A stretch of DNA of 64,000 nt, taken from positions 1-64,000 of the forward strand of contig JAFUZJ010000021.1 of the NCBI GenBank assembly GCA_017476665.1, read 5' to 3'. Both the position numbers and the translations under genes were made by a program. Under the pieces are notes generated by a model. That model searched no databases. It worked only from the letters and a program-made list of their open reading frames with translations, and was not told the origin of the DNA. This DNA is from Lachnospiraceae bacterium (GTDB lineage Bacteria; Bacillota; Clostridia; Lachnospirales; Lachnospiraceae). Of the stretch, positions 1 to 64,000 are shown piece by piece (position 1 is the stretch's first letter; each line of letters starts with the position of its first letter).

Positions 1-894
1 CTGTCAATTCTGTGTGTCGGCATATTTTCAGGCTGTGATGCGCAGGAGGTGCCGGGAGAGAATCATTTTCAGGTTTATATGCTGAATCATGAAGAGACGA
101 AGGTGGAAGCACACCCTTACTCTGTGGCTGCTACAGAGAGAGAGGAGATGCTGGAGGAACTGCTGAACGCGCTTGCCGCGCAGCCGGAAAGGCTGGAGTA
201 CAAACCGCCGCTTTCTCTGGGATTCCAGGTGCTTTCTGCCAGTATGGTGGACAACAAGATCTATCTGGATCTGGATGAAGCCTACCGGACGCTTTCACCA
301 ACCACGGAAGTGCTGGTTCGGGCGGCAATCGTCAGAACACTGACACAGATACCGGGCGTGCGGTATGTGCAGTTTACGGTGGAAGGTGCCCAGCTTTATG
401 ACCGGACCGGCAATGCGGTGGGGGCGATGAGTGCAGAACTGTTTATTGACAATGACGGAAATGAGATCAACACTTATGAACTGGCGCGTGTAAAGCTTTA
501 TTTTGCGAATTCCACGGGGGATGCTATTATCAGCGCATATCGCGAAAAATATTACTCCTCCAATATGCCCATGGAGCGGTTTGTCGTGGAGGAACTGATT
601 GCCGGACCCAGCGGCAAGGTGGAAGGTTTGTACCCGACGCTGAATCCCGAGACGAGAATTCTGGGTGTCACGACACAGGACGGTGTATGTTATGTGAATC
701 TGGATGCGGGATTCCAGAAACCGGCAGGCAATGTGTCTACGGAGGTTGCAATCTATTCTATTGTGGACTCGCTGGTGGAGCTGAACAATGTGAATAAAGT
801 GCAGATCCTTGTGAATGGGGAGATTCCGGCCGGTTTTGAGAAGTCTGTATATGAGCGGAATCTTGATTATGTGTCGAAGGATCAGACAAAATAG
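1..894 (+). CDS. GerMN-domain lipoprotein, 5' end missing
   Basis: The reading frame is open from base 1, so the gene begins upstream of the window. The first residues are a hydrophobic segment ending in F-S-G-C, a lipobox, so the mature protein starts at that Cys (about residue 12) and is lipid-anchored outside the membrane. A GTG at 49 is inside the frame and is not the real start. The rest holds two similar halves, roughly residues 60-140 and 165-270, each with the pattern 'V.LD...A.L..G...E......IV.TL....V..V', typical of tandem GerMN domains. GerMN domains occur in the spore germination protein GerM and in surface lipoproteins. The ligand is unknown. The stop lies 9 bases before comEC, so the two may be cotranscribed. 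Confidence 0.8.
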   Translation: MSILCVGIFSGCDAQEVPGENHFQVYMLNHEETKVEAHPYSVAATEREEMLEELLNALAAQPERLEYKPPLSLGFQVLSASMVDNKIYLDLDEAYRTLSPTTEVLVRAAIVRTLTQIPGVRYVQFTVEGAQLYDRTGNAVGAMSAELFIDNDGNEINTYELARVKLYFANSTGDAIISAYREKYYSSNMPMERFVVEELIAGPSGKVEGLYPTLNPETRILGVTTQDGVCYVNLDAGFQKPAGNVSTEVAIYSIVDSLVELNNVNKVQILVNGEIPAGFEKSVYERNLDYVSKDQTK

Positions 895-903
895 GAGACA
901 AAT

Positions 904-3246
904 ATGCAGAGACCGTTATTTTTGGTGTCTTTCTGCTTGGTGCTGTTTGTGGCATGGTATCATTGGCGGTATCCCGTGACCGAAGCGGGGCCGCCGGATA
1001 AGAGCCGGCTTATGTTATATGGCGAGGTGATCGAGAAGGCGGATGCCTCTTTTGTGATCAGGCTGCGAAAGCTGCCGCGGGAAACACATTCTAATCTACC
1101 ATCAGATAAAATCATTCAGACATCTGCTGCAGTTCTGTGGCAGAATTATCCGGATCATCAATTTTATAGCGGACAATACAAAAAATTCGAGTGCGAATAT
1201 GAGAACGCATCGTCCCTTGTGCTGGGAAGTCTGGTGCTGTTGGAGGGCGAATTCCGGGAATATGGCACTGCCGGGAACCCGGGCGAATTTGATTATGCGT
1301 CCTATTATCATTCCCTGGACTATGGGGGAAGAATGCAGAATATCACACTTCTGGCGCAGGAGGAGAAAGCGCCCGGTTTGCGGGATGGGCTCAACCGGCT
1401 CAGGCAATTCTGGGAGCGCCGTCTTTATCAGGTTTTTCCCGAGAAAGAAGCTTCTGTGCTGACGGCCATGCTTTTGGGGGACAAATCCGATCTGGATGCG
1501 GAGATCAAAACGTTGTATCGGAAGGCCGGTATTCTCCATATCCTGAGCATTTCCGGGCTACATATTACGCTGATCGGAGTGGGCTTTTATCATCGGCTGC
1601 GAAAATGGGGCGTGCCTGTGTGGATCGCGGCGCTGGCAGGCGGAGGACTGCTCTTTTTGTACGGCATGCTGACCGGGTTCGGGATATCTGCCTGCCGTGC
1701 CATCGGCATGTATCTGATCCGGATGCTGGGACATATTGTGGGCAGAACTTACGACATGCTCACTGCGCTGGGGGTGATGGGGGCGGGAATGGTATGTGTG
1801 CACCCGGCGTGGGTCGGACACATGGGATTTCTGTTGTCCTTCTGCTCTGTATTGGGGGTAGGAGCGCTTCTGCCTGTTTTGCAATCCGGGATCATCGAAT
1901 TGAAAAACGGAGACAGGCGTTTGCGGAAATATGCGGAGATCTTGAAGCAGGGATTCCTGGCAGGTGTCTCCGTGACGTTGACCACCCTTCCGGTACAGCT
2001 TTGGTTTTCCTATGAGATCCCGGTTTATTCCCTGTTTTTAAACCTGTTGCTCCTGCCGTTTATGGGAGTGGTATTGGCGGCGGGACTGGCGGCCATGCTG
2101 GTCCCGGGCTTGGGGATCATAGGAACGGTGGATGTTCTGATCCTGGGGCTGTATGAAGGCGTATGCCGACTGTTTGAAAAACTGCCGCATCCCATGTGGA
2201 ACCCGGGGAGGCCGAGAGGGTGGCAGGTGATGGTTTATTATTTCATCTGGATGCTGGCGGTGTGGGGGATTCCGCTGCTTCGGGATGATCGCAGGAAACA
2301 TCATTCCAAACAATCCCACTGCTTCCTGTATGATATCAGAGGAACCTTGTTGTGCCTGGCGGCTGCGGTGTGGATACTGGCTCTCCCACGGCTGCCGGAA
2401 AACCGGATGACTTTTCTGGATGTGGGGCAGGGGGACGGTATGTGTCTGCAGCTTGCCTCCGGCGAGGTTTATCTCTTTGATTGCGGCAGCAGTAGCAGGA
2501 CCAGGATCGGGGAGCGAGTTTTGATCCCATTCCTGAAATATTACGGTATCTCCGAAATTGATGCGGTTTTTATCTCTCACGGAGACGCGGATCATATGAA
2601 CGGCTTGGTGGAGCTGCTTGCAAAGAGCGGGGAGGAGCATATCCGTGTCCGACAGGTGGTGCTGCCCGAACTGCAGGCAGATGTTCTGCAGGAGGAATTC
2701 AGAGAGGTGTTTCAGGCGATCGGGCAGATGCCGGATCCGCCGGCAGTGACGACGATACAAAGCGGCGTAGAGTGGCAGAGCAAAACGTTCCGTGGGGAGG
2801 CGGTGACTTTTCTTTGTCTGCATCCGCAGGCAGTCTCCGGCAGCATCTCCGGCGGCAATGCCGATTCGGAATGCTTTTTGGTTTCCTTCCAGGTGACGGA
2901 TCCGAAAGAGAAGCAGAATGTGACAGTGCTGCTCACCGGTGATGTGGAGGGAAGCGGGGAGCGGGAGCTGTTGGCGGCTTTGAAAACATATCAAATATCG
3001 GAGATTGATGTCCTGAAGTGCCCGCATCATGGCAGCAAAGGTACCACAAGTGTAGAACTGCTTGCACAGATCACGCCCACAGACACCGTCATCTCCTGTG
3101 GCAGAAACAATCGTTACGGACACCCCCATGAGGAACTTCTGGAGCGGCTGGCGGTCGTGCAGAGCAGGATCTGGCGAACGCCGCAGACCGGGGCGGTTAC
3201 GGTGCGGATTACAAGAGAGGGTTATCATCTGACGCAATTTAAATAA
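904..3246 (+). CDS. comEC: ComEC/Rec2 DNA-uptake channel
   Basis: Polytopic membrane protein of 780 residues, the expected size for full ComEC, which carries single-stranded DNA across the membrane in natural competence. The N-terminal third carries the soluble ComEC domain after one membrane helix. Residues about 190-480 are the multi-helix Competence domain, with the conserved 'LSISGLHIT' segment near 215. From about residue 500 there is a metallo-beta-lactamase domain: 'LDVGQGD', the metal-binding HGDADH at 559-564, 'LLTGD', and 'PHHGS' near the C-terminus. All key residues of the putative nuclease domain look intact. No other competence gene is next to it. Confidence 0.95.
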   Translation: MQRPLFLVSFCLVLFVAWYHWRYPVTEAGPPDKSRLMLYGEVIEKADASFVIRLRKLPRETHSNLPSDKIIQTSAAVLWQNYPDHQFYSGQYKKFECEYENASSLVLGSLVLLEGEFREYGTAGNPGEFDYASYYHSLDYGGRMQNITLLAQEEKAPGLRDGLNRLRQFWERRLYQVFPEKEASVLTAMLLGDKSDLDAEIKTLYRKAGILHILSISGLHITLIGVGFYHRLRKWGVPVWIAALAGGGLLFLYGMLTGFGISACRAIGMYLIRMLGHIVGRTYDMLTALGVMGAGMVCVHPAWVGHMGFLLSFCSVLGVGALLPVLQSGIIELKNGDRRLRKYAEILKQGFLAGVSVTLTTLPVQLWFSYEIPVYSLFLNLLLLPFMGVVLAAGLAAMLVPGLGIIGTVDVLILGLYEGVCRLFEKLPHPMWNPGRPRGWQVMVYYFIWMLAVWGIPLLRDDRRKHHSKQSHCFLYDIRGTLLCLAAAVWILALPRLPENRMTFLDVGQGDGMCLQLASGEVYLFDCGSSSRTRIGERVLIPFLKYYGISEIDAVFISHGDADHMNGLVELLAKSGEEHIRVRQVVLPELQADVLQEEFREVFQAIGQMPDPPAVTTIQSGVEWQSKTFRGEAVTFLCLHPQAVSGSISGGNADSECFLVSFQVTDPKEKQNVTVLLTGDVEGSGERELLAALKTYQISEIDVLKCPHHGSKGTTSVELLAQITPTDTVISCGRNNRYGHPHEELLERLAVVQSRIWRTPQTGAVTVRITREGYHLTQFK

Positions 3247-3256
3247 AATAGATTTT

Positions 3257-3288
3257 TTAAGTTTGACTTAAGTTTGCTTTGTTATACT
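3257..3288 (+). promoter_or_regulatory. promoter with OmpR-type direct repeat
   Basis: Two identical 9-base units, TTAAGTTTG, lie at 3257-3265 and 3268-3276, exactly 11 bases apart, followed by a TATACT -10 at 3283-3288. Repeats in phase with one helical turn just upstream of a -10 are typical of OmpR/PhoB-family response-regulator sites that replace a weak -35. That a response regulator activates the lipoprotein gene at 3328 is inference. Confidence 0.5.
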
Positions 3289-3327
3289 TCTTACAGGATT
3301 CAGAACAAATAAACGGAGGCGATTCTT

Positions 3328-4800
3328 ATGAAGAAGAAACAGATAAAAAAATGGATGACTGCAGCGGCAATTATGGCGCTTACGATCAGTCTGACGGCAT
3401 GTGGGCAGAACAGCAACAGTGCTTCGAACCAAACAGCGGATGAGAATGGGATAACAGAGACGGCTGGTGTGGGGGAACAACCGGGATTCGGCAACGGACA
3501 GACTCCGCCGGATAAACCGGACGGTAAGGCTCCGGGAAATCCGCCCGACGGCGGCATGGGCGGAGGATTTGGCGGAGGAAGCAGCAGTGCGGACATCGAT
3601 TATACCGGGGCAGTGGAAATTACGGCAGCGGATTCCCAATCTGGCCAAACCTATGCCAGCAGTACGGCTGACGAAAGCGCGCTTCTGATCAGTACTTCCG
3701 ATGCAGTGACGGTCACAAATCCTACCGTCACCAAGACAGGGGATTCCGATGGCGGAGATAATTGTAATTTTTATGGGTTAAACGCGGCTGTTCTGGTAAA
3801 AGGCGGATCGACTGTAACGCTCACCGGTGGAACCATTACCTCTGACGCAGATGGGGCAAACGGTGTATTTTCCTATGGTGGGAACGGCGGTCAAAACGGA
3901 GCATCCGGGGACGGCACCACGGTCATCATCTCTGATACTACGATCACGACTACGGGAGACGGCTCCGGCGGTATTATGACCACGGGAGGCAGCGTGACCA
4001 AGGCAAGCAACCTGACAGTTACCACAAGCGGCAGATCTTCCGCGGCAATCCGCACGGACCGCGGTGGCGGCACGGTGACAGTGGATGGCGGTACCTATAC
4101 CACCAACGGTTTGGGTTCCCCGGCCATTTATTCTACAGCGGATATCACGGTTTTAAATGCAACGCTTGTTTCCAATCTGTCTGAGGGTGTCTGCATTGAG
4201 GGAAAAAATTCCATTACCTTAACGGATTGTAATCTGACAGCAAATAACACAAAATGCAACGGAAATGCCACTTTCCTGGATTCCATTATGATCTACCAGT
4301 CCATGTCGGGAGATGCGGACAGCGGTACGTCAGCCTTTACCATGACGGGAGGCACACTGACCAGTAAAAGCGGGCATGTGTTTCATGTGACCAACACCAA
4401 TGCAGTGATCAATCTTTCCGGTGTAAAGATCGTAAATGAAGATTCCGCAAACGTGCTTCTCTCCGTCTGTGATGACGGATGGAGAGAAGCTTCGAATATT
4501 GCCACGTTAAATGCGGACGGGCAGGAGCTTGCAGGTGATATCCTTGTGGGAAGCGATTCTGAACTGACCTTGAATTTGACAAATGCGACGCAATTTACCG
4601 GTTCCGTTACCGGAACGATCACAAATGCCGGCGGAGCAAGTGTATCAACGCAGGTCGGTACCGTGGCAGTAAAACTGGATGGCACCAGTACCTGGACGCT
4701 GACAGCGGATAGCTATGTGACTTCCTTTGACGGTGATGCGTCTAATGTGATCACAAACGGATACACGCTTTATGTAAACGGGACGGCGCTGACAAAGTAA
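3328..4800 (+). CDS. secreted beta-helix lipoprotein
   Basis: 490 residues. A Lys-rich start, a hydrophobic stretch and the lipobox L-T-A-C (Cys 25) mark a lipoprotein. Residues 26-85 are a low-complexity Gly/Pro/Asn-rich linker. From about 90 to the end there are repeated short strands rich in T, G, S, D and N ('TVTLTGGTI', 'TVTVDGGTY', 'SITLTDCNL'), the pattern of a right-handed parallel beta-helix (pectin-lyase-like fold). Such proteins act as adhesins or polysaccharide-active surface proteins; no catalytic residues could be assigned. GGAGG at 3315-3319 supports the ATG. It is a single-gene unit between its own promoter and a hairpin terminator. Confidence 0.75.
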   Translation: MKKKQIKKWMTAAAIMALTISLTACGQNSNSASNQTADENGITETAGVGEQPGFGNGQTPPDKPDGKAPGNPPDGGMGGGFGGGSSSADIDYTGAVEITAADSQSGQTYASSTADESALLISTSDAVTVTNPTVTKTGDSDGGDNCNFYGLNAAVLVKGGSTVTLTGGTITSDADGANGVFSYGGNGGQNGASGDGTTVIISDTTITTTGDGSGGIMTTGGSVTKASNLTVTTSGRSSAAIRTDRGGGTVTVDGGTYTTNGLGSPAIYSTADITVLNATLVSNLSEGVCIEGKNSITLTDCNLTANNTKCNGNATFLDSIMIYQSMSGDADSGTSAFTMTGGTLTSKSGHVFHVTNTNAVINLSGVKIVNEDSANVLLSVCDDGWREASNIATLNADGQELAGDILVGSDSELTLNLTNATQFTGSVTGTITNAGGASVSTQVGTVAVKLDGTSTWTLTADSYVTSFDGDASNVITNGYTLYVNGTALTK

Positions 4801-4824
4801 GAGGTATGGGATATAAGAATGGCG

Positions 4825-4855
4825 AAAAAGGGGCTCTTGCAGCTCCTTTTTCTTT
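4825..4855 (+). terminator. rho-independent terminator of lipoprotein gene
   Basis: An 11-base stem (4825-4835 with 4841-4851, one G-U pair), a 5-base loop and a T-rich tail lie 25 bases after the lipoprotein stop codon. Confidence 0.8.
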
Positions 4856-4884
4856 TGTGCGTATGAAAATATGAAATTAGTGTT

Positions 4885-4914
4885 AAAAAATATGAAAACG
4901 GTTTCATATTTTTT
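4885..4914. promoter_or_regulatory. LacI-family operator / cre-like palindrome upstream of regulator
   Basis: A 30-base near-perfect palindrome with only the central pair unmatched. Its core, TGAAAACGGTTTCA (4893-4906), has the central CG of LacI-family operators and also fits the CcpA cre consensus TGWNANCGNTNWCA exactly. It lies 86 bases before the LacI-type gene, so autoregulation or catabolite control is likely. A related site precedes the permease gene (6093-6110). Confidence 0.75.
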
Positions 4915-4999
4915 CGTATTATGTTATGCTTAACGATAGAAACAGCATCTGTTTCTTGGCACATTGTGTTTATAAAGGCGGACGGGACGGAATAATATT

Positions 5000-5995
5000 A
5001 TGATGAACATTTCGGAATTTGCAGAGATCGCGGGCGTGTCCAAATCGGCGGTCAGCCGGTATTTTAACGACGGTTACCTGAGCGAGGACAAGAGAAAAAA
5101 GATTGAAGAGGCCATAGAAAAGACGGGATATGCCCCCAATATTGCCGCCCGTGCGGTGCGCACCAGGGTGACAAAGCTGGTGGGAGTGATCCTGCCGAAG
5201 CTTTCCAGCGAAAGTTGCTCCCGGGTGGCGGAAGGCATTAGTGAAGTGCTGAACCGGGAAGGGTATAAGATCCTGATGATCAGCACGGCCAATGATGCTC
5301 ATAAGGAGATTGAATCTTTGGAATTGCTCCGGCAGAACAGGGTGGACGGGATCATTTTGCTTGCCACGGTCTTTACGGATCTGCATAAATCTGTGTTGAG
5401 TAAAGTTCGTGTTCCTGTCGTCATTGTGGGACAGTACCTGAAAGGGTACAACTGTGTCTGTCACAATGACAGGGAGGCAGCCTATATGCTGACGAAGCGG
5501 ATGCTGGAAAACGGTGCGAGACGCCCCGGTTTTATCGGTGTGCTGATGGAAGACCGGGCGGCCGGTGCGGCGCGCAGGGAAGGATTCGACAAGGCATTGC
5601 AGGAGTTTGGACTGGAGTGTGATCCGCAGTTTACGGAAACGTCCCAGTTCAACATGGATTCCGGCTATGACTGTATGAGAAGGATCCTGTCCCGGAAAAA
5701 GATCCCGGATGCCGTGTTCTGCGCCACGGATGATATTGCGGCGGGCGCCATGCTCTGCTGCAGAGAGAAAGGATTGCGCATTCCGGAGGATATCATGATC
5801 TGCGGAGTGGGGGATTCCAAAATTGCCAGGATCCTATACACACCGTTGACCACGGCCAGACTGCATTACAAGACAGCCGGGACGGAGGCAGCCAATATGG
5901 TATTGGCGGCTATCCAGAACGGTGACGCCATCCAGCGGGCATTGCAGTTGGACTATGATATTATTGAACGCGAATCTACGCAAAGGAACAAATAA
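5000..5995 (+). CDS. scrR: LacI-family regulator of the sucrose operon
   Basis: 331 residues, normal LacI/GalR length. Residues 3-50 hold the helix-turn-helix and hinge ('ISEFAEIAGVSKSAVSRYF', 'IAARAVRT'). The rest is a periplasmic-binding-protein-like sugar domain beginning 'LVGVILPKL'. It lies directly upstream of, and in the same direction as, the sucrose PTS genes, and palindromic operators sit before it and before the permease, so it is probably the sucrose-responsive repressor. The symbol is assigned from this context. A second ATG at 5003 is an equally possible start; no strong ribosome site separates them. Confidence 0.85.
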   Translation: MMNISEFAEIAGVSKSAVSRYFNDGYLSEDKRKKIEEAIEKTGYAPNIAARAVRTRVTKLVGVILPKLSSESCSRVAEGISEVLNREGYKILMISTANDAHKEIESLELLRQNRVDGIILLATVFTDLHKSVLSKVRVPVVIVGQYLKGYNCVCHNDREAAYMLTKRMLENGARRPGFIGVLMEDRAAGAARREGFDKALQEFGLECDPQFTETSQFNMDSGYDCMRRILSRKKIPDAVFCATDDIAAGAMLCCREKGLRIPEDIMICGVGDSKIARILYTPLTTARLHYKTAGTEAANMVLAAIQNGDAIQRALQLDYDIIERESTQRNK

Positions 5996-6073
5996 AAATG
6001 TGAAACTGTGTGAAACCAACTGAAATCTAATTTTTAATTGGTACTAAAGCCCATAGATTTACAGATGCGCATG

Positions 6074-6110
6074 TGTTAGAATTTACACAAGATGTGAAAA
6101 CGATACCACA
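6074..6110 (+). promoter_or_regulatory. extended -10 promoter with overlapping ScrR/cre operator
   Basis: TGTTAGAAT at 6074-6082 is an extended -10. Ten bases later lies the palindrome TGTGAAAACGATACCACA (6093-6110), which would cover the start of transcription and block it when bound. Its core (6095-6108) matches the cre consensus with one mismatch. Extra GTGAAAC half-site-like words flank it on both sides (near 6000, 6010, 6117 and 6131). Confidence 0.6.
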
Positions 6111-6152
6111 ATTGATGTGAAACAAGAAGCGTGAAACGAGGAGGGAATGCTT

Positions 6153-8069
6153 ATGGATTACAGAAAATGCGCATTGGAAATTCTGACAGGAATCGGCGGC
6201 AAGGAAAATCTTGCCAGTGCAGCACATTGCGCAACCCGCCTTCGCCTTGTCATCGCGGACAACGGCAAGGTCAAGAAGTCTATGCTGGAAGGGATAGACG
6301 GGGTAAAGGGGGTGTTTGAGGCTGCAGGGCAGCTTCAGATCATTATCGGAACGGGCACCGTGAACAAGGTGTATGACGAGTTCATCGCCCTGGCGGGGGT
6401 GGAGGCAGCTTCCAAGGAGGATGTGAAAGCAGCGGCAGCGGCCCAGGCACCCTGGTACAAACGGGCGATCAAGACATTGGGCGATATCTTTGTGCCGATC
6501 ATTCCGGCTATTGTGGCTACCGGTCTTTTGAACGGTCTGCTGGGAGGTCTTTCCAAGGCGTTTCCTGGAATGGCGGATTCTTATCTGTTTGGGCTCTTGG
6601 ATATGTTTTCCAACACGGCTCTGGTATTCCTGCCGATCCTGATCGCGGTCAGCGCGGCAAAGATTTTCGGCGGCAATATTTTTCTCGGCGCGGTCATCGG
6701 TATGATCATGATCCATCCCAATCTGGTCAACGCCTGGTCGGCAGGCAGCGGCGCAGAAACGGATACGCTGTGGTCCTGGTTCGGGCTCTGGAACATTCAG
6801 AATACCGGCTATCAGGGACACGTGATCCCGGTGGTCATCGCAGTGCTTGTCATGTGTATGATAGAAAAGAAATTGCATAAGGTGGTACCAGAGACTTTTG
6901 ATCTCTTTGTGACACCGTTAGTTTCGGTCCTGGTGACAGGGTTCCTTACTTTGACGCTCATCGGTCCCGTATTCTCCCAGCTGGAGACCTGGGTACTGAG
7001 TGGTGCGAAGGCGCTGATCGCAATTCCTTTCGGAATCGGCGCGTTTATCATGGGCGGTGTGTATGCACCTACCGTGGTGGCAGGTGTACATCATATGTAC
7101 AATGCGATTGAATTGGCAATGTTGGCAGACAACGGAATGAACACCTGGATGCCGATCGCGACGGCAGCTAACGTGGCACAGGGCGCAGCGGCTTTGGCCG
7201 TGGCATTCAAGACCAGAAACAAAAAGCTCCGCTCCATGGCATTGCCCGCATCCCTTTCCGCGTTCATGGGTATTACGGAGCCTGCAATCTTCGGTGTGAA
7301 TGTGCGGTATGGCAAACCTCTGGTAGCAGGTATGATCGGTGGTGCCTGCGGCGCTGCGGTAGCTTCTCTGATGAAGGTATATGCGACGGCAAACGGCGTG
7401 ACCGGTATCTTCGGTTTCCTGATCACCACAGAGACTTTTGTGGGATATCTGCTCACCTTTGTGATTGCGACGGTTGTGGCTTTTGTGATTTCTTATTTGA
7501 TCTACAGAGATGAAGAGACGGCAGCGGACAACGGAGCAGACAGTGACAGTGCAAACAAAGCAGCGACGGAGCAGTCTGCGGAAGCAGCGATCGATCTGAA
7601 CAGAGCGTTTGATGACAATTGTGTTTATGCACCTTTAAAGGGTACTGCAGTGGCAATGGCAGATGTGCCGGATGAAACATTTGCAGCGGAAGTCCTTGGA
7701 ATGGGCGCGGCAGTGGATCCTGCGGAGGGAAAAGTGGTTGCTCCTGCGGACGGCGAAGTGAGTACCCTGTTTGATACGCATCATGCCATCGGACTGACGC
7801 TGGATAACGGCATGGAATTGTTGATCCACATCGGCATCAATACCGTGGAATTGAACGGAGAAGGCTTCACCGCACATATTGCGGACGGCGAGCGGTTCAA
7901 GCGCGGACAGACACTGATCACCTTCGATAAGGCATTTATCGAAAGCAAGGGCTATAAGACGGTAACGCCGGTGATCATCACCAATCCGGACGATTATGCG
8001 GAAGTCAAGAAGGCTGCCAACGGAACCGTAGAGTTCCTGGATAAATTGATCGAGACGAAAAAAGGATGA
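6153..8069 (+). CDS. scrA: sucrose PTS permease EIIBCA
   Basis: Membrane permease of 638 residues that imports and phosphorylates a sugar, here most likely sucrose to sucrose-6-phosphate. Order of domains: EIIB (about 1-85) with the phospho-Cys in 'HCATRLR' (Cys26); EIIC (about 95-455) with some ten membrane segments; a short Ala/Asp-rich linker; EIIA (about 490-630) with the phospho-His in 'LLIHIGI' (His559). This is the beta-glucoside/sucrose (Glc superfamily) layout. An ATG at 6147 is possible, but the GAGGAGGG box at 6138-6145 is spaced correctly only for 6153. Sucrose is inferred from the hydrolase and fructokinase that follow. Confidence 0.9.
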   Translation: MDYRKCALEILTGIGGKENLASAAHCATRLRLVIADNGKVKKSMLEGIDGVKGVFEAAGQLQIIIGTGTVNKVYDEFIALAGVEAASKEDVKAAAAAQAPWYKRAIKTLGDIFVPIIPAIVATGLLNGLLGGLSKAFPGMADSYLFGLLDMFSNTALVFLPILIAVSAAKIFGGNIFLGAVIGMIMIHPNLVNAWSAGSGAETDTLWSWFGLWNIQNTGYQGHVIPVVIAVLVMCMIEKKLHKVVPETFDLFVTPLVSVLVTGFLTLTLIGPVFSQLETWVLSGAKALIAIPFGIGAFIMGGVYAPTVVAGVHHMYNAIELAMLADNGMNTWMPIATAANVAQGAAALAVAFKTRNKKLRSMALPASLSAFMGITEPAIFGVNVRYGKPLVAGMIGGACGAAVASLMKVYATANGVTGIFGFLITTETFVGYLLTFVIATVVAFVISYLIYRDEETAADNGADSDSANKAATEQSAEAAIDLNRAFDDNCVYAPLKGTAVAMADVPDETFAAEVLGMGAAVDPAEGKVVAPADGEVSTLFDTHHAIGLTLDNGMELLIHIGINTVELNGEGFTAHIADGERFKRGQTLITFDKAFIESKGYKTVTPVIITNPDDYAEVKKAANGTVEFLDKLIETKKG

Positions 8070-9403
8070 AGCCTATGAAAAATGACTGGCGCCAGAAGCT
8101 GCATCTGGAACCGGGCAGCGGATGGCTGAATGATCCAAACGGTTTAAGCTACTTTAAAGGATATTATCATGTATATTTCCAATACTCGCCGGAGAGTGCC
8201 CTGGGCAAGGGTCCTAAGTGCTGGGGACACTGGCAGAGTAAGGATATGCTTTCCTGGGAGTTCACGGGGACGGTACTTTACCCGGACATTCCGGAGGACA
8301 GGAACGGCGTATACTCCGGCTGCGGTCTGGTGGAAGGAGATACCTTATATCTCTATTACACAGGCAATGTGAAGGAAAAAGGGGATTACGACTATATCAC
8401 GGCAGGGCGCGGCGCCAATGTGATCCTGGTCACCACAAAGGATGGGCACCATATGAGTCCAAAGCAGGTGCTCCTGCGCAATTCCGACTATCCCGCGGAT
8501 TGTTCCTGCCATGTGCGGGATCCCAAGGTGTGGAAGGAAGGCAGTGTTTATAAGATGGCGCTGGGCGCCAGAAAACTGGATGACACGGGCTGCGTATTGT
8601 TTTATACCTCGGAAAATCTTACCAGCTGGCGGTTTGAGCAGGAGGTCAGTGTGCCGGACTTCGGGTATATGTGGGAATGTCCCGATGTGTTATGGCTGAA
8701 CGGCAGACATTACCTGAGTATTTCTCCTCAGGGAGTGAAGCATACGGAATACACACATCAGAATGTGTACAGTTCCGGCTACTTTGTGAATGACAAAGAA
8801 TTTGAAGAGTGGGATCATGGGTTTGATTTCTATGCGCCCCAGTCTTTTGAAGCGCCGGATGGCCGGAGACTGTTGATCGGCTGGATGGGCATTGGGGATA
8901 TTCCCTATACCAATCCCACGGCGCAGATGGGCTGGCAGCATTGCCTGACACTGCCCAGAGAGATTACCGTGGGGAAGGACGGCAGGCTGTTGCAGAAGCC
9001 GATCCGGGAGCTTCAAGCATTGCGGGAAAAGAAAAAAGAGTTTTCCCAGGGTGCGGTGATGCAGACGCAGCTGCCCTTTGAACTGATCGCGACAACGCCG
9101 GACAGGTTCACGATCCTGTTTGGAGAAATGTTGAAACTGCAGTATGCCGACGACGTGTTTTCCATGATCTTCCTGGATGAGAAGACCGGAAGAGGAAGAG
9201 ACAGGCGCAATGTAAAGCTCACCCGGTGCGACGAGCTTCGTGTGATTGCGGATACTTCTTCGCTGGAGATCTATCTGAACGGCGGGGAGAAAGTGATGAG
9301 CAGCAGATTTTATCCGGCGGTCAGAGAAGTCAGTCTTTTTACGGAAAATTTGAGCGGTGTGCTATATGAATTAAAGGGATTGGAGGTGCGAAACCTTGGG
9401 TGA
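8066..9403 (+). CDS. scrB: sucrose-6-phosphate hydrolase (GH32)
   Basis: 445-residue cytoplasmic GH32 enzyme that splits sucrose-6-phosphate into glucose-6-phosphate and fructose. The three family signatures are present: 'WLNDPNG' with the nucleophile Asp near residue 19, 'RDP' in the middle (near 152), and the acid/base Glu in 'MWECPDV' (near 204). A five-bladed catalytic domain is followed by a short beta-sandwich. No signal peptide is visible, as expected for an intracellular enzyme. The start overlaps the permease stop as ATGA, so translation is coupled. Confidence 0.93.
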   Translation: MKPMKNDWRQKLHLEPGSGWLNDPNGLSYFKGYYHVYFQYSPESALGKGPKCWGHWQSKDMLSWEFTGTVLYPDIPEDRNGVYSGCGLVEGDTLYLYYTGNVKEKGDYDYITAGRGANVILVTTKDGHHMSPKQVLLRNSDYPADCSCHVRDPKVWKEGSVYKMALGARKLDDTGCVLFYTSENLTSWRFEQEVSVPDFGYMWECPDVLWLNGRHYLSISPQGVKHTEYTHQNVYSSGYFVNDKEFEEWDHGFDFYAPQSFEAPDGRRLLIGWMGIGDIPYTNPTAQMGWQHCLTLPREITVGKDGRLLQKPIRELQALREKKKEFSQGAVMQTQLPFELIATTPDRFTILFGEMLKLQYADDVFSMIFLDEKTGRGRDRRNVKLTRCDELRVIADTSSLEIYLNGGEKVMSSRFYPAVREVSLFTENLSGVLYELKGLEVRNLG

Positions 9404-10361
9404 CAGACTGGTTGCGATCGGCGAAGCGCTGATTGATTTTATACCGGATAAAAAAGGCTGTGAGTTCGACCAGGTCACGGGGTTTGCGCCCAAACTGGGC
9501 GGAGCACCGGCCAACGTCTGCGGAGCCTATGCGAAACTGGGCGGCAGGGCAAGGCTTTTGACGCAGCTGGGGGACGATCCTTTCGGGCATAAGATTGTGA
9601 AGGAACTTGCGGAGGACAATGTGGACACGAGTTGTATCTCCCTGACAGAACAGGCAAACACGGCGTTGGCTTTCGTGAGCCTGGGAAAGGACGGCAACAG
9701 AACCTTTTCCTTTTACCGCAAGCCATCGGCGGATATGCTCTATACGGCAGAACAGATTCGGGAGGAATATTTTGAGGAGGCATACGTTCTGCATTTTTGC
9801 AGTGTCTCACTGGGAGATTTCCCCATGCGGGAGGCGCACAGAGAGGCCATTCGGGTCGCACGTGAGAAAGGGAGCCTGATCAGTTTTGATCCGAATCTGC
9901 GTTTCCAGCTCTGGGAGAGTAGGGAGGCGTTGAAGCAGACCGTTTGGGAATTCATTCCCAAGGCAGATATCCTGAAACTTTCGGATGAAGAACTGGAATT
10001 TCTCACCGATGAAACGGATATCCGAAAGGCATTGCCCCGGCTGTTTACGGGAGAGGTGAAGCTGGTGGTCTATACCTGCGGAGGTGGCGGAGCGTATGCT
10101 TACACCCGGGAGGCATGGGCTTTTGCGGAAGCACGTAAGGTGAACGCTTTGGATACCACCGGTGCCGGAGACGGATTTATCGGATCGTTTCTCTGGAAGC
10201 TGCACCAATTGGGTGCAACCGGGGAAAATCTGCAGGATCTGGCACAGGAGATCCTGGCGGAGAGCCTGGATTTTTCCAACGAATTCTGTGGCAGGAGCGT
10301 AACGCTGTACGGTGCCATCGCTTCCTATCCGGACATGAAGGATTATAAAAAAATTTTTTAA
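9396..10361 (+). CDS. scrK: fructokinase (PfkB family)
   Basis: 321-residue ribokinase-family sugar kinase, the third step of the pathway, making fructose-6-phosphate from the fructose released by the hydrolase. The N-terminal PfkB signature 'GGAPANVCGAYAKLGG' (residues 30-45) and the C-terminal 'DTTGAGDGF' with the catalytic Asp (about 250-258) are intact. It probably starts at a TTG overlapping the end of the hydrolase gene by 8 bases, preceded by GGAGGTG. No in-frame ATG lies close to this box. Confidence 0.9.
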   Translation: MGDRLVAIGEALIDFIPDKKGCEFDQVTGFAPKLGGAPANVCGAYAKLGGRARLLTQLGDDPFGHKIVKELAEDNVDTSCISLTEQANTALAFVSLGKDGNRTFSFYRKPSADMLYTAEQIREEYFEEAYVLHFCSVSLGDFPMREAHREAIRVAREKGSLISFDPNLRFQLWESREALKQTVWEFIPKADILKLSDEELEFLTDETDIRKALPRLFTGEVKLVVYTCGGGGAYAYTREAWAFAEARKVNALDTTGAGDGFIGSFLWKLHQLGATGENLQDLAQEILAESLDFSNEFCGRSVTLYGAIASYPDMKDYKKIF

Positions 10362-10379
10362 AATAAGGAGGGATTTTTT

Positions 10380-10637
10380 ATGAAAACATTTTCTTACACC
10401 ATTCAGGATGCAGTAGGGATCCACGCAAGACCGGCAGGACTTTTGGCAAAGCTGGCTAAGACCTTCACCAGTACAGTTACGCTGGAGAAGGATGGCAAAA
10501 GCGTGAATGTAACGAAACTGATGATGCTCATGGGCATGGGGATCAAGTGCGGTGACACTGTGAACTTCACCGTGGAAGGGGAAGACGAAGAAGCAGCTGC
10601 GAAGGCAATCGAGGATTTCATGAAAGAGAATCTGTAG
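10380..10637 (+). CDS. ptsH: HPr phosphocarrier, Ser46 replaced by Lys
   Basis: 85-residue phosphocarrier that passes phosphate from enzyme I to EIIA domains. His15 lies in the canonical 'GIHARPAG'. The regulatory Ser46, where HPr kinase would phosphorylate, is Lys in an ungapped alignment ('VTKLMMLMGMG'; residue 45 is Thr). Such an HPr should carry phosphate but not act with CcpA in catabolite repression. It has a strong AAGGAGGG ribosome site and lies 18 bases after the fructokinase gene. It may be the general HPr of the cell or one dedicated to this operon. Confidence 0.93.
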   Translation: MKTFSYTIQDAVGIHARPAGLLAKLAKTFTSTVTLEKDGKSVNVTKLMMLMGMGIKCGDTVNFTVEGEDEEAAAKAIEDFMKENL

Positions 10638-10691
10638 AGCCGTGAGCGCACGTGGATCGGAGCGAATCAGACGAAAAACGGGGGTAACAGC

Positions 10692-12326
10692 ATGACGAAA
10701 TTCAAGGGTAAGGGAGTTTACGGAGCCATTGCCATCGGCAATGCGGCATTGTTCAAAAGACAGGATGAGCAGGTCCGCAGAACGCATGTGGATGATATCA
10801 AAGCGGAGTTTGCGCGGTTTGAAGAGGCAAAGGAACTTGCCACGGAACAGTTGTCGGAGATTTATGAAAAAGCACTGAAGGAAGTGGGCGAGACCCATGC
10901 CCAGATTTTTGAAGTGCATATGATGATGCTGGAGGATGATGACTACAATGAGTCTATCACCAACATTATCAAGACGCAGTCCGTCAATGCAGAGTATGCG
11001 GTTGCCACGACTGCGGACAATTTTGCGGATATGTTTGCGTCCATGGAGGACGCCTATATGCAGGCGAGAGCGGCGGATGTGAAGGATATCTCCAACCGTC
11101 TGATCAACTGTCTGACCAAAGGGGAGAGCGCCGGGCAGCAGGTGTCGCAGAAGATGATCATCTGTGCGGATGATCTGGCACCCAGCGAGACGGTTTCCCT
11201 GGATAAGGAAAGTGTACTGGCTTTTGTGACGGCTTACGGTTCCTCCAATTCCCACACAGCGATCCTGGCGAGAAATAGGAACATTCCTGCGGTGATCGGT
11301 GTGGGAGAGGATTTCCTGAAAGCGGTGGAAGACGGCAAGCGGATCATCGTGGACGGCTATACGGGGGAGATTGTGTTAGAACCGGATGAAGAGACGGAAC
11401 GCGCTATGCTGAAAAAGCAGGAGGAAGACCTGCATAAAAAATCTCTGCTGCAGGAGTTAAAAGGAAAAGAGAATGTGACCCTTGACGGAACCAAGGTCAA
11501 TATCTACGCCAACATCGGCGGTGTGGACGGCGTGGGTGCAGTGCTTGCCAATGACGCAGGAGGTATCGGTCTGTTCCGCAGTGAATTCCTGTATCTGGAG
11601 AGCCCGGATTATCCTACGGAGGAGCAGCAGTTTACAGCTTACCGCAAAGTGCTGGAGAGCATGATGGGCAAAAAGGTCATTATCCGTACGCTTGATATCG
11701 GTGCAGACAAACAGATCGATTATTTCAACCTGGATAAAGAGGAAAATCCGGCGCTGGGTTTCCGGGCAATCCGTATCTGCCTGACCAGACCGGAGATCTT
11801 CAAGACCCAGCTCCGTGCGCTCTATCGTGCTTCCGCATTCGGTAATCTGGGCATCATGTTCCCTATGATCACCAGTGTGTCCGAGGTGGAGAAGATCCTG
11901 GCTGTCTGCGAAGAGGTGAAGGCGGAACTGAAGGGGGCCGGTGTGCCCTACGATGAGAATACGGAAGTAGGTATCATGATTGAGACCCCAGCAGCTGCTG
12001 TGATCAGCGACAGGCTGGCACCGCTTGTAAACTTCTTCAGCGTGGGCACCAACGATCTGACCCAGTACACGCTGGCAATTGACAGGCAGAACGCAAAGCT
12101 GGAGCCCTTCTGCGACACCCACCATGAGGCGATCCTGCGGCTGATCGAGATGTCTGCAAAGAACGCCCATGCCCATGGCGCCTGGATCGGCATCTGCGGC
12201 GAACTGGCGGCGGACACCACCCTCACGGAAGCGTTCCTGCGGATGGGCATCGACGAACTGTCTGTGTCGGCACCCTATGTGCTGCCATTGCGGGACACGG
12301 TAAGAAAGCTGGACCTGAGTAAGTAG
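10692..12326 (+). CDS. ptsI: PTS enzyme I
   Basis: Phosphoenolpyruvate-protein phosphotransferase, 544 residues, slightly shorter than the usual 570 because the C-terminal tail is brief. The N-terminal HPr-binding helical domain is followed by the phospho-His domain ('NSHTAILARNRNIPAVIG', His188) and the PEP-binding barrel with 'GIGLFRSEFLY', 'GVMIE'-type and 'FSVGTNDLTQY' segments. It is the last gene of the sucrose operon, before a strong hairpin. Having HPr and enzyme I in the operon means the whole phosphate relay can be induced with the sugar. Confidence 0.95.
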   Translation: MTKFKGKGVYGAIAIGNAALFKRQDEQVRRTHVDDIKAEFARFEEAKELATEQLSEIYEKALKEVGETHAQIFEVHMMMLEDDDYNESITNIIKTQSVNAEYAVATTADNFADMFASMEDAYMQARAADVKDISNRLINCLTKGESAGQQVSQKMIICADDLAPSETVSLDKESVLAFVTAYGSSNSHTAILARNRNIPAVIGVGEDFLKAVEDGKRIIVDGYTGEIVLEPDEETERAMLKKQEEDLHKKSLLQELKGKENVTLDGTKVNIYANIGGVDGVGAVLANDAGGIGLFRSEFLYLESPDYPTEEQQFTAYRKVLESMMGKKVIIRTLDIGADKQIDYFNLDKEENPALGFRAIRICLTRPEIFKTQLRALYRASAFGNLGIMFPMITSVSEVEKILAVCEEVKAELKGAGVPYDENTEVGIMIETPAAAVISDRLAPLVNFFSVGTNDLTQYTLAIDRQNAKLEPFCDTHHEAILRLIEMSAKNAHAHGAWIGICGELAADTTLTEAFLRMGIDELSVSAPYVLPLRDTVRKLDLSK

Positions 12327-12362
12327 ATAAACCCGAACCATAATCAATGGACTGAGCCATAT

Positions 12363-12406
12363 AAAAACCGGCTGCTGCGCAATCGATACGTGGCAGCCGG
12401 TTTTTT
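12363..12406 (+). terminator. terminator of sucrose/ptsHI operon
   Basis: A perfect 13-base stem (12363-12375 with 12393-12405), a 17-base loop and a run of Ts lie 37 bases after the enzyme I stop. Confidence 0.9.
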
Positions 12407-12434
12407 GACCAGATTTTTTTAATATGAAAGTCCG

Positions 12435-12484
12435 CCGAAAAAATGTAAAATCAATTGAAAAGTGCTCCGAAAAAATGTAAAATT
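12435..12484 (+). repeat. two identical 17-base direct repeats, 32 bases apart
   Basis: CCGAAAAAATGTAAAAT occurs at 12435-12451 and again at 12467-12483, a centre spacing of 32 bases (three helical turns). They lie just upstream of the ATPase gene and are probably protein-binding sites. A variant of the second copy with its flanks recurs at 16176-16198, after the next gene. Confidence 0.75.
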
Positions 12485-12539
12485 AAAAAAAGGAATAAAA
12501 ATCTTATAAACAAAATCTCATAATGGAGGCGTAAATAAA

Positions 12540-13829
12540 ATGGAGCGGGAATTGCTTGGCGAATTGAAAAAATGGAAGAACAGAAAACGCCGCAAACCCT
12601 TGATCATTAAAGGCGCAAGGCAGGTCGGCAAAACGTGGATCATGAAGGAATTCGGCAGGCTTTTTTTTGAAAATGTGGCGTATGTCAATTGTGACAATAA
12701 TGAAAATGTCAGAAATGTCTTTGAAATGGATTATCAGATATCAAGGATTATTTCCGCATTGCAGGTTGAAACCCATCAGCGGATTGAGCCGGATAAGACC
12801 CTGATCATTTTTGATGAGATACAGGAAACACCAAAAGCACTATCCTGCCTGAAATATTTTTGTGAAGAAGCGCCGGAATATGCCATTGTAGCAGCGGGTT
12901 CGTTGCTTGGGATCGCGCTCCATGCGGGTACATCCTTCCCGGTGGGAAAAGTAGATTTTATGGAACTGCATCCCATGAGTTTTACTGAATTTCTAAGGGC
13001 TGTGGGGGAATCCGGACTGGCAGAGCTTTTACAGGGCAAGGACTATGAACTGGTCAATGGATTTGCGTCTAAATTTACTGACCTTTTGCGGACATACTAT
13101 TATGTGGGCGGGATGCCGGAAGTAGTGGGAGAATATGTAGAAAGCAGGGATTTCTTTGAAGTGCGCAGGCTGCAGCGGCAGATTTTAGATTATTACATGG
13201 AGGATTTTTCCAAGCATGCACCGGCGAAGGAGGTACCCCGCATTCATATGGTGTGGAACTCTATTCCGGCACAGCTTGCCAAAGAGAACCGCAAATTTTT
13301 GTATGGTTCGCTGCGGCAGGGTGCCCGCGCGAAAGAATTTGAGATCGCCATACAATGGCTGGAAGACTGTGGGTTGATTCATCGTTCCTATCGGGTAAAG
13401 AAACCGGGGATTCCGTTGACTGCCTATATGGATATGACTGCATTCAAAATGTATATGTTGGATGTGGGATTGTTGACGGCCAAGAGTGAGTTGGAACCGG
13501 AGATCTTACTGCAGGGGAACAAACTGTTTACAGAGTTCAAGGGGGCTTTAACAGAGCAGTTTGTAGCTCAGGAGCTTTGCGCCTTGGATAGAAGTCTGTA
13601 TTATTTTGCAAGGGAGAAGTCAGATGGTGAGATTGACTTTTTGCTCCAAAAGGGTATGGAGGTCATACCGTTGGAGGTAAAAGCGGAGGAGAATCTGCAG
13701 GCAAAAAGTCTGAAGGCGTATTGTGCGGAGTATCAGCCGCAGACGGCGATCAGGACATCCCTTTCAGGGTATAGGGAGCAGGACTGGATGAAGAATGTGC
13801 CGCTGTATCTGCTGCGGGAGATCCTGTAG
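12540..13829 (+). CDS. ATPase with DUF4143 C-terminal domain
   Basis: 429 residues. The N-terminal AAA part has a Walker A motif ('[11 protein letters not shown]', about residues 25-35) and a Walker B 'LIIFDEIQE' (about 88-96). The C-terminal half has the features of DUF4143, ending with 'EIDFLL...PLEVKA', a PD-(D/E)XK-like core. This family is widespread in anaerobes, often in several copies, with no settled role; defence or stress functions have been proposed. GGAGGCG precedes the ATG. A second, divergent member is at 34609. Phased repeats lie upstream of both. Confidence 0.85.
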
Positions 13830-13912
13830 CACAGATTTCCTATGATTCAATTCAACAATTCATCATAGCTTTTATTGTATCTTTACATAAATTACTGCCT
13901 GGAGGAAAAAAT

Positions 13913-16177
13913 ATGGCTGGATACATCGTGAAAATAACCTTGGAGAACACACATCCGCCGGTCTGGAGAAGAGTGATCGTGCCTGAGGATCTTACGTTTG
14001 CATCTTTGCATGAGGTTATTCAGAGGGCTTTTGGATGGGAGGACGACCATCTGCATGATTTCCGTACAAATGATAACAGTGTCTGCATTGCTCCGGAAGA
14101 AGACGGGTATGCGGATTTTCAGTTTGATGAGCAAAAGACGCGGGTGAATGAGTTTCTGGAAAATTTCAAATGGCTTCGTTATACATATGACTTTGGCGAT
14201 GATTGGCGGCATAAGATCGTTTTAGAGAAAAAGGATGAGGGATACAGTAAACCCTATGCGCAGATCATAAAGTATAAGGGCAATAACTTCATTGAAGATT
14301 TTGATTGGGATGAGGAAGAAGCCGCGCAATGTGAGGGAGAGTATGGCAGGCAGCCTTTTGAAATGGAAGAAGTAAATAGAATGCTTGAAAAAATGGCCTG
14401 TAGATTCAGCCAGGAGGCTCCGGTGGAGCAATTTGGCAATGATATGGCAATAGAAGATGTTGCGGGCTGGAAAGATATGCTCCGGAAAACCGAACCGTAT
14501 TTTCAGGAAATGATGCGTTTGATAGATTTGAAGCAGAAGATGGGACAGATCAAGCATGATCAAGGCCTTGCGGACGAGGAATATGCGCGGATATCGGAAA
14601 TGTCCGAGAAGATTGAGCGGATCAGACGGTACTTTGACGAAAGAGACGATATGGCACTATCCTGGAATCTTGCTGCCCAATCTTCCCATGTTCTCCGGAA
14701 TCTTAGTAAACTGAATAGGAAAGAGACATCTGACTATTGCCGGTACTGGTGCGTATCCGTAGATCCGAAAGCAAAGAAAGAGACTATGGCGGAGGCATTT
14801 TGGGAAGCGTTGCTGAAACAGCCGGAGAATCTTTGCTATGTTTTCACAGTGAATGATCTGAAAGAACTGATGAATTTATATGTATCCCGTAAACTCTCAC
14901 AGCCTCGCTCGAAGACACAGGTGGATCTGTGGGTCAAGGCAATCACTCTGGGATTAGTTGACGCGGAATTCAAGGAAGATTCCACGGGAAGACGAATTGA
15001 ACTCGTGTTGAGCGACGAAGCGGTCGAACTGTTTTCCAATCTGAAGAAAACAGCGTGGAAGAAGACAGTCGAGCAGATTGAATCTGCGGCGGATAAGGTG
15101 CAAATGCTGCTTGGTGTATATGGGTGCGTCAGATTTGATTTTTTGAAAGACAGGCTTTCGGAATGGTGGCAGATTGATTTTAAGGAGATTGATTTTGAAA
15201 AGTTGGTATATTGTCATTTCAATTTTCTGTGCGTTGCCCGCACTTTTACCAGCGGAATAGGCGGCGTGCGCTATTTGGCCGACAGAGCATTGGATATTGA
15301 AAACATCATGACATCTTATTACGCATACGCCTCGGATGTGGAAGAATATCCATTTACGCCGGCAGATGTGAAAAAGATGCAGCAAGGATATAATCTGTTG
15401 TATCCTGAATGGGATGAACTTGAAATGTGGCTGGATCATATTGCCGGGATTCACGATAAAAAGGCCAGAGATCAGATAACCAGGGAAGTCATGAGGGAGG
15501 TATTAAGCGGTCTGACTGCCACGGAAATTATTTTCAGTCTGGAGGATTTTGCCGCGCATAGCAAAATCTGTGCCGGATATTTCCTGTGGGATGCTATAAT
15601 GACCTGTTGCCTGCGGACAGGCCTCCCCATGTTGAATGGATATTCCAGGATAAAACTGGCAGAGAAGAAAAAATTATCGGCGTATTCCTATCACCTGTTG
15701 GATACAGCTGAATTGAGTGCTAAGGTAAAATACGATACGCCAATCTATAAAATGCCGCTTGAGATACAGAAAGGACTGTATGAAGCGCTTGAAATCGAGA
15801 AAACAGACAGCGCGATCAGAGAAATGGAACGGATCCTGCAGGAAGTTTTGCCCAAGAATTACCAGATCCGCTTTATGATCATTTCGACTTATCTGGAAAG
15901 AGGAGAACCGGAGAAAGCAGAGCCTTTGATTCGGGCACTTCACCGGGAGATTGGCAATACAGATTCTTATCTGAATATGCTGCAGAGCCAGATTACGGCA
16001 ATAAAATCATCTTATGAGGAACATTGGATCGATGCAGCATGGGATGGGGATGCATGGTACGAAGAGGACATGCCGCAAACACCATATCGCAGAACAGAGA
16101 AAAAGATAGGTAGAAATGATCCATGTCCCTGCGGAAGCGGCAAAAAGTATAAAAAATGTTGTGGAAGAAAAGGCTAA
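13913..16177 (+). CDS. pRiA4b ORF-3-like protein with C-terminal SEC-C motif
   Basis: 754 residues. The N-terminal 150 residues match the plasmid pRiA4b ORF-3/IS1096 TnpR-like family: '[15 protein letters not shown]', '[11 protein letters not shown]', 'HLHDF', '[13 protein letters not shown]'. The large middle is helical and unassigned. The last 20 residues are a SEC-C zinc motif ('[16 protein letters not shown]'). The domain pair is common in mobile or accessory regions, but no enzymatic role is established. It follows the ATPase gene by 83 bases with its own GGAGG, so the two probably form a unit. Confidence 0.8.
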
Positions 16178-16198
16178 AGTGCACCGAAATGTAAAATT
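16176..16198 (+). repeat. third copy of the ATPase-upstream repeat
   Basis: This 23-base segment repeats 12459-12484 with one base change and three As missing inside the A run. It begins at the stop codon of the SEC-C gene, so the ATPase and SEC-C genes are bracketed by direct repeats 3.7 kb apart. Confidence 0.6.
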
Positions 16199-16204
16199 GC
16201 CAAA

Positions 16205-16351
16205 ATGTATGCGGACAACCTATGGGTGGGACAGAAATATGAACATCTGAAATGGACGGATCTGTTTGAGATACATGTGATTGAATTACAGAAGCAATTA
16301 ATCGGAGGATCGGGAAAAATAGTAGTTGACAAGTTGGTTTATCTAGAGTAA
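16205..16351 (+). pseudogene. possible C-terminal relic of an Rpn/PD-(D/E)XK transposase-family protein
   Basis: A 48-codon open frame reads '...KYEHLKWTDLFEIHVIELQKQL...', which resembles the end of Rpn-family recombination-promoting nucleases ('YTDLFEIHFIELPK'). There is no ribosome site and no N-terminal part, and the frame runs into the BlaI promoter. It is more likely a remnant than a gene. The family assignment rests on one short motif. Confidence 0.3.
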
Positions 16352-16385
16352 ACTTATCACAGAAGGTTTACTTTAGATAAACCAA
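16326..16385 (+). promoter_or_regulatory. promoter and 20-base inverted repeat upstream of blaI
   Basis: TTGACA at 16326-16331 and TAAACT at 16349-16354 are 17 bases apart. An inverted repeat, 16334-16353 with 16366-16385 (one mismatch), covers the spacer and -10. This arrangement suits autorepression by the BlaI-type protein that follows. The hairpin followed by TTTCTTTTTCT could also act as an attenuator. Confidence 0.6.
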
Positions 16386-16401
16386 TTTCTTTTTCTAAAT
16401 T

Positions 16402-16445
16402 TTTGTCCGGACAAATATACAACGTGTTAGTGCACATAACACGTT
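16402..16445. promoter_or_regulatory. two further perfect palindromes in the blaI leader
   Basis: TTTGTCCGGACAAA (16402-16415) is a perfect palindrome. AACGTGTTA at 16421-16429 pairs perfectly with 16437-16445 across a 7-base spacer. They lie between the promoter above and the blaI ribosome site. Their role, operator or RNA structure, is undetermined. Confidence 0.5.
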
Positions 16446-16474
16446 ATCACATTTTACATAGCAGGAGGTGCATC

Positions 16475-16840
16475 ATGTCAAACATAGAATTGGGAGAAGT
16501 ACAATTGCAGTTTGCAGAGATCGTATGGCGTGAGGAGCCGGTGGGTTCCGGGGAGCTGGTAAAGATCTGCGAGAAGGAGCTGAGCTGGAAGAAGCCCACC
16601 ACTTACACGGTTCTGCGTAAACTTTGTGAAAAAGGGTTATTGCAGAATCAGAATGGGACAGTCACATCCATTCTGTCCAGAGAGGACTATTATTCTGCGA
16701 AAAGCGAGCAGTTTGTGGAGGATACTTTTGCGGGATCGCTTCCGGCTTTTATCGCCGCGTTCACTGCCAGAAAGAAGCTGTCCCGCCAGGAGATGGACGA
16801 GATTCAGGGCATGATTGACGCATTCAGGAAGGAGCAGTGA
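16475..16840 (+). CDS. blaI: BlaI/MecI-family repressor
   Basis: 121-residue winged-helix repressor: 'LGEVQLQFAEIVWREEPVGSGELVK', then the recognition segment 'KKPTTYTVLRKLCEKGLL', then a dimerisation tail. Family members repress their own operon until cut or released by the partner membrane protease, here encoded 4 bases downstream. The chosen ATG has GGAGGTG at 16464-16470. A longer frame from 16403 would run through the palindromes and has no ribosome site. No beta-lactamase gene is near, so the target is probably another cell-envelope response. The symbol denotes the family. Confidence 0.88.
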   Translation: MSNIELGEVQLQFAEIVWREEPVGSGELVKICEKELSWKKPTTYTVLRKLCEKGLLQNQNGTVTSILSREDYYSAKSEQFVEDTFAGSLPAFIAAFTARKKLSRQEMDEIQGMIDAFRKEQ

Positions 16841-16844
16841 TACA

Positions 16845-18860
16845 ATGATGCATGTAGCAATGAATGCAGAAATAAACAGGTTGTTTTTGCTGATCGTAAA
16901 TAACGCTTTGACAGCCGGGTGGGTGATCCTGGCGGTGATCGCTCTGCGGATCATACTCAAAAAAGCGCCGCGTTTCATCATCTGCCTGTTCTGGGGAATG
17001 GTGGCGTTCCGACTGCTGTTTCCTTTCTCCGTGGAGAGTGTACTCAGTCTGATCCCCAGCAGCCAGCCGATTCCGACGAATATTGCATATGCGGCGCAGC
17101 CCTCTGTGGATACCGGTCTGGCGATCGTGGACAGGCAGGTGAATCCGGTCATAATAAACCAGCTGGCACCGATCCATGAGGCGGGTGTGAGCCCACTGCA
17201 GATCATGATCACATTTTGTTCGGCGGTATGGCTTGTAGGCGTGGCGGGCATGCTTTTGTATGCGATTGTCAGTTATGTGATACTGCGAAAAAAGGTTCGT
17301 TTCAAAGCCATTGATACGCCGCTTATCTTAGGGATTTTCAGACCGCAGATCTATCTGCCGGACGGTCTGCCTTTGGAGGAAACGGAATATGTTCTGGCAC
17401 ATGAGCAAAACCATATCCGCCGGGGCGATCATATTTGGAAACCACTGGGCTTCCTGATCCTGTCTGTCTATTGGTTCCAGCCGCTTGTATGGATCGCTTA
17501 CGCGCTGTTTTCAAAAGATATAGAGTACGCCTGCGATGAAAAGACCACAAAGGACAGGGACAAAACCTGGCGGGCGGATTATTGTCAGGCGCTCTTGAAT
17601 TGCAGTGCCAAGCAAAAGAATATCACTGCCTGTCCGGTGGCGTTCGGTGAGGTGGCAGTAAAGGGCAGGGTAAAATCTGTGCTGAGCTACAAAAAGCCTG
17701 CATTTTGGATCCTATGCGCGGCTGTCGCAGCCTGCATTGTATTGGTGGTCTGTTTCCTGACAAATCCACCTAAGACCTATGCGGTTAAAGTGATCGTGCC
17801 CGCAAACTGCGTAGGGAAATTTGCCTATTCTGACGAAGAAGTGTGTGCCAAGTGGAGCGGTAAGATCACTTTGACCGCAGGGGAAAACCTGCCGGATACG
17901 GAGGTCATGCTGGTGGCCACAGAGGGCACAGGGGAGATGAAGACCATTGCCCCCTTTTATATGACGCCCGGAATGCCTGTACAGGTCACATTGGAAAAGG
18001 ATACCTGGTACAGACTTTGCGTGAATGTGCAGAATGAGACCGATGAACCGCAGAATGTTTATGTCAATGTAAAAGGTGTGGATCTGCGGATTGCAGACTA
18101 TCAGTCCGATGCGGATGCGAGACTGCCCTACAGGATCACGGGATCTTTCTATGGACGGGAAGCGGACATCATCATTGCAAGGCGTGACGCGGAATATGAG
18201 AAGAAATTGCAGGCTGCACTGGAGGAGCAGGCAAAACTAAAACAGATGCAGGAAGAATTGGAAGAACAAAAACAGATGCAGGAAACGGAGTCTTACCCGA
18301 TCGGCATTTCCTTACCCCAGGGTTATTCCATTGGCGCATACAAGGAGGCGCTGGGGCTGGCTGGTGGTACTTTGATCGAGCCGGTTTCCTATCACTGTTA
18401 TGAGAAAAGTCCTGCGTATGAAATGGAGGACTGGTATTACTCCGGTTTCCTGTGCAAGTTTCCGGCTCAGGTGCTGGATATTAAATTCAGTGACGGAAAG
18501 CCGGAGCCTGATCTGGCAGGGCTTACATCGGGAATCGGAATCCCATTGCAAAATCATACTGTGCGGGAGAATGGAATGGTAGTCGGAGAACAGTATGAAA
18601 GTGACGGATGGTGGTATCTCTGCATAAAAGAATCCCACGACCTGTTTACCGGTGCATTGCTGGATTCCTCTATGCAATACAGAGATATGCTGCAGGATGT
18701 CGATTTGAGCCAATATGACAGTACAGCAACCTATTACTACTATTATTTTGTGAAAGAAGGGGAGCCGTTTTACTATTACCTGTCCCTTTCCGCAAAGGAA
18801 TTTGATCACGGACAGGCAAACCGGATCGCGGCTACGGTGAAGCTGCCGACGGAACAATAG
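16845..18860 (+). CDS. BlaR1-like M56 membrane metallopeptidase with unusual sensor domain
   Basis: 671 residues. Membrane helices lie near 10-30, 40-58, 115-140, 205-225 and 289-308. The M56 zinc site is 'AHEQNHIRRGDH' (His186-His190), with 'EYACDEKTTK' about 40 residues later, as in BlaR1/MecR1. The C-terminal extracellular part (from about 312) is not a penicillin-binding domain. It has a beta-rich module 'YAVKVIVPANCVGKF', a Gln/Glu-rich coiled coil (about 450-482), and a second module ending in a Tyr-rich stretch before 'FVKEGEPFYYYLSLS'. Both modules recur in the next gene. It should sense an unknown external signal and inactivate the BlaI-type repressor. Confidence 0.85.
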   Translation: MMHVAMNAEINRLFLLIVNNALTAGWVILAVIALRIILKKAPRFIICLFWGMVAFRLLFPFSVESVLSLIPSSQPIPTNIAYAAQPSVDTGLAIVDRQVNPVIINQLAPIHEAGVSPLQIMITFCSAVWLVGVAGMLLYAIVSYVILRKKVRFKAIDTPLILGIFRPQIYLPDGLPLEETEYVLAHEQNHIRRGDHIWKPLGFLILSVYWFQPLVWIAYALFSKDIEYACDEKTTKDRDKTWRADYCQALLNCSAKQKNITACPVAFGEVAVKGRVKSVLSYKKPAFWILCAAVAACIVLVVCFLTNPPKTYAVKVIVPANCVGKFAYSDEEVCAKWSGKITLTAGENLPDTEVMLVATEGTGEMKTIAPFYMTPGMPVQVTLEKDTWYRLCVNVQNETDEPQNVYVNVKGVDLRIADYQSDADARLPYRITGSFYGREADIIIARRDAEYEKKLQAALEEQAKLKQMQEELEEQKQMQETESYPIGISLPQGYSIGAYKEALGLAGGTLIEPVSYHCYEKSPAYEMEDWYYSGFLCKFPAQVLDIKFSDGKPEPDLAGLTSGIGIPLQNHTVRENGMVVGEQYESDGWWYLCIKESHDLFTGALLDSSMQYRDMLQDVDLSQYDSTATYYYYYFVKEGEPFYYYLSLSAKEFDHGQANRIAATVKLPTEQ

Positions 18861-18894
18861 TGGGGTAAAATTCTCTCTTGGAGGATAAAGGCGT

Positions 18895-19914
18895 ATGCAA
18901 AATCACAGGAAGGTGTTCTGGGGAATCCTCGGTGTGGGTGTTCTCGTATGTCTCGCGGCATGGGTCGGTTTGTTGTCCCGCTCCCGGCAGGAGTACAGGG
19001 TCAGAGTGATCCTTCCGGCGCAGTGTGTGGGAAAATATTCCTATGCCGACGAGATGATCACTTCAAAAGGTGGCAAGATCCGGCTGATAGCAGGAGAGGG
19101 ATTGACTGCGGCGAAAGTCATCCTGATCCCGCTAGAGAGTAACGGAAGTATGCAGATGATCGGTCCGGTATCCCTGAAAGCAGGGGAGGAGTTGAAGCTG
19201 GGAGTTGAGAGAAATACATCCTATGTGCTCTGTGCAAATATCGATAATCCTTCCGACCAGGTTCGGGCTGTTTATGTAAAAATAAAAGGTGCCGGTGTAC
19301 ATACCATGACAAACGATGCTGACCGGATCCTGCCGCTTGGGATGAAGGCCGGTAATGGGGAGGAACTTGTGATCGGGAGGAGAAATATGCGTTATGAGAA
19401 TTGGCACTCTCTGTGGGAGAGTCAATCCAATGAACAGTTCCTCCGATATCTGGCAAACAGACCGGTGTTGCAGACAAAGGATGGTATGCGCATTTCCCTT
19501 CCGGACGGTTATGCATTGGGCACGTATGATGAGAAGTCAGGACTTGTGGGAGGAACAGCGATTCAGCCGGCTTCGACAGGAAGCCTGGGAAGATTTGATG
19601 CCGCAATGGCGGATATCCGGTTTGACAGCGGCATCCCGGAATTGAATGCGGACGGAATTCCTGTCTGGAATGGCGGCGTGCGGCAGGAGGGAGTGGTAGT
19701 CGGACTGCGTCAGAACAAAGAGGATTGGCCGTATATCCGGGTTCGGGAGACGAAAACATCCGACGGCGGCGATAACGAGGGAGACTATTATTACTATTAC
19801 TACGTGAAGGAGGGGGAGGCATTCTATTACTATCTGGCTCTTTCAACAAAGGAATTTACCATGGATCAGGCGGATCGGATCGCTTGTACGGTAAAAATAC
19901 AAAAGACAAAATAG
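18895..19914 (+). CDS. membrane-anchored paralogue of the BlaR1-like sensor domain
   Basis: 339 residues: one N-terminal membrane helix (about 9-29), then an extracellular region that parallels the C-terminal part of the preceding M56 protein along its whole length. Matching segments include 'YRVRVILPAQCVGKYSY' with 'YAVKVIVPANCVGKFAY', 'ISLPDGYALGTYDEKSGLVGG' with 'ISLPQGYSIGAYKEALGLAGG', and the C-terminal Tyr run plus 'VKEGEAFYYYLALSTKEF'. There is no protease or kinase domain. It lies 34 bases after the M56 gene with GGAGG, so it is cotranscribed. It may compete for the ligand, form a co-receptor, or modulate the sensor. Confidence 0.8.
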   Translation: MQNHRKVFWGILGVGVLVCLAAWVGLLSRSRQEYRVRVILPAQCVGKYSYADEMITSKGGKIRLIAGEGLTAAKVILIPLESNGSMQMIGPVSLKAGEELKLGVERNTSYVLCANIDNPSDQVRAVYVKIKGAGVHTMTNDADRILPLGMKAGNGEELVIGRRNMRYENWHSLWESQSNEQFLRYLANRPVLQTKDGMRISLPDGYALGTYDEKSGLVGGTAIQPASTGSLGRFDAAMADIRFDSGIPELNADGIPVWNGGVRQEGVVVGLRQNKEDWPYIRVRETKTSDGGDNEGDYYYYYYVKEGEAFYYYLALSTKEFTMDQADRIACTVKIQKTK

Positions 19915-19920
19915 AAGATG

Positions 19921-19979
19921 ACAGAGGCATATCAATCCGAGATGATATGCCTCTGTCTGACTTATGCCTCTGTCTGACT
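19921..19979. terminator. convergent hairpin with tandem 17-base duplication
   Basis: A perfect 14-base stem (19921-19934 with 19943-19956) with an 8-base loop lies between the convergent genes. The 17-base unit TATGCCTCTGTCTGACT containing its right arm is duplicated in tandem (19946-19962 and 19963-19979), so the left arm could pair with either copy. No strong T run follows on either strand. Confidence 0.55.
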
Positions 19980-20737
19980 TAAAAATACCCGTTAAAGAAG
20001 TTCCCCAAAGCGGCATACCCGCCATAGCCGAAGTAGCCGTTTGAACCGTAGATGCTTGTCGTCATAGACGCCAGGGAACTGGTGGCGGCTCTCCCGATCC
20101 GCCCTGCTGCGTAGGAAACATTATCCGCGAAGCTGCCCGTACCTTGGAACAGTGATTTCACGGTGTCCATGTCGGCACCTTTGAAGGTCTTTTCGTCCAG
20201 AGACAGTCTGCCGTCTTTCCCGGTGGTGATCCCCACTTTCGCAAGACTCCTGCTCAGAACCTGGGTGGTCCGGGACATGGTGGCTGCGGCACCGGAGACA
20301 TTGCGGTCTGTGGAAGCGGAGGCGTTTTTCAAAGTGTCATTGTAGCTGTCCACAAAGCGGTTTACCGCGCTGTAGATCGCGTCTTTGTCGTAATCCGTAA
20401 CGGTGCTGCCGTCGGCCTGCCGGATCGTTTTTTTCTCAAAAAGATCATTTTTCCCGCTGAGATTCAGCTTGTCCACGGCCCGTGTCAGGTCTTCGGCATC
20501 CCCTTTGATCGTTGTCAGACTGCTTGACATGGATTGCAGTTTGTTCCGCGCGGTATTTTGAGATCCGGAAATCCTGGAGTTGGAAATCCGTGACGCGGTA
20601 TTGCTCTGTCCGTACCGTGCTTTTAACAGCTGTGCGTAAGAACTGCGCGAGGCCCGCGAGGAACCGTAGATCGAGCTGATCCCGGAATTGCCAAAGGACG
20701 GGAAATTAAAGTTGTAAAATCCTGAAATACGTGACAT
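19979..20737 (-). CDS. FliD-C-like protein, possibly flagellum-related
   Basis: 252 residues, Ser/Arg/Tyr-rich. Residues about 80-215 resemble the C-terminal part of flagellar cap protein FliD: 'AVNRFVDSYNDTLKNAS', 'LAKVGITTGKDGRLSLDEKTFKGADMDTVKSLFQG'. The usual N-terminal FliD region is missing, replaced by a short 'YAQLLKARYGQS'-type segment, and the C-terminus is Gly/Tyr/Phe-rich. An export or structural role near flagella is possible but unproven. The start is set by GGAGAG before ATG at 20737; a longer frame begins at 20776. A flagellar-sigma-like -10 word lies upstream. Confidence 0.6.
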   Translation of the reverse strand: MSRISGFYNFNFPSFGNSGISSIYGSSRASRSSYAQLLKARYGQSNTASRISNSRISGSQNTARNKLQSMSSSLTTIKGDAEDLTRAVDKLNLSGKNDLFEKKTIRQADGSTVTDYDKDAIYSAVNRFVDSYNDTLKNASASTDRNVSGAAATMSRTTQVLSRSLAKVGITTGKDGRLSLDEKTFKGADMDTVKSLFQGTGSFADNVSYAAGRIGRAATSSLASMTTSIYGSNGYFGYGGYAALGNFFNGYF

Positions 20738-20774
20738 GTGCACACTCTCCTTTCTGTGTTTGATTTCACTTATC

Positions 20775-20812
20775 ATATCGCCACAATCCCTTAAAATTCA
20801 AGGCTTTGTGGC
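20775..20812 (-). promoter_or_regulatory. sigma-28-like -10 and inverted repeat upstream of FliD-like gene
   Basis: On the minus strand GGCGATAT (20775-20782) differs by one base from the flagellar sigma -10 GCCGATAT. No good TAAA -35 is found 15 bases upstream, so the call is weak. An imperfect 13-base inverted repeat (20780-20792 with 20800-20812) covers the same place. Confidence 0.3.
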
Positions 20813-20931
20813 AACGGTTCGTTCCCGTTTGATGGCATTTGCGGAAGTGGTTTCCGTTGGTTCCATTTTGGGCGCAGTTTGTTCCAAGGAGCAGATCGCA
20901 CGGTCAAGGTTGTGCAAAATTTGACGATATA

Positions 20932-20940
20932 TGATATAGT
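20932..20940 (+). promoter_or_regulatory. extended -10 of the LytTR two-component operon
   Basis: TGATATAGT fits an extended -10 (TGN-TATAAT), 29 bases before the response-regulator ATG. The possible -35 TTGTGC at 20910-20915 is at a long 19-base spacing. Confidence 0.4.
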
Positions 20941-20969
20941 AAGAAATAACTGGACGAGGGGCGCAAGAT

Positions 20970-21659
20970 ATGCACATAATGGTTTGCGATGATGAAGCGG
21001 CAATCCGCACACAGATAAGGGAACTGATCCTTCGGGAGGATGCGGGAGCAATTATCCATGAGGTGGTTTCCGGCAAAGAATTGCTGCAGAGTACGCAGAT
21101 GGATATCTGTTTTTTGGATATTCAGATGGGGGGAATGAACGGTCTGGACACGGCAAAGCGGCTGCGTCAGGCAGGGTGGACGATCCCGCTCATTTTTATT
21201 ACAGGGATCAAAGACTATGTATTCGATGCATTTGAGGTGGAGGCGCTGGGATATCTCTTAAAGCCCATTGATGAGGAGAAATTCCTGCAGGTGTATCGGC
21301 GGGCAGTGGAAAAAGCAGAGCACGATATCACGGAGGAGCCGATCCTGTTTTCTACACAGAAGATGACGTATTCTCTCAAGCCGGGACAGATCTGTTATGC
21401 GGAGAATGACCGTAAAAAGATCAATCTGCACACCACGGAAGGCGTGATTGTCTTATATGCGTCCATGCAGGAGATGGAGAAAAAACTGGGAGAAGGATTC
21501 TTTCGCTGTCACAGGGGATTTCTGGTCAATATGGCGCATATTGCGGGATACAATGGGGACAGTATCCGTGTAGATAACGGGGATACGGTTTATCTGGCCA
21601 GAGACAGATATCATGTGTTTACCAAAGTGTACGCCGAGTATCTGGGGAGAAAACTGTGA
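20970..21659 (+). CDS. LytTR-family response regulator (AgrA type)
   Basis: 229 residues: a receiver domain (1-120) with acidic 'CDDE', the phospho-Asp in 'CFLDIQM' (about 48) and Lys in 'LLKPID', then a LytTR DNA-binding domain (about 130-229) with 'YAENDRKKINLHT' and 'GFFRCHRGFLVNMAHI'. Family members control exported factors, adhesion or peptide quorum sensing by binding direct repeats. It overlaps the kinase gene by 4 bases. No AgrB/AgrD pheromone genes are next to it. Confidence 0.9.
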   Translation: MHIMVCDDEAAIRTQIRELILREDAGAIIHEVVSGKELLQSTQMDICFLDIQMGGMNGLDTAKRLRQAGWTIPLIFITGIKDYVFDAFEVEALGYLLKPIDEEKFLQVYRRAVEKAEHDITEEPILFSTQKMTYSLKPGQICYAENDRKKINLHTTEGVIVLYASMQEMEKKLGEGFFRCHRGFLVNMAHIAGYNGDSIRVDNGDTVYLARDRYHVFTKVYAEYLGRKL

Positions 21660-23119
21660 GGGAAATTCTGTTTGAGTGTATTGCATTTGGAGTATATGTC
21701 ACACTGGGATTCGTGCTTTCATGGTATTGCGGCAGATTTGCCAAAGCGAGATTTGAAGCGTACTGCGGCGGCAAATACTATATTGTCCCTGCCTGGGTTC
21801 TCCTGCGGGAATTGATGAGCAGTCTGTGGAACACGGAGTATCAGCCGGTCATGACGATCATAAAGCAGTTGTGCCTGGCAGTTATTTTATATCTGCTGAT
21901 CCGGTGCTTTTATCAAACCTATTGGCAGATGCGGTTGTACTTATGTGCCACATATATAGCCATCAGTGATGTGAGCCTGTTTTTGGTAATGGAGTTTACG
22001 CCGCTCCAGGGTTATGTCTTTCAGTATTGTATCGATATGTTTGATGCGGGAAGGTTGAGCTATGAAGCTGCCATGGCGTTTATTGATGGAGCGGCGGTTG
22101 CGATGCAGTTAGTCACCAATGTGATCCAGGTGGCGCTGTTTGGTATACTGATCCGGATCGTGGCGGATCAGTTTCAGGATAAGCGGGTCAGACTGGATAC
22201 CCGGGATGTGCTGTATCTGCTTTCACCGGCGTTTATGGGCTGGGTGTTGGGACTGCTGCTCCGCAGTATCCTCTATACGTTAGAGGACGGTGTGCCCAGG
22301 CTGCTGTATGACCGATATCCGGTACTGCATCTGTTTATACCGTTGATGTGGATCACAATCCTGGGAGGGATGGTCCTGACGATTTTGTTCTACCGGGACA
22401 TGACGGCGCATAAGGAACAGGAATTCGGGATGCGGATGCTGAAGCAGCAGGTGGAAGGACTGCAGTCCCAGTTGCGGGAAGTGGAACGGGTGAATGAAGC
22501 CGGGCGTGCCTTGCGGCATGACATGAAGAATCTGCTGTCTGTTGTCTGTAATCTCAGCACAGATGGGGAAAACGGGCTGCTTGGTCAATATCTTGCGGAT
22601 GTGGAACACAGTATCCGGGAAGCAGATTTTAAGTTCCGGACGGGGGACGGCGCGGTAGACAGCCTGATCAACATGAAGTATTATGCGGCTGTAGAACGGA
22701 TCCCCGGAATTCTGTTTGATGCGGACGCATTTCTGATTCCGAAGGAGAAGAAGATTCGAAGCTTTGACTTATGCCTGATCTTGGGAAATGCGTTAGACAA
22801 CGCAATCGAAGCCTGTGAAAGACTCTGCCCAAAGCAGGGGGGCAAATACTTTATCACAGTATCTACAAAGATGAAAAAGAATACTTTACTGATTGAGGTG
22901 AGAAATACTTTTAACGGTGAACTGTGCATGGAATCCGGGGAAAAGTATCCTGACAGTCTGAAGGGAGACAAGACAACGCATGGGATCGGCATGCACAATA
23001 TGAAAAGGGTGGCGGAGAAGTATTTCGGAGACGTCACGTTTGGCTGTGCAGAAGGCATTTTTACACTGTGGATCACGCTGCAGGATCAGGAGCCTTATAC
23101 AGGGGATATTATTTCATAA
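21656..23119 (+). CDS. GHKL sensor histidine kinase (AgrC type)
   Basis: 487 residues. Six to seven hydrophobic segments fill residues 1-255. A coiled-coil linker follows, then the phospho-acceptor segment 'LRHDMKNLLSVV' (His near 285), typical of the HPK10/AgrC group, and a GHKL ATPase domain with 'LGNALDNAIEAC' (N box) and 'HGIGMHNMKRV'. It begins at GTG within the response-regulator stop (GTGA), so the two are translationally coupled. The ligand is unknown; the membrane layout suits a peptide or hydrophobic signal. Confidence 0.88.
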   Translation: MREILFECIAFGVYVTLGFVLSWYCGRFAKARFEAYCGGKYYIVPAWVLLRELMSSLWNTEYQPVMTIIKQLCLAVILYLLIRCFYQTYWQMRLYLCATYIAISDVSLFLVMEFTPLQGYVFQYCIDMFDAGRLSYEAAMAFIDGAAVAMQLVTNVIQVALFGILIRIVADQFQDKRVRLDTRDVLYLLSPAFMGWVLGLLLRSILYTLEDGVPRLLYDRYPVLHLFIPLMWITILGGMVLTILFYRDMTAHKEQEFGMRMLKQQVEGLQSQLREVERVNEAGRALRHDMKNLLSVVCNLSTDGENGLLGQYLADVEHSIREADFKFRTGDGAVDSLINMKYYAAVERIPGILFDADAFLIPKEKKIRSFDLCLILGNALDNAIEACERLCPKQGGKYFITVSTKMKKNTLLIEVRNTFNGELCMESGEKYPDSLKGDKTTHGIGMHNMKRVAEKYFGDVTFGCAEGIFTLWITLQDQEPYTGDIIS

Positions 23120-23145
23120 AAGGGGTTCAGAAAGGTCCTGTTGTT

Positions 23146-23153
23146 GCCGATAA
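23146..23153 (+). promoter_or_regulatory. sigma-28-like -10 upstream of coiled-coil gene
   Basis: GCCGATAA matches the flagellar sigma factor -10 word. TAAA occurs upstream (23117-23120) but 25 bases away instead of about 15, so the promoter is uncertain. The similar word before the FliD-like gene (20775) makes it worth noting. Confidence 0.3.
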
Positions 23154-23217
23154 CTATGATAAGGTTATTTGTCTTATAAACGGATTTATAAGCATGTAAT
23201 GCCATGGAGGGTATGCA

Positions 23218-24309
23218 ATGAATATTTCGATGAACAATTCTTTGAATGGTTCCAATTCCTATCTGTATGCATCTAAACGGTCTCTCGGAATGCAGACCGC
23301 TGGCAATCCATGGAATGATCAGCAAAGCGGCAATGCCGTAAGGGAAAGAGCATTGGAAAAATCTCTGGAAGTAAAAAAAATGGTCAGGAGCTTAAACCAG
23401 ACCAAGACAGAAAATGAAAACCCGTACGCTGTAAATTCCAAGGATAAAATAAAAGATCTGATGGGAACGACAGGTTCGTCCAAGAGTGACAAGGACAAGA
23501 AAGCAAAAAAACATACGAACTATAACTATAAAGAAGTGGCCAATAAGATCCTGCGGGCGAAGACTTCTGTCAGTGCCGGACAGGCAGTGCTTTCAGCGAA
23601 ACGCAAGGTGCTTGAGGTGCGGCGAAAGATGGCAGGCAGCGACGGAGATGCGGATGAGCTGCAGGCTGCACTGACTCATGCAAAGCGTATGGAGATGGCG
23701 GCGAGAAAGAAGAAGCACCACCTGGAATTGGAAGAACTGGTGGTGACGACCCAACAGAGGGACGAAAAACTCGACAAGATGGAGGAAGCCGCATCCGATA
23801 TCAACAGTTCCATGGTGCAGGCTTCGGAAGAGCAGGTGACCGAGAGGGAGGACGCCATCTTTGAGGAGCGCGAGGAAATGCTTTCTGAAATCACGGAGGG
23901 CATGGAAGACAGCGGTGCAGAAATTTCGGATGATAGAATGGCGGAGCTAAATGAGATGATCGCCGAGTTCGGGGAAGAGGAATTAAAGCAGCTCGAAGAA
24001 GAAATGGAGATGCTGGAGAACATGGAAGTCATTGATCCTCACATGAGCAAGGAGGATCTGGAGGACTTGAAGCGGAAGCACAGAAGCGCCGAGAACAAAG
24101 CGATCATGAAGGCAAACATGGACTATCTGAAGACGATGATCAAGCATAGCCTGCAGGTCGGCGGAGCCGGAGCATCCGGTGGAGCCGGATCCGGCAACAG
24201 TGTAGCAGGGGGTGGGATTCCTGCGATTTCTGCCGGAGTGGATGTGGCGGTTTCCGGGGTAGACTGTTCTGCGGCGGCGTCCGTGCCGTCCATCGATGTG
24301 CAGCTCTGA
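23218..24309 (+). CDS. coiled-coil protein of unknown function
   Basis: 363 residues with no recognised family. Residues 1-110 are polar and Ser/Asn/Lys-rich. About 110-320 is nearly all charged helix: first Lys/Arg-rich ('AKRKVLEVRRKM', 'ARKKKHHLELEEL'), then very acidic with many Glu and Met ('EEELKQLEEEMEMLENM'), predicting long coiled coils. The C-terminal 45 residues are Gly/Ala/Ser-rich. There is no signal peptide or membrane segment. GGAGG precedes the ATG, and a terminator follows. A flagellar-sigma-like -10 word lies upstream, so a role in motility is conceivable but only inferred. Confidence 0.6.
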   Translation: MNISMNNSLNGSNSYLYASKRSLGMQTAGNPWNDQQSGNAVRERALEKSLEVKKMVRSLNQTKTENENPYAVNSKDKIKDLMGTTGSSKSDKDKKAKKHTNYNYKEVANKILRAKTSVSAGQAVLSAKRKVLEVRRKMAGSDGDADELQAALTHAKRMEMAARKKKHHLELEELVVTTQQRDEKLDKMEEAASDINSSMVQASEEQVTEREDAIFEEREEMLSEITEGMEDSGAEISDDRMAELNEMIAEFGEEELKQLEEEMEMLENMEVIDPHMSKEDLEDLKRKHRSAENKAIMKANMDYLKTMIKHSLQVGGAGASGGAGSGNSVAGGGIPAISAGVDVAVSGVDCSAAASVPSIDVQL

Positions 24310-24340
24310 AAATTTGTGTGTTGTGCTCATATTGACATAG

Positions 24341-24380
24341 GAGGAATGGAAGCTGTCTGTACAGTACCATTCCTCTTTTT
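24341..24380 (+). terminator. rho-independent terminator
   Basis: GAGGAATGG (24341-24349) pairs perfectly with 24367-24375, followed by TTTTT. It ends the coiled-coil gene transcript. Confidence 0.85.
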
Positions 24381-24490
24381 ATGCCGGTCATGGTTCTAAA
24401 TCTTTTATAAACAATGGCAAATTGGGTTGCTTTTCTGAAAAACCATGATTAAAATGGGAGAAAGAAACGGGAGCGGAAGGAATTACGAAT

Positions 24491-25117
24491 ATGGATGGGA
24501 AAGATTTCGGCATTTATGGCGCTCAGACCCCGGTTCTGCCGCAGGTGATGGAGCTGTTTGCGGAGCAGATAGAGGCGTTTCACAGGGAGACGTTTGAGCG
24601 GACAGGATCCCATGTGTATGAACATTTAAATTTCAGGATCAAAGATGAGGAGAGCATGCGGGAGAAGTGCAGACGGCAGGATCTGGCAGAATGTCCGGAG
24701 AATGCGCTCCGCACGATCCACGATGCCATTGGTTTTCGGATCGTATGCCTCTTTCGCGAGGATGTGGATCGTTGTGTGGAATTTTTGCGAAATCTGCCGG
24801 GTTGTCAGGTGGAAACGGAAAAAGACTATATCCGCCAGGCAAAACCGAACGGCTACCGCAGCTACCACATGATCCTTTTATTTACAGCGCCCTTTGAGGA
24901 TGTGGACGGAGCAAATCCGGGGAAATTCTATATTGAGATCCAGCTGCGCACGATCGCCATGGATGCATGGGCTGCACTGGAGCATGAGATCAAATATAAG
25001 CATGATATCAGGAATCCGGAGCTGATTGGCAGAGAGCTGAAACGCTGCGCGGAGGAACTGGCGGCATGTGACGTGTCCATGCAGACGCTGCGCAATCTGG
25101 TAAACAAAGACATATAA
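24491..25117 (+). CDS. small alarmone synthetase (RelQ/YjbM type)
   Basis: 208 residues carrying only a RelA/SpoT synthetase domain, without hydrolase or regulatory domains. It transfers pyrophosphate from ATP to GDP or GTP to give (p)ppGpp. Visible motifs: 'RIKDEESMREKCRR' (substrate-binding region, about 45-60), 'DAIGFRIVC' with the acidic metal ligand, 'KPNGYRSYH', and 'IEIQLRTIAMDAWAALEHEIKYK' with the catalytic Glu. It is the first gene of a set with the two-component pair that follows 32 bases downstream. Confidence 0.92.
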   Translation: MDGKDFGIYGAQTPVLPQVMELFAEQIEAFHRETFERTGSHVYEHLNFRIKDEESMREKCRRQDLAECPENALRTIHDAIGFRIVCLFREDVDRCVEFLRNLPGCQVETEKDYIRQAKPNGYRSYHMILLFTAPFEDVDGANPGKFYIEIQLRTIAMDAWAALEHEIKYKHDIRNPELIGRELKRCAEELAACDVSMQTLRNLVNKDI

Positions 25118-25149
25118 ACAGAGAACAGGAAAGAGCGGGAATTGGCCAT

Positions 25150-25812
25150 ATGAAAATATTACTTGCTGAGGATGAAAATGATCTGCGGGATGTGCTGACC
25201 GAATATCTGCAGGAGTTTGAGCATGATGTGTACGCGTTTGAAAACGGTCTGCTGGCACTGGAGGAGAGCAGACGGAATGCCTTTGACGTCATTGTGTTGG
25301 ATATCATGATGCCTGTGATGGACGGGCTGACGGCACTGGCACAGATGCGTGAGGAGGGAAATGTGACGCCGGTGTTGATGCTGACCGCCAAGAGCGAGGT
25401 GGACGATAAGATCGCAGGGTTGAATGCCGGCGCGGACGATTATCTGGCAAAGCCTTTTGTGATGAAGGAACTCCTGGCCAGGATCAATGCGCTGACCAGA
25501 AGGCGAAATGTATTTGAGACAAAGATCCTGACGATCAAAAATCTGCAGTTAAATACGGAGTCCGGCACCATCAGCGCAGTGAATTCCATCAGTCTGTCCA
25601 ATCAGGAGACCAAATTGATGGAGCTGTTGATCCACAACAGGGAAAAGCAGTATGCCATGGAGGAACTGCAGAACCGCATCTGGCCGGAGGAGGCGGAGGG
25701 CGGAACGGAGTTGGTGAAGACCTACCTTTTGTTTTTGACGGATAAGCTGGCGGCGATCGGAGCAAATGTAAAGATACAGACAGATGAGCAGGAAAGGGTT
25801 TGGCTGGCATGA
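25150..25812 (+). CDS. OmpR-family response regulator
   Basis: 220 residues. The receiver domain has 'AEDENDLRD', the phospho-Asp in 'VLDIMMP' (about 51), 'LTAK' and 'YLAKPF'. The C-terminal winged helix (about 125-220) is somewhat divergent at its end ('LVKTYLLFLTDKLAAIGANV'). It is paired with the kinase gene, whose ATG overlaps its stop. The target is unknown; linkage to the alarmone synthetase hints at a stress response. Confidence 0.9.
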   Translation: MKILLAEDENDLRDVLTEYLQEFEHDVYAFENGLLALEESRRNAFDVIVLDIMMPVMDGLTALAQMREEGNVTPVLMLTAKSEVDDKIAGLNAGADDYLAKPFVMKELLARINALTRRRNVFETKILTIKNLQLNTESGTISAVNSISLSNQETKLMELLIHNREKQYAMEELQNRIWPEEAEGGTELVKTYLLFLTDKLAAIGANVKIQTDEQERVWLA

Positions 25813-27050
25813 TCAAGAAACTGAGAAGAAACTTTATTGCACTGGCCATGGGGACTTTGATCATGGCCATGGGCATGGTCCTGGGCATTGTGGCACTGCT
25901 TGCCATGCATCAGGTGACGGGACAATATGAGATCCTGTTGGACTGGATGCTCGCATATGACGGAAAACTTCCTGACGGGATGGAGGAGATTGATGAAGAG
26001 ACCAGACAGGATCTGGCAGCCATTCCGGAGATTATCTATGAGACACGGTATTTCAGCGTAGAACTGGATGCGGACAGGGAGATCACAGATATGCACCTTT
26101 CTTTCATTCACAGTGTGAATGCCGACACGGTTCGGAAGCTGACAAAGACTGCGCTGAAATATAAGAGACGTCATGGCTGGATATGGAATCAGGGAAGTCA
26201 GTACCTGTTTAAGTGGAAAGTGAACGAGGATGGCGGTATTTTGCTGGTGTTTATCGATGCGACCAGCAGAGCATGGATCCTCACTACTGTGACACAGTAT
26301 ATGGTGCTGATGGCAACCATAGTAGTGGTGGTCTACTTTTTCCTGTATAGCTGGTATTCCCGGAGAATTGTACAGCCTTATATCGAAACCCAGGAACAGC
26401 AGAAGCGCTTTATTACCAATGCCAGCCATGAGCTGAAGACGCCGCTGGCGGTGATCTCGGCGAACACGGAGATGCTGGAGGCCAAAAGCGGTGAAAATAA
26501 ATGGACCCAGTCTACCATGCGTCAGATTGAGCGGATGACGGGACTGATCCAGGAACTGGTGACATTATCACGGTTGGATGAGAAAAAGAAAACGGAATTT
26601 GTTAAGGTTGACTGGTCGCAGATCTGCGCACAGGAGGCGGAAGCTTTCGCGGAGGTGGCGCGCAACGCCGGGCTTGAGTTTACGCAGGAGATTACAAAGC
26701 CTGTTTATGTGAAGGGCGAGGAGAAAGCGCTTCGGGAATTGGTGACTATATTTTTGGATAATGCGGTGAAATATTGTGATACGGACGGAATCATATCTGT
26801 GCACTTTACAGCAGAGAAGCATATGGCCGTTTTCAGGATTTGCAATAGCTATGCAAATGGCAGAAATGTGGATTACGACCGTTTCTTTGAACGTTTTTAC
26901 CGGGCAGATGAGTCCCACAACAGTAAGAAATCCGGATACGGAATTGGTCTTTCCATTGCGAAACAGATTGTGGAAATTCTGGGGGGGACGCTTAAAGCGG
27001 AATGGAAGGATAATACCATTCAATTTGTGATCACACTGAAGACAGTGTAA
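25809..27050 (+). CDS. HisKA sensor histidine kinase
   Basis: 413 residues. There are two membrane helices (about 8-32 and 160-182), with a roughly 125-residue external sensor region between them. HisKA has the phospho-His in 'NASHELKTPLAVI' (about 209). HATPase motifs are 'LVTIFLDNAVKY' (N box) and 'KSGYGIGLSIAKQIV' (G box). The preferred ATG at 25809 forms an ATGA overlap with the response-regulator stop; a TTG at 25800 in the same frame is weaker. Standard two-component partner of the preceding gene. Confidence 0.9.
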   Translation: MIKKLRRNFIALAMGTLIMAMGMVLGIVALLAMHQVTGQYEILLDWMLAYDGKLPDGMEEIDEETRQDLAAIPEIIYETRYFSVELDADREITDMHLSFIHSVNADTVRKLTKTALKYKRRHGWIWNQGSQYLFKWKVNEDGGILLVFIDATSRAWILTTVTQYMVLMATIVVVVYFFLYSWYSRRIVQPYIETQEQQKRFITNASHELKTPLAVISANTEMLEAKSGENKWTQSTMRQIERMTGLIQELVTLSRLDEKKKTEFVKVDWSQICAQEAEAFAEVARNAGLEFTQEITKPVYVKGEEKALRELVTIFLDNAVKYCDTDGIISVHFTAEKHMAVFRICNSYANGRNVDYDRFFERFYRADESHNSKKSGYGIGLSIAKQIVEILGGTLKAEWKDNTIQFVITLKTV

Positions 27051-27073
27051 ACTATGAAAAGAGGATATATAGT

Positions 27074-27106
27074 GAGGCGGCCGCAGAGCATCATGCGGTC
27101 GCCCTC
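27074..27106. terminator. GC-rich inverted repeat between convergent genes
   Basis: 27074-27085 pairs with 27094-27106 (one bulge) around an 8-base loop, between the kinase stop and the convergent pilin-like gene. It has no T run, so termination is only likely. Confidence 0.4.
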
Positions 27107-27117
27107 GTCGTTACAGA

Positions 27118-27768
27118 TTATTGATAAATCATTGTACCGAAAGCAAAACGAATATCGGGAAGAGAGACAAGGGTGTGTTTTCCGTCATTTTCGCTTCGGC
27201 TGCCAATCCAGACACGGACAACGTCATTTTCATCTGCAGTCATCATAAGGTGTTTATAACCGTTGCTGCTGCTTCCGGAAATTGCTTTGGACATGGCTTT
27301 GCTGCTGAATAACTTAATTTTGCCGCCGGATTTTAAGGTATTTACATCCAAGCCTGCAGCAGCTAATGCATCATATAAATATTCTCCTGATTCAAAATTA
27401 GAGCGCTGTGTCAGCTTGGCATATCCTTTTGTATCTACCTCCAAGATGGGTTCTCCTTTGGTATTCATGTCGATGTTATGATTGGTATTGGTTGTACCGC
27501 CGAAATAATGCGTAAAAAGATATCCGGGCGTATAGTTGCCCAGTACATACTCATATTGCAGGCTGTCATATATTGTTTTTAGTGTGGCAACATCTTTCTC
27601 AACGCGGCTGTTTTCTACATATTTTAGAAATTGCGGAGCGATTATTCCGGTTAATACAGCCATAATAGAAATTACAATGATCAGTTCCACCAAAGAAAAC
27701 CCACGATAATCATGAACAATAAATTTTTCCCCTTTATTATGAATAACAGTATATGATTTCGATTGCAT
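27118..27768 (-). CDS. type IV pilin-like protein (prepilin N-methylation motif)
   Basis: 216 residues. A short leader ends 'YRG', followed by 'FSLVELIIVISIMAVLTGIIAPQF', the class-III (prepilin peptidase) signal with Gly at -1, Phe at +1 and Glu at +5. The rest is a soluble domain of about 160 residues. Such proteins are assembled into type IV pili or pseudopili. No assembly ATPase, platform protein or prepilin peptidase gene is present here, so it is an orphan. The start at 27768 has GGGGG at the right distance; an ATG at 27774 is too close to it. Confidence 0.8.
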   Translation of the reverse strand: MQSKSYTVIHNKGEKFIVHDYRGFSLVELIIVISIMAVLTGIIAPQFLKYVENSRVEKDVATLKTIYDSLQYEYVLGNYTPGYLFTHYFGGTTNTNHNIDMNTKGEPILEVDTKGYAKLTQRSNFESGEYLYDALAAAGLDVNTLKSGGKIKLFSSKAMSKAISGSSSNGYKHLMMTADENDVVRVWIGSRSENDGKHTLVSLPDIRFAFGTMIYQ

Positions 27769-27842
27769 ATTCATACCCCCAATCACCCATATCATCTACT
27801 TATTATATCGGCAGGTTATTAAAAAAATGAAGCAAAGTCCGC

Positions 27843-29495
27843 TTAAATCGGGAATCTCATAAAGTCGGCGAACGGGATTGGACCTGTCGCCACAAATCCC
27901 TGGTAGGCAAAGATATCATATCCTTTGATCATGTCCAGGGTGTCGGCGTCTCCGATCCCTTCCGCACAGATCATGATCTTGGACTCTGTTGCAAAAGCGC
28001 ATAACGCCCGCAGCAGAGCCTTATCTTTTTCGCTGTTTTTCATATGTGCCACAAAATCTCTGCCCACTTTGATGATATCTACCGGCAGGCTACGCACCAG
28101 TCTCAGATCCAGCAGACAGGAACCGTCCAGAGCCACATGGATGCCGCAGGATCTGAGGTAAATGACTTCCCGCTTCAGAAAGTCCGGATTCAGAAATCGG
28201 CAGCGATCCGTCAGTTCCAGACACAGATTTTTACCGGGGAAATTCTGCTCTTTTAAGTAACTCAACAGCTGCTGATGAAATTCCGGCTGCTCTAACTGAC
28301 GATTGGCAAGGTTAATGTTGATGATAAGATCGGGATTCTTCTCCAGTATTTTTTTGCCGTCGCTGATGGCAGTTTTCAGGATCCAATTGCCCAGTCGGGA
28401 GAAAGAACTGTCATTTTCCAGCCAGAGCAGAAATTCTGCGGGAGAAATGCGCCCAAAGGGTTCGCAATCCCATCGCAGGAATGCGCCGCTTCCGATGGTT
28501 TTGTCATCCGAGGCGCGCAGGATCGGTTGGTAGAACAGTGCAAAATTACGGCAGCCGTTTTTTACATCGCTGTGGATGCGATTCACCAGTTCGATGGTCT
28601 TTCCATTGTCGTTCAGGTAATCATTCTGGAGAATGACCGGTTCGCCCTCGGCTTCATTCTGGGACTTGGTCTGGGCAAATTTTGCACAGGCTAAGAGCGC
28701 ATGAACATCTATGGAAGGATCATCTGCCACAACAATCCCTGCGCTCAGGCGGACATTGATCCGGGTGTCATCCACGGTCAGCATATGCAGCGCATAGTTC
28801 CGCTGACCGATATAAAGACGACGCATGTCGGACGCGGTCATGATCTCGGAGCAGAATAAGAGCATGGTGCCTTCTCCGCGAAATAATTTTCCGGCTCCGT
28901 TTGAAAGTTCTTTCAGATGATTTGCCAATGCGGCCAAAACTTTGTTTCCAAAGGTATAGCCATAGAGTGTATTGATCTCAGCAAAATTGGTGGTACCGAT
29001 CAGCATGATCACAGCATGACGCCCTGTCACAAAAAGCTCTCTCAGATACTCCAGAAAACGTACCTGATTGGGCAGACTCGTGGTAGGATCGGTATGGGGC
29101 TCCACCCCCTGGCTGGTGATCACTGCAGCAATATAGGCCGGTGTGCCTGCATAGTCTTTTACTGAAAAATATTTTACCGAGCAGGAGAGGTACTCTCCGT
29201 TTCTGTCATGCAGCCGCCATATAGCGTCTTTTTTTTCCAGGCGCCTTGCGGTCATGGCACTGATATCTGCGGCAAACGAATCTGCGTCTTCCGGAGCCAG
29301 CAGTTCCCGAAACACCTGGGATTGATGATGGACATACTCTCCGGGCAGTGCAAAATCCTTCACCGCCTCAGCAGACCAGCGTGCCACATCACTGTCAATG
29401 TCGAGCATAAAGAAATAACGACTCTTTGTGCCTGTTGAAGTGACAAAACTATCATATAGTTTGCTGATGCGGTAATAAACTGCACTGTTGTCCAT
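27843..29495 (-). CDS. PAS-GGDEF-EAL protein with degenerate active sites
   Basis: 551 residues: a PAS-like N-terminal region (about 15-130), a GGDEF fold (about 140-270) and an EAL fold (about 295-550). The cyclase signature is RGEGT instead of GGDEF. In the EAL domain the signature E-A-L is G-A-F, and the 'DDFGTG' loop is replaced by 'LDGSCLL', so metal binding should be lost; only 'ELTD' and 'AEGI' resemble the active form. It is most likely a non-catalytic c-di-GMP or protein-binding regulator. GGAGGG precedes the ATG at 29495; an upstream in-frame ATG lacks this. Confidence 0.85.
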   Translation of the reverse strand: MDNSAVYYRISKLYDSFVTSTGTKSRYFFMLDIDSDVARWSAEAVKDFALPGEYVHHQSQVFRELLAPEDADSFAADISAMTARRLEKKDAIWRLHDRNGEYLSCSVKYFSVKDYAGTPAYIAAVITSQGVEPHTDPTTSLPNQVRFLEYLRELFVTGRHAVIMLIGTTNFAEINTLYGYTFGNKVLAALANHLKELSNGAGKLFRGEGTMLLFCSEIMTASDMRRLYIGQRNYALHMLTVDDTRINVRLSAGIVVADDPSIDVHALLACAKFAQTKSQNEAEGEPVILQNDYLNDNGKTIELVNRIHSDVKNGCRNFALFYQPILRASDDKTIGSGAFLRWDCEPFGRISPAEFLLWLENDSSFSRLGNWILKTAISDGKKILEKNPDLIININLANRQLEQPEFHQQLLSYLKEQNFPGKNLCLELTDRCRFLNPDFLKREVIYLRSCGIHVALDGSCLLDLRLVRSLPVDIIKVGRDFVAHMKNSEKDKALLRALCAFATESKIMICAEGIGDADTLDMIKGYDIFAYQGFVATGPIPFADFMRFPI

Positions 29496-29630
29496 GATGC
29501 CCTCCTGCATTTTGAGATTTTATATCATATCTATTTCGACATAATCAGAGAAAAAGTTTATGGAATAGGTTGCGATACTGTAAAATTTTTTTTAAAATAA
29601 AAGGTAAGACAAAAAAAGGAGGTAAGGAGC

Positions 29631-30779
29631 ATGGATATGCAGATGTTATATACAATCCTTTATCTTGAGATTAATTTGGTGTCCGTGATTCTGGTCGGTA
29701 TCATCCGGTTTAAGACGGGTGGGATTTCCAAGATGGTGGCACAAAGGAATTTTGCCATGGCTATCGATGCCCAGATTCTTTTCTTTTTGTCGGATACATT
29801 TTGTGTTATGATGCAGAATGGGTTGCTGCCATACAGTGGTACGGGTATCCTGGTGGCGAAGGAACTCTATTTCTTTGCTACAGCGGTGATGTGCTTTTTC
29901 TGGTTTGTCTATTTTGAATATATGCAGGATGCACCGTTTGTGAAGAGCAGGAAGCGGGTGTGGATCGCATCGGGATTGGTATGGATCATGGTATTGCTCC
30001 TGGTGGGCAATCTCTTTACCGGGATTCTGTTCTATGTGGACGGTGCAGGGAGTTATCATAGGGGGCCGCTGTTTGCAATTCAATATCTGTTGTCGTATGT
30101 TTATGTCTTTGTGGCCTGTTTCCGGGCACTGGTGGGAGTTTTTCAGAAAGAGAAGCTCGCCCAGCGCAGATTGCTGATCTCCCTGGCTTTATTTCCCATT
30201 GCACCGGCAATTGCGGGAATATTGCAGTTCCTTTATCCCCAGCTTCCGCTGGCATGTGCGACATTGGCGATCTCTACCCTTGTCATGTATTTGAACTGGG
30301 TGGATGAAATGATCTCGATTGATCCGCTGACCAGATTGAACAATCGCAAACAGCTGGCATATTCCTTTGAGCATTGGAAACATAGTCATGAAGAGGATTC
30401 GGATCTGTATGTGCTTCTGATCGATGCCAACAAATTTAAGGGGATCAACGATACCTACGGTCATATAGAGGGAGATGCTGCGTTGATCCGGATTGCGGAT
30501 GCATTGCGCCTGGGAAGCAAAGAACTCAACAGACGGGCCAATATTGCCAGATATGGCGGAGATGAATTTGTCATGCTGGTGTGGGCGGATAGTCTGGAGG
30601 ATATCACCGGGCTACAGAAAAAGATACAGGAGATCCTTACGGACCTGAATCGGAAGGCAGAGGCGCCGTATGAACTCACTGTGAGTATCGGAGCGGCGAA
30701 GGCCTCCGCTGACATTTCGTTAAAGGATTTGATCGTGCAGGCAGATGAACAGATGTATGATGCAAAGGCGAGGAGATAA
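29631..30779 (+). CDS. membrane diguanylate cyclase
   Basis: 382 residues. Seven or so hydrophobic segments fill residues 1-215. A GGDEF domain follows, starting 'DPLTRLNNRKQL' and carrying the intact signature 'ARYGGDEFVML', so it should make c-di-GMP from two GTP. I see no RxxD inhibitory site at the usual distance before the signature. It is transcribed away from the degenerate GGDEF-EAL gene and converges on the CheX fusion gene. The ATG at 29631 follows AGGAGG; 29637 is also possible. Confidence 0.9.
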   Translation: MDMQMLYTILYLEINLVSVILVGIIRFKTGGISKMVAQRNFAMAIDAQILFFLSDTFCVMMQNGLLPYSGTGILVAKELYFFATAVMCFFWFVYFEYMQDAPFVKSRKRVWIASGLVWIMVLLLVGNLFTGILFYVDGAGSYHRGPLFAIQYLLSYVYVFVACFRALVGVFQKEKLAQRRLLISLALFPIAPAIAGILQFLYPQLPLACATLAISTLVMYLNWVDEMISIDPLTRLNNRKQLAYSFEHWKHSHEEDSDLYVLLIDANKFKGINDTYGHIEGDAALIRIADALRLGSKELNRRANIARYGGDEFVMLVWADSLEDITGLQKKIQEILTDLNRKAEAPYELTVSIGAAKASADISLKDLIVQADEQMYDAKARR

Positions 30780-30786
30780 TAAAAAT

Positions 30787-30835
30787 CCCCACGACCGGTT
30801 TCGCATACGCGGAGTCAGCCGTGGGGTTCTTTCCT
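30787..30835. terminator. bidirectional terminator between cyclase and CheX-fusion genes
   Basis: CCCCACG (30787-30793) pairs with 30820-30826. On the plus strand it is followed by a T-rich tail, and on the minus strand by an AT-rich tail. Confidence 0.75.
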
Positions 30836-30836
30836 T

Positions 30837-32144
30837 TTACCTCAGTACATCCTGAATATTGGTTAGGATCTCTTCTTCGTTAAACGGTTTGTTAATAAAA
30901 CGTTTTGCACCGGATTTCAATGCCTGGATCAGTTTATCCTGCTGACCGGCAGCAGTGATCATGATCGCCTTTGCTTTCGGATCATATGAGAGGATCTGAT
31001 TCAAGGCTTCCAGACCATCCATCTGCGGCATGGTGATGTCCAGGGTGACAATGTCCGGCTTGCATTTTTTGTAAGCCTCCAGACCGTCTGCGCCGTTGGC
31101 GGCTTCCATCACCACCGTATAGTTTGCTTTTTCTAAAATATTGCGTAGCATGGTGCGGGACATCCTGGAATCGTCCACGATCAGCACGGTGCCTTTGCTG
31201 TCCGCAGATGCGGCGGCAACTTCGCGCTGCATCACATCGCCTAACTGCTCCGGTGTCTCGCCGGCGACAAACTCACTGTTGACGGAGATGAGCACATCGA
31301 TCTTTTTATTTTCCAGATAAACGGGAATGACATAAAAATCACCGGTAGCGGTTTGATTTTTGAAACTCAGAGGCGGCTCCATATCTACATTTGTCCCCTT
31401 TTTGCTCAGCTCGGTGGCAAAGAGACCGCTGGTCACATTGATGAATTCACTCACCGCGTCATAGGTGTCCGCCGTCACGTGATCCATTGCCTCGTGGGAA
31501 AATTCGGTGGCAACTTTTAAGAATTCGCCCTGATCCTCTTCCTCAGCGATGCCGATGAAGACGGAATCATCGCCGGCAAGCTCCTGATAGGACAGATGCG
31601 CGTAAGGAAGTTCCTTCAGATGCTTTGCTTTTTCGATATAATAATCCCGGGAGACAAAACGGGTCAGATTCCTTGCCACAAGTCCTGCAATATCTTTGAT
31701 ATAAGGCTTGGAAGAAAATACAAAGAGCGGGATCAGTTTATCAATGTCATCGGATTTTAAGGCGTCCATTTCGGCGTCCGAGAAGCCGATCTCCTTCTGA
31801 AAGGCATTTAAGTGCTGCTCGATATCGCTGTTTGTCAGACCGGTCAATTCGGTCAGAAGCTGCACAAACTGAAGATATGCATTTCCCTGCTTTGTAAGCA
31901 ATGCGTCCATCTGCGCCGGTGTCAGCAGTTTTTTTTCAATCGCGATATCCCCAAAACGCTTATCCAGCTGACGCTGCAGCTGGTTGATCTCCTCTACCTG
32001 ATCCTCGGTCAACAGCCCCTCTGCAATGGCGATTGTTCCCAGTTTTACGCGAACGGTCATCTGCTTGTCAATGATCTGCTGATAGGTCTCCTCGCTGAGT
32101 AGAGACTGCTTTACCAAATATTTTCCAAATAGTTGGCTGAACAT
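30837..32144 (-). CDS. triple MshEN-like repeat - CheX - receiver fusion
   Basis: 435 residues in three parts. Residues 5-86 hold three 24-residue repeats with 5-residue spacers (5-28, 34-57, 63-86) of the form 'xLGxxxIxxGLLTxxQxxxLxxxQ'; spacing and pattern match the c-di-GMP-binding MshEN motif, though several key positions are changed. Residues about 150-300 are a CheX/CheC-type phosphatase domain with the active-site pattern D-x3-E-x2-N ('DAVSEFIN'). Residues about 315-435 are a complete CheY-like receiver (phospho-Asp in 'TLDITMP', 'ITAA', 'NKPF'). It may dephosphorylate CheY or act on its own receiver, perhaps tuned by c-di-GMP. Confidence 0.8.
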   Translation of the reverse strand: MFSQLFGKYLVKQSLLSEETYQQIIDKQMTVRVKLGTIAIAEGLLTEDQVEEINQLQRQLDKRFGDIAIEKKLLTPAQMDALLTKQGNAYLQFVQLLTELTGLTNSDIEQHLNAFQKEIGFSDAEMDALKSDDIDKLIPLFVFSSKPYIKDIAGLVARNLTRFVSRDYYIEKAKHLKELPYAHLSYQELAGDDSVFIGIAEEEDQGEFLKVATEFSHEAMDHVTADTYDAVSEFINVTSGLFATELSKKGTNVDMEPPLSFKNQTATGDFYVIPVYLENKKIDVLISVNSEFVAGETPEQLGDVMQREVAAASADSKGTVLIVDDSRMSRTMLRNILEKANYTVVMEAANGADGLEAYKKCKPDIVTLDITMPQMDGLEALNQILSYDPKAKAIMITAAGQQDKLIQALKSGAKRFINKPFNEEEILTNIQDVLR

Positions 32145-32351
32145 ATGTAACCCTCCCTGAAAAATGATAAATACCTTCCTATCTCATTATAACGTATTCC
32201 GTGGGAAAAAACTATCCCCTTTTTTGCTTTCCGTACAAGCTGTCGTTCCGCTGAAGTTAGCGGTTGATAAGAAAGCGGGAATGAAGTAAAATAAAAGTAA
32301 GATCATGGGGCGGAAGAAGGTTTTTATTGTAGTTGAAAGGGGGGGATTTCC

Positions 32352-33818
32352 ATGCTGAAAGATTGGGTGAAAGCCAAGAAACCGAGTGATGAGGAAATGA
32401 CTGCCAGATTGCAGAAGAGCCGTGCGCAGCTTGCCAATATGCAGATGGCGATCAAGGAGAAAAAACTGCCTGTGCTGGTGACTTTTGACGGCTGGGGGGC
32501 TGCGGGCAAGGGAAGCGTGCTGGGAAAGGTGATTAAGAACCTGGATCCCAGATTTTATAAGACAGAGACGCTGTCCAAACCGAGCGAGGACGAATTGCGC
32601 CGGCCATTTTTGTACCGCTATTTTATCCGGATTCCAGAAGCGGGGAAATTCTCCTTTTTTGATGACAGCTGGATGAAGGAGGTGACCTCCAACCGGTTGA
32701 TGGGGCACACAAAGGCGGAGGAGTATCACAGACAATTGACCTCCATCAAGCGTTTTGAGAGGCAGCTTACGGACAACGGATATCTTGTGGTCAAATTTTT
32801 CTTCCACATTTCCGAGGCGGAACAAAAAGAGCGTCTGAAGGAACTGGAAAAGGAGAAAAGTACTGCCTGGAGAGTGGAGAAGTGGGATCGCTGGCAGAAT
32901 GAGCACTATGACAAGTGCATGGATGTCTATGACGATTACCTTGAGGCCACCAATCAGTTTGTGGCACCGTGGTATTTTATCGATGCCAAAAACAAAAAGT
33001 GGGCGGAATTGCAGGTGACGGAGCAGCTGGTCAAGAGTATTGAGATTGCGCTGCAAAACACCGGCCGCGCTGCGGCAATCCTGCAGAACACATTCCCGTT
33101 GAAGCAGATGCCGAAACTAAGTGAAATCAAGCTGAATAAGACGGTTGCGGATGCGGAGTATGAGAAAGAGCTGGAGGAGTTGCAGGCACGTTTGGCAGAC
33201 CTGCACAACCGGATCTATCAGAAGAAGATTCCCGTGATCATCACTTACGAGGGCTGGGATGCCGCGGGGAAAGGCGGTAATATCAAGCGTCTGACTGCCG
33301 CGCTGGATCCCCGGGGATTTGAGGTGCATCCCATCGCATCGCCGGAACCCAGGGAGAAGAACAGACACTATCTCTGGAGATTCTGGAACCGCCTGCCCAA
33401 GGACGGACATATTGCCATTTTTGACCGCACCTGGTACGGCAGAGTTATGGTGGAGCGGCTGGAGGGATTCTGCTCCGAGAACGACTGGCAGAGAGCCTAT
33501 AACGAGATCAACGAATTTGAGAAAGAGCTGTGCGATTGGGGCGCTGTGCTGGTGAAATTCTGGGTTCATATTGACAAAGATACTCAGCTGGCACGTTTCA
33601 CGGATCGTCAGAATACCCCGGAGAAGCAGTGGAAGATCACCGATGAGGATTGGCGCAACCGGGAGAAGTGGGATGCCTATGAGGTTGCGGTGGATGAGAT
33701 GATCCAGAAGACCAGCACGGTGTTTGCACCCTGGCATATTCTGGAGTCCAACGATAAGCATTATGCGAGGCTGAAAGCACTGAAGACGGTGATCGAGGAG
33801 ATTGAGAAGAAATTATAA
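32352..33818 (+). CDS. pap: polyphosphate:AMP phosphotransferase (two PPK2 domains)
   Basis: 488 residues with two PPK2 domains in tandem, the layout of PAP enzymes that make ADP from AMP and polyphosphate. Walker A segments are 'DGWGAAGKGS' (about 46-55) in the first half and 'EGWDAAGKGG' (about 300-309) in the second. The second half keeps 'DRTWYGRVMVERLEGF', the typical lid region, while the first has 'DDSWMKEV', suggesting that the C-terminal domain is the better catalyst. It is cytoplasmic, and appears to be a single gene with a G-rich ribosome site. Confidence 0.9.
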   Translation: MLKDWVKAKKPSDEEMTARLQKSRAQLANMQMAIKEKKLPVLVTFDGWGAAGKGSVLGKVIKNLDPRFYKTETLSKPSEDELRRPFLYRYFIRIPEAGKFSFFDDSWMKEVTSNRLMGHTKAEEYHRQLTSIKRFERQLTDNGYLVVKFFFHISEAEQKERLKELEKEKSTAWRVEKWDRWQNEHYDKCMDVYDDYLEATNQFVAPWYFIDAKNKKWAELQVTEQLVKSIEIALQNTGRAAAILQNTFPLKQMPKLSEIKLNKTVADAEYEKELEELQARLADLHNRIYQKKIPVIITYEGWDAAGKGGNIKRLTAALDPRGFEVHPIASPEPREKNRHYLWRFWNRLPKDGHIAIFDRTWYGRVMVERLEGFCSENDWQRAYNEINEFEKELCDWGAVLVKFWVHIDKDTQLARFTDRQNTPEKQWKITDEDWRNREKWDAYEVAVDEMIQKTSTVFAPWHILESNDKHYARLKALKTVIEEIEKKL

Positions 33819-33856
33819 GCAGGTGATCACCTGTAGAAAAAGACGGGAGATAGAAA

Positions 33857-34365
33857 ATGCAATTAGTAAGTATGAGATGCCCAAATTGTAATGGCGCTGT
33901 GCGGCAGGTGGGAGAGGGAAGTTTCTGTGCGAAAGCTAGAAAAACAGTAATCTTTATTATACCAATTGGGTATGGAATGAGGAGCCGGAGTATCTGACAA
34001 GCTATCTTTTTGTTGCGAAGGATGAAGGTAATTCACACCATAACATACTGATCAGTATTTACAAGGTGCACTGGGACAAAGTATTTGATGACCGTACGGA
34101 TCAATATGTAATGTATGACGGCACATGCCTTTACAATCTCTCCAAAGATTCGGACGGTACCATCCGGACGGATTATGCACCACATCCGCTTTCCTATAAC
34201 AGCGAGCTCGTGGCGAATCAGTTTCTGCACGGTTTCTCTGACTATGCTCAGCTCATTCGGCAGGAAATATATGCCAACTCTGATTACAGATATGTGGAAT
34301 TTCAGTTCCCTGAAGAAACAGAGGAGAGTACCGAAGGTGCAGGAGATAACGGGGGAAATTCATAA
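33857..34365 (+). pseudogene. frameshifted zinc-ribbon protein
   Basis: An ATG at 33857 begins 'MQLVSMRCPNCNGAV', a typical N-terminal zinc ribbon, but after the second Cys group the frame leaves the family pattern and stops at 33995-33997. A different frame is open from 33940 to 34365 and reads like the C-terminal part of a soluble domain ('EPEYLTSYLFVAKDEG...', 'YVEFQFPEETEES'). Together they look like one gene broken by a deletion or frameshift. An ATG at 34066 within the second part has no ribosome site. The function of the intact form is unknown. Confidence 0.6.
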
Positions 34366-34403
34366 TAATGATTAAAATCCTATTTCAAGGAGGATTATGG
34401 TCG

Positions 34404-34434
34404 AAAGGAGAAGCCTGCCTGGACTTCTCCTTTT
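34404..34434 (+). terminator. hairpin terminator after the decayed gene
   Basis: A perfect 10-base stem (34404-34413 with 34424-34433) with a 10-base loop, ending in TTTT. Confidence 0.75.
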
Positions 34435-34468
34435 GTGATTAAACTTATTAATCTGTAGTTAAGTTAGT

Positions 34469-34577
34469 GGGGATTTCCGCGGAATTTCAAATTGAATAAA
34501 TGGGGATTTGAGTGATATAATATATTATGCGAACGGGGATTTGCGCAAATGCTGATTTACAAGTGTGTGGATTTGCG
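34469..34577 (+). repeat. four GGGGATTT boxes at 33-base spacing over a promoter
   Basis: GGGGATTT starts at 34469, 34502 and 34535, exactly 33 bases apart. A fourth, TGGATTTGCG (34568-34577), is in register at 32 bases. The last two share GGATTTGCG. A good promoter, TTGAAT (34492-34497) and TATAAT (34516-34521, spacer 18), is threaded between the boxes. The arrangement suggests cooperative binding of a regulator on one face of the DNA. It parallels the 32-base-spaced repeats before the other ATPase gene. Confidence 0.7.
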
Positions 34578-34608
34578 TTATACTTTTTACCGAAAGGTGG
34601 TCTGTTAT

Positions 34609-35949
34609 ATGGGAAAGCCTATATTCAAAAGGAAAATATATGATGAAATTCTTGAGTGGAAAGAGAAGTGGAGTGATAAATATGCGTTGCTTATAAAAGG
34701 AGCAAGGCGCGTCGGTAAATCTACAATAGTAGAGGAATTTGCCCGAAAAGAGTTTAAATCATATATTTTGCTTGATTTTGCTCATGCCAGCAAGGCAATC
34801 AAAGAATTATTTGAAGATACCTATGATTTGGACTTTTTCTTTTTACAATTGCAACAATTAACAGGAACTCGGTTGTTTGTACAAGAGTCGGTGATTATAT
34901 TTGACGAAGTTCAGCTGCTGCCCCAAGCCAGACAGGCCATTAAGTATCTTGTGGCAGATGGCAGATATAAATATATTGAAACGGGCTCGCTTATATCTAT
35001 AAAAAAGAATACCAAGGATATTTTGATACCAAGTGAAGAACATAAGATATCCATGTATCCGATGGACTTTGAGGAGTTTTTATGGGCGATTGGTGACGAA
35101 ATTACTGCTGAAACTATCAAAATGCTTTTGGAAAAAAAGAAACCGGCTGGTAATGCAATGCATAGAAATCTTATGAGGATTTTTAGGTTGTATATGCTTA
35201 TTGGGGGAATGCCACAGGCTATAGAAACCTATTTGGAGCTAAATAATTTGCAGGCTGTTGACACAACAAAAAGAGAAATAGTGGATCTATATGAAGAGGA
35301 TTATTCAAAAATTGATAATACAGGTTTGGCGGGGGACATATTTGATGCCATACCTGCCAGTCTCAGTAGTAATGCGTCAAGATATGTATTATCATATGCG
35401 AGAGAGGGGACGCGTTCGGAACAGGTGCGTGAATTGTTGCCAGATATGTTAAGCTCATATACGGTTAATATTGCTTATCATGCAAATAACCCCGGAGTGG
35501 GAATGGCGTTAGAAAAGGACGCGGGACGATATAAGTTATTTACGGCTGATACCGGTATATTTGTGACTCTTGCATTCAAGGATAAGCATTATACTGAGAA
35601 TGTAATTTACAATAAACTGTTATCAGATAAATTGGAAGCAAATCTGGGATACGTTTATGAAAACGCTGTCGCCCAGATGCTTATTGCGAAAGGGAACAAT
35701 CTTTTCTACTTTACGATGGAAAGTGATACGTCGAATCATTTATATGAAATCGACTTTATAACTTCAGTAGGGGATAAGGTATGTCCTATAGAGGTGAAGT
35801 CCGGAAAATACAGAAGTCATAAATCATTGGATGTTTTTTGTGATAAGTTCAGTAGACGCATAAGGGATAAATATGTAGTTCATACGAAAGATTATAAGTG
35901 GGAAAATGGGATTCACTATATTCCGGTTTATATGGTTCCATTCATTTGA
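34609..35949 (+). CDS. second ATPase with DUF4143 C-terminal domain
   Basis: 446 residues. Walker A 'GARRVGKSTIV' (about 32-42) and Walker B 'VIIFDEVQLL' (about 95-104) are clear. The C-terminal half carries DUF4143-type features and ends with 'EIDFITSVG..VCPIEVKSGKYR', the PD-(D/E)XK-like core. It is the same family as the gene at 12540 but divergent. Codon use is much more AT-rich than the neighbouring metabolic genes (many ATA, TTA, AAA), suggesting horizontal gain. GAAAGGTGG at 34592-34600 supports the ATG at 34609; the frame extends up to 34549, through the fourth repeat box. Confidence 0.85.
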   Translation: MGKPIFKRKIYDEILEWKEKWSDKYALLIKGARRVGKSTIVEEFARKEFKSYILLDFAHASKAIKELFEDTYDLDFFFLQLQQLTGTRLFVQESVIIFDEVQLLPQARQAIKYLVADGRYKYIETGSLISIKKNTKDILIPSEEHKISMYPMDFEEFLWAIGDEITAETIKMLLEKKKPAGNAMHRNLMRIFRLYMLIGGMPQAIETYLELNNLQAVDTTKREIVDLYEEDYSKIDNTGLAGDIFDAIPASLSSNASRYVLSYAREGTRSEQVRELLPDMLSSYTVNIAYHANNPGVGMALEKDAGRYKLFTADTGIFVTLAFKDKHYTENVIYNKLLSDKLEANLGYVYENAVAQMLIAKGNNLFYFTMESDTSNHLYEIDFITSVGDKVCPIEVKSGKYRSHKSLDVFCDKFSRRIRDKYVVHTKDYKWENGIHYIPVYMVPFI

Positions 35950-36025
35950 GTTACATCATCTGTGGCGATTCATAGGCATTCCGGTGATGAATGACGTATT
36001 TGCCGCGAATACATGACATGCGTGA

Positions 36026-36499
36026 ATGAGCTTATTGTCAACGGATTATTTGGATCGAGTGATAAGGATATGCCCAAAGGAAAGCAGGGTGTTAACGATT
36101 GAAAACTTGACTTCTTTTCACCGATTTGTGCAGAATGGATTTTTTTGCATATATTTGGCGGGATATCATAGCGTATGCATATCTAAATATTTGAGAAAAA
36201 TTGAAAAACCGGAGGAAAAAGAATGGTTACATTTTGGAGATATTGATCCGGATGGATATATGATTTTACAAAATCTGAGGAATAAAACGGGATTGGATTT
36301 TCAGCCCTATCAAATGAACAAGGAAATACTAGGTCATTACAAAAAGTATTCCAAGAGGTTAGAAAAGCAGGATAAGATAAAAGCAAATACTTTGATAGCA
36401 GAAGAATTTTATTCGTCTGCATTAAAATATATGTTGGAGAATGACATGAAACTGGAGCAGGAAGTAATCGCAATTGAAACGGAAGGTTATAGGAGATGA
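36026..36499 (+). pseudogene. C-terminal relic of Wadjet JetD (DUF2220 Toprim domain)
   Basis: 157 codons matching only the C-terminal nuclease part of JetD: 'VLTIENLTSFHRF', 'YLAGYHS', 'WLHFGDIDPDGYMIL', then helices to 'LIAEEFYSSALKYML'. The Toprim acidic residues (Glu in IENL, DxD in GDID) remain. The N-terminal DNA-binding half (about 200 residues) is absent, an in-frame stop abuts the ATG, there is no ribosome site, and JetA, JetB and JetC are missing. Wadjet cleaves plasmid DNA only as a complex, so this is probably a dead fragment. Composition is AT-rich, like the ATPase gene before it. Confidence 0.65.
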
Positions 36500-36524
36500 A
36501 GAAGATTTGACGGAGCGAAAATTG

Positions 36525-37043
36525 ATGATAAAAGTACTATTCGTCTGCCACGGCAATATTTGTAGATCGACAATGGCGGAGAGCATTATGACCTACCTGG
36601 TGGCACAGCGCCATTTATCAGATCAATTTCAGATCGCGTCCGCGGCCACCAGTCGAGAGGAAATTGGCAATCCGCCTCATTATGGCACGGTGAATAAGCT
36701 TCGTCAGGAGGGGATTCCTGTGATCCCACATCAGGCGGTTCAGATGACGCGGGCGGATTATGACAAATATGATCTTCTGATCGGCATGGACGGAGCCAAT
36801 ATCCGTAATATGATCAACATTGCAGGCGGAGATCCGAAAGACAAGATTCGAAAGCTCGGCACTTATGCCGGGCTGCAGAGAGACATTGCAGACCCGTGGT
36901 ACACGGGAAATTTTGAGGACACTTACCGGGATGTGATGGCGGGCTGCCAAGGCTTGCTGGAGGAGTGCCTGCAGCAGAAAGGACATTACAATGGCGAAGA
37001 AAGAAAAAGAAGTGAAAACCAATGCCATGCGTATTTTGGATAA
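36525..37043 (+). CDS. low-molecular-weight protein tyrosine phosphatase
   Basis: 172 residues. The phosphatase loop C-x5-R is 'VCHGNICRST' at residues 8-17, and the catalytic acid is in 'DPWYTGNFEDTY' near 125. Both are intact. Such enzymes dephosphorylate protein tyrosine, often in exopolysaccharide control, or arginine. The ATG at 36525 has GGAG upstream; the same frame is open earlier but through the JetD relic. Its last 53 bases overlap the start of the next gene. Confidence 0.9.
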   Translation: MIKVLFVCHGNICRSTMAESIMTYLVAQRHLSDQFQIASAATSREEIGNPPHYGTVNKLRQEGIPVIPHQAVQMTRADYDKYDLLIGMDGANIRNMINIAGGDPKDKIRKLGTYAGLQRDIADPWYTGNFEDTYRDVMAGCQGLLEECLQQKGHYNGEERKRSENQCHAYFG

Positions 37044-37479
37044 AAACAAAATTCCTTATGAGGTGGTTACCTATACCTGTGAGGAGTTCATCGACGGCAT
37101 TCACATTGCCGACCAGCTTGGACAGGCCTATGAGATTAGTTTCAAGACTCTGGTGACGGTGGGGAAAAGCGGGGAGCATTATGTATTTGTGTTACCGGTG
37201 GACAGAGAAGTGGATTTCAAAAAGGCGGCAAAGTGTGCCGGAGAGAAGTCTGTGGAAATGATCCATGTGAAAGATATCAATGCAGTGACGGGATATATCC
37301 GGGGCGGCTGTACGCCGGTGGGTATGAAGAAATTATTCCCCACTTTTATCCATGAGAGTGCGAAAAATTTTGAGAAGATCATCATCAGCGGCGGACAGAT
37401 CGGGGCACAGATCCATCTGGACCCCAACGATCTGGCGAAAGTTGTGAATGCAAAGTTTGTGGATATTGTTGCGGGGTGA
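36991..37479 (+). CDS. ybaK: YbaK/EbsC-type Cys-tRNA(Pro) deacylase
   Basis: 162 residues of the YbaK/ProX fold, a trans-editing enzyme that removes Cys (or other amino acids) from mischarged tRNA-Pro. Features include 'TNAMRILDKNKIPYE' at the start, 'KTLVTVG..GEHYVFVLPVDREVDFKKAA', the 'GYIRGGCTPVGMKK' loop and 'IIISGGQIGAQIHLDPNDL' near the end. It overlaps the phosphatase gene by 53 bases in another frame, so the two are probably cotranscribed. Confidence 0.9.
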   Translation: MAKKEKEVKTNAMRILDKNKIPYEVVTYTCEEFIDGIHIADQLGQAYEISFKTLVTVGKSGEHYVFVLPVDREVDFKKAAKCAGEKSVEMIHVKDINAVTGYIRGGCTPVGMKKLFPTFIHESAKNFEKIIISGGQIGAQIHLDPNDLAKVVNAKFVDIVAG

Positions 37480-37485
37480 TCAGGC

Positions 37486-37932
37486 CTATTGCTCGATTTC
37501 CCGGACATCATAGATCTCATAAGGCGCTTTGTAGATCCGGTGGATACGGATGGAGATCAGCACAAAAGCGATGCCGAAAAACAGGTATGCTTTCAGCCAA
37601 AGGGTGGGATTCCTGTGCGGTTCGGCTTTGTGTATTTCGGTCCAGTAATACATGTTGATCTTGTCGCCGTCGTGGATGGCATCCAGCCCGCTCACATTAA
37701 AACTGTAGTTATGCTGGTCCCGTGGATCCACATATTTTACCAGTTCCTCTCCGCTGTAAATATAGTAGTCGCCTACAAACATTTGCCCGTAATGGGTCAG
37801 CCGGAATTCCCGGATCTGTGTCCATGCAGTGTAGATCAGCACAACGATGGCAACGCCCCAGAGCGCCCACCAGATTCTGGCCTGATAGCTCTTGTGACTT
37901 TTTTCTGATTCAACTTGTCGATATCTGCTCAT
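37486..37932 (-). CDS. two-helix membrane protein of unknown function
   Basis: 148 residues with membrane helices near 23-42 and 113-130 and a beta-rich loop of about 65 residues between them, probably outside the membrane ('GQMFVGDYYIYSGEELVKYVDP', 'YSFNVSGLDAIHDGDKINMYYW'). No family recognised. GGAGGT precedes the chosen ATG; a longer frame to 38037 lacks support. It ends 6 bases from the convergent ybaK stop. Confidence 0.65.
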   Translation of the reverse strand: MSRYRQVESEKSHKSYQARIWWALWGVAIVVLIYTAWTQIREFRLTHYGQMFVGDYYIYSGEELVKYVDPRDQHNYSFNVSGLDAIHDGDKINMYYWTEIHKAEPHRNPTLWLKAYLFFGIAFVLISIRIHRIYKAPYEIYDVREIEQ

Positions 37933-38028
37933 AGGATTGACCTCCGTGTAATGTCGGCTGTATCTGCACTCATTATATGAAATCTGTAAAATAAAATCAA
38001 TATAAAATAAGGAATCAAGGATGAAGTG

Positions 38029-38682
38029 ATGGAACAATTGAAAGCTTTTTTATTTGATATGGATGGCACTCTGATTGACACAGAGTGCTATTATCGTGTG
38101 TTTTGGCCGAAAGCGCTGGCGGCGTTCGGATACACCATGACGGATGAGCAGGCCCTGTCCATGCGCAGTCTGGGGCGTCCGTTTGCACCGCAGCGGCTGC
38201 GGGAATGGTATGGGGAGACGTTGGATTATCATGCGGTGCGTGAGAAGCGCAAGGAGCTGATGGAGGAGGCGCTGGCCCGGGACGGCATCCGGGTGAAACC
38301 GGGTGCAAAGGAACTGCTCGCGGTTTTGCGGGACAAAGGAGTGATCACGGCTGTGGTTACTGCCACGGACAGAGAGCGGGCAGATCGGTATCTGGCGCAG
38401 ACTGGGTTGGCGGAATTTTTCAGCGAAGTGATCTCCGCTACGTCGGTGGAAGAAGGAAAGCCGTCGCCGGACATTTACCTGTATGCCTGTGAAAAACTCG
38501 GACTCAAGCCGGAGGAATGTGCGGCGGTGGAGGATTCACCGAACGGCGTGATGTCCGCCTATCGCGCAGGCTGTCGGGTGATCATGGTTCCGGATCAGAC
38601 ACCTGTGGATGAAACGGTCAGGCCATATCTGTATCAGTGTGCGGATTCCCTCGGTGACATCGCGGCATCAATCCATGATTGA
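38029..38682 (+). CDS. HAD hydrolase, beta-phosphoglucomutase-like
   Basis: 217 residues with HAD motifs: I 'FDMDGTLIDTE' (nucleophile Asp near 10), II 'VVTATD', III Lys in 'EEGKPSPDIY', and IV 'AVEDSPNG'. The helical cap after motif I and the 'GKPSPD' and 'EDSPNG' forms place it in the beta-phosphoglucomutase/phosphatase-like group. The substrate is likely a sugar phosphate or other small phosphate ester. ATG at 38029 follows AAGGA; a GTG lies 3 bases earlier. It is followed by the ptb promoter. Confidence 0.88.
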   Translation: MEQLKAFLFDMDGTLIDTECYYRVFWPKALAAFGYTMTDEQALSMRSLGRPFAPQRLREWYGETLDYHAVREKRKELMEEALARDGIRVKPGAKELLAVLRDKGVITAVVTATDRERADRYLAQTGLAEFFSEVISATSVEEGKPSPDIYLYACEKLGLKPEECAAVEDSPNGVMSAYRAGCRVIMVPDQTPVDETVRPYLYQCADSLGDIAASIHD

Positions 38683-38694
38683 TGCTATTATACC

Positions 38695-38723
38695 TTGATT
38701 TTTATCAGTGAATGTGCTATGAT
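38695..38723 (+). promoter_or_regulatory. promoter of ptb-buk
   Basis: TTGATT (38695-38700), a 17-base spacer and TATGAT (38718-38723), with TG one base before the -10. It is 70 bases upstream of the ptb start codon. Confidence 0.65.
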
Positions 38724-38792
38724 TTTTGAAGTGTTATAAATTTAACGATATAATAAAAAAGCAAAACGACAGATCGGGAAAGGAAAGGAACA

Positions 38793-39707
38793 ATGGGAAA
38801 GAGATTTGACGAAATTGCGGAGAAGGTAAGAAAGAGCGGCATAAAGAAAGTGGCTGTTTCCGTGGCACAGGATGAGGCTGTGCTGGAGGCGGTGAGAGCG
38901 GCGAAAGAGCGCGGGATCGCGGATGCAATCCTTGTGGGCGACGAGGCGAAGATCAAGGAGATCGCTGCTGCTTTGGACATGGATCTGACAGGCTATGAGA
39001 TTATCAATGAGCCAGATGTGATCCAGGCTTCTCTGAAAGCGGTGAAACTTGCCCATGACGGCGTTGCAGACATGTATATGAAGGGCATTATTGACACCAA
39101 GAATTTCTTAAAGAGCGTGCTGGACAAGGAAGTGGGGCTGCGCACCGGCGGGACTCTGTCCCATGTGAGTGTGTTTGAACTTCCGGGGATTGACAGACTG
39201 CTTTTCCTGACAGATGTTGCGTTTATGACTTATCCGACGCTGGAGGATAAGGTGAATATTATCAAGAATACCATTCCTGTGTGCAAGGCCTGTGGCGTGG
39301 ACAAGCCGAAGGTAGCGCCTTTGGCCGCCGTAGAGGTGGTGAATCCCAAGATGCCTGTGACATTGGATGCGGAAGAACTGACCAAGATGGGCGAGGCCGG
39401 CGAATTTGGTGACTGTATCGTAGACGGACCGCTTTCCATGGATCTGGCGATCGAGCCCGAGGCTGCAAAGCATAAGGGTGCGACAAACAGGAAGATCCAG
39501 GGAGACGCGGATGTGCTGTTGTTCCCGGATATTCATGCGGGCAATCTGGTCTACAAGGCGATGGTTCATCTGGCAGGCGGACAGAATGGTTGTATTCTGA
39601 CGGGTACCAAGGTGCCGGTGATCCTGACCAGCCGCTCCGATAGTTTTGAGACAAAGGTAAATTCTCTGGCATTGGCAGCAGCGGTTGCAAATGCGATGCA
39701 GAAATGA
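38793..39707 (+). CDS. ptb: phosphate butyryltransferase
   Basis: 304-residue member of the phosphate acetyl/butyryltransferase family. It converts butyryl-CoA and phosphate to butyryl-phosphate. Family segments: '[20 protein letters not shown]', '[18 protein letters not shown]', 'GPLSMDLAI', and '[16 protein letters not shown]'. Pairing with butyrate kinase 13 bases downstream separates it from acetate-forming Pta. The two enzymes end butyrate fermentation with ATP formation. Confidence 0.92.
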
Positions 39708-39720
39708 AAGGAGAAAAGAT

Positions 39721-40788
39721 ATGGCGATGAAAAGTTTGATCATTAATCCCGGATCTACCTCCACCAAGATCGGTGTGTTTGAGGATGAGACGCTGTTGTT
39801 TGAGGAAACGCTCAGACATTCCACCGAGGAGATTGCACAGTTTGCCACGATCGTGGATCAGAAGGATTTCCGGAAAAAAATCATCACGGATCTTTTGGAG
39901 TCCAAGAATTTTGATATCAGATCTCTGGATGTGGTAGTGGGCAGAGGCGGTATGTTAAAGCCCATTCCCGGCGGTACCTATGCGGTGACGGACGAACTGC
40001 TGGCGGATCTGAAGGTCGGTGTTCAGGGGCAGCATGCTTCCAATCTGGGTGGTATTCTGGCGAGAGAGATCGGTGACTCCATCGGGGTGCCGTCCTATAT
40101 TGTGGACCCTGTGGTAGTGGACGAGTTGATGCCTGTGGCAAGGATTTCCGGTATGCCGGATGTGCCCCGCAACAGTGTATTCCATGCGCTGAATCAGAAA
40201 GCGGTGGCAAAGCGCTATGCAAAAGAGATCGGCAAGCCGTATGAGTCCCTGCGTCTGATCGTGGTACACATGGGCGGCGGCGTATCTGTGGGCGCGCATA
40301 TCGACGGCAAGGTTGTGGATGTGTTTAACGCGCTGGACGGAGACGGCGCATTTTCACCGGAGAGAGCGGGCGCGGTACCTACCGGCGGTCTGATCAAACT
40401 GTGTTTTTCCGGAAAATATACGGAGAAAGAAGTTTACCGCATGGCGGTGGGCAACGGCGGCTTCAACGCATATCTGGGCACCAACGATATGCGGGAAGTG
40501 ACTAAGATGGCAAACGGCGGCGATGAGAAAGCGAAACTGGTGAAGGAAGCCTTCATGCATCAGGTGGCAAAGGATATCGGCTCCATGGCCTGTGTGCTGG
40601 AGGGCAAGGTGGATCAGATCATTGTAACCGGTGGAATCGCCTATGGCGCTGACGTGGTTGACGGACTGAAGAAACGGGCAGAGTGGATCGCGCCTTTCAC
40701 GGTATATCCGGGGGAGGATGAGTTGCTGGCGCTGGCGCAGGGCGGCCTGCGCGTGATGAACGGCGAGGAGAAAGTCTGCGAGTATTGA
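39721..40788 (+). CDS. buk: butyrate kinase
   Basis: 355 residues of the acetokinase/ASKHA family: '[15 protein letters not shown]' (phosphate 1 loop), '[18 protein letters not shown]', '[20 protein letters not shown]' (phosphate 2) and '[10 protein letters not shown]' (adenosine loop). It transfers phosphate from butyryl-phosphate to ADP, giving butyrate and ATP. GGAG before the ATG at 39721 fixes the start; the open frame reaches back into ptb. Terminated by the hairpin at 40815. Confidence 0.94.
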
Positions 40789-40814
40789 TCTGAGGATTGG
40801 TCTTAATTTAACAT

Positions 40815-40851
40815 AAAAAATCCGGGCTGTGTGTTTCAGTCCGGATTTTTT
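40815..40851. terminator. bidirectional terminator between buk and AraC gene
   Basis: A perfect 11-base stem (40815-40825 with 40841-40851), A-rich on the left and T-rich on the right, so it can end transcription from both sides. The stop codon of the convergent AraC-type gene lies inside it. Confidence 0.85.
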
Positions 40852-41672
40852 CTGAATTCTCTGGGAGATTTCCCGTACACTTTTTTAAACAGATCTTTGA
40901 AGTAGTTGCTGTCATTGAAACCATACTCTAACGCGATATCGGTGATGGAGTTTGTTGTGGTGAGCAGGGCGGTCTGAGCATGCTTTAATCGGACATAATT
41001 CAGATATTCTTTGAAGCCCATGCCGGTGAGCTGCTTGAACTTCTTGCTGAAATAAGTGGGACTCAGGGAGGCCACCGCGGACACCTGGTCCAATGTCAAG
41101 GGCTGTTTATAATTTTTATAAATATACTTGGTGGCACGGAGAATATCCGCGTCCTTTGCATGCAAAAGATCGGGATCCTCCTCTGCCATGATGGAATGTC
41201 GCATGAGCATGAGCAGGATTTCCTGGAGATAGACTGCCAGAAAACCGTCGGAGTATTCATCTATGTGCGCGTGTTCTGCCAACATCCGCTTCAGCAGATT
41301 GTGAAAATCCTCCTGATAAAGCGCCGGGATGCTTCCCATAAAAGAATGGGGAGCGGGCAGATTACTCACAAGCTGATGTTCCGGATTGAAGTAAATCATG
41401 CAGATCTCGCAGTCCTCCTGATAGACCGAATGGTGCAGTTCGCCGGGGGCGATGAATACCAGATCGCCTTTTTCCAGCTGATAGACACGGTCTTTGAGCA
41501 GAAAATGGGAGTGCCCGGAGAGCAGATAAAATATTTCGTAAAAATTGTGATAGTGATCAGACTGCATCGGGGAAAAATCGCCGCGCTTGCCGCGTGCAAT
41601 TTTAATATGTTCGATGGTTTTGCGGGAGGATCTTCCTAGACGCGGCTGATCATCAGGTTTTGTGGATGCCAT
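40836..41672 (-). CDS. AraC-family transcriptional regulator
   Basis: 278 residues. The N-terminal cupin-type ligand domain has 'SDHYHNFYEIFYLLSG' and 'LEKGDLVFIAPGELHHSVY'. The C-terminal double helix-turn-helix (about 175-275) has 'LTLDQVSAVASLSPTYFSKKFKQLTG' and 'ITDIALEYGFNDSNYFKDLFKKVYGKSPREFR'. Such regulators usually control carbohydrate use. It is divergent from the thrH-SGNH esterase-MATE genes, so those, especially the esterase, are the likeliest targets. Confidence 0.9.
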   Translation of the reverse strand: MASTKPDDQPRLGRSSRKTIEHIKIARGKRGDFSPMQSDHYHNFYEIFYLLSGHSHFLLKDRVYQLEKGDLVFIAPGELHHSVYQEDCEICMIYFNPEHQLVSNLPAPHSFMGSIPALYQEDFHNLLKRMLAEHAHIDEYSDGFLAVYLQEILLMLMRHSIMAEEDPDLLHAKDADILRATKYIYKNYKQPLTLDQVSAVASLSPTYFSKKFKQLTGMGFKEYLNYVRLKHAQTALLTTTNSITDIALEYGFNDSNYFKDLFKKVYGKSPREFRKNPD

Positions 41673-41803
41673 ACAGCAGTCCTCCTATGTAGTACATGTG
41701 TTTATTGTTTCAACGGTTGCAATGAAATCGGATATTTATAAAGGAATCATATCACAGAATAGAGCATTATACCACAAAAAACAGTATTCCCGCACCTTTT
41801 TGC

Positions 41804-41832
41804 TTTACATGAGGGAAAAAATGCTCTATACT
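41804..41832 (+). promoter_or_regulatory. promoter upstream of thrH
   Basis: TTTACA (41804-41809), a 17-base spacer and TATACT (41827-41832). A 9-base inverted repeat (41760-41768 with 41820-41828) overlaps the -10 and could be an operator. Confidence 0.6.
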
Positions 41833-41877
41833 GAATAGAAAATGGCTCAAGAGAGAACAGGATAAAGGAGAAAAGAA

Positions 41878-42480
41878 ATGTATATTACATGCTTGGACTT
41901 GGAAGGGGTATTGGTGCCGGAGATCTGGATCGCGTTTGCGGAGGCCAGCGGAATTCCGGAATTGAAGAAGACGACGCGTGACGAGCCGGACTATGACAAG
42001 CTCATGAGATGGAGGATCGGTGTGCTGAAGGAGCATGGCCTGGGGCTGAAGGAGATCCAGGATACGATCGCAAAGATCGATCCCATGCCCGGCGCAAAAG
42101 AGTTTCTGGATGAGCTCCGTTCTTTCTGTCAGGTGATCATCATCAGTGATACCTTTACGCAGTTTGCAACACCGCTGATGCAGAAGCTGGGATGGCCTAC
42201 GATCTTCTGTAATTCCCTGGAGGTTGCGGAGAACGGGGAGATCACAGGGTTTAAGATGCGGATTGAGCAGTCTAAGCTGACCACAGTGAAAGCGCTGCAG
42301 TCCATTGGGTTTGATACCATTGCCAGCGGAGACAGTTACAATGATCTGGCAATGATCCAGGCGAGCAAGGCGGGATTTTTGTTCCGCAGTACGGAGAAAA
42401 TCAAGGCGGACTATCCTGAGCTGCCTGCCTTTGAAACGTATGATGAGCTGATGGCGGCGATCAAAAAAGCTATGGTGTAG
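41878..42480 (+). CDS. thrH: ThrH-type phosphoserine phosphatase/homoserine phosphotransferase
   Basis: 200-residue HAD enzyme. Motif I is 'CLDLEGVLVPEIW' (Asp at 6 and Glu in place of the second Asp, as in ThrH), motif II 'IISDTF', Lys near 140, and motif IV 'ASGDSYNDLAM'. ThrH proteins dephosphorylate phosphoserine and can move the phosphate to homoserine, linking serine and threonine synthesis. The length and the DLEG motif match the family closely. The role is taken from the family; the linked genes do not help. Confidence 0.85.
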   Translation: MYITCLDLEGVLVPEIWIAFAEASGIPELKKTTRDEPDYDKLMRWRIGVLKEHGLGLKEIQDTIAKIDPMPGAKEFLDELRSFCQVIIISDTFTQFATPLMQKLGWPTIFCNSLEVAENGEITGFKMRIEQSKLTTVKALQSIGFDTIASGDSYNDLAMIQASKAGFLFRSTEKIKADYPELPAFETYDELMAAIKKAMV

Positions 42481-42531
42481 AAGAAAACAGTACAGAGCGG
42501 AGTGATACAGGCAGAAATTGGAGGAAGCAGG

Positions 42532-44001
42532 ATGCACACATTATGGGTCGTGGGTGATTCCACGCTGAGCGCATTTGACGATAAATATTTTTACCCGCGA
42601 TACGGATATGGTACGATGTTAGACCGGTATCTGGACGATGAGATCAGAGTGGAGAATCTTGCACTCAGCGGCAGAAGCAGTAAGAGTTATCTGGAGGAGC
42701 CGGAATATCAAAAGCTTCTGAACGGCATGGGTGAGGGAGACTTTTTGCTCATGGGATTCGGACATAATGATGAGAAAGCGGAGGCAGGACGGTTCACGGA
42801 TGGTCAGGGAGACTATCGTGCGGAGGGAAGCTTTGCGCACTCTCTCTATGCGAATTATATCTGTCCGGCGATGAAGGCGGGATGTCAGCCCATTCTTGCC
42901 ACGGCCATTGTGCGTCGGTGCGCCACCGGAACATGGGATCCGCAGGATCTGCATGTGACGCAGGATGTGGGAGAATTCAAAGGTGGGGACTACGCCCAGA
43001 TTGTACGCGGACTGTCACAGGATCTGGCTGAGAAAGAGCAGATCCGGGTGCCGGTGGTGGATATGACTGCCATGACCAGGAAGTTATATGAGGAATTGGG
43101 ACCGGAGCAGACAATCTATCTGCATGCATGGCCTTCCGACAATGTGCTGAGTGTGGACAATACCCATACCAATATCTGGGGTGCCAGAGTGAATGCGTAT
43201 ATGGTGTTGCAGACGGTGCGAAATCTAGGGATCGCAGGGTTGTCAGAGCATGTGACGGGATTGGAGAAGGATGCTCCCTATCCGGCAAAGGAAACTTATC
43301 TTGTACCCAATGAAAATTATGTGCCCACGGTCTTTTCGGCGGATCTGCCGGACAGCAGGCTGTGGAAAGATTATGTGGATGACAGGGGCAATCGTTTTCG
43401 GGGAACTGCCTTTGGTGATCTGTTCCTGAAGCCGGAGGAGATTCAGAACAATTTTGTGCTGGAGACTACGGAGACCGGCGGTATGCATATCGCAGCAAAG
43501 AACAATCATGGCAAGATCAGCCTGGTCACCGAGGGAATTGCTATGTATTACAGGGCAGTTTCCACACAGAAGAATTTCAGGCTTTCGGCCGCCATCCGGA
43601 TACAGGATTATTTTTCCAATGATCAGGTATCCTTCGGACTGATGGTGCGGGATGATATGTATATCGACAAAGTGACACCGGATATCCTGGGAGACTATGT
43701 GGCGGCAGCGCCTTTGTATCTGACGAAAAAGGCGGAGGCGGTAAACTGCTTTGCCAGAAAGAACGGTTTGCTGGTTCAGGGTGGAACTGTCACCAGAGAG
43801 TATCGACCGGGAGATGTGGTTTCGGTGCGCCTTCAGTCTACCTCAGACGGGTATATGGCGCAGTTTGGCGACGAGAAGGAGATCACAGGAGGATTTGATT
43901 TCAAGCTGACGGCAATCGATCCGGAGCACGTGTACGTGGGCATGTTCGTGGCAAGAAATGCGGATGTGATATTTGAGAATATTGAATTTGAAGAGTTTTA
44001 G
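42532..44001 (+). CDS. SGNH-family esterase with C-terminal beta-sandwich
   Basis: 489 residues. The SGNH/GDSL hydrolase domain (about 1-235) has block I 'VVGDSTLSAF' (nucleophile Ser), block III 'GFGHND', and block V 'DNTHTNIWGA' with Asp and His. This order and spacing are typical of rhamnogalacturonan/polysaccharide acetylesterases. The C-terminal 230 residues look like a concanavalin-type beta-sandwich, possibly sugar-binding. No signal peptide is visible, so it may act on imported oligosaccharides. GGAGG at 42520-42524 supports the ATG. Confidence 0.8.
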   Translation: MHTLWVVGDSTLSAFDDKYFYPRYGYGTMLDRYLDDEIRVENLALSGRSSKSYLEEPEYQKLLNGMGEGDFLLMGFGHNDEKAEAGRFTDGQGDYRAEGSFAHSLYANYICPAMKAGCQPILATAIVRRCATGTWDPQDLHVTQDVGEFKGGDYAQIVRGLSQDLAEKEQIRVPVVDMTAMTRKLYEELGPEQTIYLHAWPSDNVLSVDNTHTNIWGARVNAYMVLQTVRNLGIAGLSEHVTGLEKDAPYPAKETYLVPNENYVPTVFSADLPDSRLWKDYVDDRGNRFRGTAFGDLFLKPEEIQNNFVLETTETGGMHIAAKNNHGKISLVTEGIAMYYRAVSTQKNFRLSAAIRIQDYFSNDQVSFGLMVRDDMYIDKVTPDILGDYVAAAPLYLTKKAEAVNCFARKNGLLVQGGTVTREYRPGDVVSVRLQSTSDGYMAQFGDEKEITGGFDFKLTAIDPEHVYVGMFVARNADVIFENIEFEEF

Positions 44002-44032
44002 ATCCGAACGAAGAAAGCGGAAAGGTTTTGAC

Positions 44033-45424
44033 ATGATAAGGCTTTACGACAGACAAAAGATCAGACAGGAAATGCAGCAGGGAACGCTGCTGTTTATAAA
44101 TCGGGCGCTGGCAGCATTGCTGGTGCCCATCATTATTGAGCAATTTTTGAACTCGTTCATGGGCATGGTGGATACCATGATGGTGAGCAATGTGGGCTCC
44201 TATGCCATCACGGCGGTGTCGCTGGTGGATTCCATCAATAATCTGATCATTCAGATCTTCTCCGCCATGGCGACAGGGGCGTCCATTATCTGTTCCCAGT
44301 ATCTGGGTGCAAAGGATCGGGAAGGTTCCAAGCAGGCGGCGAGACAGGTGGTTCTGACAGTGTTTGTCATTTCCATGAGCATCATGACATTAGGGTTGAT
44401 CTTCCGAAGAGGTCTGCTGGCTTTTATCTTCGGCAGTGTAGAGGACATCGTCATGGAAAACTGTCTGGTATATTTTGTGTTGACGGCATTGTCCTATCCG
44501 TTTCTGGCGTTGTTCAATGTGGGCGCGGCGTTTTTTCGGGCGGGCGGAAATTCCAAATATCCCATGGTGATCTCACTGATCTCCAATGGGATCAACATTG
44601 CGGGAAACAGTATACTTATCTTCGGGTTCGGGTTGGGAGTATTCGGAGCGGCGGCAGCCACTCTGGTATCCCGGATGTTCTGCATGATCGTGATCTTTAT
44701 TGCTTTGGCGAGGCCGAGACAGGCTATCGTGATCAATCATTATCTGTCCATCCGGCCCCAGCCGGAGTTAATCAGAAAGGTATTAGCTATTGGGATCCCC
44801 TCCGGCATTGAGAACGGCATGTTCCAGTTCGGAAAACTCTCCATTCAGTCTACCATATCGGTGCTGCCTACAACTGCATTGGCGGCGCAGGCCATGACGA
44901 ACATTCTAGAGAATGTGAACGGTGTGGTGGGCATTTCTATCGGAATCGGACTGATGACTGTGGTGGGGCAATGTATTGGTGCGGGAAAAAGAGAGCAGGC
45001 GAAGTATTATGTGGTCAAGATCACGGGAATTGCCTGGGTCGGGATTATCATATCCTGTCTGTTGGTGATGGCGATTGTGTCGCCCGTCACGAAGATTGCG
45101 GGCATGGAACCGGAGAGCGCAGCGCTCTGCATTCATATGGTGGCAGCCATCACCGTGGTAAAGCCTATTGCCTGGACGCTTTCCTTTGTGCCGGCATACG
45201 GCATGCGGGCAGCGGGAGATGTGAAGTTCTCCATGATTACCTCCATGATCACCATGTGGACAGTGCGCGTGGCACTGTGTATCTGTCTGGCCAAAGTATT
45301 CGGGTTCGGGACGATGGCTGTGTGGTACGGTATGTTCGCGGATTGGACAGTGAGAAGTATTGTTTTCAGCTGTCGGTTTATGAGCGGAAGATGGTTGAAG
45401 ACGAGTCTGGTGGAGAAAGCGTAA
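44033..45424 (+). CDS. MATE-family efflux transporter
   Basis: 463 residues with about twelve membrane helices in two similar halves, typical of the multidrug and toxic compound extrusion family ('NSFMGMVDTMMVSNVG' in the first half, 'NGMFQFGKLSIQSTIS' in the second). It uses a sodium or proton gradient to export cations or drugs; the true substrate cannot be told. It follows the esterase gene by 31 bases. The chosen ATG has GGAAAGG upstream; an earlier in-frame ATG lies inside the esterase gene. Confidence 0.9.
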   Translation: MIRLYDRQKIRQEMQQGTLLFINRALAALLVPIIIEQFLNSFMGMVDTMMVSNVGSYAITAVSLVDSINNLIIQIFSAMATGASIICSQYLGAKDREGSKQAARQVVLTVFVISMSIMTLGLIFRRGLLAFIFGSVEDIVMENCLVYFVLTALSYPFLALFNVGAAFFRAGGNSKYPMVISLISNGINIAGNSILIFGFGLGVFGAAAATLVSRMFCMIVIFIALARPRQAIVINHYLSIRPQPELIRKVLAIGIPSGIENGMFQFGKLSIQSTISVLPTTALAAQAMTNILENVNGVVGISIGIGLMTVVGQCIGAGKREQAKYYVVKITGIAWVGIIISCLLVMAIVSPVTKIAGMEPESAALCIHMVAAITVVKPIAWTLSFVPAYGMRAAGDVKFSMITSMITMWTVRVALCICLAKVFGFGTMAVWYGMFADWTVRSIVFSCRFMSGRWLKTSLVEKA

Positions 45425-45430
45425 GAAAAG

Positions 45431-45473
45431 CACAGACAGGGTTGGACTTAAAGCGGTCCATACCCTGTCTGTG
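45431..45473. terminator. bidirectional terminator overlapping the end of the YfcC-type gene
   Basis: CACAGACAGGG (45431-45441) pairs perfectly with 45463-45473, and an inner TGGAC/GTCCA pair extends the structure. The last ten codons of the minus-strand transporter gene are encoded within or beside the right arm. Confidence 0.75.
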
Positions 45474-46905
45474 TTGCATAGATTAAAAATAGAAGTGCGA
45501 TGACCCACCAGATGAGGAACAGGGGAGCAAGGAATTTCAGCCATTTGCTGAAAGGAACCTTGCAGATCGCCAGAGCAGCCAGAATCTCGCCGCCTGTGGG
45601 CGCAAGCACATTGGTGAATGCATCCCCCAAATGATAGGCCAGGACGGCTGTCTGACGAGTGATCCCTGCCGCGTCGGCGAGGGGTACCATGAGCGGCATG
45701 GTGATAGCAGCCTGAGCGGATCCCGAAGGAACGATCACATTGAAGATATCCTGTATGATAAACATACCGCATGCCAGCAGTGCAGGCGGAAAATGATCCA
45801 AAAGACCTGCCAGTCCATGCAGAATGGTGTCCATGACATTTGCATTCTGGAGCAGGATGATGGCAGCGTTGGCAAGGCCGATCATAATGCCGGGCAGGAG
45901 CATATCATGGCATCCTTTCTCAAAACACTCACATATCTTTTGCGGTTTCAGACCGCCGACAACACCTGCAAGGATTCCTACCGCCAGGAAGATGCCGGCG
46001 AGTTCATCTACATAATAGCCTTTCCTGATAATTCCCCACACGGCGAAAGCGATTCCCGCCAGAAAGATCAGAACCACCGCGGCCTGCCTGGGAGTGAACG
46101 GGGGAATATGATCCAGATTCAGTTTTTTGTCCATATTAAACGTTCTGTCATAGTCAAAGGCGCCGCTCAACCTTGGATTTTTTTTAATCATACGTGCATA
46201 TCCGCAGACATAAATAATGGAAGCGAGCTCCAGACAGAGAAACAGGGCTGCGCGCAGATTCATGCCGGAAAAGATGGGCAGCCCCGCAATCTCCTGAGCT
46301 TTGCCCACGGTAAAGGCGTTGGTGATGCCTCCGCCGTAACCGGCAGTGGCGGCCATGAAAATAATGCCTACTGCAGTCAGGGAGTCGTAACCCGCAGTGA
46401 TGCAGCATGCCAGGATCAACGGTACAAATACCAGGAATTCCTCAAAATTGCCGCAGAAGGTGGAGCCGCAGCCGAACAGGATCATGAAGATGGGGATCAT
46501 GAAGAGTTCCTTGCCGCGGATGGCGCGGAGCACATTGGCCAAGCCTACATTTAGGGCGCCCGTGCCGTTCAGGATGGCAAACATGCCGCCGATAATCAAC
46601 AGAAAGAAGATCACATAGGCTGCATTCTGAAGTCCCAGCGTGAGGGATTCCAGCAACTCCAACAGAGTGGTCGGGGTTCTCTCAATGTAAGTAAAATTAT
46701 CAGGATCAATGAGTTCCTGTCCGATTTCCTCATCCATGACTCTGGCATAGTTTCCCGCAGGAATGATATAGGACAGAACAGCACACAACAGCAACACAAT
46801 GAGTAACAGCAGCATTGGATGCATGGATTTTAAGGGTTTGATGGTAGTTTTGGTAACTCCTCTTCCGTATTTTCGGGGAGCCTGTTTCGGTGTCTTTTCC
46901 GGCAT
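45448..46905 (-). CDS. YfcC/DcuC-type anaerobic carrier
   Basis: 485 residues with about twelve membrane helices. Family features: N-terminal 'HPMLLLLIVLLLCAVLSYIIPAG', 'ILFGCGSTFCGNFEEFLVFVPL', 'GYGGGITNAFTVGKAQ', and C-terminal 'DIFNVIVPSGSAQAAITMPLMVPLAD' and 'APTGGEILAALAI'. Relatives move C4-dicarboxylates, amino acids (arginine/ornithine) or acetate; the substrate here is undetermined. AAAGGAAG precedes the ATG at 46905; an upstream ATG at 46938 is weaker. The start lies 65 bases from the end of the HD-GYP gene, so they may be cotranscribed. Confidence 0.85.
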   Translation of the reverse strand: MPEKTPKQAPRKYGRGVTKTTIKPLKSMHPMLLLLIVLLLCAVLSYIIPAGNYARVMDEEIGQELIDPDNFTYIERTPTTLLELLESLTLGLQNAAYVIFFLLIIGGMFAILNGTGALNVGLANVLRAIRGKELFMIPIFMILFGCGSTFCGNFEEFLVFVPLILACCITAGYDSLTAVGIIFMAATAGYGGGITNAFTVGKAQEIAGLPIFSGMNLRAALFLCLELASIIYVCGYARMIKKNPRLSGAFDYDRTFNMDKKLNLDHIPPFTPRQAAVVLIFLAGIAFAVWGIIRKGYYVDELAGIFLAVGILAGVVGGLKPQKICECFEKGCHDMLLPGIMIGLANAAIILLQNANVMDTILHGLAGLLDHFPPALLACGMFIIQDIFNVIVPSGSAQAAITMPLMVPLADAAGITRQTAVLAYHLGDAFTNVLAPTGGEILAALAICKVPFSKWLKFLAPLFLIWWVIALLFLIYATQTGYGPL

Positions 46906-46969
46906 GGTCTTGCTTCCTTTCTGCGATACAATTGTCATAGATTCGGGTCAGCGCGGATTTCGTTAACGT

Positions 46970-49900
46970 TTATTTCTTTTCCTGGTTTTCCGAACTGTGC
47001 AGTCCCAGGCTTTTTTGGAATTCTTCACTTTTGCGCGTCTGTTCATCCTTGGCTGCATCGATGTCACTGCTTTCCGGCACGGACTGCATGGTGGCGGTTC
47101 CGATGGCGGCAACGGCAGCGTCCACTTTTTCCTTGTCCAGTTCATTCTCCTCTGCCAGCTCCAACAGGGCGTCGACAACCTCTGGCTCCAGCTGTGTGCC
47201 GCGGATACGGCGTATCTCATCCAGCACATCGCAGAGCAGCATTTGCTTGCGGTAAGGCCTGGTGGAATACATGGCATCAAATGTGTCCGCTACGGCGATA
47301 ACTCTTGCCACTTCGGGGATATCTTCCCCCTTTAGACCATGTGGATAGCCTTTGCCATCCATGCGTTCATGGTGACAGCCGGCGCCTACCGCCAGATCCT
47401 GCACTACGTCGATGCTTTCCAAAAGCTCCTGGCCTTTGGCTGCATGGGATTTCATGATCACATATTCCTCGTCGTTCAGCCGCTCGGGTTTGTTCAGGAT
47501 GGCGTCGGGAATGCTCAGCTTGCCAATGTCGTGGAGCAGAGCGGTATTGTAAAAGTCGTTGATCTGCTCGTCTGTATAACCGCGTTTTTCAGCTAGCTTG
47601 GTGGCCAGCAATTTGGTGTAATAAGCCACGCGGAAGGAGTGCCCACGGTTCATGGTATCTCGCATGTCAATGCACTTGGCAAAGGTATGCATGATCTGAT
47701 TGATGTATTCCAGGTCTTCCGCCTGCTTTTCCAGAAGGGCTTCGTTCTTTTTCTTGAAATGGCGCCAGATGATGAATGTAATACACAGGATGCAGGCTGC
47801 CATCAGGATGATCCAGAACAACATGCTCTCATAGGGGGAAGTCTCTTTTACAATGGGCAGAAGGATGGATGTCTCAATCTGTCCGGTCTCATCATCGATC
47901 ACATCCAGATGGAAAACATATCTGCCTCCGTCCAGATTTGTATAGACCACGGGCTGCATTTCCTGCTTGGTGGTGTGGATCGGGCTTTTGTCGAAGTTTT
48001 CCAGGTAATAGCTGATCCTGGGATTGCTTAAGCCATAAGTGAGGGCATAGGTGTTGATGGTGAGACGCTTACTGCCCGCCGGAATGGATACGGTGCTGCC
48101 GGGATCAAAAAAGATGCGTTTTCCGTCCAAGTCCACGCAGGGGATCGCCAGTTTTACATCCCGGTTGGAATTGTCATTCGCATTGATATCCACCTTACAG
48201 ACGCCGGTCGTGCCGGAAATATAAAGATTCCCTTTTTCATCCAAATAGTTTCTGGAGTTGCCGGTGGCGATATAAGGAAGACCGCTCCGGACATTATAGA
48301 AGCTGTATTCAATATCCTGGTTTGCCAACAGTTCCGCCACAGTGGTGATATAGATACCGTTGGAGGAGAGCACCCAGGCACCGCCATGGTCATTAAAATA
48401 AATGTCGTAGTTGTTGGAGTACGGGAAGTTGTCTACTGCGGTGAGACTGCCATCCTTCATGTATTGAATGGAGTTGGAGGTGATCAGCCAGAAAACCTCT
48501 CGCTCGGAATCCCATTTAATGCGCATGACAACTTCACTGGTCAGTCCGTCTTCGTGGCCGATGCGGGATACTTTGTTCCCGTCGATCACATAAATGCCGT
48601 CTCCGTCGCTTCCCAGATAGAGCTTATGATCCGGTCCTTCTTCCACCGAGAGGATCTCTGTGGTGCTGATGCCGTTCTCCTGTCCGTAATGCGCCGTCAC
48701 TTCCCCGTTTTTCACAAGGAAGAGACCGTTGCTGGTGGTGGCGGCAATACTGCCGTCAGAGCATTCCATCATGGCGCGCACCCGTCCGGAGGAATTCAGA
48801 CCGTTTGATTCGTTATAGGTAAAAATACTTCCGTCCCCGGGGCAGTAACATACCAGACCGTATTCTCCATGGGTGCAGAACCAGATATTGCCACGGGAGT
48901 CGTTCTTGATACAGCGGATGCGGATGCCGGCTAACATTTCGGAGAGTTCATTGGTCACGGGTTCCAAAGAGGTATTGTCCAAAATCGTCAGCCCCTTGTC
49001 CGTACCCAGATAGAGAAGTCCATTATTAATGCAGGTGGAGTTTACCACCATGGAATTCAGACCGGCAAATTTACTGATATCTGTGAAACGGTCCGGTACC
49101 AGCTTCAAGACACCCTGCCTGGTGGATGTAAACCAGATGTTCCCCTCGTGGTCAGTCATAATATTGCCAATGGAATTGTTCATGGGGACATCGGAGAGCT
49201 CCTGAAACCGTCCGAATTCGTCAAGATAACCGATGCCGTTTGTGGCAGACATCCACAATCGGTTATTGATCTTTAAGATCGCGTTGAGGTTTTTCAGGGA
49301 ACCGGTATCCTGCCGTTTTGTCACAGTCATATCCCGGGAAATATCTACCGTCAGGAACTCGGAGCCTGTGGTACCCATGTACATGATGCTGGCATCGTCC
49401 GGATTGGGATAAATGGTGTTTACGGGATCACTGCCGAATTTTTCCGGGTGATAAAATGCGCTGATCCGGAGCTTTTCAATCTCAAAGACGGCACCGTTTA
49501 ACGTCAGACCGTAAATTTTTCCGGTGCTGTCGCGCTGAAGCTCGGTTATGTACTCCAGATTGACCTGGGGATCGTCAATGATATGGATATCCATATCACT
49601 TCCGATGTAGACCAGACCCTGCGTGGTAGCCACAATGATGTTGCCGTTCGGATCTTCTGTGATGCAGCGGATGGAATAGGACTTCATGCCCTCCACTCTG
49701 CCGTAATTCTTGATCTCTCCATGGTCATAGTAACAGATGCCGTTCTCGTTGGTCCCAATCCAGATGCGGTCTTTCGAGTCCACAAAGAGACTGAACACGC
49801 TGGAGATGCCGCTGGAGGAATCAAAGCGCTGGAAATTCGAGCCGTCATAGAGGATGAGTCCACTGTAGCCGCCCAGCCAGATGAAACCGTCTGCACTCTG

Positions 49901-50095
49901 TACAATGGCATTCGCCTCTGAGGTTGGCAGACCGTTGGCGGAATCGTAGAGGATTGCCGTATAGTCTGTACCTTTCCCAAGAATGTCCCTGCGGCCGTTT
50001 CCTGCCGCCTGCGTCCGAAAAGAGAACGCTGTGACGGAGGTGACTGCCAGTGCAAATGCCAGCAGGAGAGCAAATAATTCTTTTGTTTTTTTCAT
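46970..50095 (-). CDS. beta-propeller sensor with HD-GYP c-di-GMP phosphodiesterase
   Basis: 1041 residues. A signal peptide (1-30) is followed by some fourteen propeller repeats of the 'NIWFTT'/'IWIGT' type (Reg_prop, about 45-660), as in hybrid two-component sugar sensors, then a Y_Y_Y-type beta domain (about 670-760), one membrane helix (about 768-788) and a cytoplasmic HD-GYP domain (about 805-985). The HD-GYP residues are intact: 'HSFRVAYYT', 'LLHDIGKL', and 'CHHERMDGKGYP'. It should hydrolyse c-di-GMP in response to an external ligand, probably a glycan. Putting an HD-GYP output on this sensor instead of a histidine kinase is less common. Confidence 0.9.
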   Translation of the reverse strand: MKKTKELFALLLAFALAVTSVTAFSFRTQAAGNGRRDILGKGTDYTAILYDSANGLPTSEANAIVQSADGFIWLGGYSGLILYDGSNFQRFDSSSGISSVFSLFVDSKDRIWIGTNENGICYYDHGEIKNYGRVEGMKSYSIRCITEDPNGNIIVATTQGLVYIGSDMDIHIIDDPQVNLEYITELQRDSTGKIYGLTLNGAVFEIEKLRISAFYHPEKFGSDPVNTIYPNPDDASIMYMGTTGSEFLTVDISRDMTVTKRQDTGSLKNLNAILKINNRLWMSATNGIGYLDEFGRFQELSDVPMNNSIGNIMTDHEGNIWFTSTRQGVLKLVPDRFTDISKFAGLNSMVVNSTCINNGLLYLGTDKGLTILDNTSLEPVTNELSEMLAGIRIRCIKNDSRGNIWFCTHGEYGLVCYCPGDGSIFTYNESNGLNSSGRVRAMMECSDGSIAATTSNGLFLVKNGEVTAHYGQENGISTTEILSVEEGPDHKLYLGSDGDGIYVIDGNKVSRIGHEDGLTSEVVMRIKWDSEREVFWLITSNSIQYMKDGSLTAVDNFPYSNNYDIYFNDHGGAWVLSSNGIYITTVAELLANQDIEYSFYNVRSGLPYIATGNSRNYLDEKGNLYISGTTGVCKVDINANDNSNRDVKLAIPCVDLDGKRIFFDPGSTVSIPAGSKRLTINTYALTYGLSNPRISYYLENFDKSPIHTTKQEMQPVVYTNLDGGRYVFHLDVIDDETGQIETSILLPIVKETSPYESMLFWIILMAACILCITFIIWRHFKKKNEALLEKQAEDLEYINQIMHTFAKCIDMRDTMNRGHSFRVAYYTKLLATKLAEKRGYTDEQINDFYNTALLHDIGKLSIPDAILNKPERLNDEEYVIMKSHAAKGQELLESIDVVQDLAVGAGCHHERMDGKGYPHGLKGEDIPEVARVIAVADTFDAMYSTRPYRKQMLLCDVLDEIRRIRGTQLEPEVVDALLELAEENELDKEKVDAAVAAIGTATMQSVPESSDIDAAKDEQTRKSEEFQKSLGLHSSENQEKK

Positions 50096-50368
50096 TTTGT
50101 CCGATGCCTCATTTCTAAAATTCTTTTTAGGAAACTGTTTCAGAATCTATCACACCGATAATACCATACCACAAATAATGGAAAAATGACAGACATGATC
50201 TCGAAAAACACTGAGAAGAAAATTCAGTAAAAAAATCAGGTCATTGGATAAAAAAAGATGCAGCCGGACTATATTATGCTATACTATAAATAATGACACT
50301 ATGTGGTTTGTAAACAAACGTCGTTGTGTATCTGATCAGGTCATCATAAAGCATAGGAGGCGATTTTC

Positions 50369-51472
50369 ATGCAGAGCAGAGAGGAAGAAAGACAGAGAGT
50401 AATCGAGTGGCTTGAGCACCCGAATGAATTGGGTTGCAAGCCGCAGAAAATTGAATTTACGCAGGAATTTACCGATGAAGACGGCATAGAGTGCATGATC
50501 TTCAAGTACAGGAAGACGCTGTTTTCCCCTTGGCTGTTGGCGATTTCCAGTGATTCAGGCGTATTAAGTGAGATGCAGAAATATGATCCGAAGACAGAGA
50601 TCGAGGATGCGAAGAAGCTGATTGATTTCCTGAAGCAATATTGGAAAAACATGGCGAATCTGGAGCAGGAGAAGCAGGAGAGAGCAAAGAAGGCGGGGAC
50701 TTTTCTGGCGTTTGTGCTGTTGAAGGAGGCAAAGTGGAGTGCCGACGAGTTTGAGAAGGCATTTAAAGCGGAATGGGGGATCGGGCTGAAAGCCAAAGAG
50801 GAAAATGAGGAATCAGCGGGAACGGCAGAACAGGAACACACGGAAGATGATATGACAAGGGTATATCTTGTGGAGCAGGGCGGAAACGGCATTATGCTGG
50901 CAATGAGCTGCATGGATTTCCCTGTGCCGCAGGAGGAGGCGGAGTGGCATGCGCAGTTTAACTATATGTGGAAGGATGCTGTGGAAGCCGCCAAAAGCCA
51001 TAAGGCGCACATCATGGTCTCCATACTGGGCGCGAAGACACCGCAGGACGGAGGTGTTCTGTACACTAAGGTGATCACAACCCTGTGCCGTCAGGAGAAT
51101 ACCGTCGGCGTGTATGCAAATGAGGTAGTATATGAACCGAAATTTTTCATAGCAGCCTCTGAAATGCTGCAATCCAGCGACCTGCCTATCTTAAATCTGG
51201 TGTGGTTCGGTCTGGCGCGCTCTGAAGAGGGCGTGAGCGCCTATACCTGCGGTCTGGAGAAGTTCGGTAAGGATGAGATGGAAATCCTGGATTCGGACAA
51301 ACAGCCCGCGGAACTGCGGGATTTCCTGCTGAATACAGCCGCCTATGTGATCACGGAGGATGTGCTCCTACATGACGGCGAGACACTCGGGTATACCAAT
51401 GAGCAGCGGCTGAAACTGGTGAAGAGCGAGGGTGTAAATGTGTCGGGAGAGAGCTTGAAGATTATGTTCTGA
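50369..51472 (+). CDS. DUF4261-domain protein
   Basis: 367 residues. Residues about 1-145 are a charged, unassigned region rich in Glu and Lys. The second half (about 160-367) fits DUF4261: 'GGNGIMLAMSCMDFPVP', 'HKAHIMVSILG', 'YANEVVYEPKFF', 'WFGLARSEEGVSAYTCGLEKFGKDEMEILDS', and 'LLHDGETLGYTNEQRLKLVKS'. The family is found near polymorphic-toxin immunity genes, but its action is unknown. AGGAGG precedes the ATG. It is the first gene of the same-strand island running to the window end. The 273 bases before it hold TATACT (50280-50285) and otherwise no feature I can name. Confidence 0.75.
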   Translation: MQSREEERQRVIEWLEHPNELGCKPQKIEFTQEFTDEDGIECMIFKYRKTLFSPWLLAISSDSGVLSEMQKYDPKTEIEDAKKLIDFLKQYWKNMANLEQEKQERAKKAGTFLAFVLLKEAKWSADEFEKAFKAEWGIGLKAKEENEESAGTAEQEHTEDDMTRVYLVEQGGNGIMLAMSCMDFPVPQEEAEWHAQFNYMWKDAVEAAKSHKAHIMVSILGAKTPQDGGVLYTKVITTLCRQENTVGVYANEVVYEPKFFIAASEMLQSSDLPILNLVWFGLARSEEGVSAYTCGLEKFGKDEMEILDSDKQPAELRDFLLNTAAYVITEDVLLHDGETLGYTNEQRLKLVKSEGVNVSGESLKIMF

Positions 51473-51511
51473 GCGTTTTATGTACAGAAGTATTGAAATG
51501 AGGGCAGTAAG

Positions 51512-52369
51512 ATGAATGAATTTCAGGAGCAGTTGGTGGAATTGCAGAAGCAATATGCGGACAGGAAAGACGCGGAGAGTATACAGGCATTGTATGAGTT
51601 CAAAGATTTGCTGGAAGAGCAGTCTTCCGTCCAGGCAAAGCGGGTGCTGGTCGATGTATGCAAAACACTAAAACTTTATCAAACAGCGTATGAGGTTCTG
51701 CGTCCGCTTATAATAAAGACGGATAAAAAGGGAATCAGGCAGCTTGGAAATTTACAGGCACTTGCAAAAGAGCAGGGTGATTATTTTGCGCTTCGCCCCA
51801 TAGGCGGCAAAGCGAAGAGACATCGTGAAAAACTGCTGGCACAGTTGCCTAAGTTCAAATATCATCCTGATCCGCTGGACACAGGAGCTTTTGAGGAGGT
51901 CGATCCGCCGCAAGTCTGTGAATGCTGTGGGAAGGCTACATCTGTCCGCTATACGGTGCCCTTTTATGCGGTAGCAGATGTTAAATGCCTATGTCCAATG
52001 TGTATTGCAAACGGTACGGCGGCAGAAAAATTTGACGGGGAATTTCAGGATGAATCTTCAACGGATCCTGTAAACGATGAAGAAAAACGGGATGAACTAT
52101 TACATCGTACACCGGGGTATTGCGGGTGGCAGCAGGAATATTGGCGCGCTCATTGTGATGATTATTGTGCGTATCTCGGTGGTGTGGGTTATCAGGAACT
52201 GGTGCAGATGGGGATTGTGGATGAGGTCTTAGATGATCCTGTTTGGACGGAAGGGTGGGATGACCCTATGGATATCCTGCAGCATGCCTTCAATGGGGGA
52301 AGCCTTCAAGGGTACTTATTCCACTGCCTTCATTGTGGGAAATATCTGTTGTGGCTGGATTGTGACTAA
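51512..52369 (+). CDS. CbrC-family protein
   Basis: 285 residues. The N-terminal 105 residues are helical ('EFQEQLVELQKQYADRKD', TPR-like in feel). From about 112 to the end it matches the CbrC/UPF0167 family: 'FKYHPDPLDTGAFEE', 'CECCGKATSVRYT', 'CLCPMCIANGTAAEKFDGEFQDE', 'TPGYCGWQQEYWRAHCDDYCAYLGGVG', and 'LFHCLHCGKYLLWLDCD'. The Cys pairs suggest zinc binding. Escherichia coli CbrC is linked to colicin E2 tolerance, in keeping with an immunity neighbourhood. It follows the DUF4261 gene by 39 bases. Confidence 0.8.
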   Translation: MNEFQEQLVELQKQYADRKDAESIQALYEFKDLLEEQSSVQAKRVLVDVCKTLKLYQTAYEVLRPLIIKTDKKGIRQLGNLQALAKEQGDYFALRPIGGKAKRHREKLLAQLPKFKYHPDPLDTGAFEEVDPPQVCECCGKATSVRYTVPFYAVADVKCLCPMCIANGTAAEKFDGEFQDESSTDPVNDEEKRDELLHRTPGYCGWQQEYWRAHCDDYCAYLGGVGYQELVQMGIVDEVLDDPVWTEGWDDPMDILQHAFNGGSLQGYLFHCLHCGKYLLWLDCD

Positions 52370-52401
52370 TGGGTAGATGGTACTTTTGGGGAGAGGGATA
52401 A

Positions 52402-52926
52402 ATGGACTTTAAAACAATACTGACAAATGAAATTGCCGCTGCAGCACGGAAAATCTTATTGGACTTGTTTGCAAATGGTGAACATTACTATTATATTACG
52501 CTTGCGACGGATGGGCTTGCAGGTACGCCGTGTATATCGGCATGGTCGAAGGAAGCCCTTGCAGTAGAATATAAGAAAGATGCGGAAAACGCAGAGATGA
52601 TAAAATGGTCATATGCCGATTCACCGTATTGTTGCTGGAAACAGGAATGTTTTCAAGGTGTTTCCGATCTGCTCAGAGATAGAAAAACGAATGATGAAAA
52701 TTTTGAGGAAGAATATGAAATGAGATTTTCTGCAATGGAAAATGCTATGAAGCTGTTAGATGAAGAAGGCTTGTTTGAAAGGAATCAGGATAGAGATCAG
52801 GTGATGGTGCTGGTGGAGGTAATGCCGCCGGATTTTACGAATACCAAACGGGCATATCGGATGAACGACAGCAGTATGTTAATTTTTCGGCAATGGCTGG
52901 CTGAGGCCGCGGAAGAAGTGATTTAG
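52402..52926 (+). CDS. DUF4303-family protein
   Basis: 174 residues. Start 'FKTILTNEIAAAARKIL..LFANGEHYYYITLATDG' and the later 'WSYADSPYC' fit DUF4303, a family predicted to act as immunity protein in toxin systems. No membrane segment or enzymatic motif. It lies 32 bases after the CbrC-type gene. Confidence 0.7.
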   Translation: MDFKTILTNEIAAAARKILLDLFANGEHYYYITLATDGLAGTPCISAWSKEALAVEYKKDAENAEMIKWSYADSPYCCWKQECFQGVSDLLRDRKTNDENFEEEYEMRFSAMENAMKLLDEEGLFERNQDRDQVMVLVEVMPPDFTNTKRAYRMNDSSMLIFRQWLAEAAEEVI

Positions 52927-53031
52927 TAAAACAGAAAGAGCAATATGTGGAATGTCAGGAACAAATTTGGATTTTAGATAAAAGATACAGTAGAAGATGA
53001 CATGGAACCGAAAAAAGGAGCGCTCATTATG

Positions 53032-54639
53032 TACGAATGCCCGAATTGTGCAGCAAACATGAAATTTCATATTGGAAAACAGATGCTGTTTTGTGAAGCC
53101 TGTGATACCTCTATGGATCCTTATGCTTTTCAGAAAAAGGAAGATGCGAAGGAGATGAAATACTTTGAAACCACTGTTTTCATCTGTCCGCAATGTGGAG
53201 GCGAGCTGATCGCGGATGATGACACGGCGGCCACGTTTTGCAGTTATTGTGGCGGTTCTACGATCTTAGACAGTCGCATCAGCAGGGAAAAAATGCCCCG
53301 ATATATTATTCCCTTTCAAAAGGATAAAGAAGATTGTAAAAAGGCGTATCGACGGATGCTGCGCTATGCTTATTTTGTGCCGAAGGAATTGAAAGATCCG
53401 GAACAGATTGAAAGATTCCGTCCCATCTACATGCCTTTTTGGCTGTATTCGTTAAAATATTCAGGGGCTCTGGAATTGAAAGATCCTAATATATATCATA
53501 GAAAAGAGAGGTTGTTTGCAGCCTATAGGGGATTTTTTTATGATGCATCCGCTGCTTTTTCGGATGATCTGGCGAATGGAATATGGCCGTTCCATCCGGA
53601 GCAGAAGAAGGCATTCACACCTTCCTTTTTGAGTGGGTTTTATGCGGATGTGGGAGATGTGGATAAGGATCTGTATGTGGAAGAAGCAAGAGAACTGGCA
53701 ATAGAGGATACCCTGGAACGCATACGAAAAGAACCTCATTATTTTCGTGATAGTTCTACCGGCACCTGGAAGTTGCTACCGGAGAAGGAGGCTATTGATT
53801 TTAAGTTGGAAGCGATAGACCGCGTGATGTTTCCGGTTTGGTTTCTGGCATGGCGGAAAAAGGACAGAGTGGCATACGCTGTGGTAAATGGGCAAACCGG
53901 TAAGATTGCCGGCGATATGCCCATTGATGTGCGTAAATATCTGTTGAGCTCCTGGCTTGGGGCAATCCCTGTTTTTTTATTGCTTTACAGTTATTGGAAT
54001 ATGTCACCCGGTGCTCTTTTGGCTGTGAGTGCATTGCTGTCTTTTGTGTGCTCCGTGGTGTCTAATATACAGTTGTCCTATCTGATCATCCGGGATAACA
54101 GGGAAAAAGACAAAGGCTTTATGTCCAAGCAGGAATCAGGAAGGTTAGTGGAAGATAAAAGTATTGCCTATAGGATCCCCACAAAGCTTTTGGGGGTGAT
54201 TTTGCTGGCTGTAAGCATTATATGGATTCCTGCTTTGGCATTCTTGGGTTATGTCATTGATAAATACACAGGGGTTGGTGATTTATTGGCGCTGCCCTTA
54301 GTACTCTTGCTTGGACTTGAAACTCCGGCAATTTTGTTTTTGTGCAGGGTATCGGATCAATACTTGAATCACCGAAAGTTATCCCTGCGCATCAGAATGG
54401 AACAATTTATGTATGGGCGCAGGAAACTCCCTTATTTGATAAAGCCTTTCGTGGGAATCGTGATCGCGGTTGTGCTTTTGTGCCTAGCACCGACATCAGA
54501 GGTCTGGTATTATGCAGGTGCTTTCGTATGTATGATATTGACAGGTGTAACCATTGTGAATATCATCAGGTATCACAATCTATTGACCACCCGCAAGCTC
54601 CCGCAGCTGAAGAGAAGGGGAGGGGATGAGAATGCCTGA
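53032..54639 (+). CDS. zinc-ribbon membrane protein
   Basis: 535 residues. Two Cys4 zinc ribbons come first: 'CPNCAANM...CEACD' (about 4-25) and 'CPQCGGEL...CSYCGG' (about 55-80). A soluble region follows ('YIIPFQKDKEDCKKAYRRML', 'MPFWLYSL') to about 310. Six or so membrane helices fill about 318-510. This layout is known from TFIIB-type zinc-ribbon membrane proteins of clostridia, with no defined function. GGAG before the ATG at 53032 sets the start; an ATG 30 bases earlier lacks a ribosome site. Confidence 0.75.
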   Translation, partial: YECPNCAANMKFHIGKQMLFCEACDTSMDPYAFQKKEDAKEMKYFETTVFICPQCGGELIADDDTAATFCSYCGGSTILDSRISREKMPRYIIPFQKDKEDCKKAYRRMLRYAYFVPKELKDPEQIERFRPIYMPFWLYSLKYSGALELKDPNIYHRKERLFAAYRGFFYDASAAFSDDLANGIWPFHPEQKKAFTPSFLSGFYADVGDVDKDLYVEEARELAIEDTLERIRKEPHYFRDSSTGTWKLLPEKEAIDFKLEAIDRVMFPVWFLAWRKKDRVAYAVVNGQTGKIAGDMPIDVRKYLLSSWLGAIPVFLLLYSYWNMSPGALLAVSALLSFVCSVVSNIQLSYLIIRDNREKDKGFMSKQESGRLVEDKSIAYRIPTKLLGVILLAVSIIWIPALAFLGYVIDKYTGVGDLLALPLVLLLGLETPAILFLCRVSDQYLNHRKLSLRIRMEQFMYGRRKLPYLIKPFVGIVIAVVLLCLAPTSEVWYYAGAFVCMILTGVTIVNIIRYHNLLTTRKLPQLKRRGGDENA

Positions 54640-54943
54640 AATTACAGTAGTTTTGGGAAAAGCAATGGTAGCATTTTTGGTGTCGCTGCTGCTTAATTAC
54701 ATCTATATTGCCTGGGTATCCAGACTAAGAGCGCCCTCGGACAAAGAAGTGTTGGAGAATTTGCAGATTACGTGGAAAGCGGGTTTATCTGAAGGGGAGC
54801 TTTATCATTGTCAAAAAGAAAACGATAAAGATCATTTGCCGCCGTTACCACAGCCACAGCAGCCCGAGAAACATAATAAAAAAAGAATCAATCTGCACGT
54901 GGTACCCGTAAAAACAGTAAAGCGCGTCGGAAACAGGCTGTGA
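54626..54943 (+). CDS. small single-helix membrane protein, perhaps truncated by TGA
   Basis: 105 residues. A membrane helix lies at about 8-30, then a polar, Pro- and Lys-rich tail. It starts 14 bases inside the preceding gene and is likely cotranslated. The frame stops at TGA 54941-54943 but continues without any other stop to 55126, giving another 60 codons with a Cys pair. The original protein may have been about 166 residues, cut by this one codon. Confidence 0.55.
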   Translation: MRMPEITVVLGKAMVAFLVSLLLNYIYIAWVSRLRAPSDKEVLENLQITWKAGLSEGELYHCQKENDKDHLPPLPQPQQPEKHNKKRINLHVVPVKTVKRVGNRL

Positions 54944-54985
54944 GCAGGGCGAGGCGTAAAAAGCGACGGTAACAGAGCTTACCGC

Positions 54986-55126
54986 ATGTTCGTATTCCAA
55001 TGTCAGTCTTGCGGGCATAAAAAGGTCAGCGTGGTGGATTTTTTGAAGGTCAGGGATAATGAGCTTGTAAAGGGGGGCGACATCTATCCGTATGAGAAAT
55101 TCAGGGAGTTTTTGGATAGCAATTAG
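54986..55126 (+). pseudogene. downstream half of the interrupted membrane-protein gene, or a 46-residue ORF
   Basis: From ATG 54986 the frame encodes 46 residues: 'MFVFQCQSCGHKKVSVVDFL' and a charged end. It has one Cys pair, half a zinc ribbon. It is in the same frame as the preceding ORF and separated only by TGA, and has no clear ribosome site of its own, which favours a broken gene. Confidence 0.4.
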
Positions 55127-55222
55127 GATGTATGGCAGCAGGACAAGGTGCGAATAAATTGCATGACATGAACAATCAGATGTGCTATACTATTATTGAA
55201 TTTGATCAAAGGGGGGCGTCTG

Positions 55223-56869
55223 ATGGGAATTTACCTGAATCCCGGACATGCAAAATTCCAAAAAGCAGTCGACTCGGAAATTTATATTGATAAGACAGAA
55301 ATGATTGCATATCTGAATTCTGTCGTAAATACAGAGCAGTGTTATGTCAGCGTTTCCCGTCCGCGCCGTTTTGGGAAGACTATTGCTGCCAACATGCTCT
55401 GCGCCTATTATGGCAAGGGAGACAGCAGAGAGCTTTTTTCCAATTTAAAGATAGCCGGGCATGACAATTGGGATAAGTACCTGAATCATTTTGATGTGAT
55501 CCGGGTGGCGATGACTGATTTCATCAAGGAGAAAAAAACGGTAGAGGAAGCTCTTGTAAATCTTCAGAAACTGGTGGTCAGGGATATTAGAAAACAGTAT
55601 CCGGATGTGGATTATTTTGATACAGATAACTTGATACAATGCTTACTGGATGTGTATGCGGAGAATGGTCAGCAATTTGTAATCATCATTGATGAGTGGG
55701 ATGCGGTGTTCAGGGAGCGCAAAGAGGACAGGGACGGGCAGAAGTTGTATCTTGACTTCCTGCGTGACTGGCTGAAGGATAAGGAGTATGTGGCGCTGGC
55801 GTACATGACGGGAATCCTGCCAATCAAGAAATACGGAAAGCATTCAGCACTGAATATGTTCCGGGAATTTTCCATTATTACTCCCATGCAGCTCGCACAG
55901 TTTACGGGGTTCACAGAGGATGAAGTGAGGGAACTCTGCACAAGATATGGAAGAAATTACAGTAAAATAAAGGAGTGGTATGACGGATATGATGTGAGCG
56001 ATGTGATACCACCGGATCCCGGTTATGAACTACAGAATGCAACCGGGAAGGAGCATGAACAGACACATTATTCGATTTACAGTCCACTTTCTGTAGTTGA
56101 GGCTGTTTCGACCGGTATGATCCAGAACTATTGGAACAAGACAGAGAATTATGAGGCTTTGGCCGAGTATATCAGGATGGACTATGACGGCTTGAAGGAT
56201 GCGGTTGCGCTCCTGATGGACGGCGGACGGGTGCAGGTAGATATCGCCACTTACCAAAATGACATGACTACCTTCCACAGCAGGGATGATGTGCTGGCAA
56301 TGCTGATCCATCTCGGTTATCTGGGATACGATCTGGATCACAAAGAGGTATTTATTCCGAATAAGGAAATCCTTGATGAATTTAAGGCAACCACGAAGTC
56401 GGAGGAGTGGGCTTTCGCTTTTAAGGCTTTCCGCAAATCCGGGGAGCTGTTGGAGGCAACTTTGAAGGAAGAGGCAAACAAGGTGGCAGAAATTCTGGAG
56501 TGGTTCCACGATATGACAGAGAACAAGACCTACAACTCTGAGGCTGCGTTGTCTTATGCGGTGCAGATGGCGTATTATGCAGCGCAGAAATATTATACCA
56601 CTATTCAGGAACTGGACACCGGAAAAGGCTATGCGGACATCGTGTATCTGCCGTCTCCGAAGTACCCGGACAAACCTGCGCTGCTTGTTGAACTGAAATA
56701 CAATCAATCAGTGCGGACGGCGGCAGATCAGATCCGGGACAGAAATTATCCGCAAAAGCTGGCGCACTATCAGGGGAACCTTCTGCTCGTCAGCGTAAAT
56801 TATGATAAAGAGGCAAAAAGTACAGAGGAAGATTATAAACGGCATAGCTGTACGATAGAGAAGATGTAA
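55223..56869 (+). CDS. AAA-ATPase-like protein with PD-(D/E)XK nuclease domain
   Basis: 548 residues. The N-terminal AAA-ATPase-like domain (PF09820 type) has the variant Walker A 'SRPRRFGKTIAANML' (about 44-58) and Walker B 'VIIIDEWDAVF' (about 154-164). A middle helical region follows. The C-terminal part has 'GYADIVYLPS' and 'ALLVELKYN', the D...ExK core of PD-(D/E)XK nucleases (DUF1703). This family is greatly expanded in gut anaerobes and suspected to be mobile or defence-related, without firm evidence. GGGGGGC precedes the ATG at 55223. Confidence 0.85.
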   Translation: MGIYLNPGHAKFQKAVDSEIYIDKTEMIAYLNSVVNTEQCYVSVSRPRRFGKTIAANMLCAYYGKGDSRELFSNLKIAGHDNWDKYLNHFDVIRVAMTDFIKEKKTVEEALVNLQKLVVRDIRKQYPDVDYFDTDNLIQCLLDVYAENGQQFVIIIDEWDAVFRERKEDRDGQKLYLDFLRDWLKDKEYVALAYMTGILPIKKYGKHSALNMFREFSIITPMQLAQFTGFTEDEVRELCTRYGRNYSKIKEWYDGYDVSDVIPPDPGYELQNATGKEHEQTHYSIYSPLSVVEAVSTGMIQNYWNKTENYEALAEYIRMDYDGLKDAVALLMDGGRVQVDIATYQNDMTTFHSRDDVLAMLIHLGYLGYDLDHKEVFIPNKEILDEFKATTKSEEWAFAFKAFRKSGELLEATLKEEANKVAEILEWFHDMTENKTYNSEAALSYAVQMAYYAAQKYYTTIQELDTGKGYADIVYLPSPKYPDKPALLVELKYNQSVRTAADQIRDRNYPQKLAHYQGNLLLVSVNYDKEAKSTEEDYKRHSCTIEKM

Positions 56870-56897
56870 GGAAATATCTTAAAAGTATCATATAAAT

Positions 56898-56947
56898 ATT
56901 AAAAGGTGTTGTCGCATTAGTTCAGTTAGTGCGACAGCCTTTTTTTG
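56898..56947 (+). terminator. terminator after the AAA-ATPase/nuclease gene
   Basis: A long imperfect hairpin (about 56901-56920 with 56926-56944), whose best part is TGTCGCA/TGCGACA, is followed by TTTTTTT. Confidence 0.75.
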
Positions 56948-57102
56948 ATATTCATGATACTCATGCTGCTTATACAGTGTATGAAATTCGGTTAAAGAAC
57001 CAAGTAATTCGGTAAAAATTCCCAAAATCAAAATAAATAATGGTACAATGAGAAAAACTATGCTCAGGTTTTAGAAAAGTTAAAAGAGAATGAGGTAAAA
57101 AT

Positions 57103-57519
57103 ATGGTAGAGGACAAGTTTATCACGGTGGTCGGCAGGTGGATACTCAGAATAGCAGGAATCATCCTTAGTATCAATTTAATATGCCGGGCGGTGGATGC
57201 CGAAAAAAGTACAAAATATATACAGGTGATGGGGAAGGTGACGAAAACGCAGACTACATATCATTGGGTTCGCGCGGGGGGACGTTCGCGTGAAACACCA
57301 ACTTATCATGTGTGGATAGAGTATGCGATACCGGGAACGTCTCTTAAGCAACATGTAACAGAGAGTTATTCTTCTGAGCTGTTTTCTATGGGAGATGAAG
57401 TGCTTGTCTTGTGCCAAGAGGATCCGCCACATAAGGCGTATGCAGCGAAGAAGGATTGGTTTTTGAATCATGCCTATTCAGAAATTACAATTGGAAAAGG
57501 AAAAAATACCGGGAAGTAA
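57103..57519 (+). CDS. DUF3592-like small membrane protein
   Basis: 138 residues: one membrane helix (about 10-30) and a beta-rich soluble domain, with 'YIQVMGKVTKTQTTYHW' and 'MGDEVLVLCQEDPPHKAYA', the general form of DUF3592 domains. A second C-terminal helix typical of many members is absent. GAGGT precedes the ATG. Function unknown. The family assignment is tentative. Confidence 0.55.
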   Translation: MVEDKFITVVGRWILRIAGIILSINLICRAVDAEKSTKYIQVMGKVTKTQTTYHWVRAGGRSRETPTYHVWIEYAIPGTSLKQHVTESYSSELFSMGDEVLVLCQEDPPHKAYAAKKDWFLNHAYSEITIGKGKNTGK

Positions 57520-57610
57520 ATTTGTGTGTCAGTATTCTCTTTAAAATCCCAGAAGAGAACAACACATTTTTATTGTGACAAGGATGAAGTAAAAGATGGG
57601 GAGGACACAT

Positions 57611-57826
57611 ATGATTCATTGGCATTATCATAGAAGTTGGCAAACCGGCGGAAATGCCATAATTTTATTAGGATTACTATCCTTAGGAGCTTTAATTCTT
57701 TCATTAAAGCAATATATAGTAGATAAAGACTTTTTTAATATAATTATGCTGTCTGGTATAAGTTTGTTTCTGATTGTAGGTGGAATTTATGTGAAATGGT
57801 GGGCAAAGAAAAACGGAAAGAAATAG
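57611..57826 (+). CDS. small two-helix membrane protein
   Basis: 71 residues with helices near 12-30 and 42-58 and a Lys-rich C-terminus. GGGGAGGA at 57598-57605 points to the ATG at 57611, not the earlier in-frame ATG at 57596. It lies just after the DUF3592-like gene and may work with it. No family recognised. Confidence 0.55.
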   Translation: MIHWHYHRSWQTGGNAIILLGLLSLGALILSLKQYIVDKDFFNIIMLSGISLFLIVGGIYVKWWAKKNGKK

Positions 57827-58280
57827 ACAACTTAATTCTGAAAATGTATATATGTCTATGTATCAAAGTAGATTGTAGTTTTGCCATATTATAGAAATTC
57901 ACATTGCATGAGGGAGCTACTTAAGGACACAATATAGATTACTAAAAAATGTGTATATACACAAAAATAAGGAGCGATATTATAACGGAATTTAGTGGCA
58001 GGGAGATGAAATATTTTCTTCTGAATGCAGATACTTTATGTGAATTTGTTTCCAAATGCAAGAGTGAAAAGACCGGTCATATTCGAACTATTGAAGAAAG
58101 GAAACCGGATATGATTGCAAGAGAAATGGAAAAGCATGCGTAGGAGCGTTGATTAAATTTGTCAAATGTGTCAAAAAAAATCAATGAAAAGTTGTAATTT
58201 CAGTAATGGTAAGATATAAATTGTGAATGACAAGTATATGGCGCAAATATTTGATTATTTAAAAGAGTATGTAGAAGAGA
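57827..58280 (+). other. 454-base AT-rich gap with doubtful small ORFs
   Basis: No convincing gene. A 64-codon frame (57949-58143) has no ribosome site; its ATG overlaps the perfect palindrome TGTGTATATACACA (57950-57963). A second, 32-codon frame starting GTG at 58222 ends at 58320, inside the next gene. AAGGAG at 57968-57973 is not followed by a normal start codon. The region may hold decayed coding sequence. Confidence 0.4.
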
Positions 58281-58706
58281 ATGAGTATCAAAGTAGCAAC
58301 AAAAAGCATGTTTTTTTATAAAGTGAGTAAAGAGGATATAAGGAAAGCAGAGCAAAGAATGTCATTAGAGTTTCCAGAAGAAATCGTTTGTTTTTTTGAG
58401 GAAATAGGATATGGTTTCTTTTATGATAAGGATGAGTGTTTTACCGATGTGCTAATGAAACCGGAAAGCATTGCTGATTTTAGATGTGCTGAAGGAAATT
58501 ATTATTATGCTGAAGAACGTGAATTTCTTAAGCCGGAAGATTTAGTCTTTTTTGAAGTTGATTTGAATTGCCATATTTACATTAAGTTATGGGGAGAAAA
58601 TAAAGGAAAAATATATTTCGGAAGTAAAATGATAGCAGAGACCTTTGTGGATTTCATAAGGAAAATCAGTGAAAAATCGAATTTTTTCTCGGCTTTTGAA
58701 GTATAA
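58281..58706 (+). CDS. SMI1/KNR4 (SUKH) family protein
   Basis: 141 residues. 'EDIRKAEQRMSLEFPEEIVCFFEEIGYGFF' near the start is the SUKH signature region, followed by the family's beta-rich core ('PEDLVFFEVDLNCHIYIKL', 'IYFGSKMIAETFVDFI'). Bacterial SUKH proteins are immunity proteins against many polymorphic toxins. Codon use is strongly AT-rich, unlike the second SUKH gene at 61737, so the two were probably acquired separately. No toxin gene is next to it. Confidence 0.75.
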   Translation: MSIKVATKSMFFYKVSKEDIRKAEQRMSLEFPEEIVCFFEEIGYGFFYDKDECFTDVLMKPESIADFRCAEGNYYYAEEREFLKPEDLVFFEVDLNCHIYIKLWGENKGKIYFGSKMIAETFVDFIRKISEKSNFFSAFEV

Positions 58707-58863
58707 AGACCAATTTGTGAAGGAAATTAGTTATGAACTATACAAAATAATTGACTTTCGTCTTAAATGTGCTCAGAATCAAAGATAAAATGATAATTAC
58801 CACATATGGAGTAAGGAAGGTGTACAGCTTGACCGAGAAACAGCAGGAAAGAAGACGGATTGT

Positions 58864-59421
58864 ATGAAATTAAGCATGTTGACTAAGGAACAGGTGAAAA
58901 AGGTTTATTATGAGAGAATGAAGGCGGATTTTCCGCCAAATGAATTAAAGCCGCTCGCGATGATCAATAAAGCGGTGGAGCAGGGAAGTTACGAATGTAT
59001 GGGATTGATGGATGGGGAAGAGATAGCAGGCTATGTTTTTGTGATCAGGCATGGAGAGGATTATTTGGTCGATTATCTAGCGATTTATCCGAAGCGGAGA
59101 AATCAAGGGCTTGGAGGAGAACTGATCAGATTGTTGGGAGAATATCTCGTGCAGGCAAAAAGTATCATAGGCGAGGTGGAGAACCCGGAGTTTACGGAAA
59201 ATGAAGAGGAAAGAAGGATTCAGACAAGGCGCTTTGCATTTTATATGAGAAACGGTTTCAGGGATACGGGGGTCAGGGCTGCATGCTTTGGAGTCCCGTA
59301 TATTATTATTGAAATGGGGCAGGGATCTGCGCACACAGGGGAGGAGATAAAGGCTTTATATGAGAGGCATTATCGGGCTATTTTGCCGAAGGGTATGTTT
59401 GAGAAAAATGTGATTGTGTAA
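58864..59421 (+). CDS. GNAT-family N-acetyltransferase
   Basis: 185 residues. The acetyl-CoA loop is 'IYPKRRNQGLGGELIRLL' (about 76-93), preceded by beta strands 'GYVFVIRHGEDYLVDYLAI' as in GNAT enzymes. 'RRFAFYMRNGF' forms the typical late helix. The substrate is unknown. It sits in the immunity-like island, though GNAT genes are common everywhere. Confidence 0.85.
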   Translation: MKLSMLTKEQVKKVYYERMKADFPPNELKPLAMINKAVEQGSYECMGLMDGEEIAGYVFVIRHGEDYLVDYLAIYPKRRNQGLGGELIRLLGEYLVQAKSIIGEVENPEFTENEEERRIQTRRFAFYMRNGFRDTGVRAACFGVPYIIIEMGQGSAHTGEEIKALYERHYRAILPKGMFEKNVIV

Positions 59422-59482
59422 GATGGGATTTACAGATATAATTTTAATATGGGCATATAGCGCGAAGGGACAAAGAAATTAT

Positions 59483-60349
59483 ATGGTAGATATGATTTTA
59501 TTTCCGTCGGATTATTATAGTGTGGCAAAGGTGGACCCGGATCTGCAAAAGGAGTACGAGGCGGCGCGGGCCACGTGATTGTATGATGTAGTGCTGTTCG
59601 GGTACGACCAGTGGTTTCAGGAGGGACGGATGGTGCTCAGTGAGGCGCAAATAATGCCGGTAAATGGATTGCATAGGGCTGTGTATCGGGGCTGGATGAT
59701 GAAGCCGGAGCAATATGAGGAGTTTTATGCGGCGCTTTTGCGGAACGGCATAGAGTTGGTAACCACGCCGAAGGAGTATACGTTGATGCATGTATTTCCC
59801 AATGTGTATCCGCTTGTAAGGGAGGACACGGCGCGGATGGAGATTTTTCCACTGCATGAGCGGATTGATGTTGAGCGGTTGAAAAAGGATTTTCCCAGAT
59901 TCATGGTGAAGGATTTTGTGAAGTCTGTGAAGGGGACGGATTTTCCGAGATACTTTGAGCGGACGGTGACGCAGGAAGCGTTTGATGAGTGGATGGAGGT
60001 TTTCTACAAATATCGGGGAGGACTGTTGACCGGAGGAATTTGTATCAAGGAATTTTTGGAGTTGAAGTATTATGGTGAGCAGACCAATGAGTACAGGGTG
60101 TTTTACATCAATCATATTCCGGTGACCATCAGCGCCAATTCGGGGCAGCCGAACTTTGCGGCAAGAGTGCCGCAGGAGTTGGTGGAGAAGTATCGGAATT
60201 TGGACAGCGTGTATTATACGGTTGATTTTGCGGAGCTTGAAGACGGCAGTTGGAGGATTGTCGAGGCGGGGGACGGAAGTGTATCGGGACTGTCAGAGGG
60301 ACAGGATTACGGGCAGTATTTCCGGGCAATGTATCGGTGTTTTCAGTGA
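59483..60349 (+). pseudogene. ATP-grasp protein (DUF4343-like) interrupted by one TGA
   Basis: From ATG 59483 the frame reads 'MVDMILFPSDYYSVAKVDPDLQKEYEAARAT', then TGA (59576-59578), then continues in the same frame to 60349 with 'LYDVVLFGYDQWFQEGRMVL' and a complete ATP-grasp C-terminal part ('FMVKDFVKS', 'EYRVFYINHIP', 'EAGDGSVSGL'). The two parts join smoothly as one 288-residue protein, so a single sense codon (Gly GGA would fit) became a stop. A TTG directly after the stop could restart translation but has no ribosome site. It is either a recent pseudogene or read through. Confidence 0.7.
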
Positions 60350-60413
60350 GCTATCTAAGAATTGCTGAAAAGTGTGTTGACAGATATTAACGTTGGTTTC
60401 ATGAGGAAATGCG

Positions 60414-60653
60414 ATGATAATAGAAATTGAGTATTTCAAAGGTGATACCTTTTTGTGCGGCAAGCGGGTAACGTTTGGCAAGTTGAGAGAACAAATAAAG
60501 GATGTGGAGCGGATTTACGACAGACAGGAGGACAATTTCATTGAATTGCTTTGCAGGCTGTATGGCTGGACTGTTATTTCGGAAGATGGGAATCCAGAAT
60601 ATACATATGACAGGGATGTAGGGAAGTTTATAGAGCATGGCACAATGAATTGA
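60414..60653 (+). CDS. small protein of unknown function
   Basis: 79 residues, mixed alpha/beta in look, no membrane segment or motif I recognise ('IEIEYFKGDTFLCGKRVTFGKL', 'FIELLCRLYGW'). GAGGAA lies shortly before the ATG. It sits between the broken ATP-grasp gene and another small ORF in the island and could be an immunity protein by context only. Confidence 0.5.
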   Translation: MIIEIEYFKGDTFLCGKRVTFGKLREQIKDVERIYDRQEDNFIELLCRLYGWTVISEDGNPEYTYDRDVGKFIEHGTMN

Positions 60654-60677
60654 AATTGGGAAATGCGAGAGGCGGGT

Positions 60678-60986
60678 ATGGTCAAGGTACATTTTTCTGA
60701 TTGGGAAGCATCGTTTTTAGATGTCGAAAAGGAACTGGGGATAAACGTTGATGTAGCTGATTATATCATACAAAATGTTGCAGACATTGAACTGGAAGCG
60801 ACAGATCAGGTTTCGGATATGGAAAACAACGAAATTCTTTGGTTTAGTTCAAAACTGAAAAGTGATGAAGCAATATGTAACGAAATGCGGGAATTGTTTC
60901 ATGAGTTACCCAACAGCAAAATGAAGGTGGAAATTACGATTGCATCTGATTTTGACTGGTATGGAAAAAGCAGAGAAAATGTTTGA
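60678..60986 (+). CDS. small acidic protein of unknown function
   Basis: 102 residues, rich in Asp, Glu and Ile ('DWEASFLDVEKELGINVDVADYII'). No family recognised. An in-frame ATG at 60663 is an alternative, but GAGGCGGG lies between the two and favours 60678. It is followed 18 bases later by the next gene. Confidence 0.5.
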   Translation: MVKVHFSDWEASFLDVEKELGINVDVADYIIQNVADIELEATDQVSDMENNEILWFSSKLKSDEAICNEMRELFHELPNSKMKVEITIASDFDWYGKSRENV

Positions 60987-61004
60987 GGAAGGTGGTGTGG
61001 TTAC

Positions 61005-61670
61005 GTGGCGATGGGGAAAGAAAAGCTTTTGACGGCAACAGAATATGGAATCTGTCTGTTTTCTTCAGAGATATTGCAGGATTTTTTAAGGCAGAAGAAA
61101 ATCCGCTCAAAGAAGCTGTTAAAGTTATTTCAAAAGGATAAGGAATTATATTTGGAGACGCAAGAATGCGGTGTTTGGATTCCGATGGTTCAGGTCAATA
61201 GTTATGAGTATGTGATTCGGGTGGATGGGATTGACGAGCCTTTTGGTGACGAGTGGGAGCAAAAGATAGAATACAGCGGGTTCAACATAGAGATCAAGAA
61301 TGGGATATGGATATCAGGGATTGGCTCGATGATGACATGGAAGCCGGAGGAGTATTTGGGGGAGGAAGGCTCTTATTCCATCCATACTCCCTTTGGAGAC
61401 ATGCCACATTATTATTCCCGGGAGGAACGGTACTACCAGACATTGAGCGGCACTACCCTGTATACGGATTTTCACTATGATATTCCTGACGGGAAATATC
61501 TGCTGTCGGTAAAAGGGTTTCGGAGAAAGGATTTTGCGCAGAGGACAAAAATGGAACAGGGAGCGGGTGCATGCGGATTTTTGTTCTCTTTTGCGGAAGT
61601 GGAGGAGTTTAGCGGGTTTGAAAATCCCAGAGAGGAAGCGTATGATTTTAATGTGGGAAGCATGGAGTAG
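61005..61670 (+). CDS. protein of unknown function in the immunity-like island
   Basis: 221 residues, probably globular and beta-rich, with aromatic and acidic stretches ('EYVIRVDGIDEPFGDEWEQ', 'IHTPFGDMPHYY', 'TDFHYDIPDGKYLLSVKGF'). No signal peptide, membrane helix or catalytic motif that I recognise. The start is GTG at 61005 or ATG at 61011; GAGGAAGG lies upstream of both. Confidence 0.55.
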   Translation: MAMGKEKLLTATEYGICLFSSEILQDFLRQKKIRSKKLLKLFQKDKELYLETQECGVWIPMVQVNSYEYVIRVDGIDEPFGDEWEQKIEYSGFNIEIKNGIWISGIGSMMTWKPEEYLGEEGSYSIHTPFGDMPHYYSREERYYQTLSGTTLYTDFHYDIPDGKYLLSVKGFRRKDFAQRTKMEQGAGACGFLFSFAEVEEFSGFENPREEAYDFNVGSME

Positions 61671-61736
61671 GATGTAGGAACAGCTTGTAAGAGTATTTTT
61701 ACAAAAGAAATTCGAAAACAGAAAGAAAAACAGGCT

Positions 61737-63080
61737 ATGGAACAAAAAGATTTCATACAAGAATTAATATACTGGATGGAAAAGGCGAGGGCAGCCGACC
61801 CAAAATTTCAGGTGTTTGGTTCAGAAACACATAAGTATCGGTTTGAAAAACCAGTGTCTTTAGAGAAGGTGAGGGCGTTTGAGGAGAAGCACCGGCTGAA
61901 GCTGCCGGAGAATTATGTGCGGGTTTTGACGGAGTTGGGAAATGGCGGCGCAGGACCGTATTATGGTCTCCATTCACTGGAGAAGCTTTATGGTGTAGGG
62001 TATACAGATGAATTTTGGGGTGACGCGGAGGAGACTTTTATTGATGCATCCCTGACGCGGGAAGCCTGGGAAGCCTGGAATGAGATGATGCGGAAGCTGG
62101 ATCTGGAAGCGGATGATGCCGTTTACGAGAAGATGATGGAAAAGGTTGCGGCGAATGCATTGGTGATCGGCACGCAGGGATGTACCTATGATTGTCTTTT
62201 GATGTGCGGTGGCAGTGAGCAGGGGAAGATTGTGTATTTTGATGAAAATCTGGAGGAGGATGCGAAGCCGATATTCACGCACATGACCTTTGAGGAATGG
62301 ATGTTGGGATTTTTTAAAGAGGTGGCGGCAGGCAATAATCTGGATCATTATGGGTATTTCCATCTGGGGACAGAGCCGGAGCTGATTGAGGAATATGAGA
62401 GGGAGTCGCAGCAAGGCGTTCATGGCAGACGGGATGAAGCGGTTGCTTCCCTGTATCGCTTCGCGGAGCTTTCACCTGATACTATCAAGCGGTTGGTGGC
62501 AGGGGTGGATGATGAGGCGGCGGGTATTGTGATGAGCCTGCTTTTTAAGTTTGATGTGGGTGAAGCGCTGAAGATGTTTGATGCTTATTTTTATGGGGAG
62601 CATCCGGAGATTGCGGTACAGGTGTGCAGATGGATGCCGGAGAAGGAAAAGGAACGGTATTATCTCAGGGCGGTAGAACTATTGAATACGCCGGAATTTG
62701 CGGGGCGGCTGATCTGGAATGGGGCGTTTCAGAAGGAGGAGCCTTGTGCGGAAAGAATGCTCTTTTTCCTGGATGATTGCAGGTGCAAGCGGGCGGGGGA
62801 TATCGTGAATTATGCGCTCGCGGCGGAGACACCGCAGGAGTGCAGGAGAACGGCAATCTTTGTGATGAGCCATTGTGCGGATATTGCAGACTTTGAGGCG
62901 GAGATGGCGGCGTGGATGCGGGACGAGGACTACTGGATTGCGCACGCGGCGCTGCAAGGTTCCATCGACGCGAAGTTGAAGGGAAAAGTGATACGGGAGA
63001 CCTATCGGTGGATGCGGAAGCGGTATAAAGATGATTCCGTCATGCAGGCGAATCTGGCGCATGTGGCGTGGGTCATTTAA
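61737..63080 (+). CDS. SMI1/KNR4 (SUKH) protein with helical C-terminal extension
   Basis: 447 residues. The SUKH domain fills about 35-200: 'PVSLEKVRAFEEKHRLKLPENYVRVLTELGNGGAGPYYGLHSL', then 'LVIGTQGCTYDCLLMCGG..GKIVYFDEN' and 'MTFEEWMLGFFKEV'. The remaining 245 residues are helical, with repeated short units ('ELSPDTIKRLVAGVDDEAAGIVMSL', 'WIAHAALQGSIDAKLKG') that resemble HEAT-like repeats. Family members are immunity proteins for polymorphic toxins. It is longer than most, so the extension may confer extra binding. Confidence 0.8.
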   Translation: MEQKDFIQELIYWMEKARAADPKFQVFGSETHKYRFEKPVSLEKVRAFEEKHRLKLPENYVRVLTELGNGGAGPYYGLHSLEKLYGVGYTDEFWGDAEETFIDASLTREAWEAWNEMMRKLDLEADDAVYEKMMEKVAANALVIGTQGCTYDCLLMCGGSEQGKIVYFDENLEEDAKPIFTHMTFEEWMLGFFKEVAAGNNLDHYGYFHLGTEPELIEEYERESQQGVHGRRDEAVASLYRFAELSPDTIKRLVAGVDDEAAGIVMSLLFKFDVGEALKMFDAYFYGEHPEIAVQVCRWMPEKEKERYYLRAVELLNTPEFAGRLIWNGAFQKEEPCAERMLFFLDDCRCKRAGDIVNYALAAETPQECRRTAIFVMSHCADIADFEAEMAAWMRDEDYWIAHAALQGSIDAKLKGKVIRETYRWMRKRYKDDSVMQANLAHVAWVI

Positions 63081-63160
63081 AAGGATTTCGGAGAATGAGT
63101 GGAAAATCAATGATTTTTTAGCACAATTAGCATACGAAAAATAAAAGGAGTATACAGGGC

Positions 63161-64000
63161 ATGGAAGAATCAAATACACTAGGACTTATGCCGCCGCCAT
63201 GGCTGGCTTACCCGCAGATCGAGAGGTATTCGATCGGATGGCGGATGGGTGCCGGGGAGGAGTATATAAACCGATTTGGGGAGTGGTGGGTAACGCTTTC
63301 CGCAGAGAGAAAGGAGAAGTATCAGACTTTGTTTCCGGAGCCGATCACATGGCAGGGATGGTGGCGGAGTGAGGATACGTGCACGCGATTTCAGTATGGG
63401 GAATATGCGATAGAGCTGTGGCAACCCCAGGGAGTGCCGAAGTATTCCAACCAATGGCTGCGGCAGCAGACCGCGGAGGGAAAGACGCGGGAGTTGTGTA
63501 TGTTTTGGATGCCCGAACCGGCGAGCGGTGTGGATAAAAGTTGTTTCAGCCAGTGGTGGCTGGGCGAGTTCTGGTCTGTAATAGATACTTTTTGCTGTGT
63601 GGAGCAGTTTATGACGGTGCAGATGGCGAAGCTCTTCGGAGATGCGGAGGCTCAGAAAGCGGTTATGGAATGTGATGACCCAAAGTGGATGAAACCCATA
63701 GGGCATAGAGTGAAAGATTTTGATCAGGGAATCTGGGATATGGTGAAGTATTCTGTGGTGGTCAACGGCAACTGGTACAAATTCAGTCAGAACCGTGAGC
63801 TCAGAGATTTCCTGCTTTCCACGGGAGACAGTGTGCTGGTGTATGCCAGTCCTTATGATGAAACATGGGGGATCATGCTTTCAGAGACGGACGAGGAGGC
63901 GCAGGACCCGGCGAATTGGCAGGGACAGAATCTGCTGGGCTATGCTTTGATGGAGGTGCGGGACGAGCTGCGGCGGGTGACGCAGAATGAGGCGCTGTGT
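63161..64000 (+). CDS. NADAR-domain protein, 3' end missing
   Basis: 280 codons open to the window end, so the C-terminus is cut off. The N-terminal 115 residues are Trp-rich and unassigned. From about 120 on it matches NADAR (YbiA-like): 'FSQWWLGEFW', 'VEQFMTVQMAKLFGD', 'IGHRVKDFDQGIWDMVKY', 'KFSQNRELRDFLLSTGDSVLVYASPYDETWGI', 'WQGQNLLGYALMEVR'. NADAR proteins are N-glycosidases. Some act in riboflavin intermediate hydrolysis, and others remove ADP-ribose from guanine in DNA as antitoxins of DarT-like enzymes. AAAGGAG precedes the ATG. No partner toxin is visible in the window. Confidence 0.85.
   Translation, partial: MEESNTLGLMPPPWLAYPQIERYSIGWRMGAGEEYINRFGEWWVTLSAERKEKYQTLFPEPITWQGWWRSEDTCTRFQYGEYAIELWQPQGVPKYSNQWLRQQTAEGKTRELCMFWMPEPASGVDKSCFSQWWLGEFWSVIDTFCCVEQFMTVQMAKLFGDAEAQKAVMECDDPKWMKPIGHRVKDFDQGIWDMVKYSVVVNGNWYKFSQNRELRDFLLSTGDSVLVYASPYDETWGIMLSETDEEAQDPANWQGQNLLGYALMEVRDELRRVTQNEALC

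Follow-up and report, generated by a model that had tools for sequence, protein, structure and literature searches.

A CheX-type protein with four MshEN-related repeat units and a dedicated CheY: a candidate link between cyclic dinucleotides and chemotaxis

Introduction

Can the removal step of the chemotaxis phosphorelay be placed under the control of a biofilm signal? The question is raised by one gene in a 64,000-nucleotide stretch of a Lachnospiraceae genome (contig JAFUZJ010000021.1, positions 1 to 64,000; hereafter the window), for which an earlier note, made from the sequence by itself, had proposed that three c-di-GMP-binding repeats of the MshEN type are fused to a CheX phosphatase and a CheY-like receiver and could thereby couple biofilm signalling to chemotaxis. 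CheX acts on CheY-P in T. maritima and B. burgdorferi, and the Glu and Asn of its active site are catalytic. Links between c-di-GMP and chemotaxis that are described in the excerpted literature include the CheY-like Cle proteins, the PilZ adaptor MapZ and a PilZ chemoreceptor, and the association of MshEN with CheX and with receivers occupies one sentence in the excerpted text of a 2016 paper (PMC5013675). Among the literature matches listed, taken at the level of titles and the beginnings of abstracts, there was no c-di-GMP-controlled CheY-P phosphatase.

Architecture of the protein and its locus

The gene lies on the minus strand, with an ATG at position 32144, the sequence GGGAGGG immediately 5' of it and a stop codon ending at 30837, and encodes 435 amino acids (Table 1). 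Pfam matches to the product are Response_reg (residues 320-430, 4.1e-31), CheX (205-264, 2.7e-6; 27.8 bits against a cut-off of 27) and a CheC-like family. An AlphaFold2 model of the full protein, built from a 55-row alignment (mean pLDDT 93.4, pTM 0.81), places helices at residues 2-12/18-28, 35-41/47-60, 64-70/76-84 and 89-100/105-119 of the repeat region, that is, four hairpins; these are followed by a helical linker, an alpha/beta part in which a long helix (225-248) bears the CheX motif, a less certain stretch (301-310) and then the receiver. A structure search with this full-length model returned only receivers among the matches listed.

The window has no Rfam match at gathering scores, so a riboswitch or other RNA of a known family is rejected. 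Elsewhere in the window, a member of the PPK2 polyphosphate kinase family with two matched stretches (32352-33818, plus strand) is divergent from the CheX gene, and a small protein with a RelA/SpoT domain is encoded at 24491-25117 (plus strand).

Table 1. Positions in the window of the gene, its domains and motifs, and two neighbouring genes.
Feature	Position	Strand	Remarks
Whole gene	30837..32144	-	435 aa; four MshEN-type units, helical linker, CheX, receiver
Unit 1, residues 5-28	32061..32132	-	Degenerate; first helix runs through position 1
Unit 2, residues 34-57	31974..32045	-	Aligned to MshE motif I; K34, G36, Q57 kept; V50, N54 replace Leu25/Leu29
Unit 3, residues 63-86	31887..31958	-	Aligned to MshE motif II; R63, G65, L83, Q86 kept
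Unit 4, residues 92-115	31800..31871	-	Degenerate hairpin; model helices 89-100, 105-119
Three-helix linker, residues 123-164	31653..31778	-	AlphaFold2 model
CheX domain, about residues 168-290	31275..31643	-	Pfam CheX above cut-off; family profile matches
CheX active-site motif D229-A-V-S-E233-F-I-N236	31437..31460	-	Sequence
CheY-like receiver, about residues 319-435	30840..31190	-	All five phosphorylation-site residues
Diguanylate cyclase, intact RYGGDEF	29631..30779	+	Convergent neighbour; Pfam, sequence
GGDEF-EAL protein, degenerate motifs (RGEGT, GAFLRW, ALDGS)	27843..29510	-	Pfam, sequence

Four repeat units related to MshEN

The three 24-residue units of the earlier note, with their exact five-residue spacers (residues 29-33 and 58-62), were recovered in place: their similarity to each other gave a summed BLOSUM62 score of 91, against a mean of -18.5 (sd 11.0, maximum 28) in 500 shuffles of residues 1-90 with the best register taken. 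The number of units was corrected to four, as a further unit at residues 92-115 continues the same 29-residue register. When a position matrix built from units 1-3 alone was run over 84 aligned family proteins, start 92 had a mean score of 7.2 versus -22.8 for other starts (sd 4.3, maximum -10.0; n = 84), and it was the best start from residue 88 onward in 75 of the 84. Since this fourth start is clear in the family, the family domain is, as judged from sequence, a four-unit array and the three-unit reading is ruled out; the last unit is worn in the window copy, where it is not recognisable alone (score -2.1, rank fifth). Residues 5-115 are nearly free of indels, with insertions in 3/84 proteins (1, 1 and 4 residues) and deletions in none (0/84). 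These counts of 84 omit five of 89 loci, namely L006 (contig edge), L213 (short ORF) and L243, L245 and L246 (repeats absent).

Kinship with MshEN was borne out by several comparisons. A profile of the repeats found V. cholerae MshE (5HTL, 7.6e-7) and T. thermophilus PilF (4.2e-8; whole-sequence E-values in both cases), an ungapped hhalign alignment (probability 97.8, E 1e-12) was obtained with 25 motif pairs taken from PilB-sized proteins of the host's bacterial family, and the best fold match of the repeats was MshE with c-di-GMP (0.9 Å over 55 columns). The predicted structure thus consists of MshE-like helical hairpins and is not an unrelated helical fold. Units 2 and 3 carry the two 24-residue motifs with a five-residue gap that define the N-terminal subdomain of MshEN, along with its homology and its helical-hairpin fold. 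The Pfam MshEN model (PF05157) has no match in the 435-aa protein at E up to 1 and none in its own genome, and it is absent among the best 25 of 63 Pfam families across 55 relatives. We reject this as counter-evidence, because the model spans the other MshEN subdomain: its matches in PilB-sized frames cover the region after the motifs, which the 435-aa protein lacks. Matches of the relatives to DUF4388 (43/55, best 6e-7) and FumaraseC_C (48/55, best 2e-6) are read as a likeness of helical hairpins, and DUF4388 may be a distant relative of the repeats.

A CheX domain paired with its own CheY

The two remaining domains proved to be as the earlier note had described them. All three residues of the D-x3-E-x2-N site (D229, E233, N236) are present in the CheX domain, which thus combines a sequence match with the Glu-x2-Asn of CheX phosphatases, and the family profile finds the CheX of T. 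maritima (1XKO, 5.2e-5) and of Borrelia (3HZH_B, 4.3e-4); Pfam CheX matches 52/55 relatives at E up to 1. The last domain has the receiver fold, with its acidic pair (D324, D325), phospho-Asp (D369), Thr/Ser (T397) and Lys (K419).

A dedicated CheY, fused or adjacent, accompanies 81 of the 84 family CheX proteins: it is fused in 11, encoded after the CheX gene in 40 and before it in 30, with none nearby in three (L113, L117, L129). The neighbouring CheY genes are on the same strand, at gaps of -266 to 190, mostly -13 to 57, as reckoned from mechanically assigned start codons. The fused form is a single clade (11/11, support 0.98) and the CheY-first form a separate one (30/30, support 0.91). 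Asn236 is kept in 84/84 proteins, and outside the CheY-first clade the CheX Glu and Asp are each kept in 53/54; within it, Glu is replaced by Asp in 25/30 and Asp by Ala in 28/30. Of the 81 paired receivers, 80 have the full set of five residues, Thr and Ser both being accepted at 397. A fused or adjacent CheY also occurs at the omitted loci L006, L213, L243, L245 and L246, and further fused copies (L281, L282) stand outside every count and tree. Three of the omitted loci, L243 (G008:C28), L245 (G470) and L246 (G228), have CheX genes of 194-222 aa without repeats, each with a CheY gene 11-106 bp off.

The fused receiver is not the only CheY of its genome. One other contig has two FliM/FliN-type matches with a CheY directly behind, CheW-type matches and a second CheX/CheC-type match; the flagellar-side CheY (C52:37658-38002), right behind the FliN-type match, is 43% identical to the fused receiver. 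In a receiver tree of 14 genomes, 17 other CheYs group apart from the companions of CheX (17/17, support 0.95); the tree was made from 30 of 36 matches (six were without a locus) and six CheY-first entries, one of which is duplicated by the companion L278. Given the other CheY in its own genome and the separate clade, the fused receiver is by its sequence a dedicated second CheY, and the flagellar CheY is ruled out as its identity.

Distribution and link to chemotaxis genes

Among 200 genomes of the host family (Lachnospiraceae), 69 carry a match to the N-terminal profile, which in three of them (G016, G079, G115) is limited to fragments. Of the domain combination in the earlier note, the association of MshEN with CheX was already in print (PMC5013675, as excerpted). 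CheW is found in 112/200 genomes, and in 68/69 carriers versus 44/131 non-carriers (Fisher 5.9e-22, uncorrected for relatedness, the 200 genomes spanning 199 genera). The family tracks chemotaxis genes, in support of the chemotaxis side of the coupling that had been suggested.

The one carrier without CheW (G070, 99% complete) also lacks a FliM/FliN match. It has D229 changed to N and E233 to D in CheX, the sole case among the 54 proteins outside the CheY-first clade, and D325 changed to A and Thr/Ser397 to V in the receiver, the sole case among the 81 paired receivers, while it retains the ligand residues of the repeats. These changes fit a decay of the phosphate chemistry after loss of chemotaxis, in a single case.

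A phylum-wide search gave full-length matches in 12/299 genomes, eight of them outside the host family. In the 32 genomes behind other loci there were full-length matches in four (two Lachnospiraceae MAGs, a Paenibacillus and a Pelosinus) and CheX-only matches in three spirochaete genomes. The named carriers, Paenibacillus athensensis MEC069 and Pelosinus fermentans JBW45, both have CheY directly before CheX. At two spirochaete loci (L285 in G518, L289 in G511), frames of 90 and 66 aa match the region of units 2 and 3 alone and may be free-standing copies of the MshEN N-terminal subdomain; among ORFs of at least 90 aa, none at either locus matches the family.

Neighbouring genes and c-di-GMP context

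The cyclase and the GGDEF-EAL protein that the earlier note placed beside the gene are indeed there, the motif of the first intact and those of the second degenerate when compared with the consensus. The cyclase is convergent with the CheX gene, with the GGDEF-EAL gene on its far side, which excludes an operon of either with CheX. Nor is a c-di-GMP neighbourhood conserved: of 89 loci, some of them with short flanks, only those of the close relatives L003 and L006 share this arrangement, and a GGDEF/EAL gene lies within 5 kb at only 14/84 loci (16 within 4.5 kb by a looser similarity cluster). At five loci (L114, L115, L124, L143, L150) CheX has, 115-201 bp upstream, a divergently oriented gene for a GGDEF-EAL protein of 570 to 816 aa; all five fall in one seven-member group with a support of 0.48, and since they are confined to this low-support group we regard them as a local feature. 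Among genomes with CheW, and with counts that stop at 17 per genome, the median number of GGDEF matches was at least 17 in family carriers versus 13.5 in non-carriers (p 0.002), a difference that we do not rely on.

Two more genes of the window may be mentioned here. Beside the degenerate GGDEF-EAL gene is a type IV pilin-like gene with a prepilin methylation motif (27118-27795, minus strand; Pfam N_methyl 4.1e-7), and a 1041-aa protein with two-component regulator propeller repeats and HD_5 (46970-50095, minus strand) is possibly a c-di-GMP phosphodiesterase of the HD-GYP type.

Ligand residues and a remodelled half-site

In the MshE numbering of PMC5013675, as given in its excerpt, K34/R63 correspond to Arg9/Arg38, G36/G65 to Gly11/Gly40 and Q57/Q86 to Gln32/Gln61. 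Units 2 and 3 therefore both have Arg or Lys at position 1, Gly at position 3 and Gln at position 24, and the family keeps them in unit 2 and unit 3 respectively at rates of 79/84 and 75/84 (Lys/Arg), 81/84 and 80/84 (Gly) and 81/84 and 81/84 (Gln). Unit 1 has Arg or Lys at position 1 in 0/84 and Gln at position 24 in 32/84, and units 1 and 4 look ligand-incompetent. The AlphaFold2 model starts the first helix at motif position 2 in units 2 and 3, and three residues before position 1 in units 1 and 4. For PilF GSPII-A, the excerpt of PMC12002112 reports that binding can be measured only if both Gln and the Arg are present, that high affinity depends on Gly, and that a long first helix contributes to preventing binding; according to that of PMC11731258, the first Arg is replaceable by Lys or Leu, and PilF GSPII-C, with three motifs, binds c-di-GMP.

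Leu or a close residue at positions 17 and 21 is not found in both motifs, as unit 2 has V50 and N54. The equivalent of MshE Leu25 is Ala in 35, Val in 14, Thr in 4 and Ser in 1 of the 54 proteins outside the CheY-first clade, and Val in 26, Ile in 3 and Ala in 1 of the 30 within it; that of Leu29 is Asn in 47/54 outside the clade, and His (13), Cys (5), Val (4) or others in the 30 inside. PilB-type motifs of the same bacterial family have Leu at both places (21/21 and 18/21, counted over 30 loci of which 9 were unmatched by the pattern used; 5/30 were unmatched in another pattern pass). One half-site thus looks normal and the other rebuilt. With half-site I off consensus at V50 and N54, c-di-GMP binding is not to be assumed; because of the altered Leu25 and Leu29 equivalents we do not file the repeats as a c-di-GMP-binding MshEN domain, and treat them as a homologue that may work like one.

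A proposed mechanism and its alternatives

Building on homology, the ligand residues, the pairing of CheX with CheY and the co-occurrence with chemotaxis genes, from which we infer the ligand, the direction of its effect and the substrate, we give an even chance to the reading that the protein puts a CheX-type CheY-P phosphatase, tied to its own CheY, under the control of a cyclic-dinucleotide sensor. Here c-di-GMP or a close relative would bind between units 2 and 3, units 1 and 4 would be caps that stand in for the MshEN C-terminal subdomain, and binding would shift the helical linker and so change the access of CheX to the phospho-receiver. CheA would phosphorylate the attached receiver and CheX would drain the phosphate, giving a c-di-GMP-gated phosphate sink; alternatively, flagellar CheY-P might be the substrate of CheX in trans, and the attached receiver a competitor. 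In both versions c-di-GMP would set the amount of CheY-P that reaches the motor. More tentatively, and with the odds clearly against it, we suggest that the four hairpins form an asymmetric cyclic-dinucleotide sensor, canonical in one half-site and rebuilt in the other, which gates a CheX serving the private and not the motor CheY, and that the whole would be a c-di-GMP-controlled drain on the chemotaxis kinase across many motile Bacillota, fused in one lineage.

The repeats could instead have lost c-di-GMP binding after their descent from MshEN and now serve as a helical platform for docking or dimerisation, through which CheX and its CheY reach the chemoreceptor array or the motor. That nearly every family protein departs from Leu at both positions of half-site I, that units 1 and 4 look non-binding, that the cyclase neighbour is not conserved and that PilF GSPII-A is a natural non-binder (PMC12002112, as excerpted) all speak for such a platform, as do L243, L245 and L246, which pair CheX with CheY in the absence of repeats, so that the repeats are dispensable for the pairing itself. 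A pure scaffold, however, need not keep the ligand Gly and Gln in 80 or 81 of 84 proteins together with Lys or Arg at position 1, and in units 2 and 3 only; GSPII-A has lost both Gln and the second Arg, all of which the family retains; and G070 keeps the ligand residues despite its changed CheX and receiver sites. We consider the platform rather unlikely.

The attached receiver might also be the input, phosphorylated by CheA and switching CheX much as the receiver of CheB switches the CheB esterase, with the repeats only tuning or localising the protein and c-di-GMP taking no direct part. The near-constancy of the five residues across paired receivers and the joint change of CheX and receiver sites in G070 are in keeping with it, and CheA-fused receivers are commonly phosphate sinks (PMC10542144, as excerpted). 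It leaves the conserved MshEN ligand residues unexplained, however, and the receiver is encoded separately in 70/84, and we think it distinctly improbable. Less probable still is that the asymmetric site reads another cyclic dinucleotide, such as the hybrid 3',3'-cGAMP, through the Asn54 half-site: one half-site is canonical and the other consistently remodelled, with Asn54 in 47/54 proteins outside the CheY-first clade, and weak cGAMP binding by MshEN is reported in the excerpt of PMC5013675, yet both halves retain the Gly whose backbone donors read guanine O6/N7, and the CheY-first clade has His, Cys or Val in place of Asn54.

If gating by a cyclic dinucleotide is true, the point at which c-di-GMP intervenes would be the removal step of the chemotaxis phosphorelay, both in 69 of the 200 sampled host-family genomes and in cultured relatives such as Pelosinus fermentans JBW45 and Paenibacillus athensensis. 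A swimming bacterium may then adjust its steering to its biofilm state through one sensor-CheX-CheY protein, signal binding being the candidate step. The family offers natural tests of the proposal, in fused versus split forms, proteins with and without repeats, an active-site Glu versus Asp, and one carrier without chemotaxis genes.

Comparison with known systems

The closest known relative of units 2 and 3 is the MshEN N-terminal subdomain of V. cholerae MshE (5HTL, PMC5013675), which has the same 24-residue motif, five-residue spacer and helical hairpins; residues 34-86 of the 435-aa protein align without gaps to MshE 9-61. Unlike MshE, the protein has four units, lacks the MshEN C-terminal subdomain and is joined to CheX and a receiver instead of being an ATPase, and the equivalents of Leu25 and Leu29 in the family are mostly Ala or Val and Asn. 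The earlier note had seen a departure from MshEN in the presence of more than two motifs, which is not new: T. thermophilus PilF, the best PDB match of the repeat profile (best stretch 304-380), shares with the family array a run of more than two consecutive 24-residue motifs, three in its GSPII-C domain (PMC11731258, as excerpted). GSPII-C belongs to a pilus ATPase and has been shown to bind c-di-GMP, whereas the family has four units, two of them degenerate.

The CheX proteins of T. maritima and B. burgdorferi (1XKO, 3HZH) have a sequence profile and the Glu-x2-Asn site in common with the family. The family differs from them by its array of repeats at the N-terminus, its helical linker and a dedicated CheY that is either fused or adjacent. 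In the Cle proteins of Caulobacter, c-di-GMP meets a CheY-like protein, as is proposed for the family; there, according to the excerpt of PMC5677366, it binds a C-terminal extension, which is absent here, the receiver ending at residue 435 with its last helix (423-434).

A further comparison is with the MshEN-CheX and MshEN-REC proteins of PMC5013675, for which the same domains are named. The one sentence on them in the excerpted text is without the four-unit array, the private CheY and the analysis of a family, all of which are described for the family here. As far as the searches go, the features new within the literature searched are the array of four units, the half-site that looks rebuilt, the constant pairing with a private CheY, the gathering of the fused forms in a single clade and the changed sites of a carrier that lacks chemotaxis genes.
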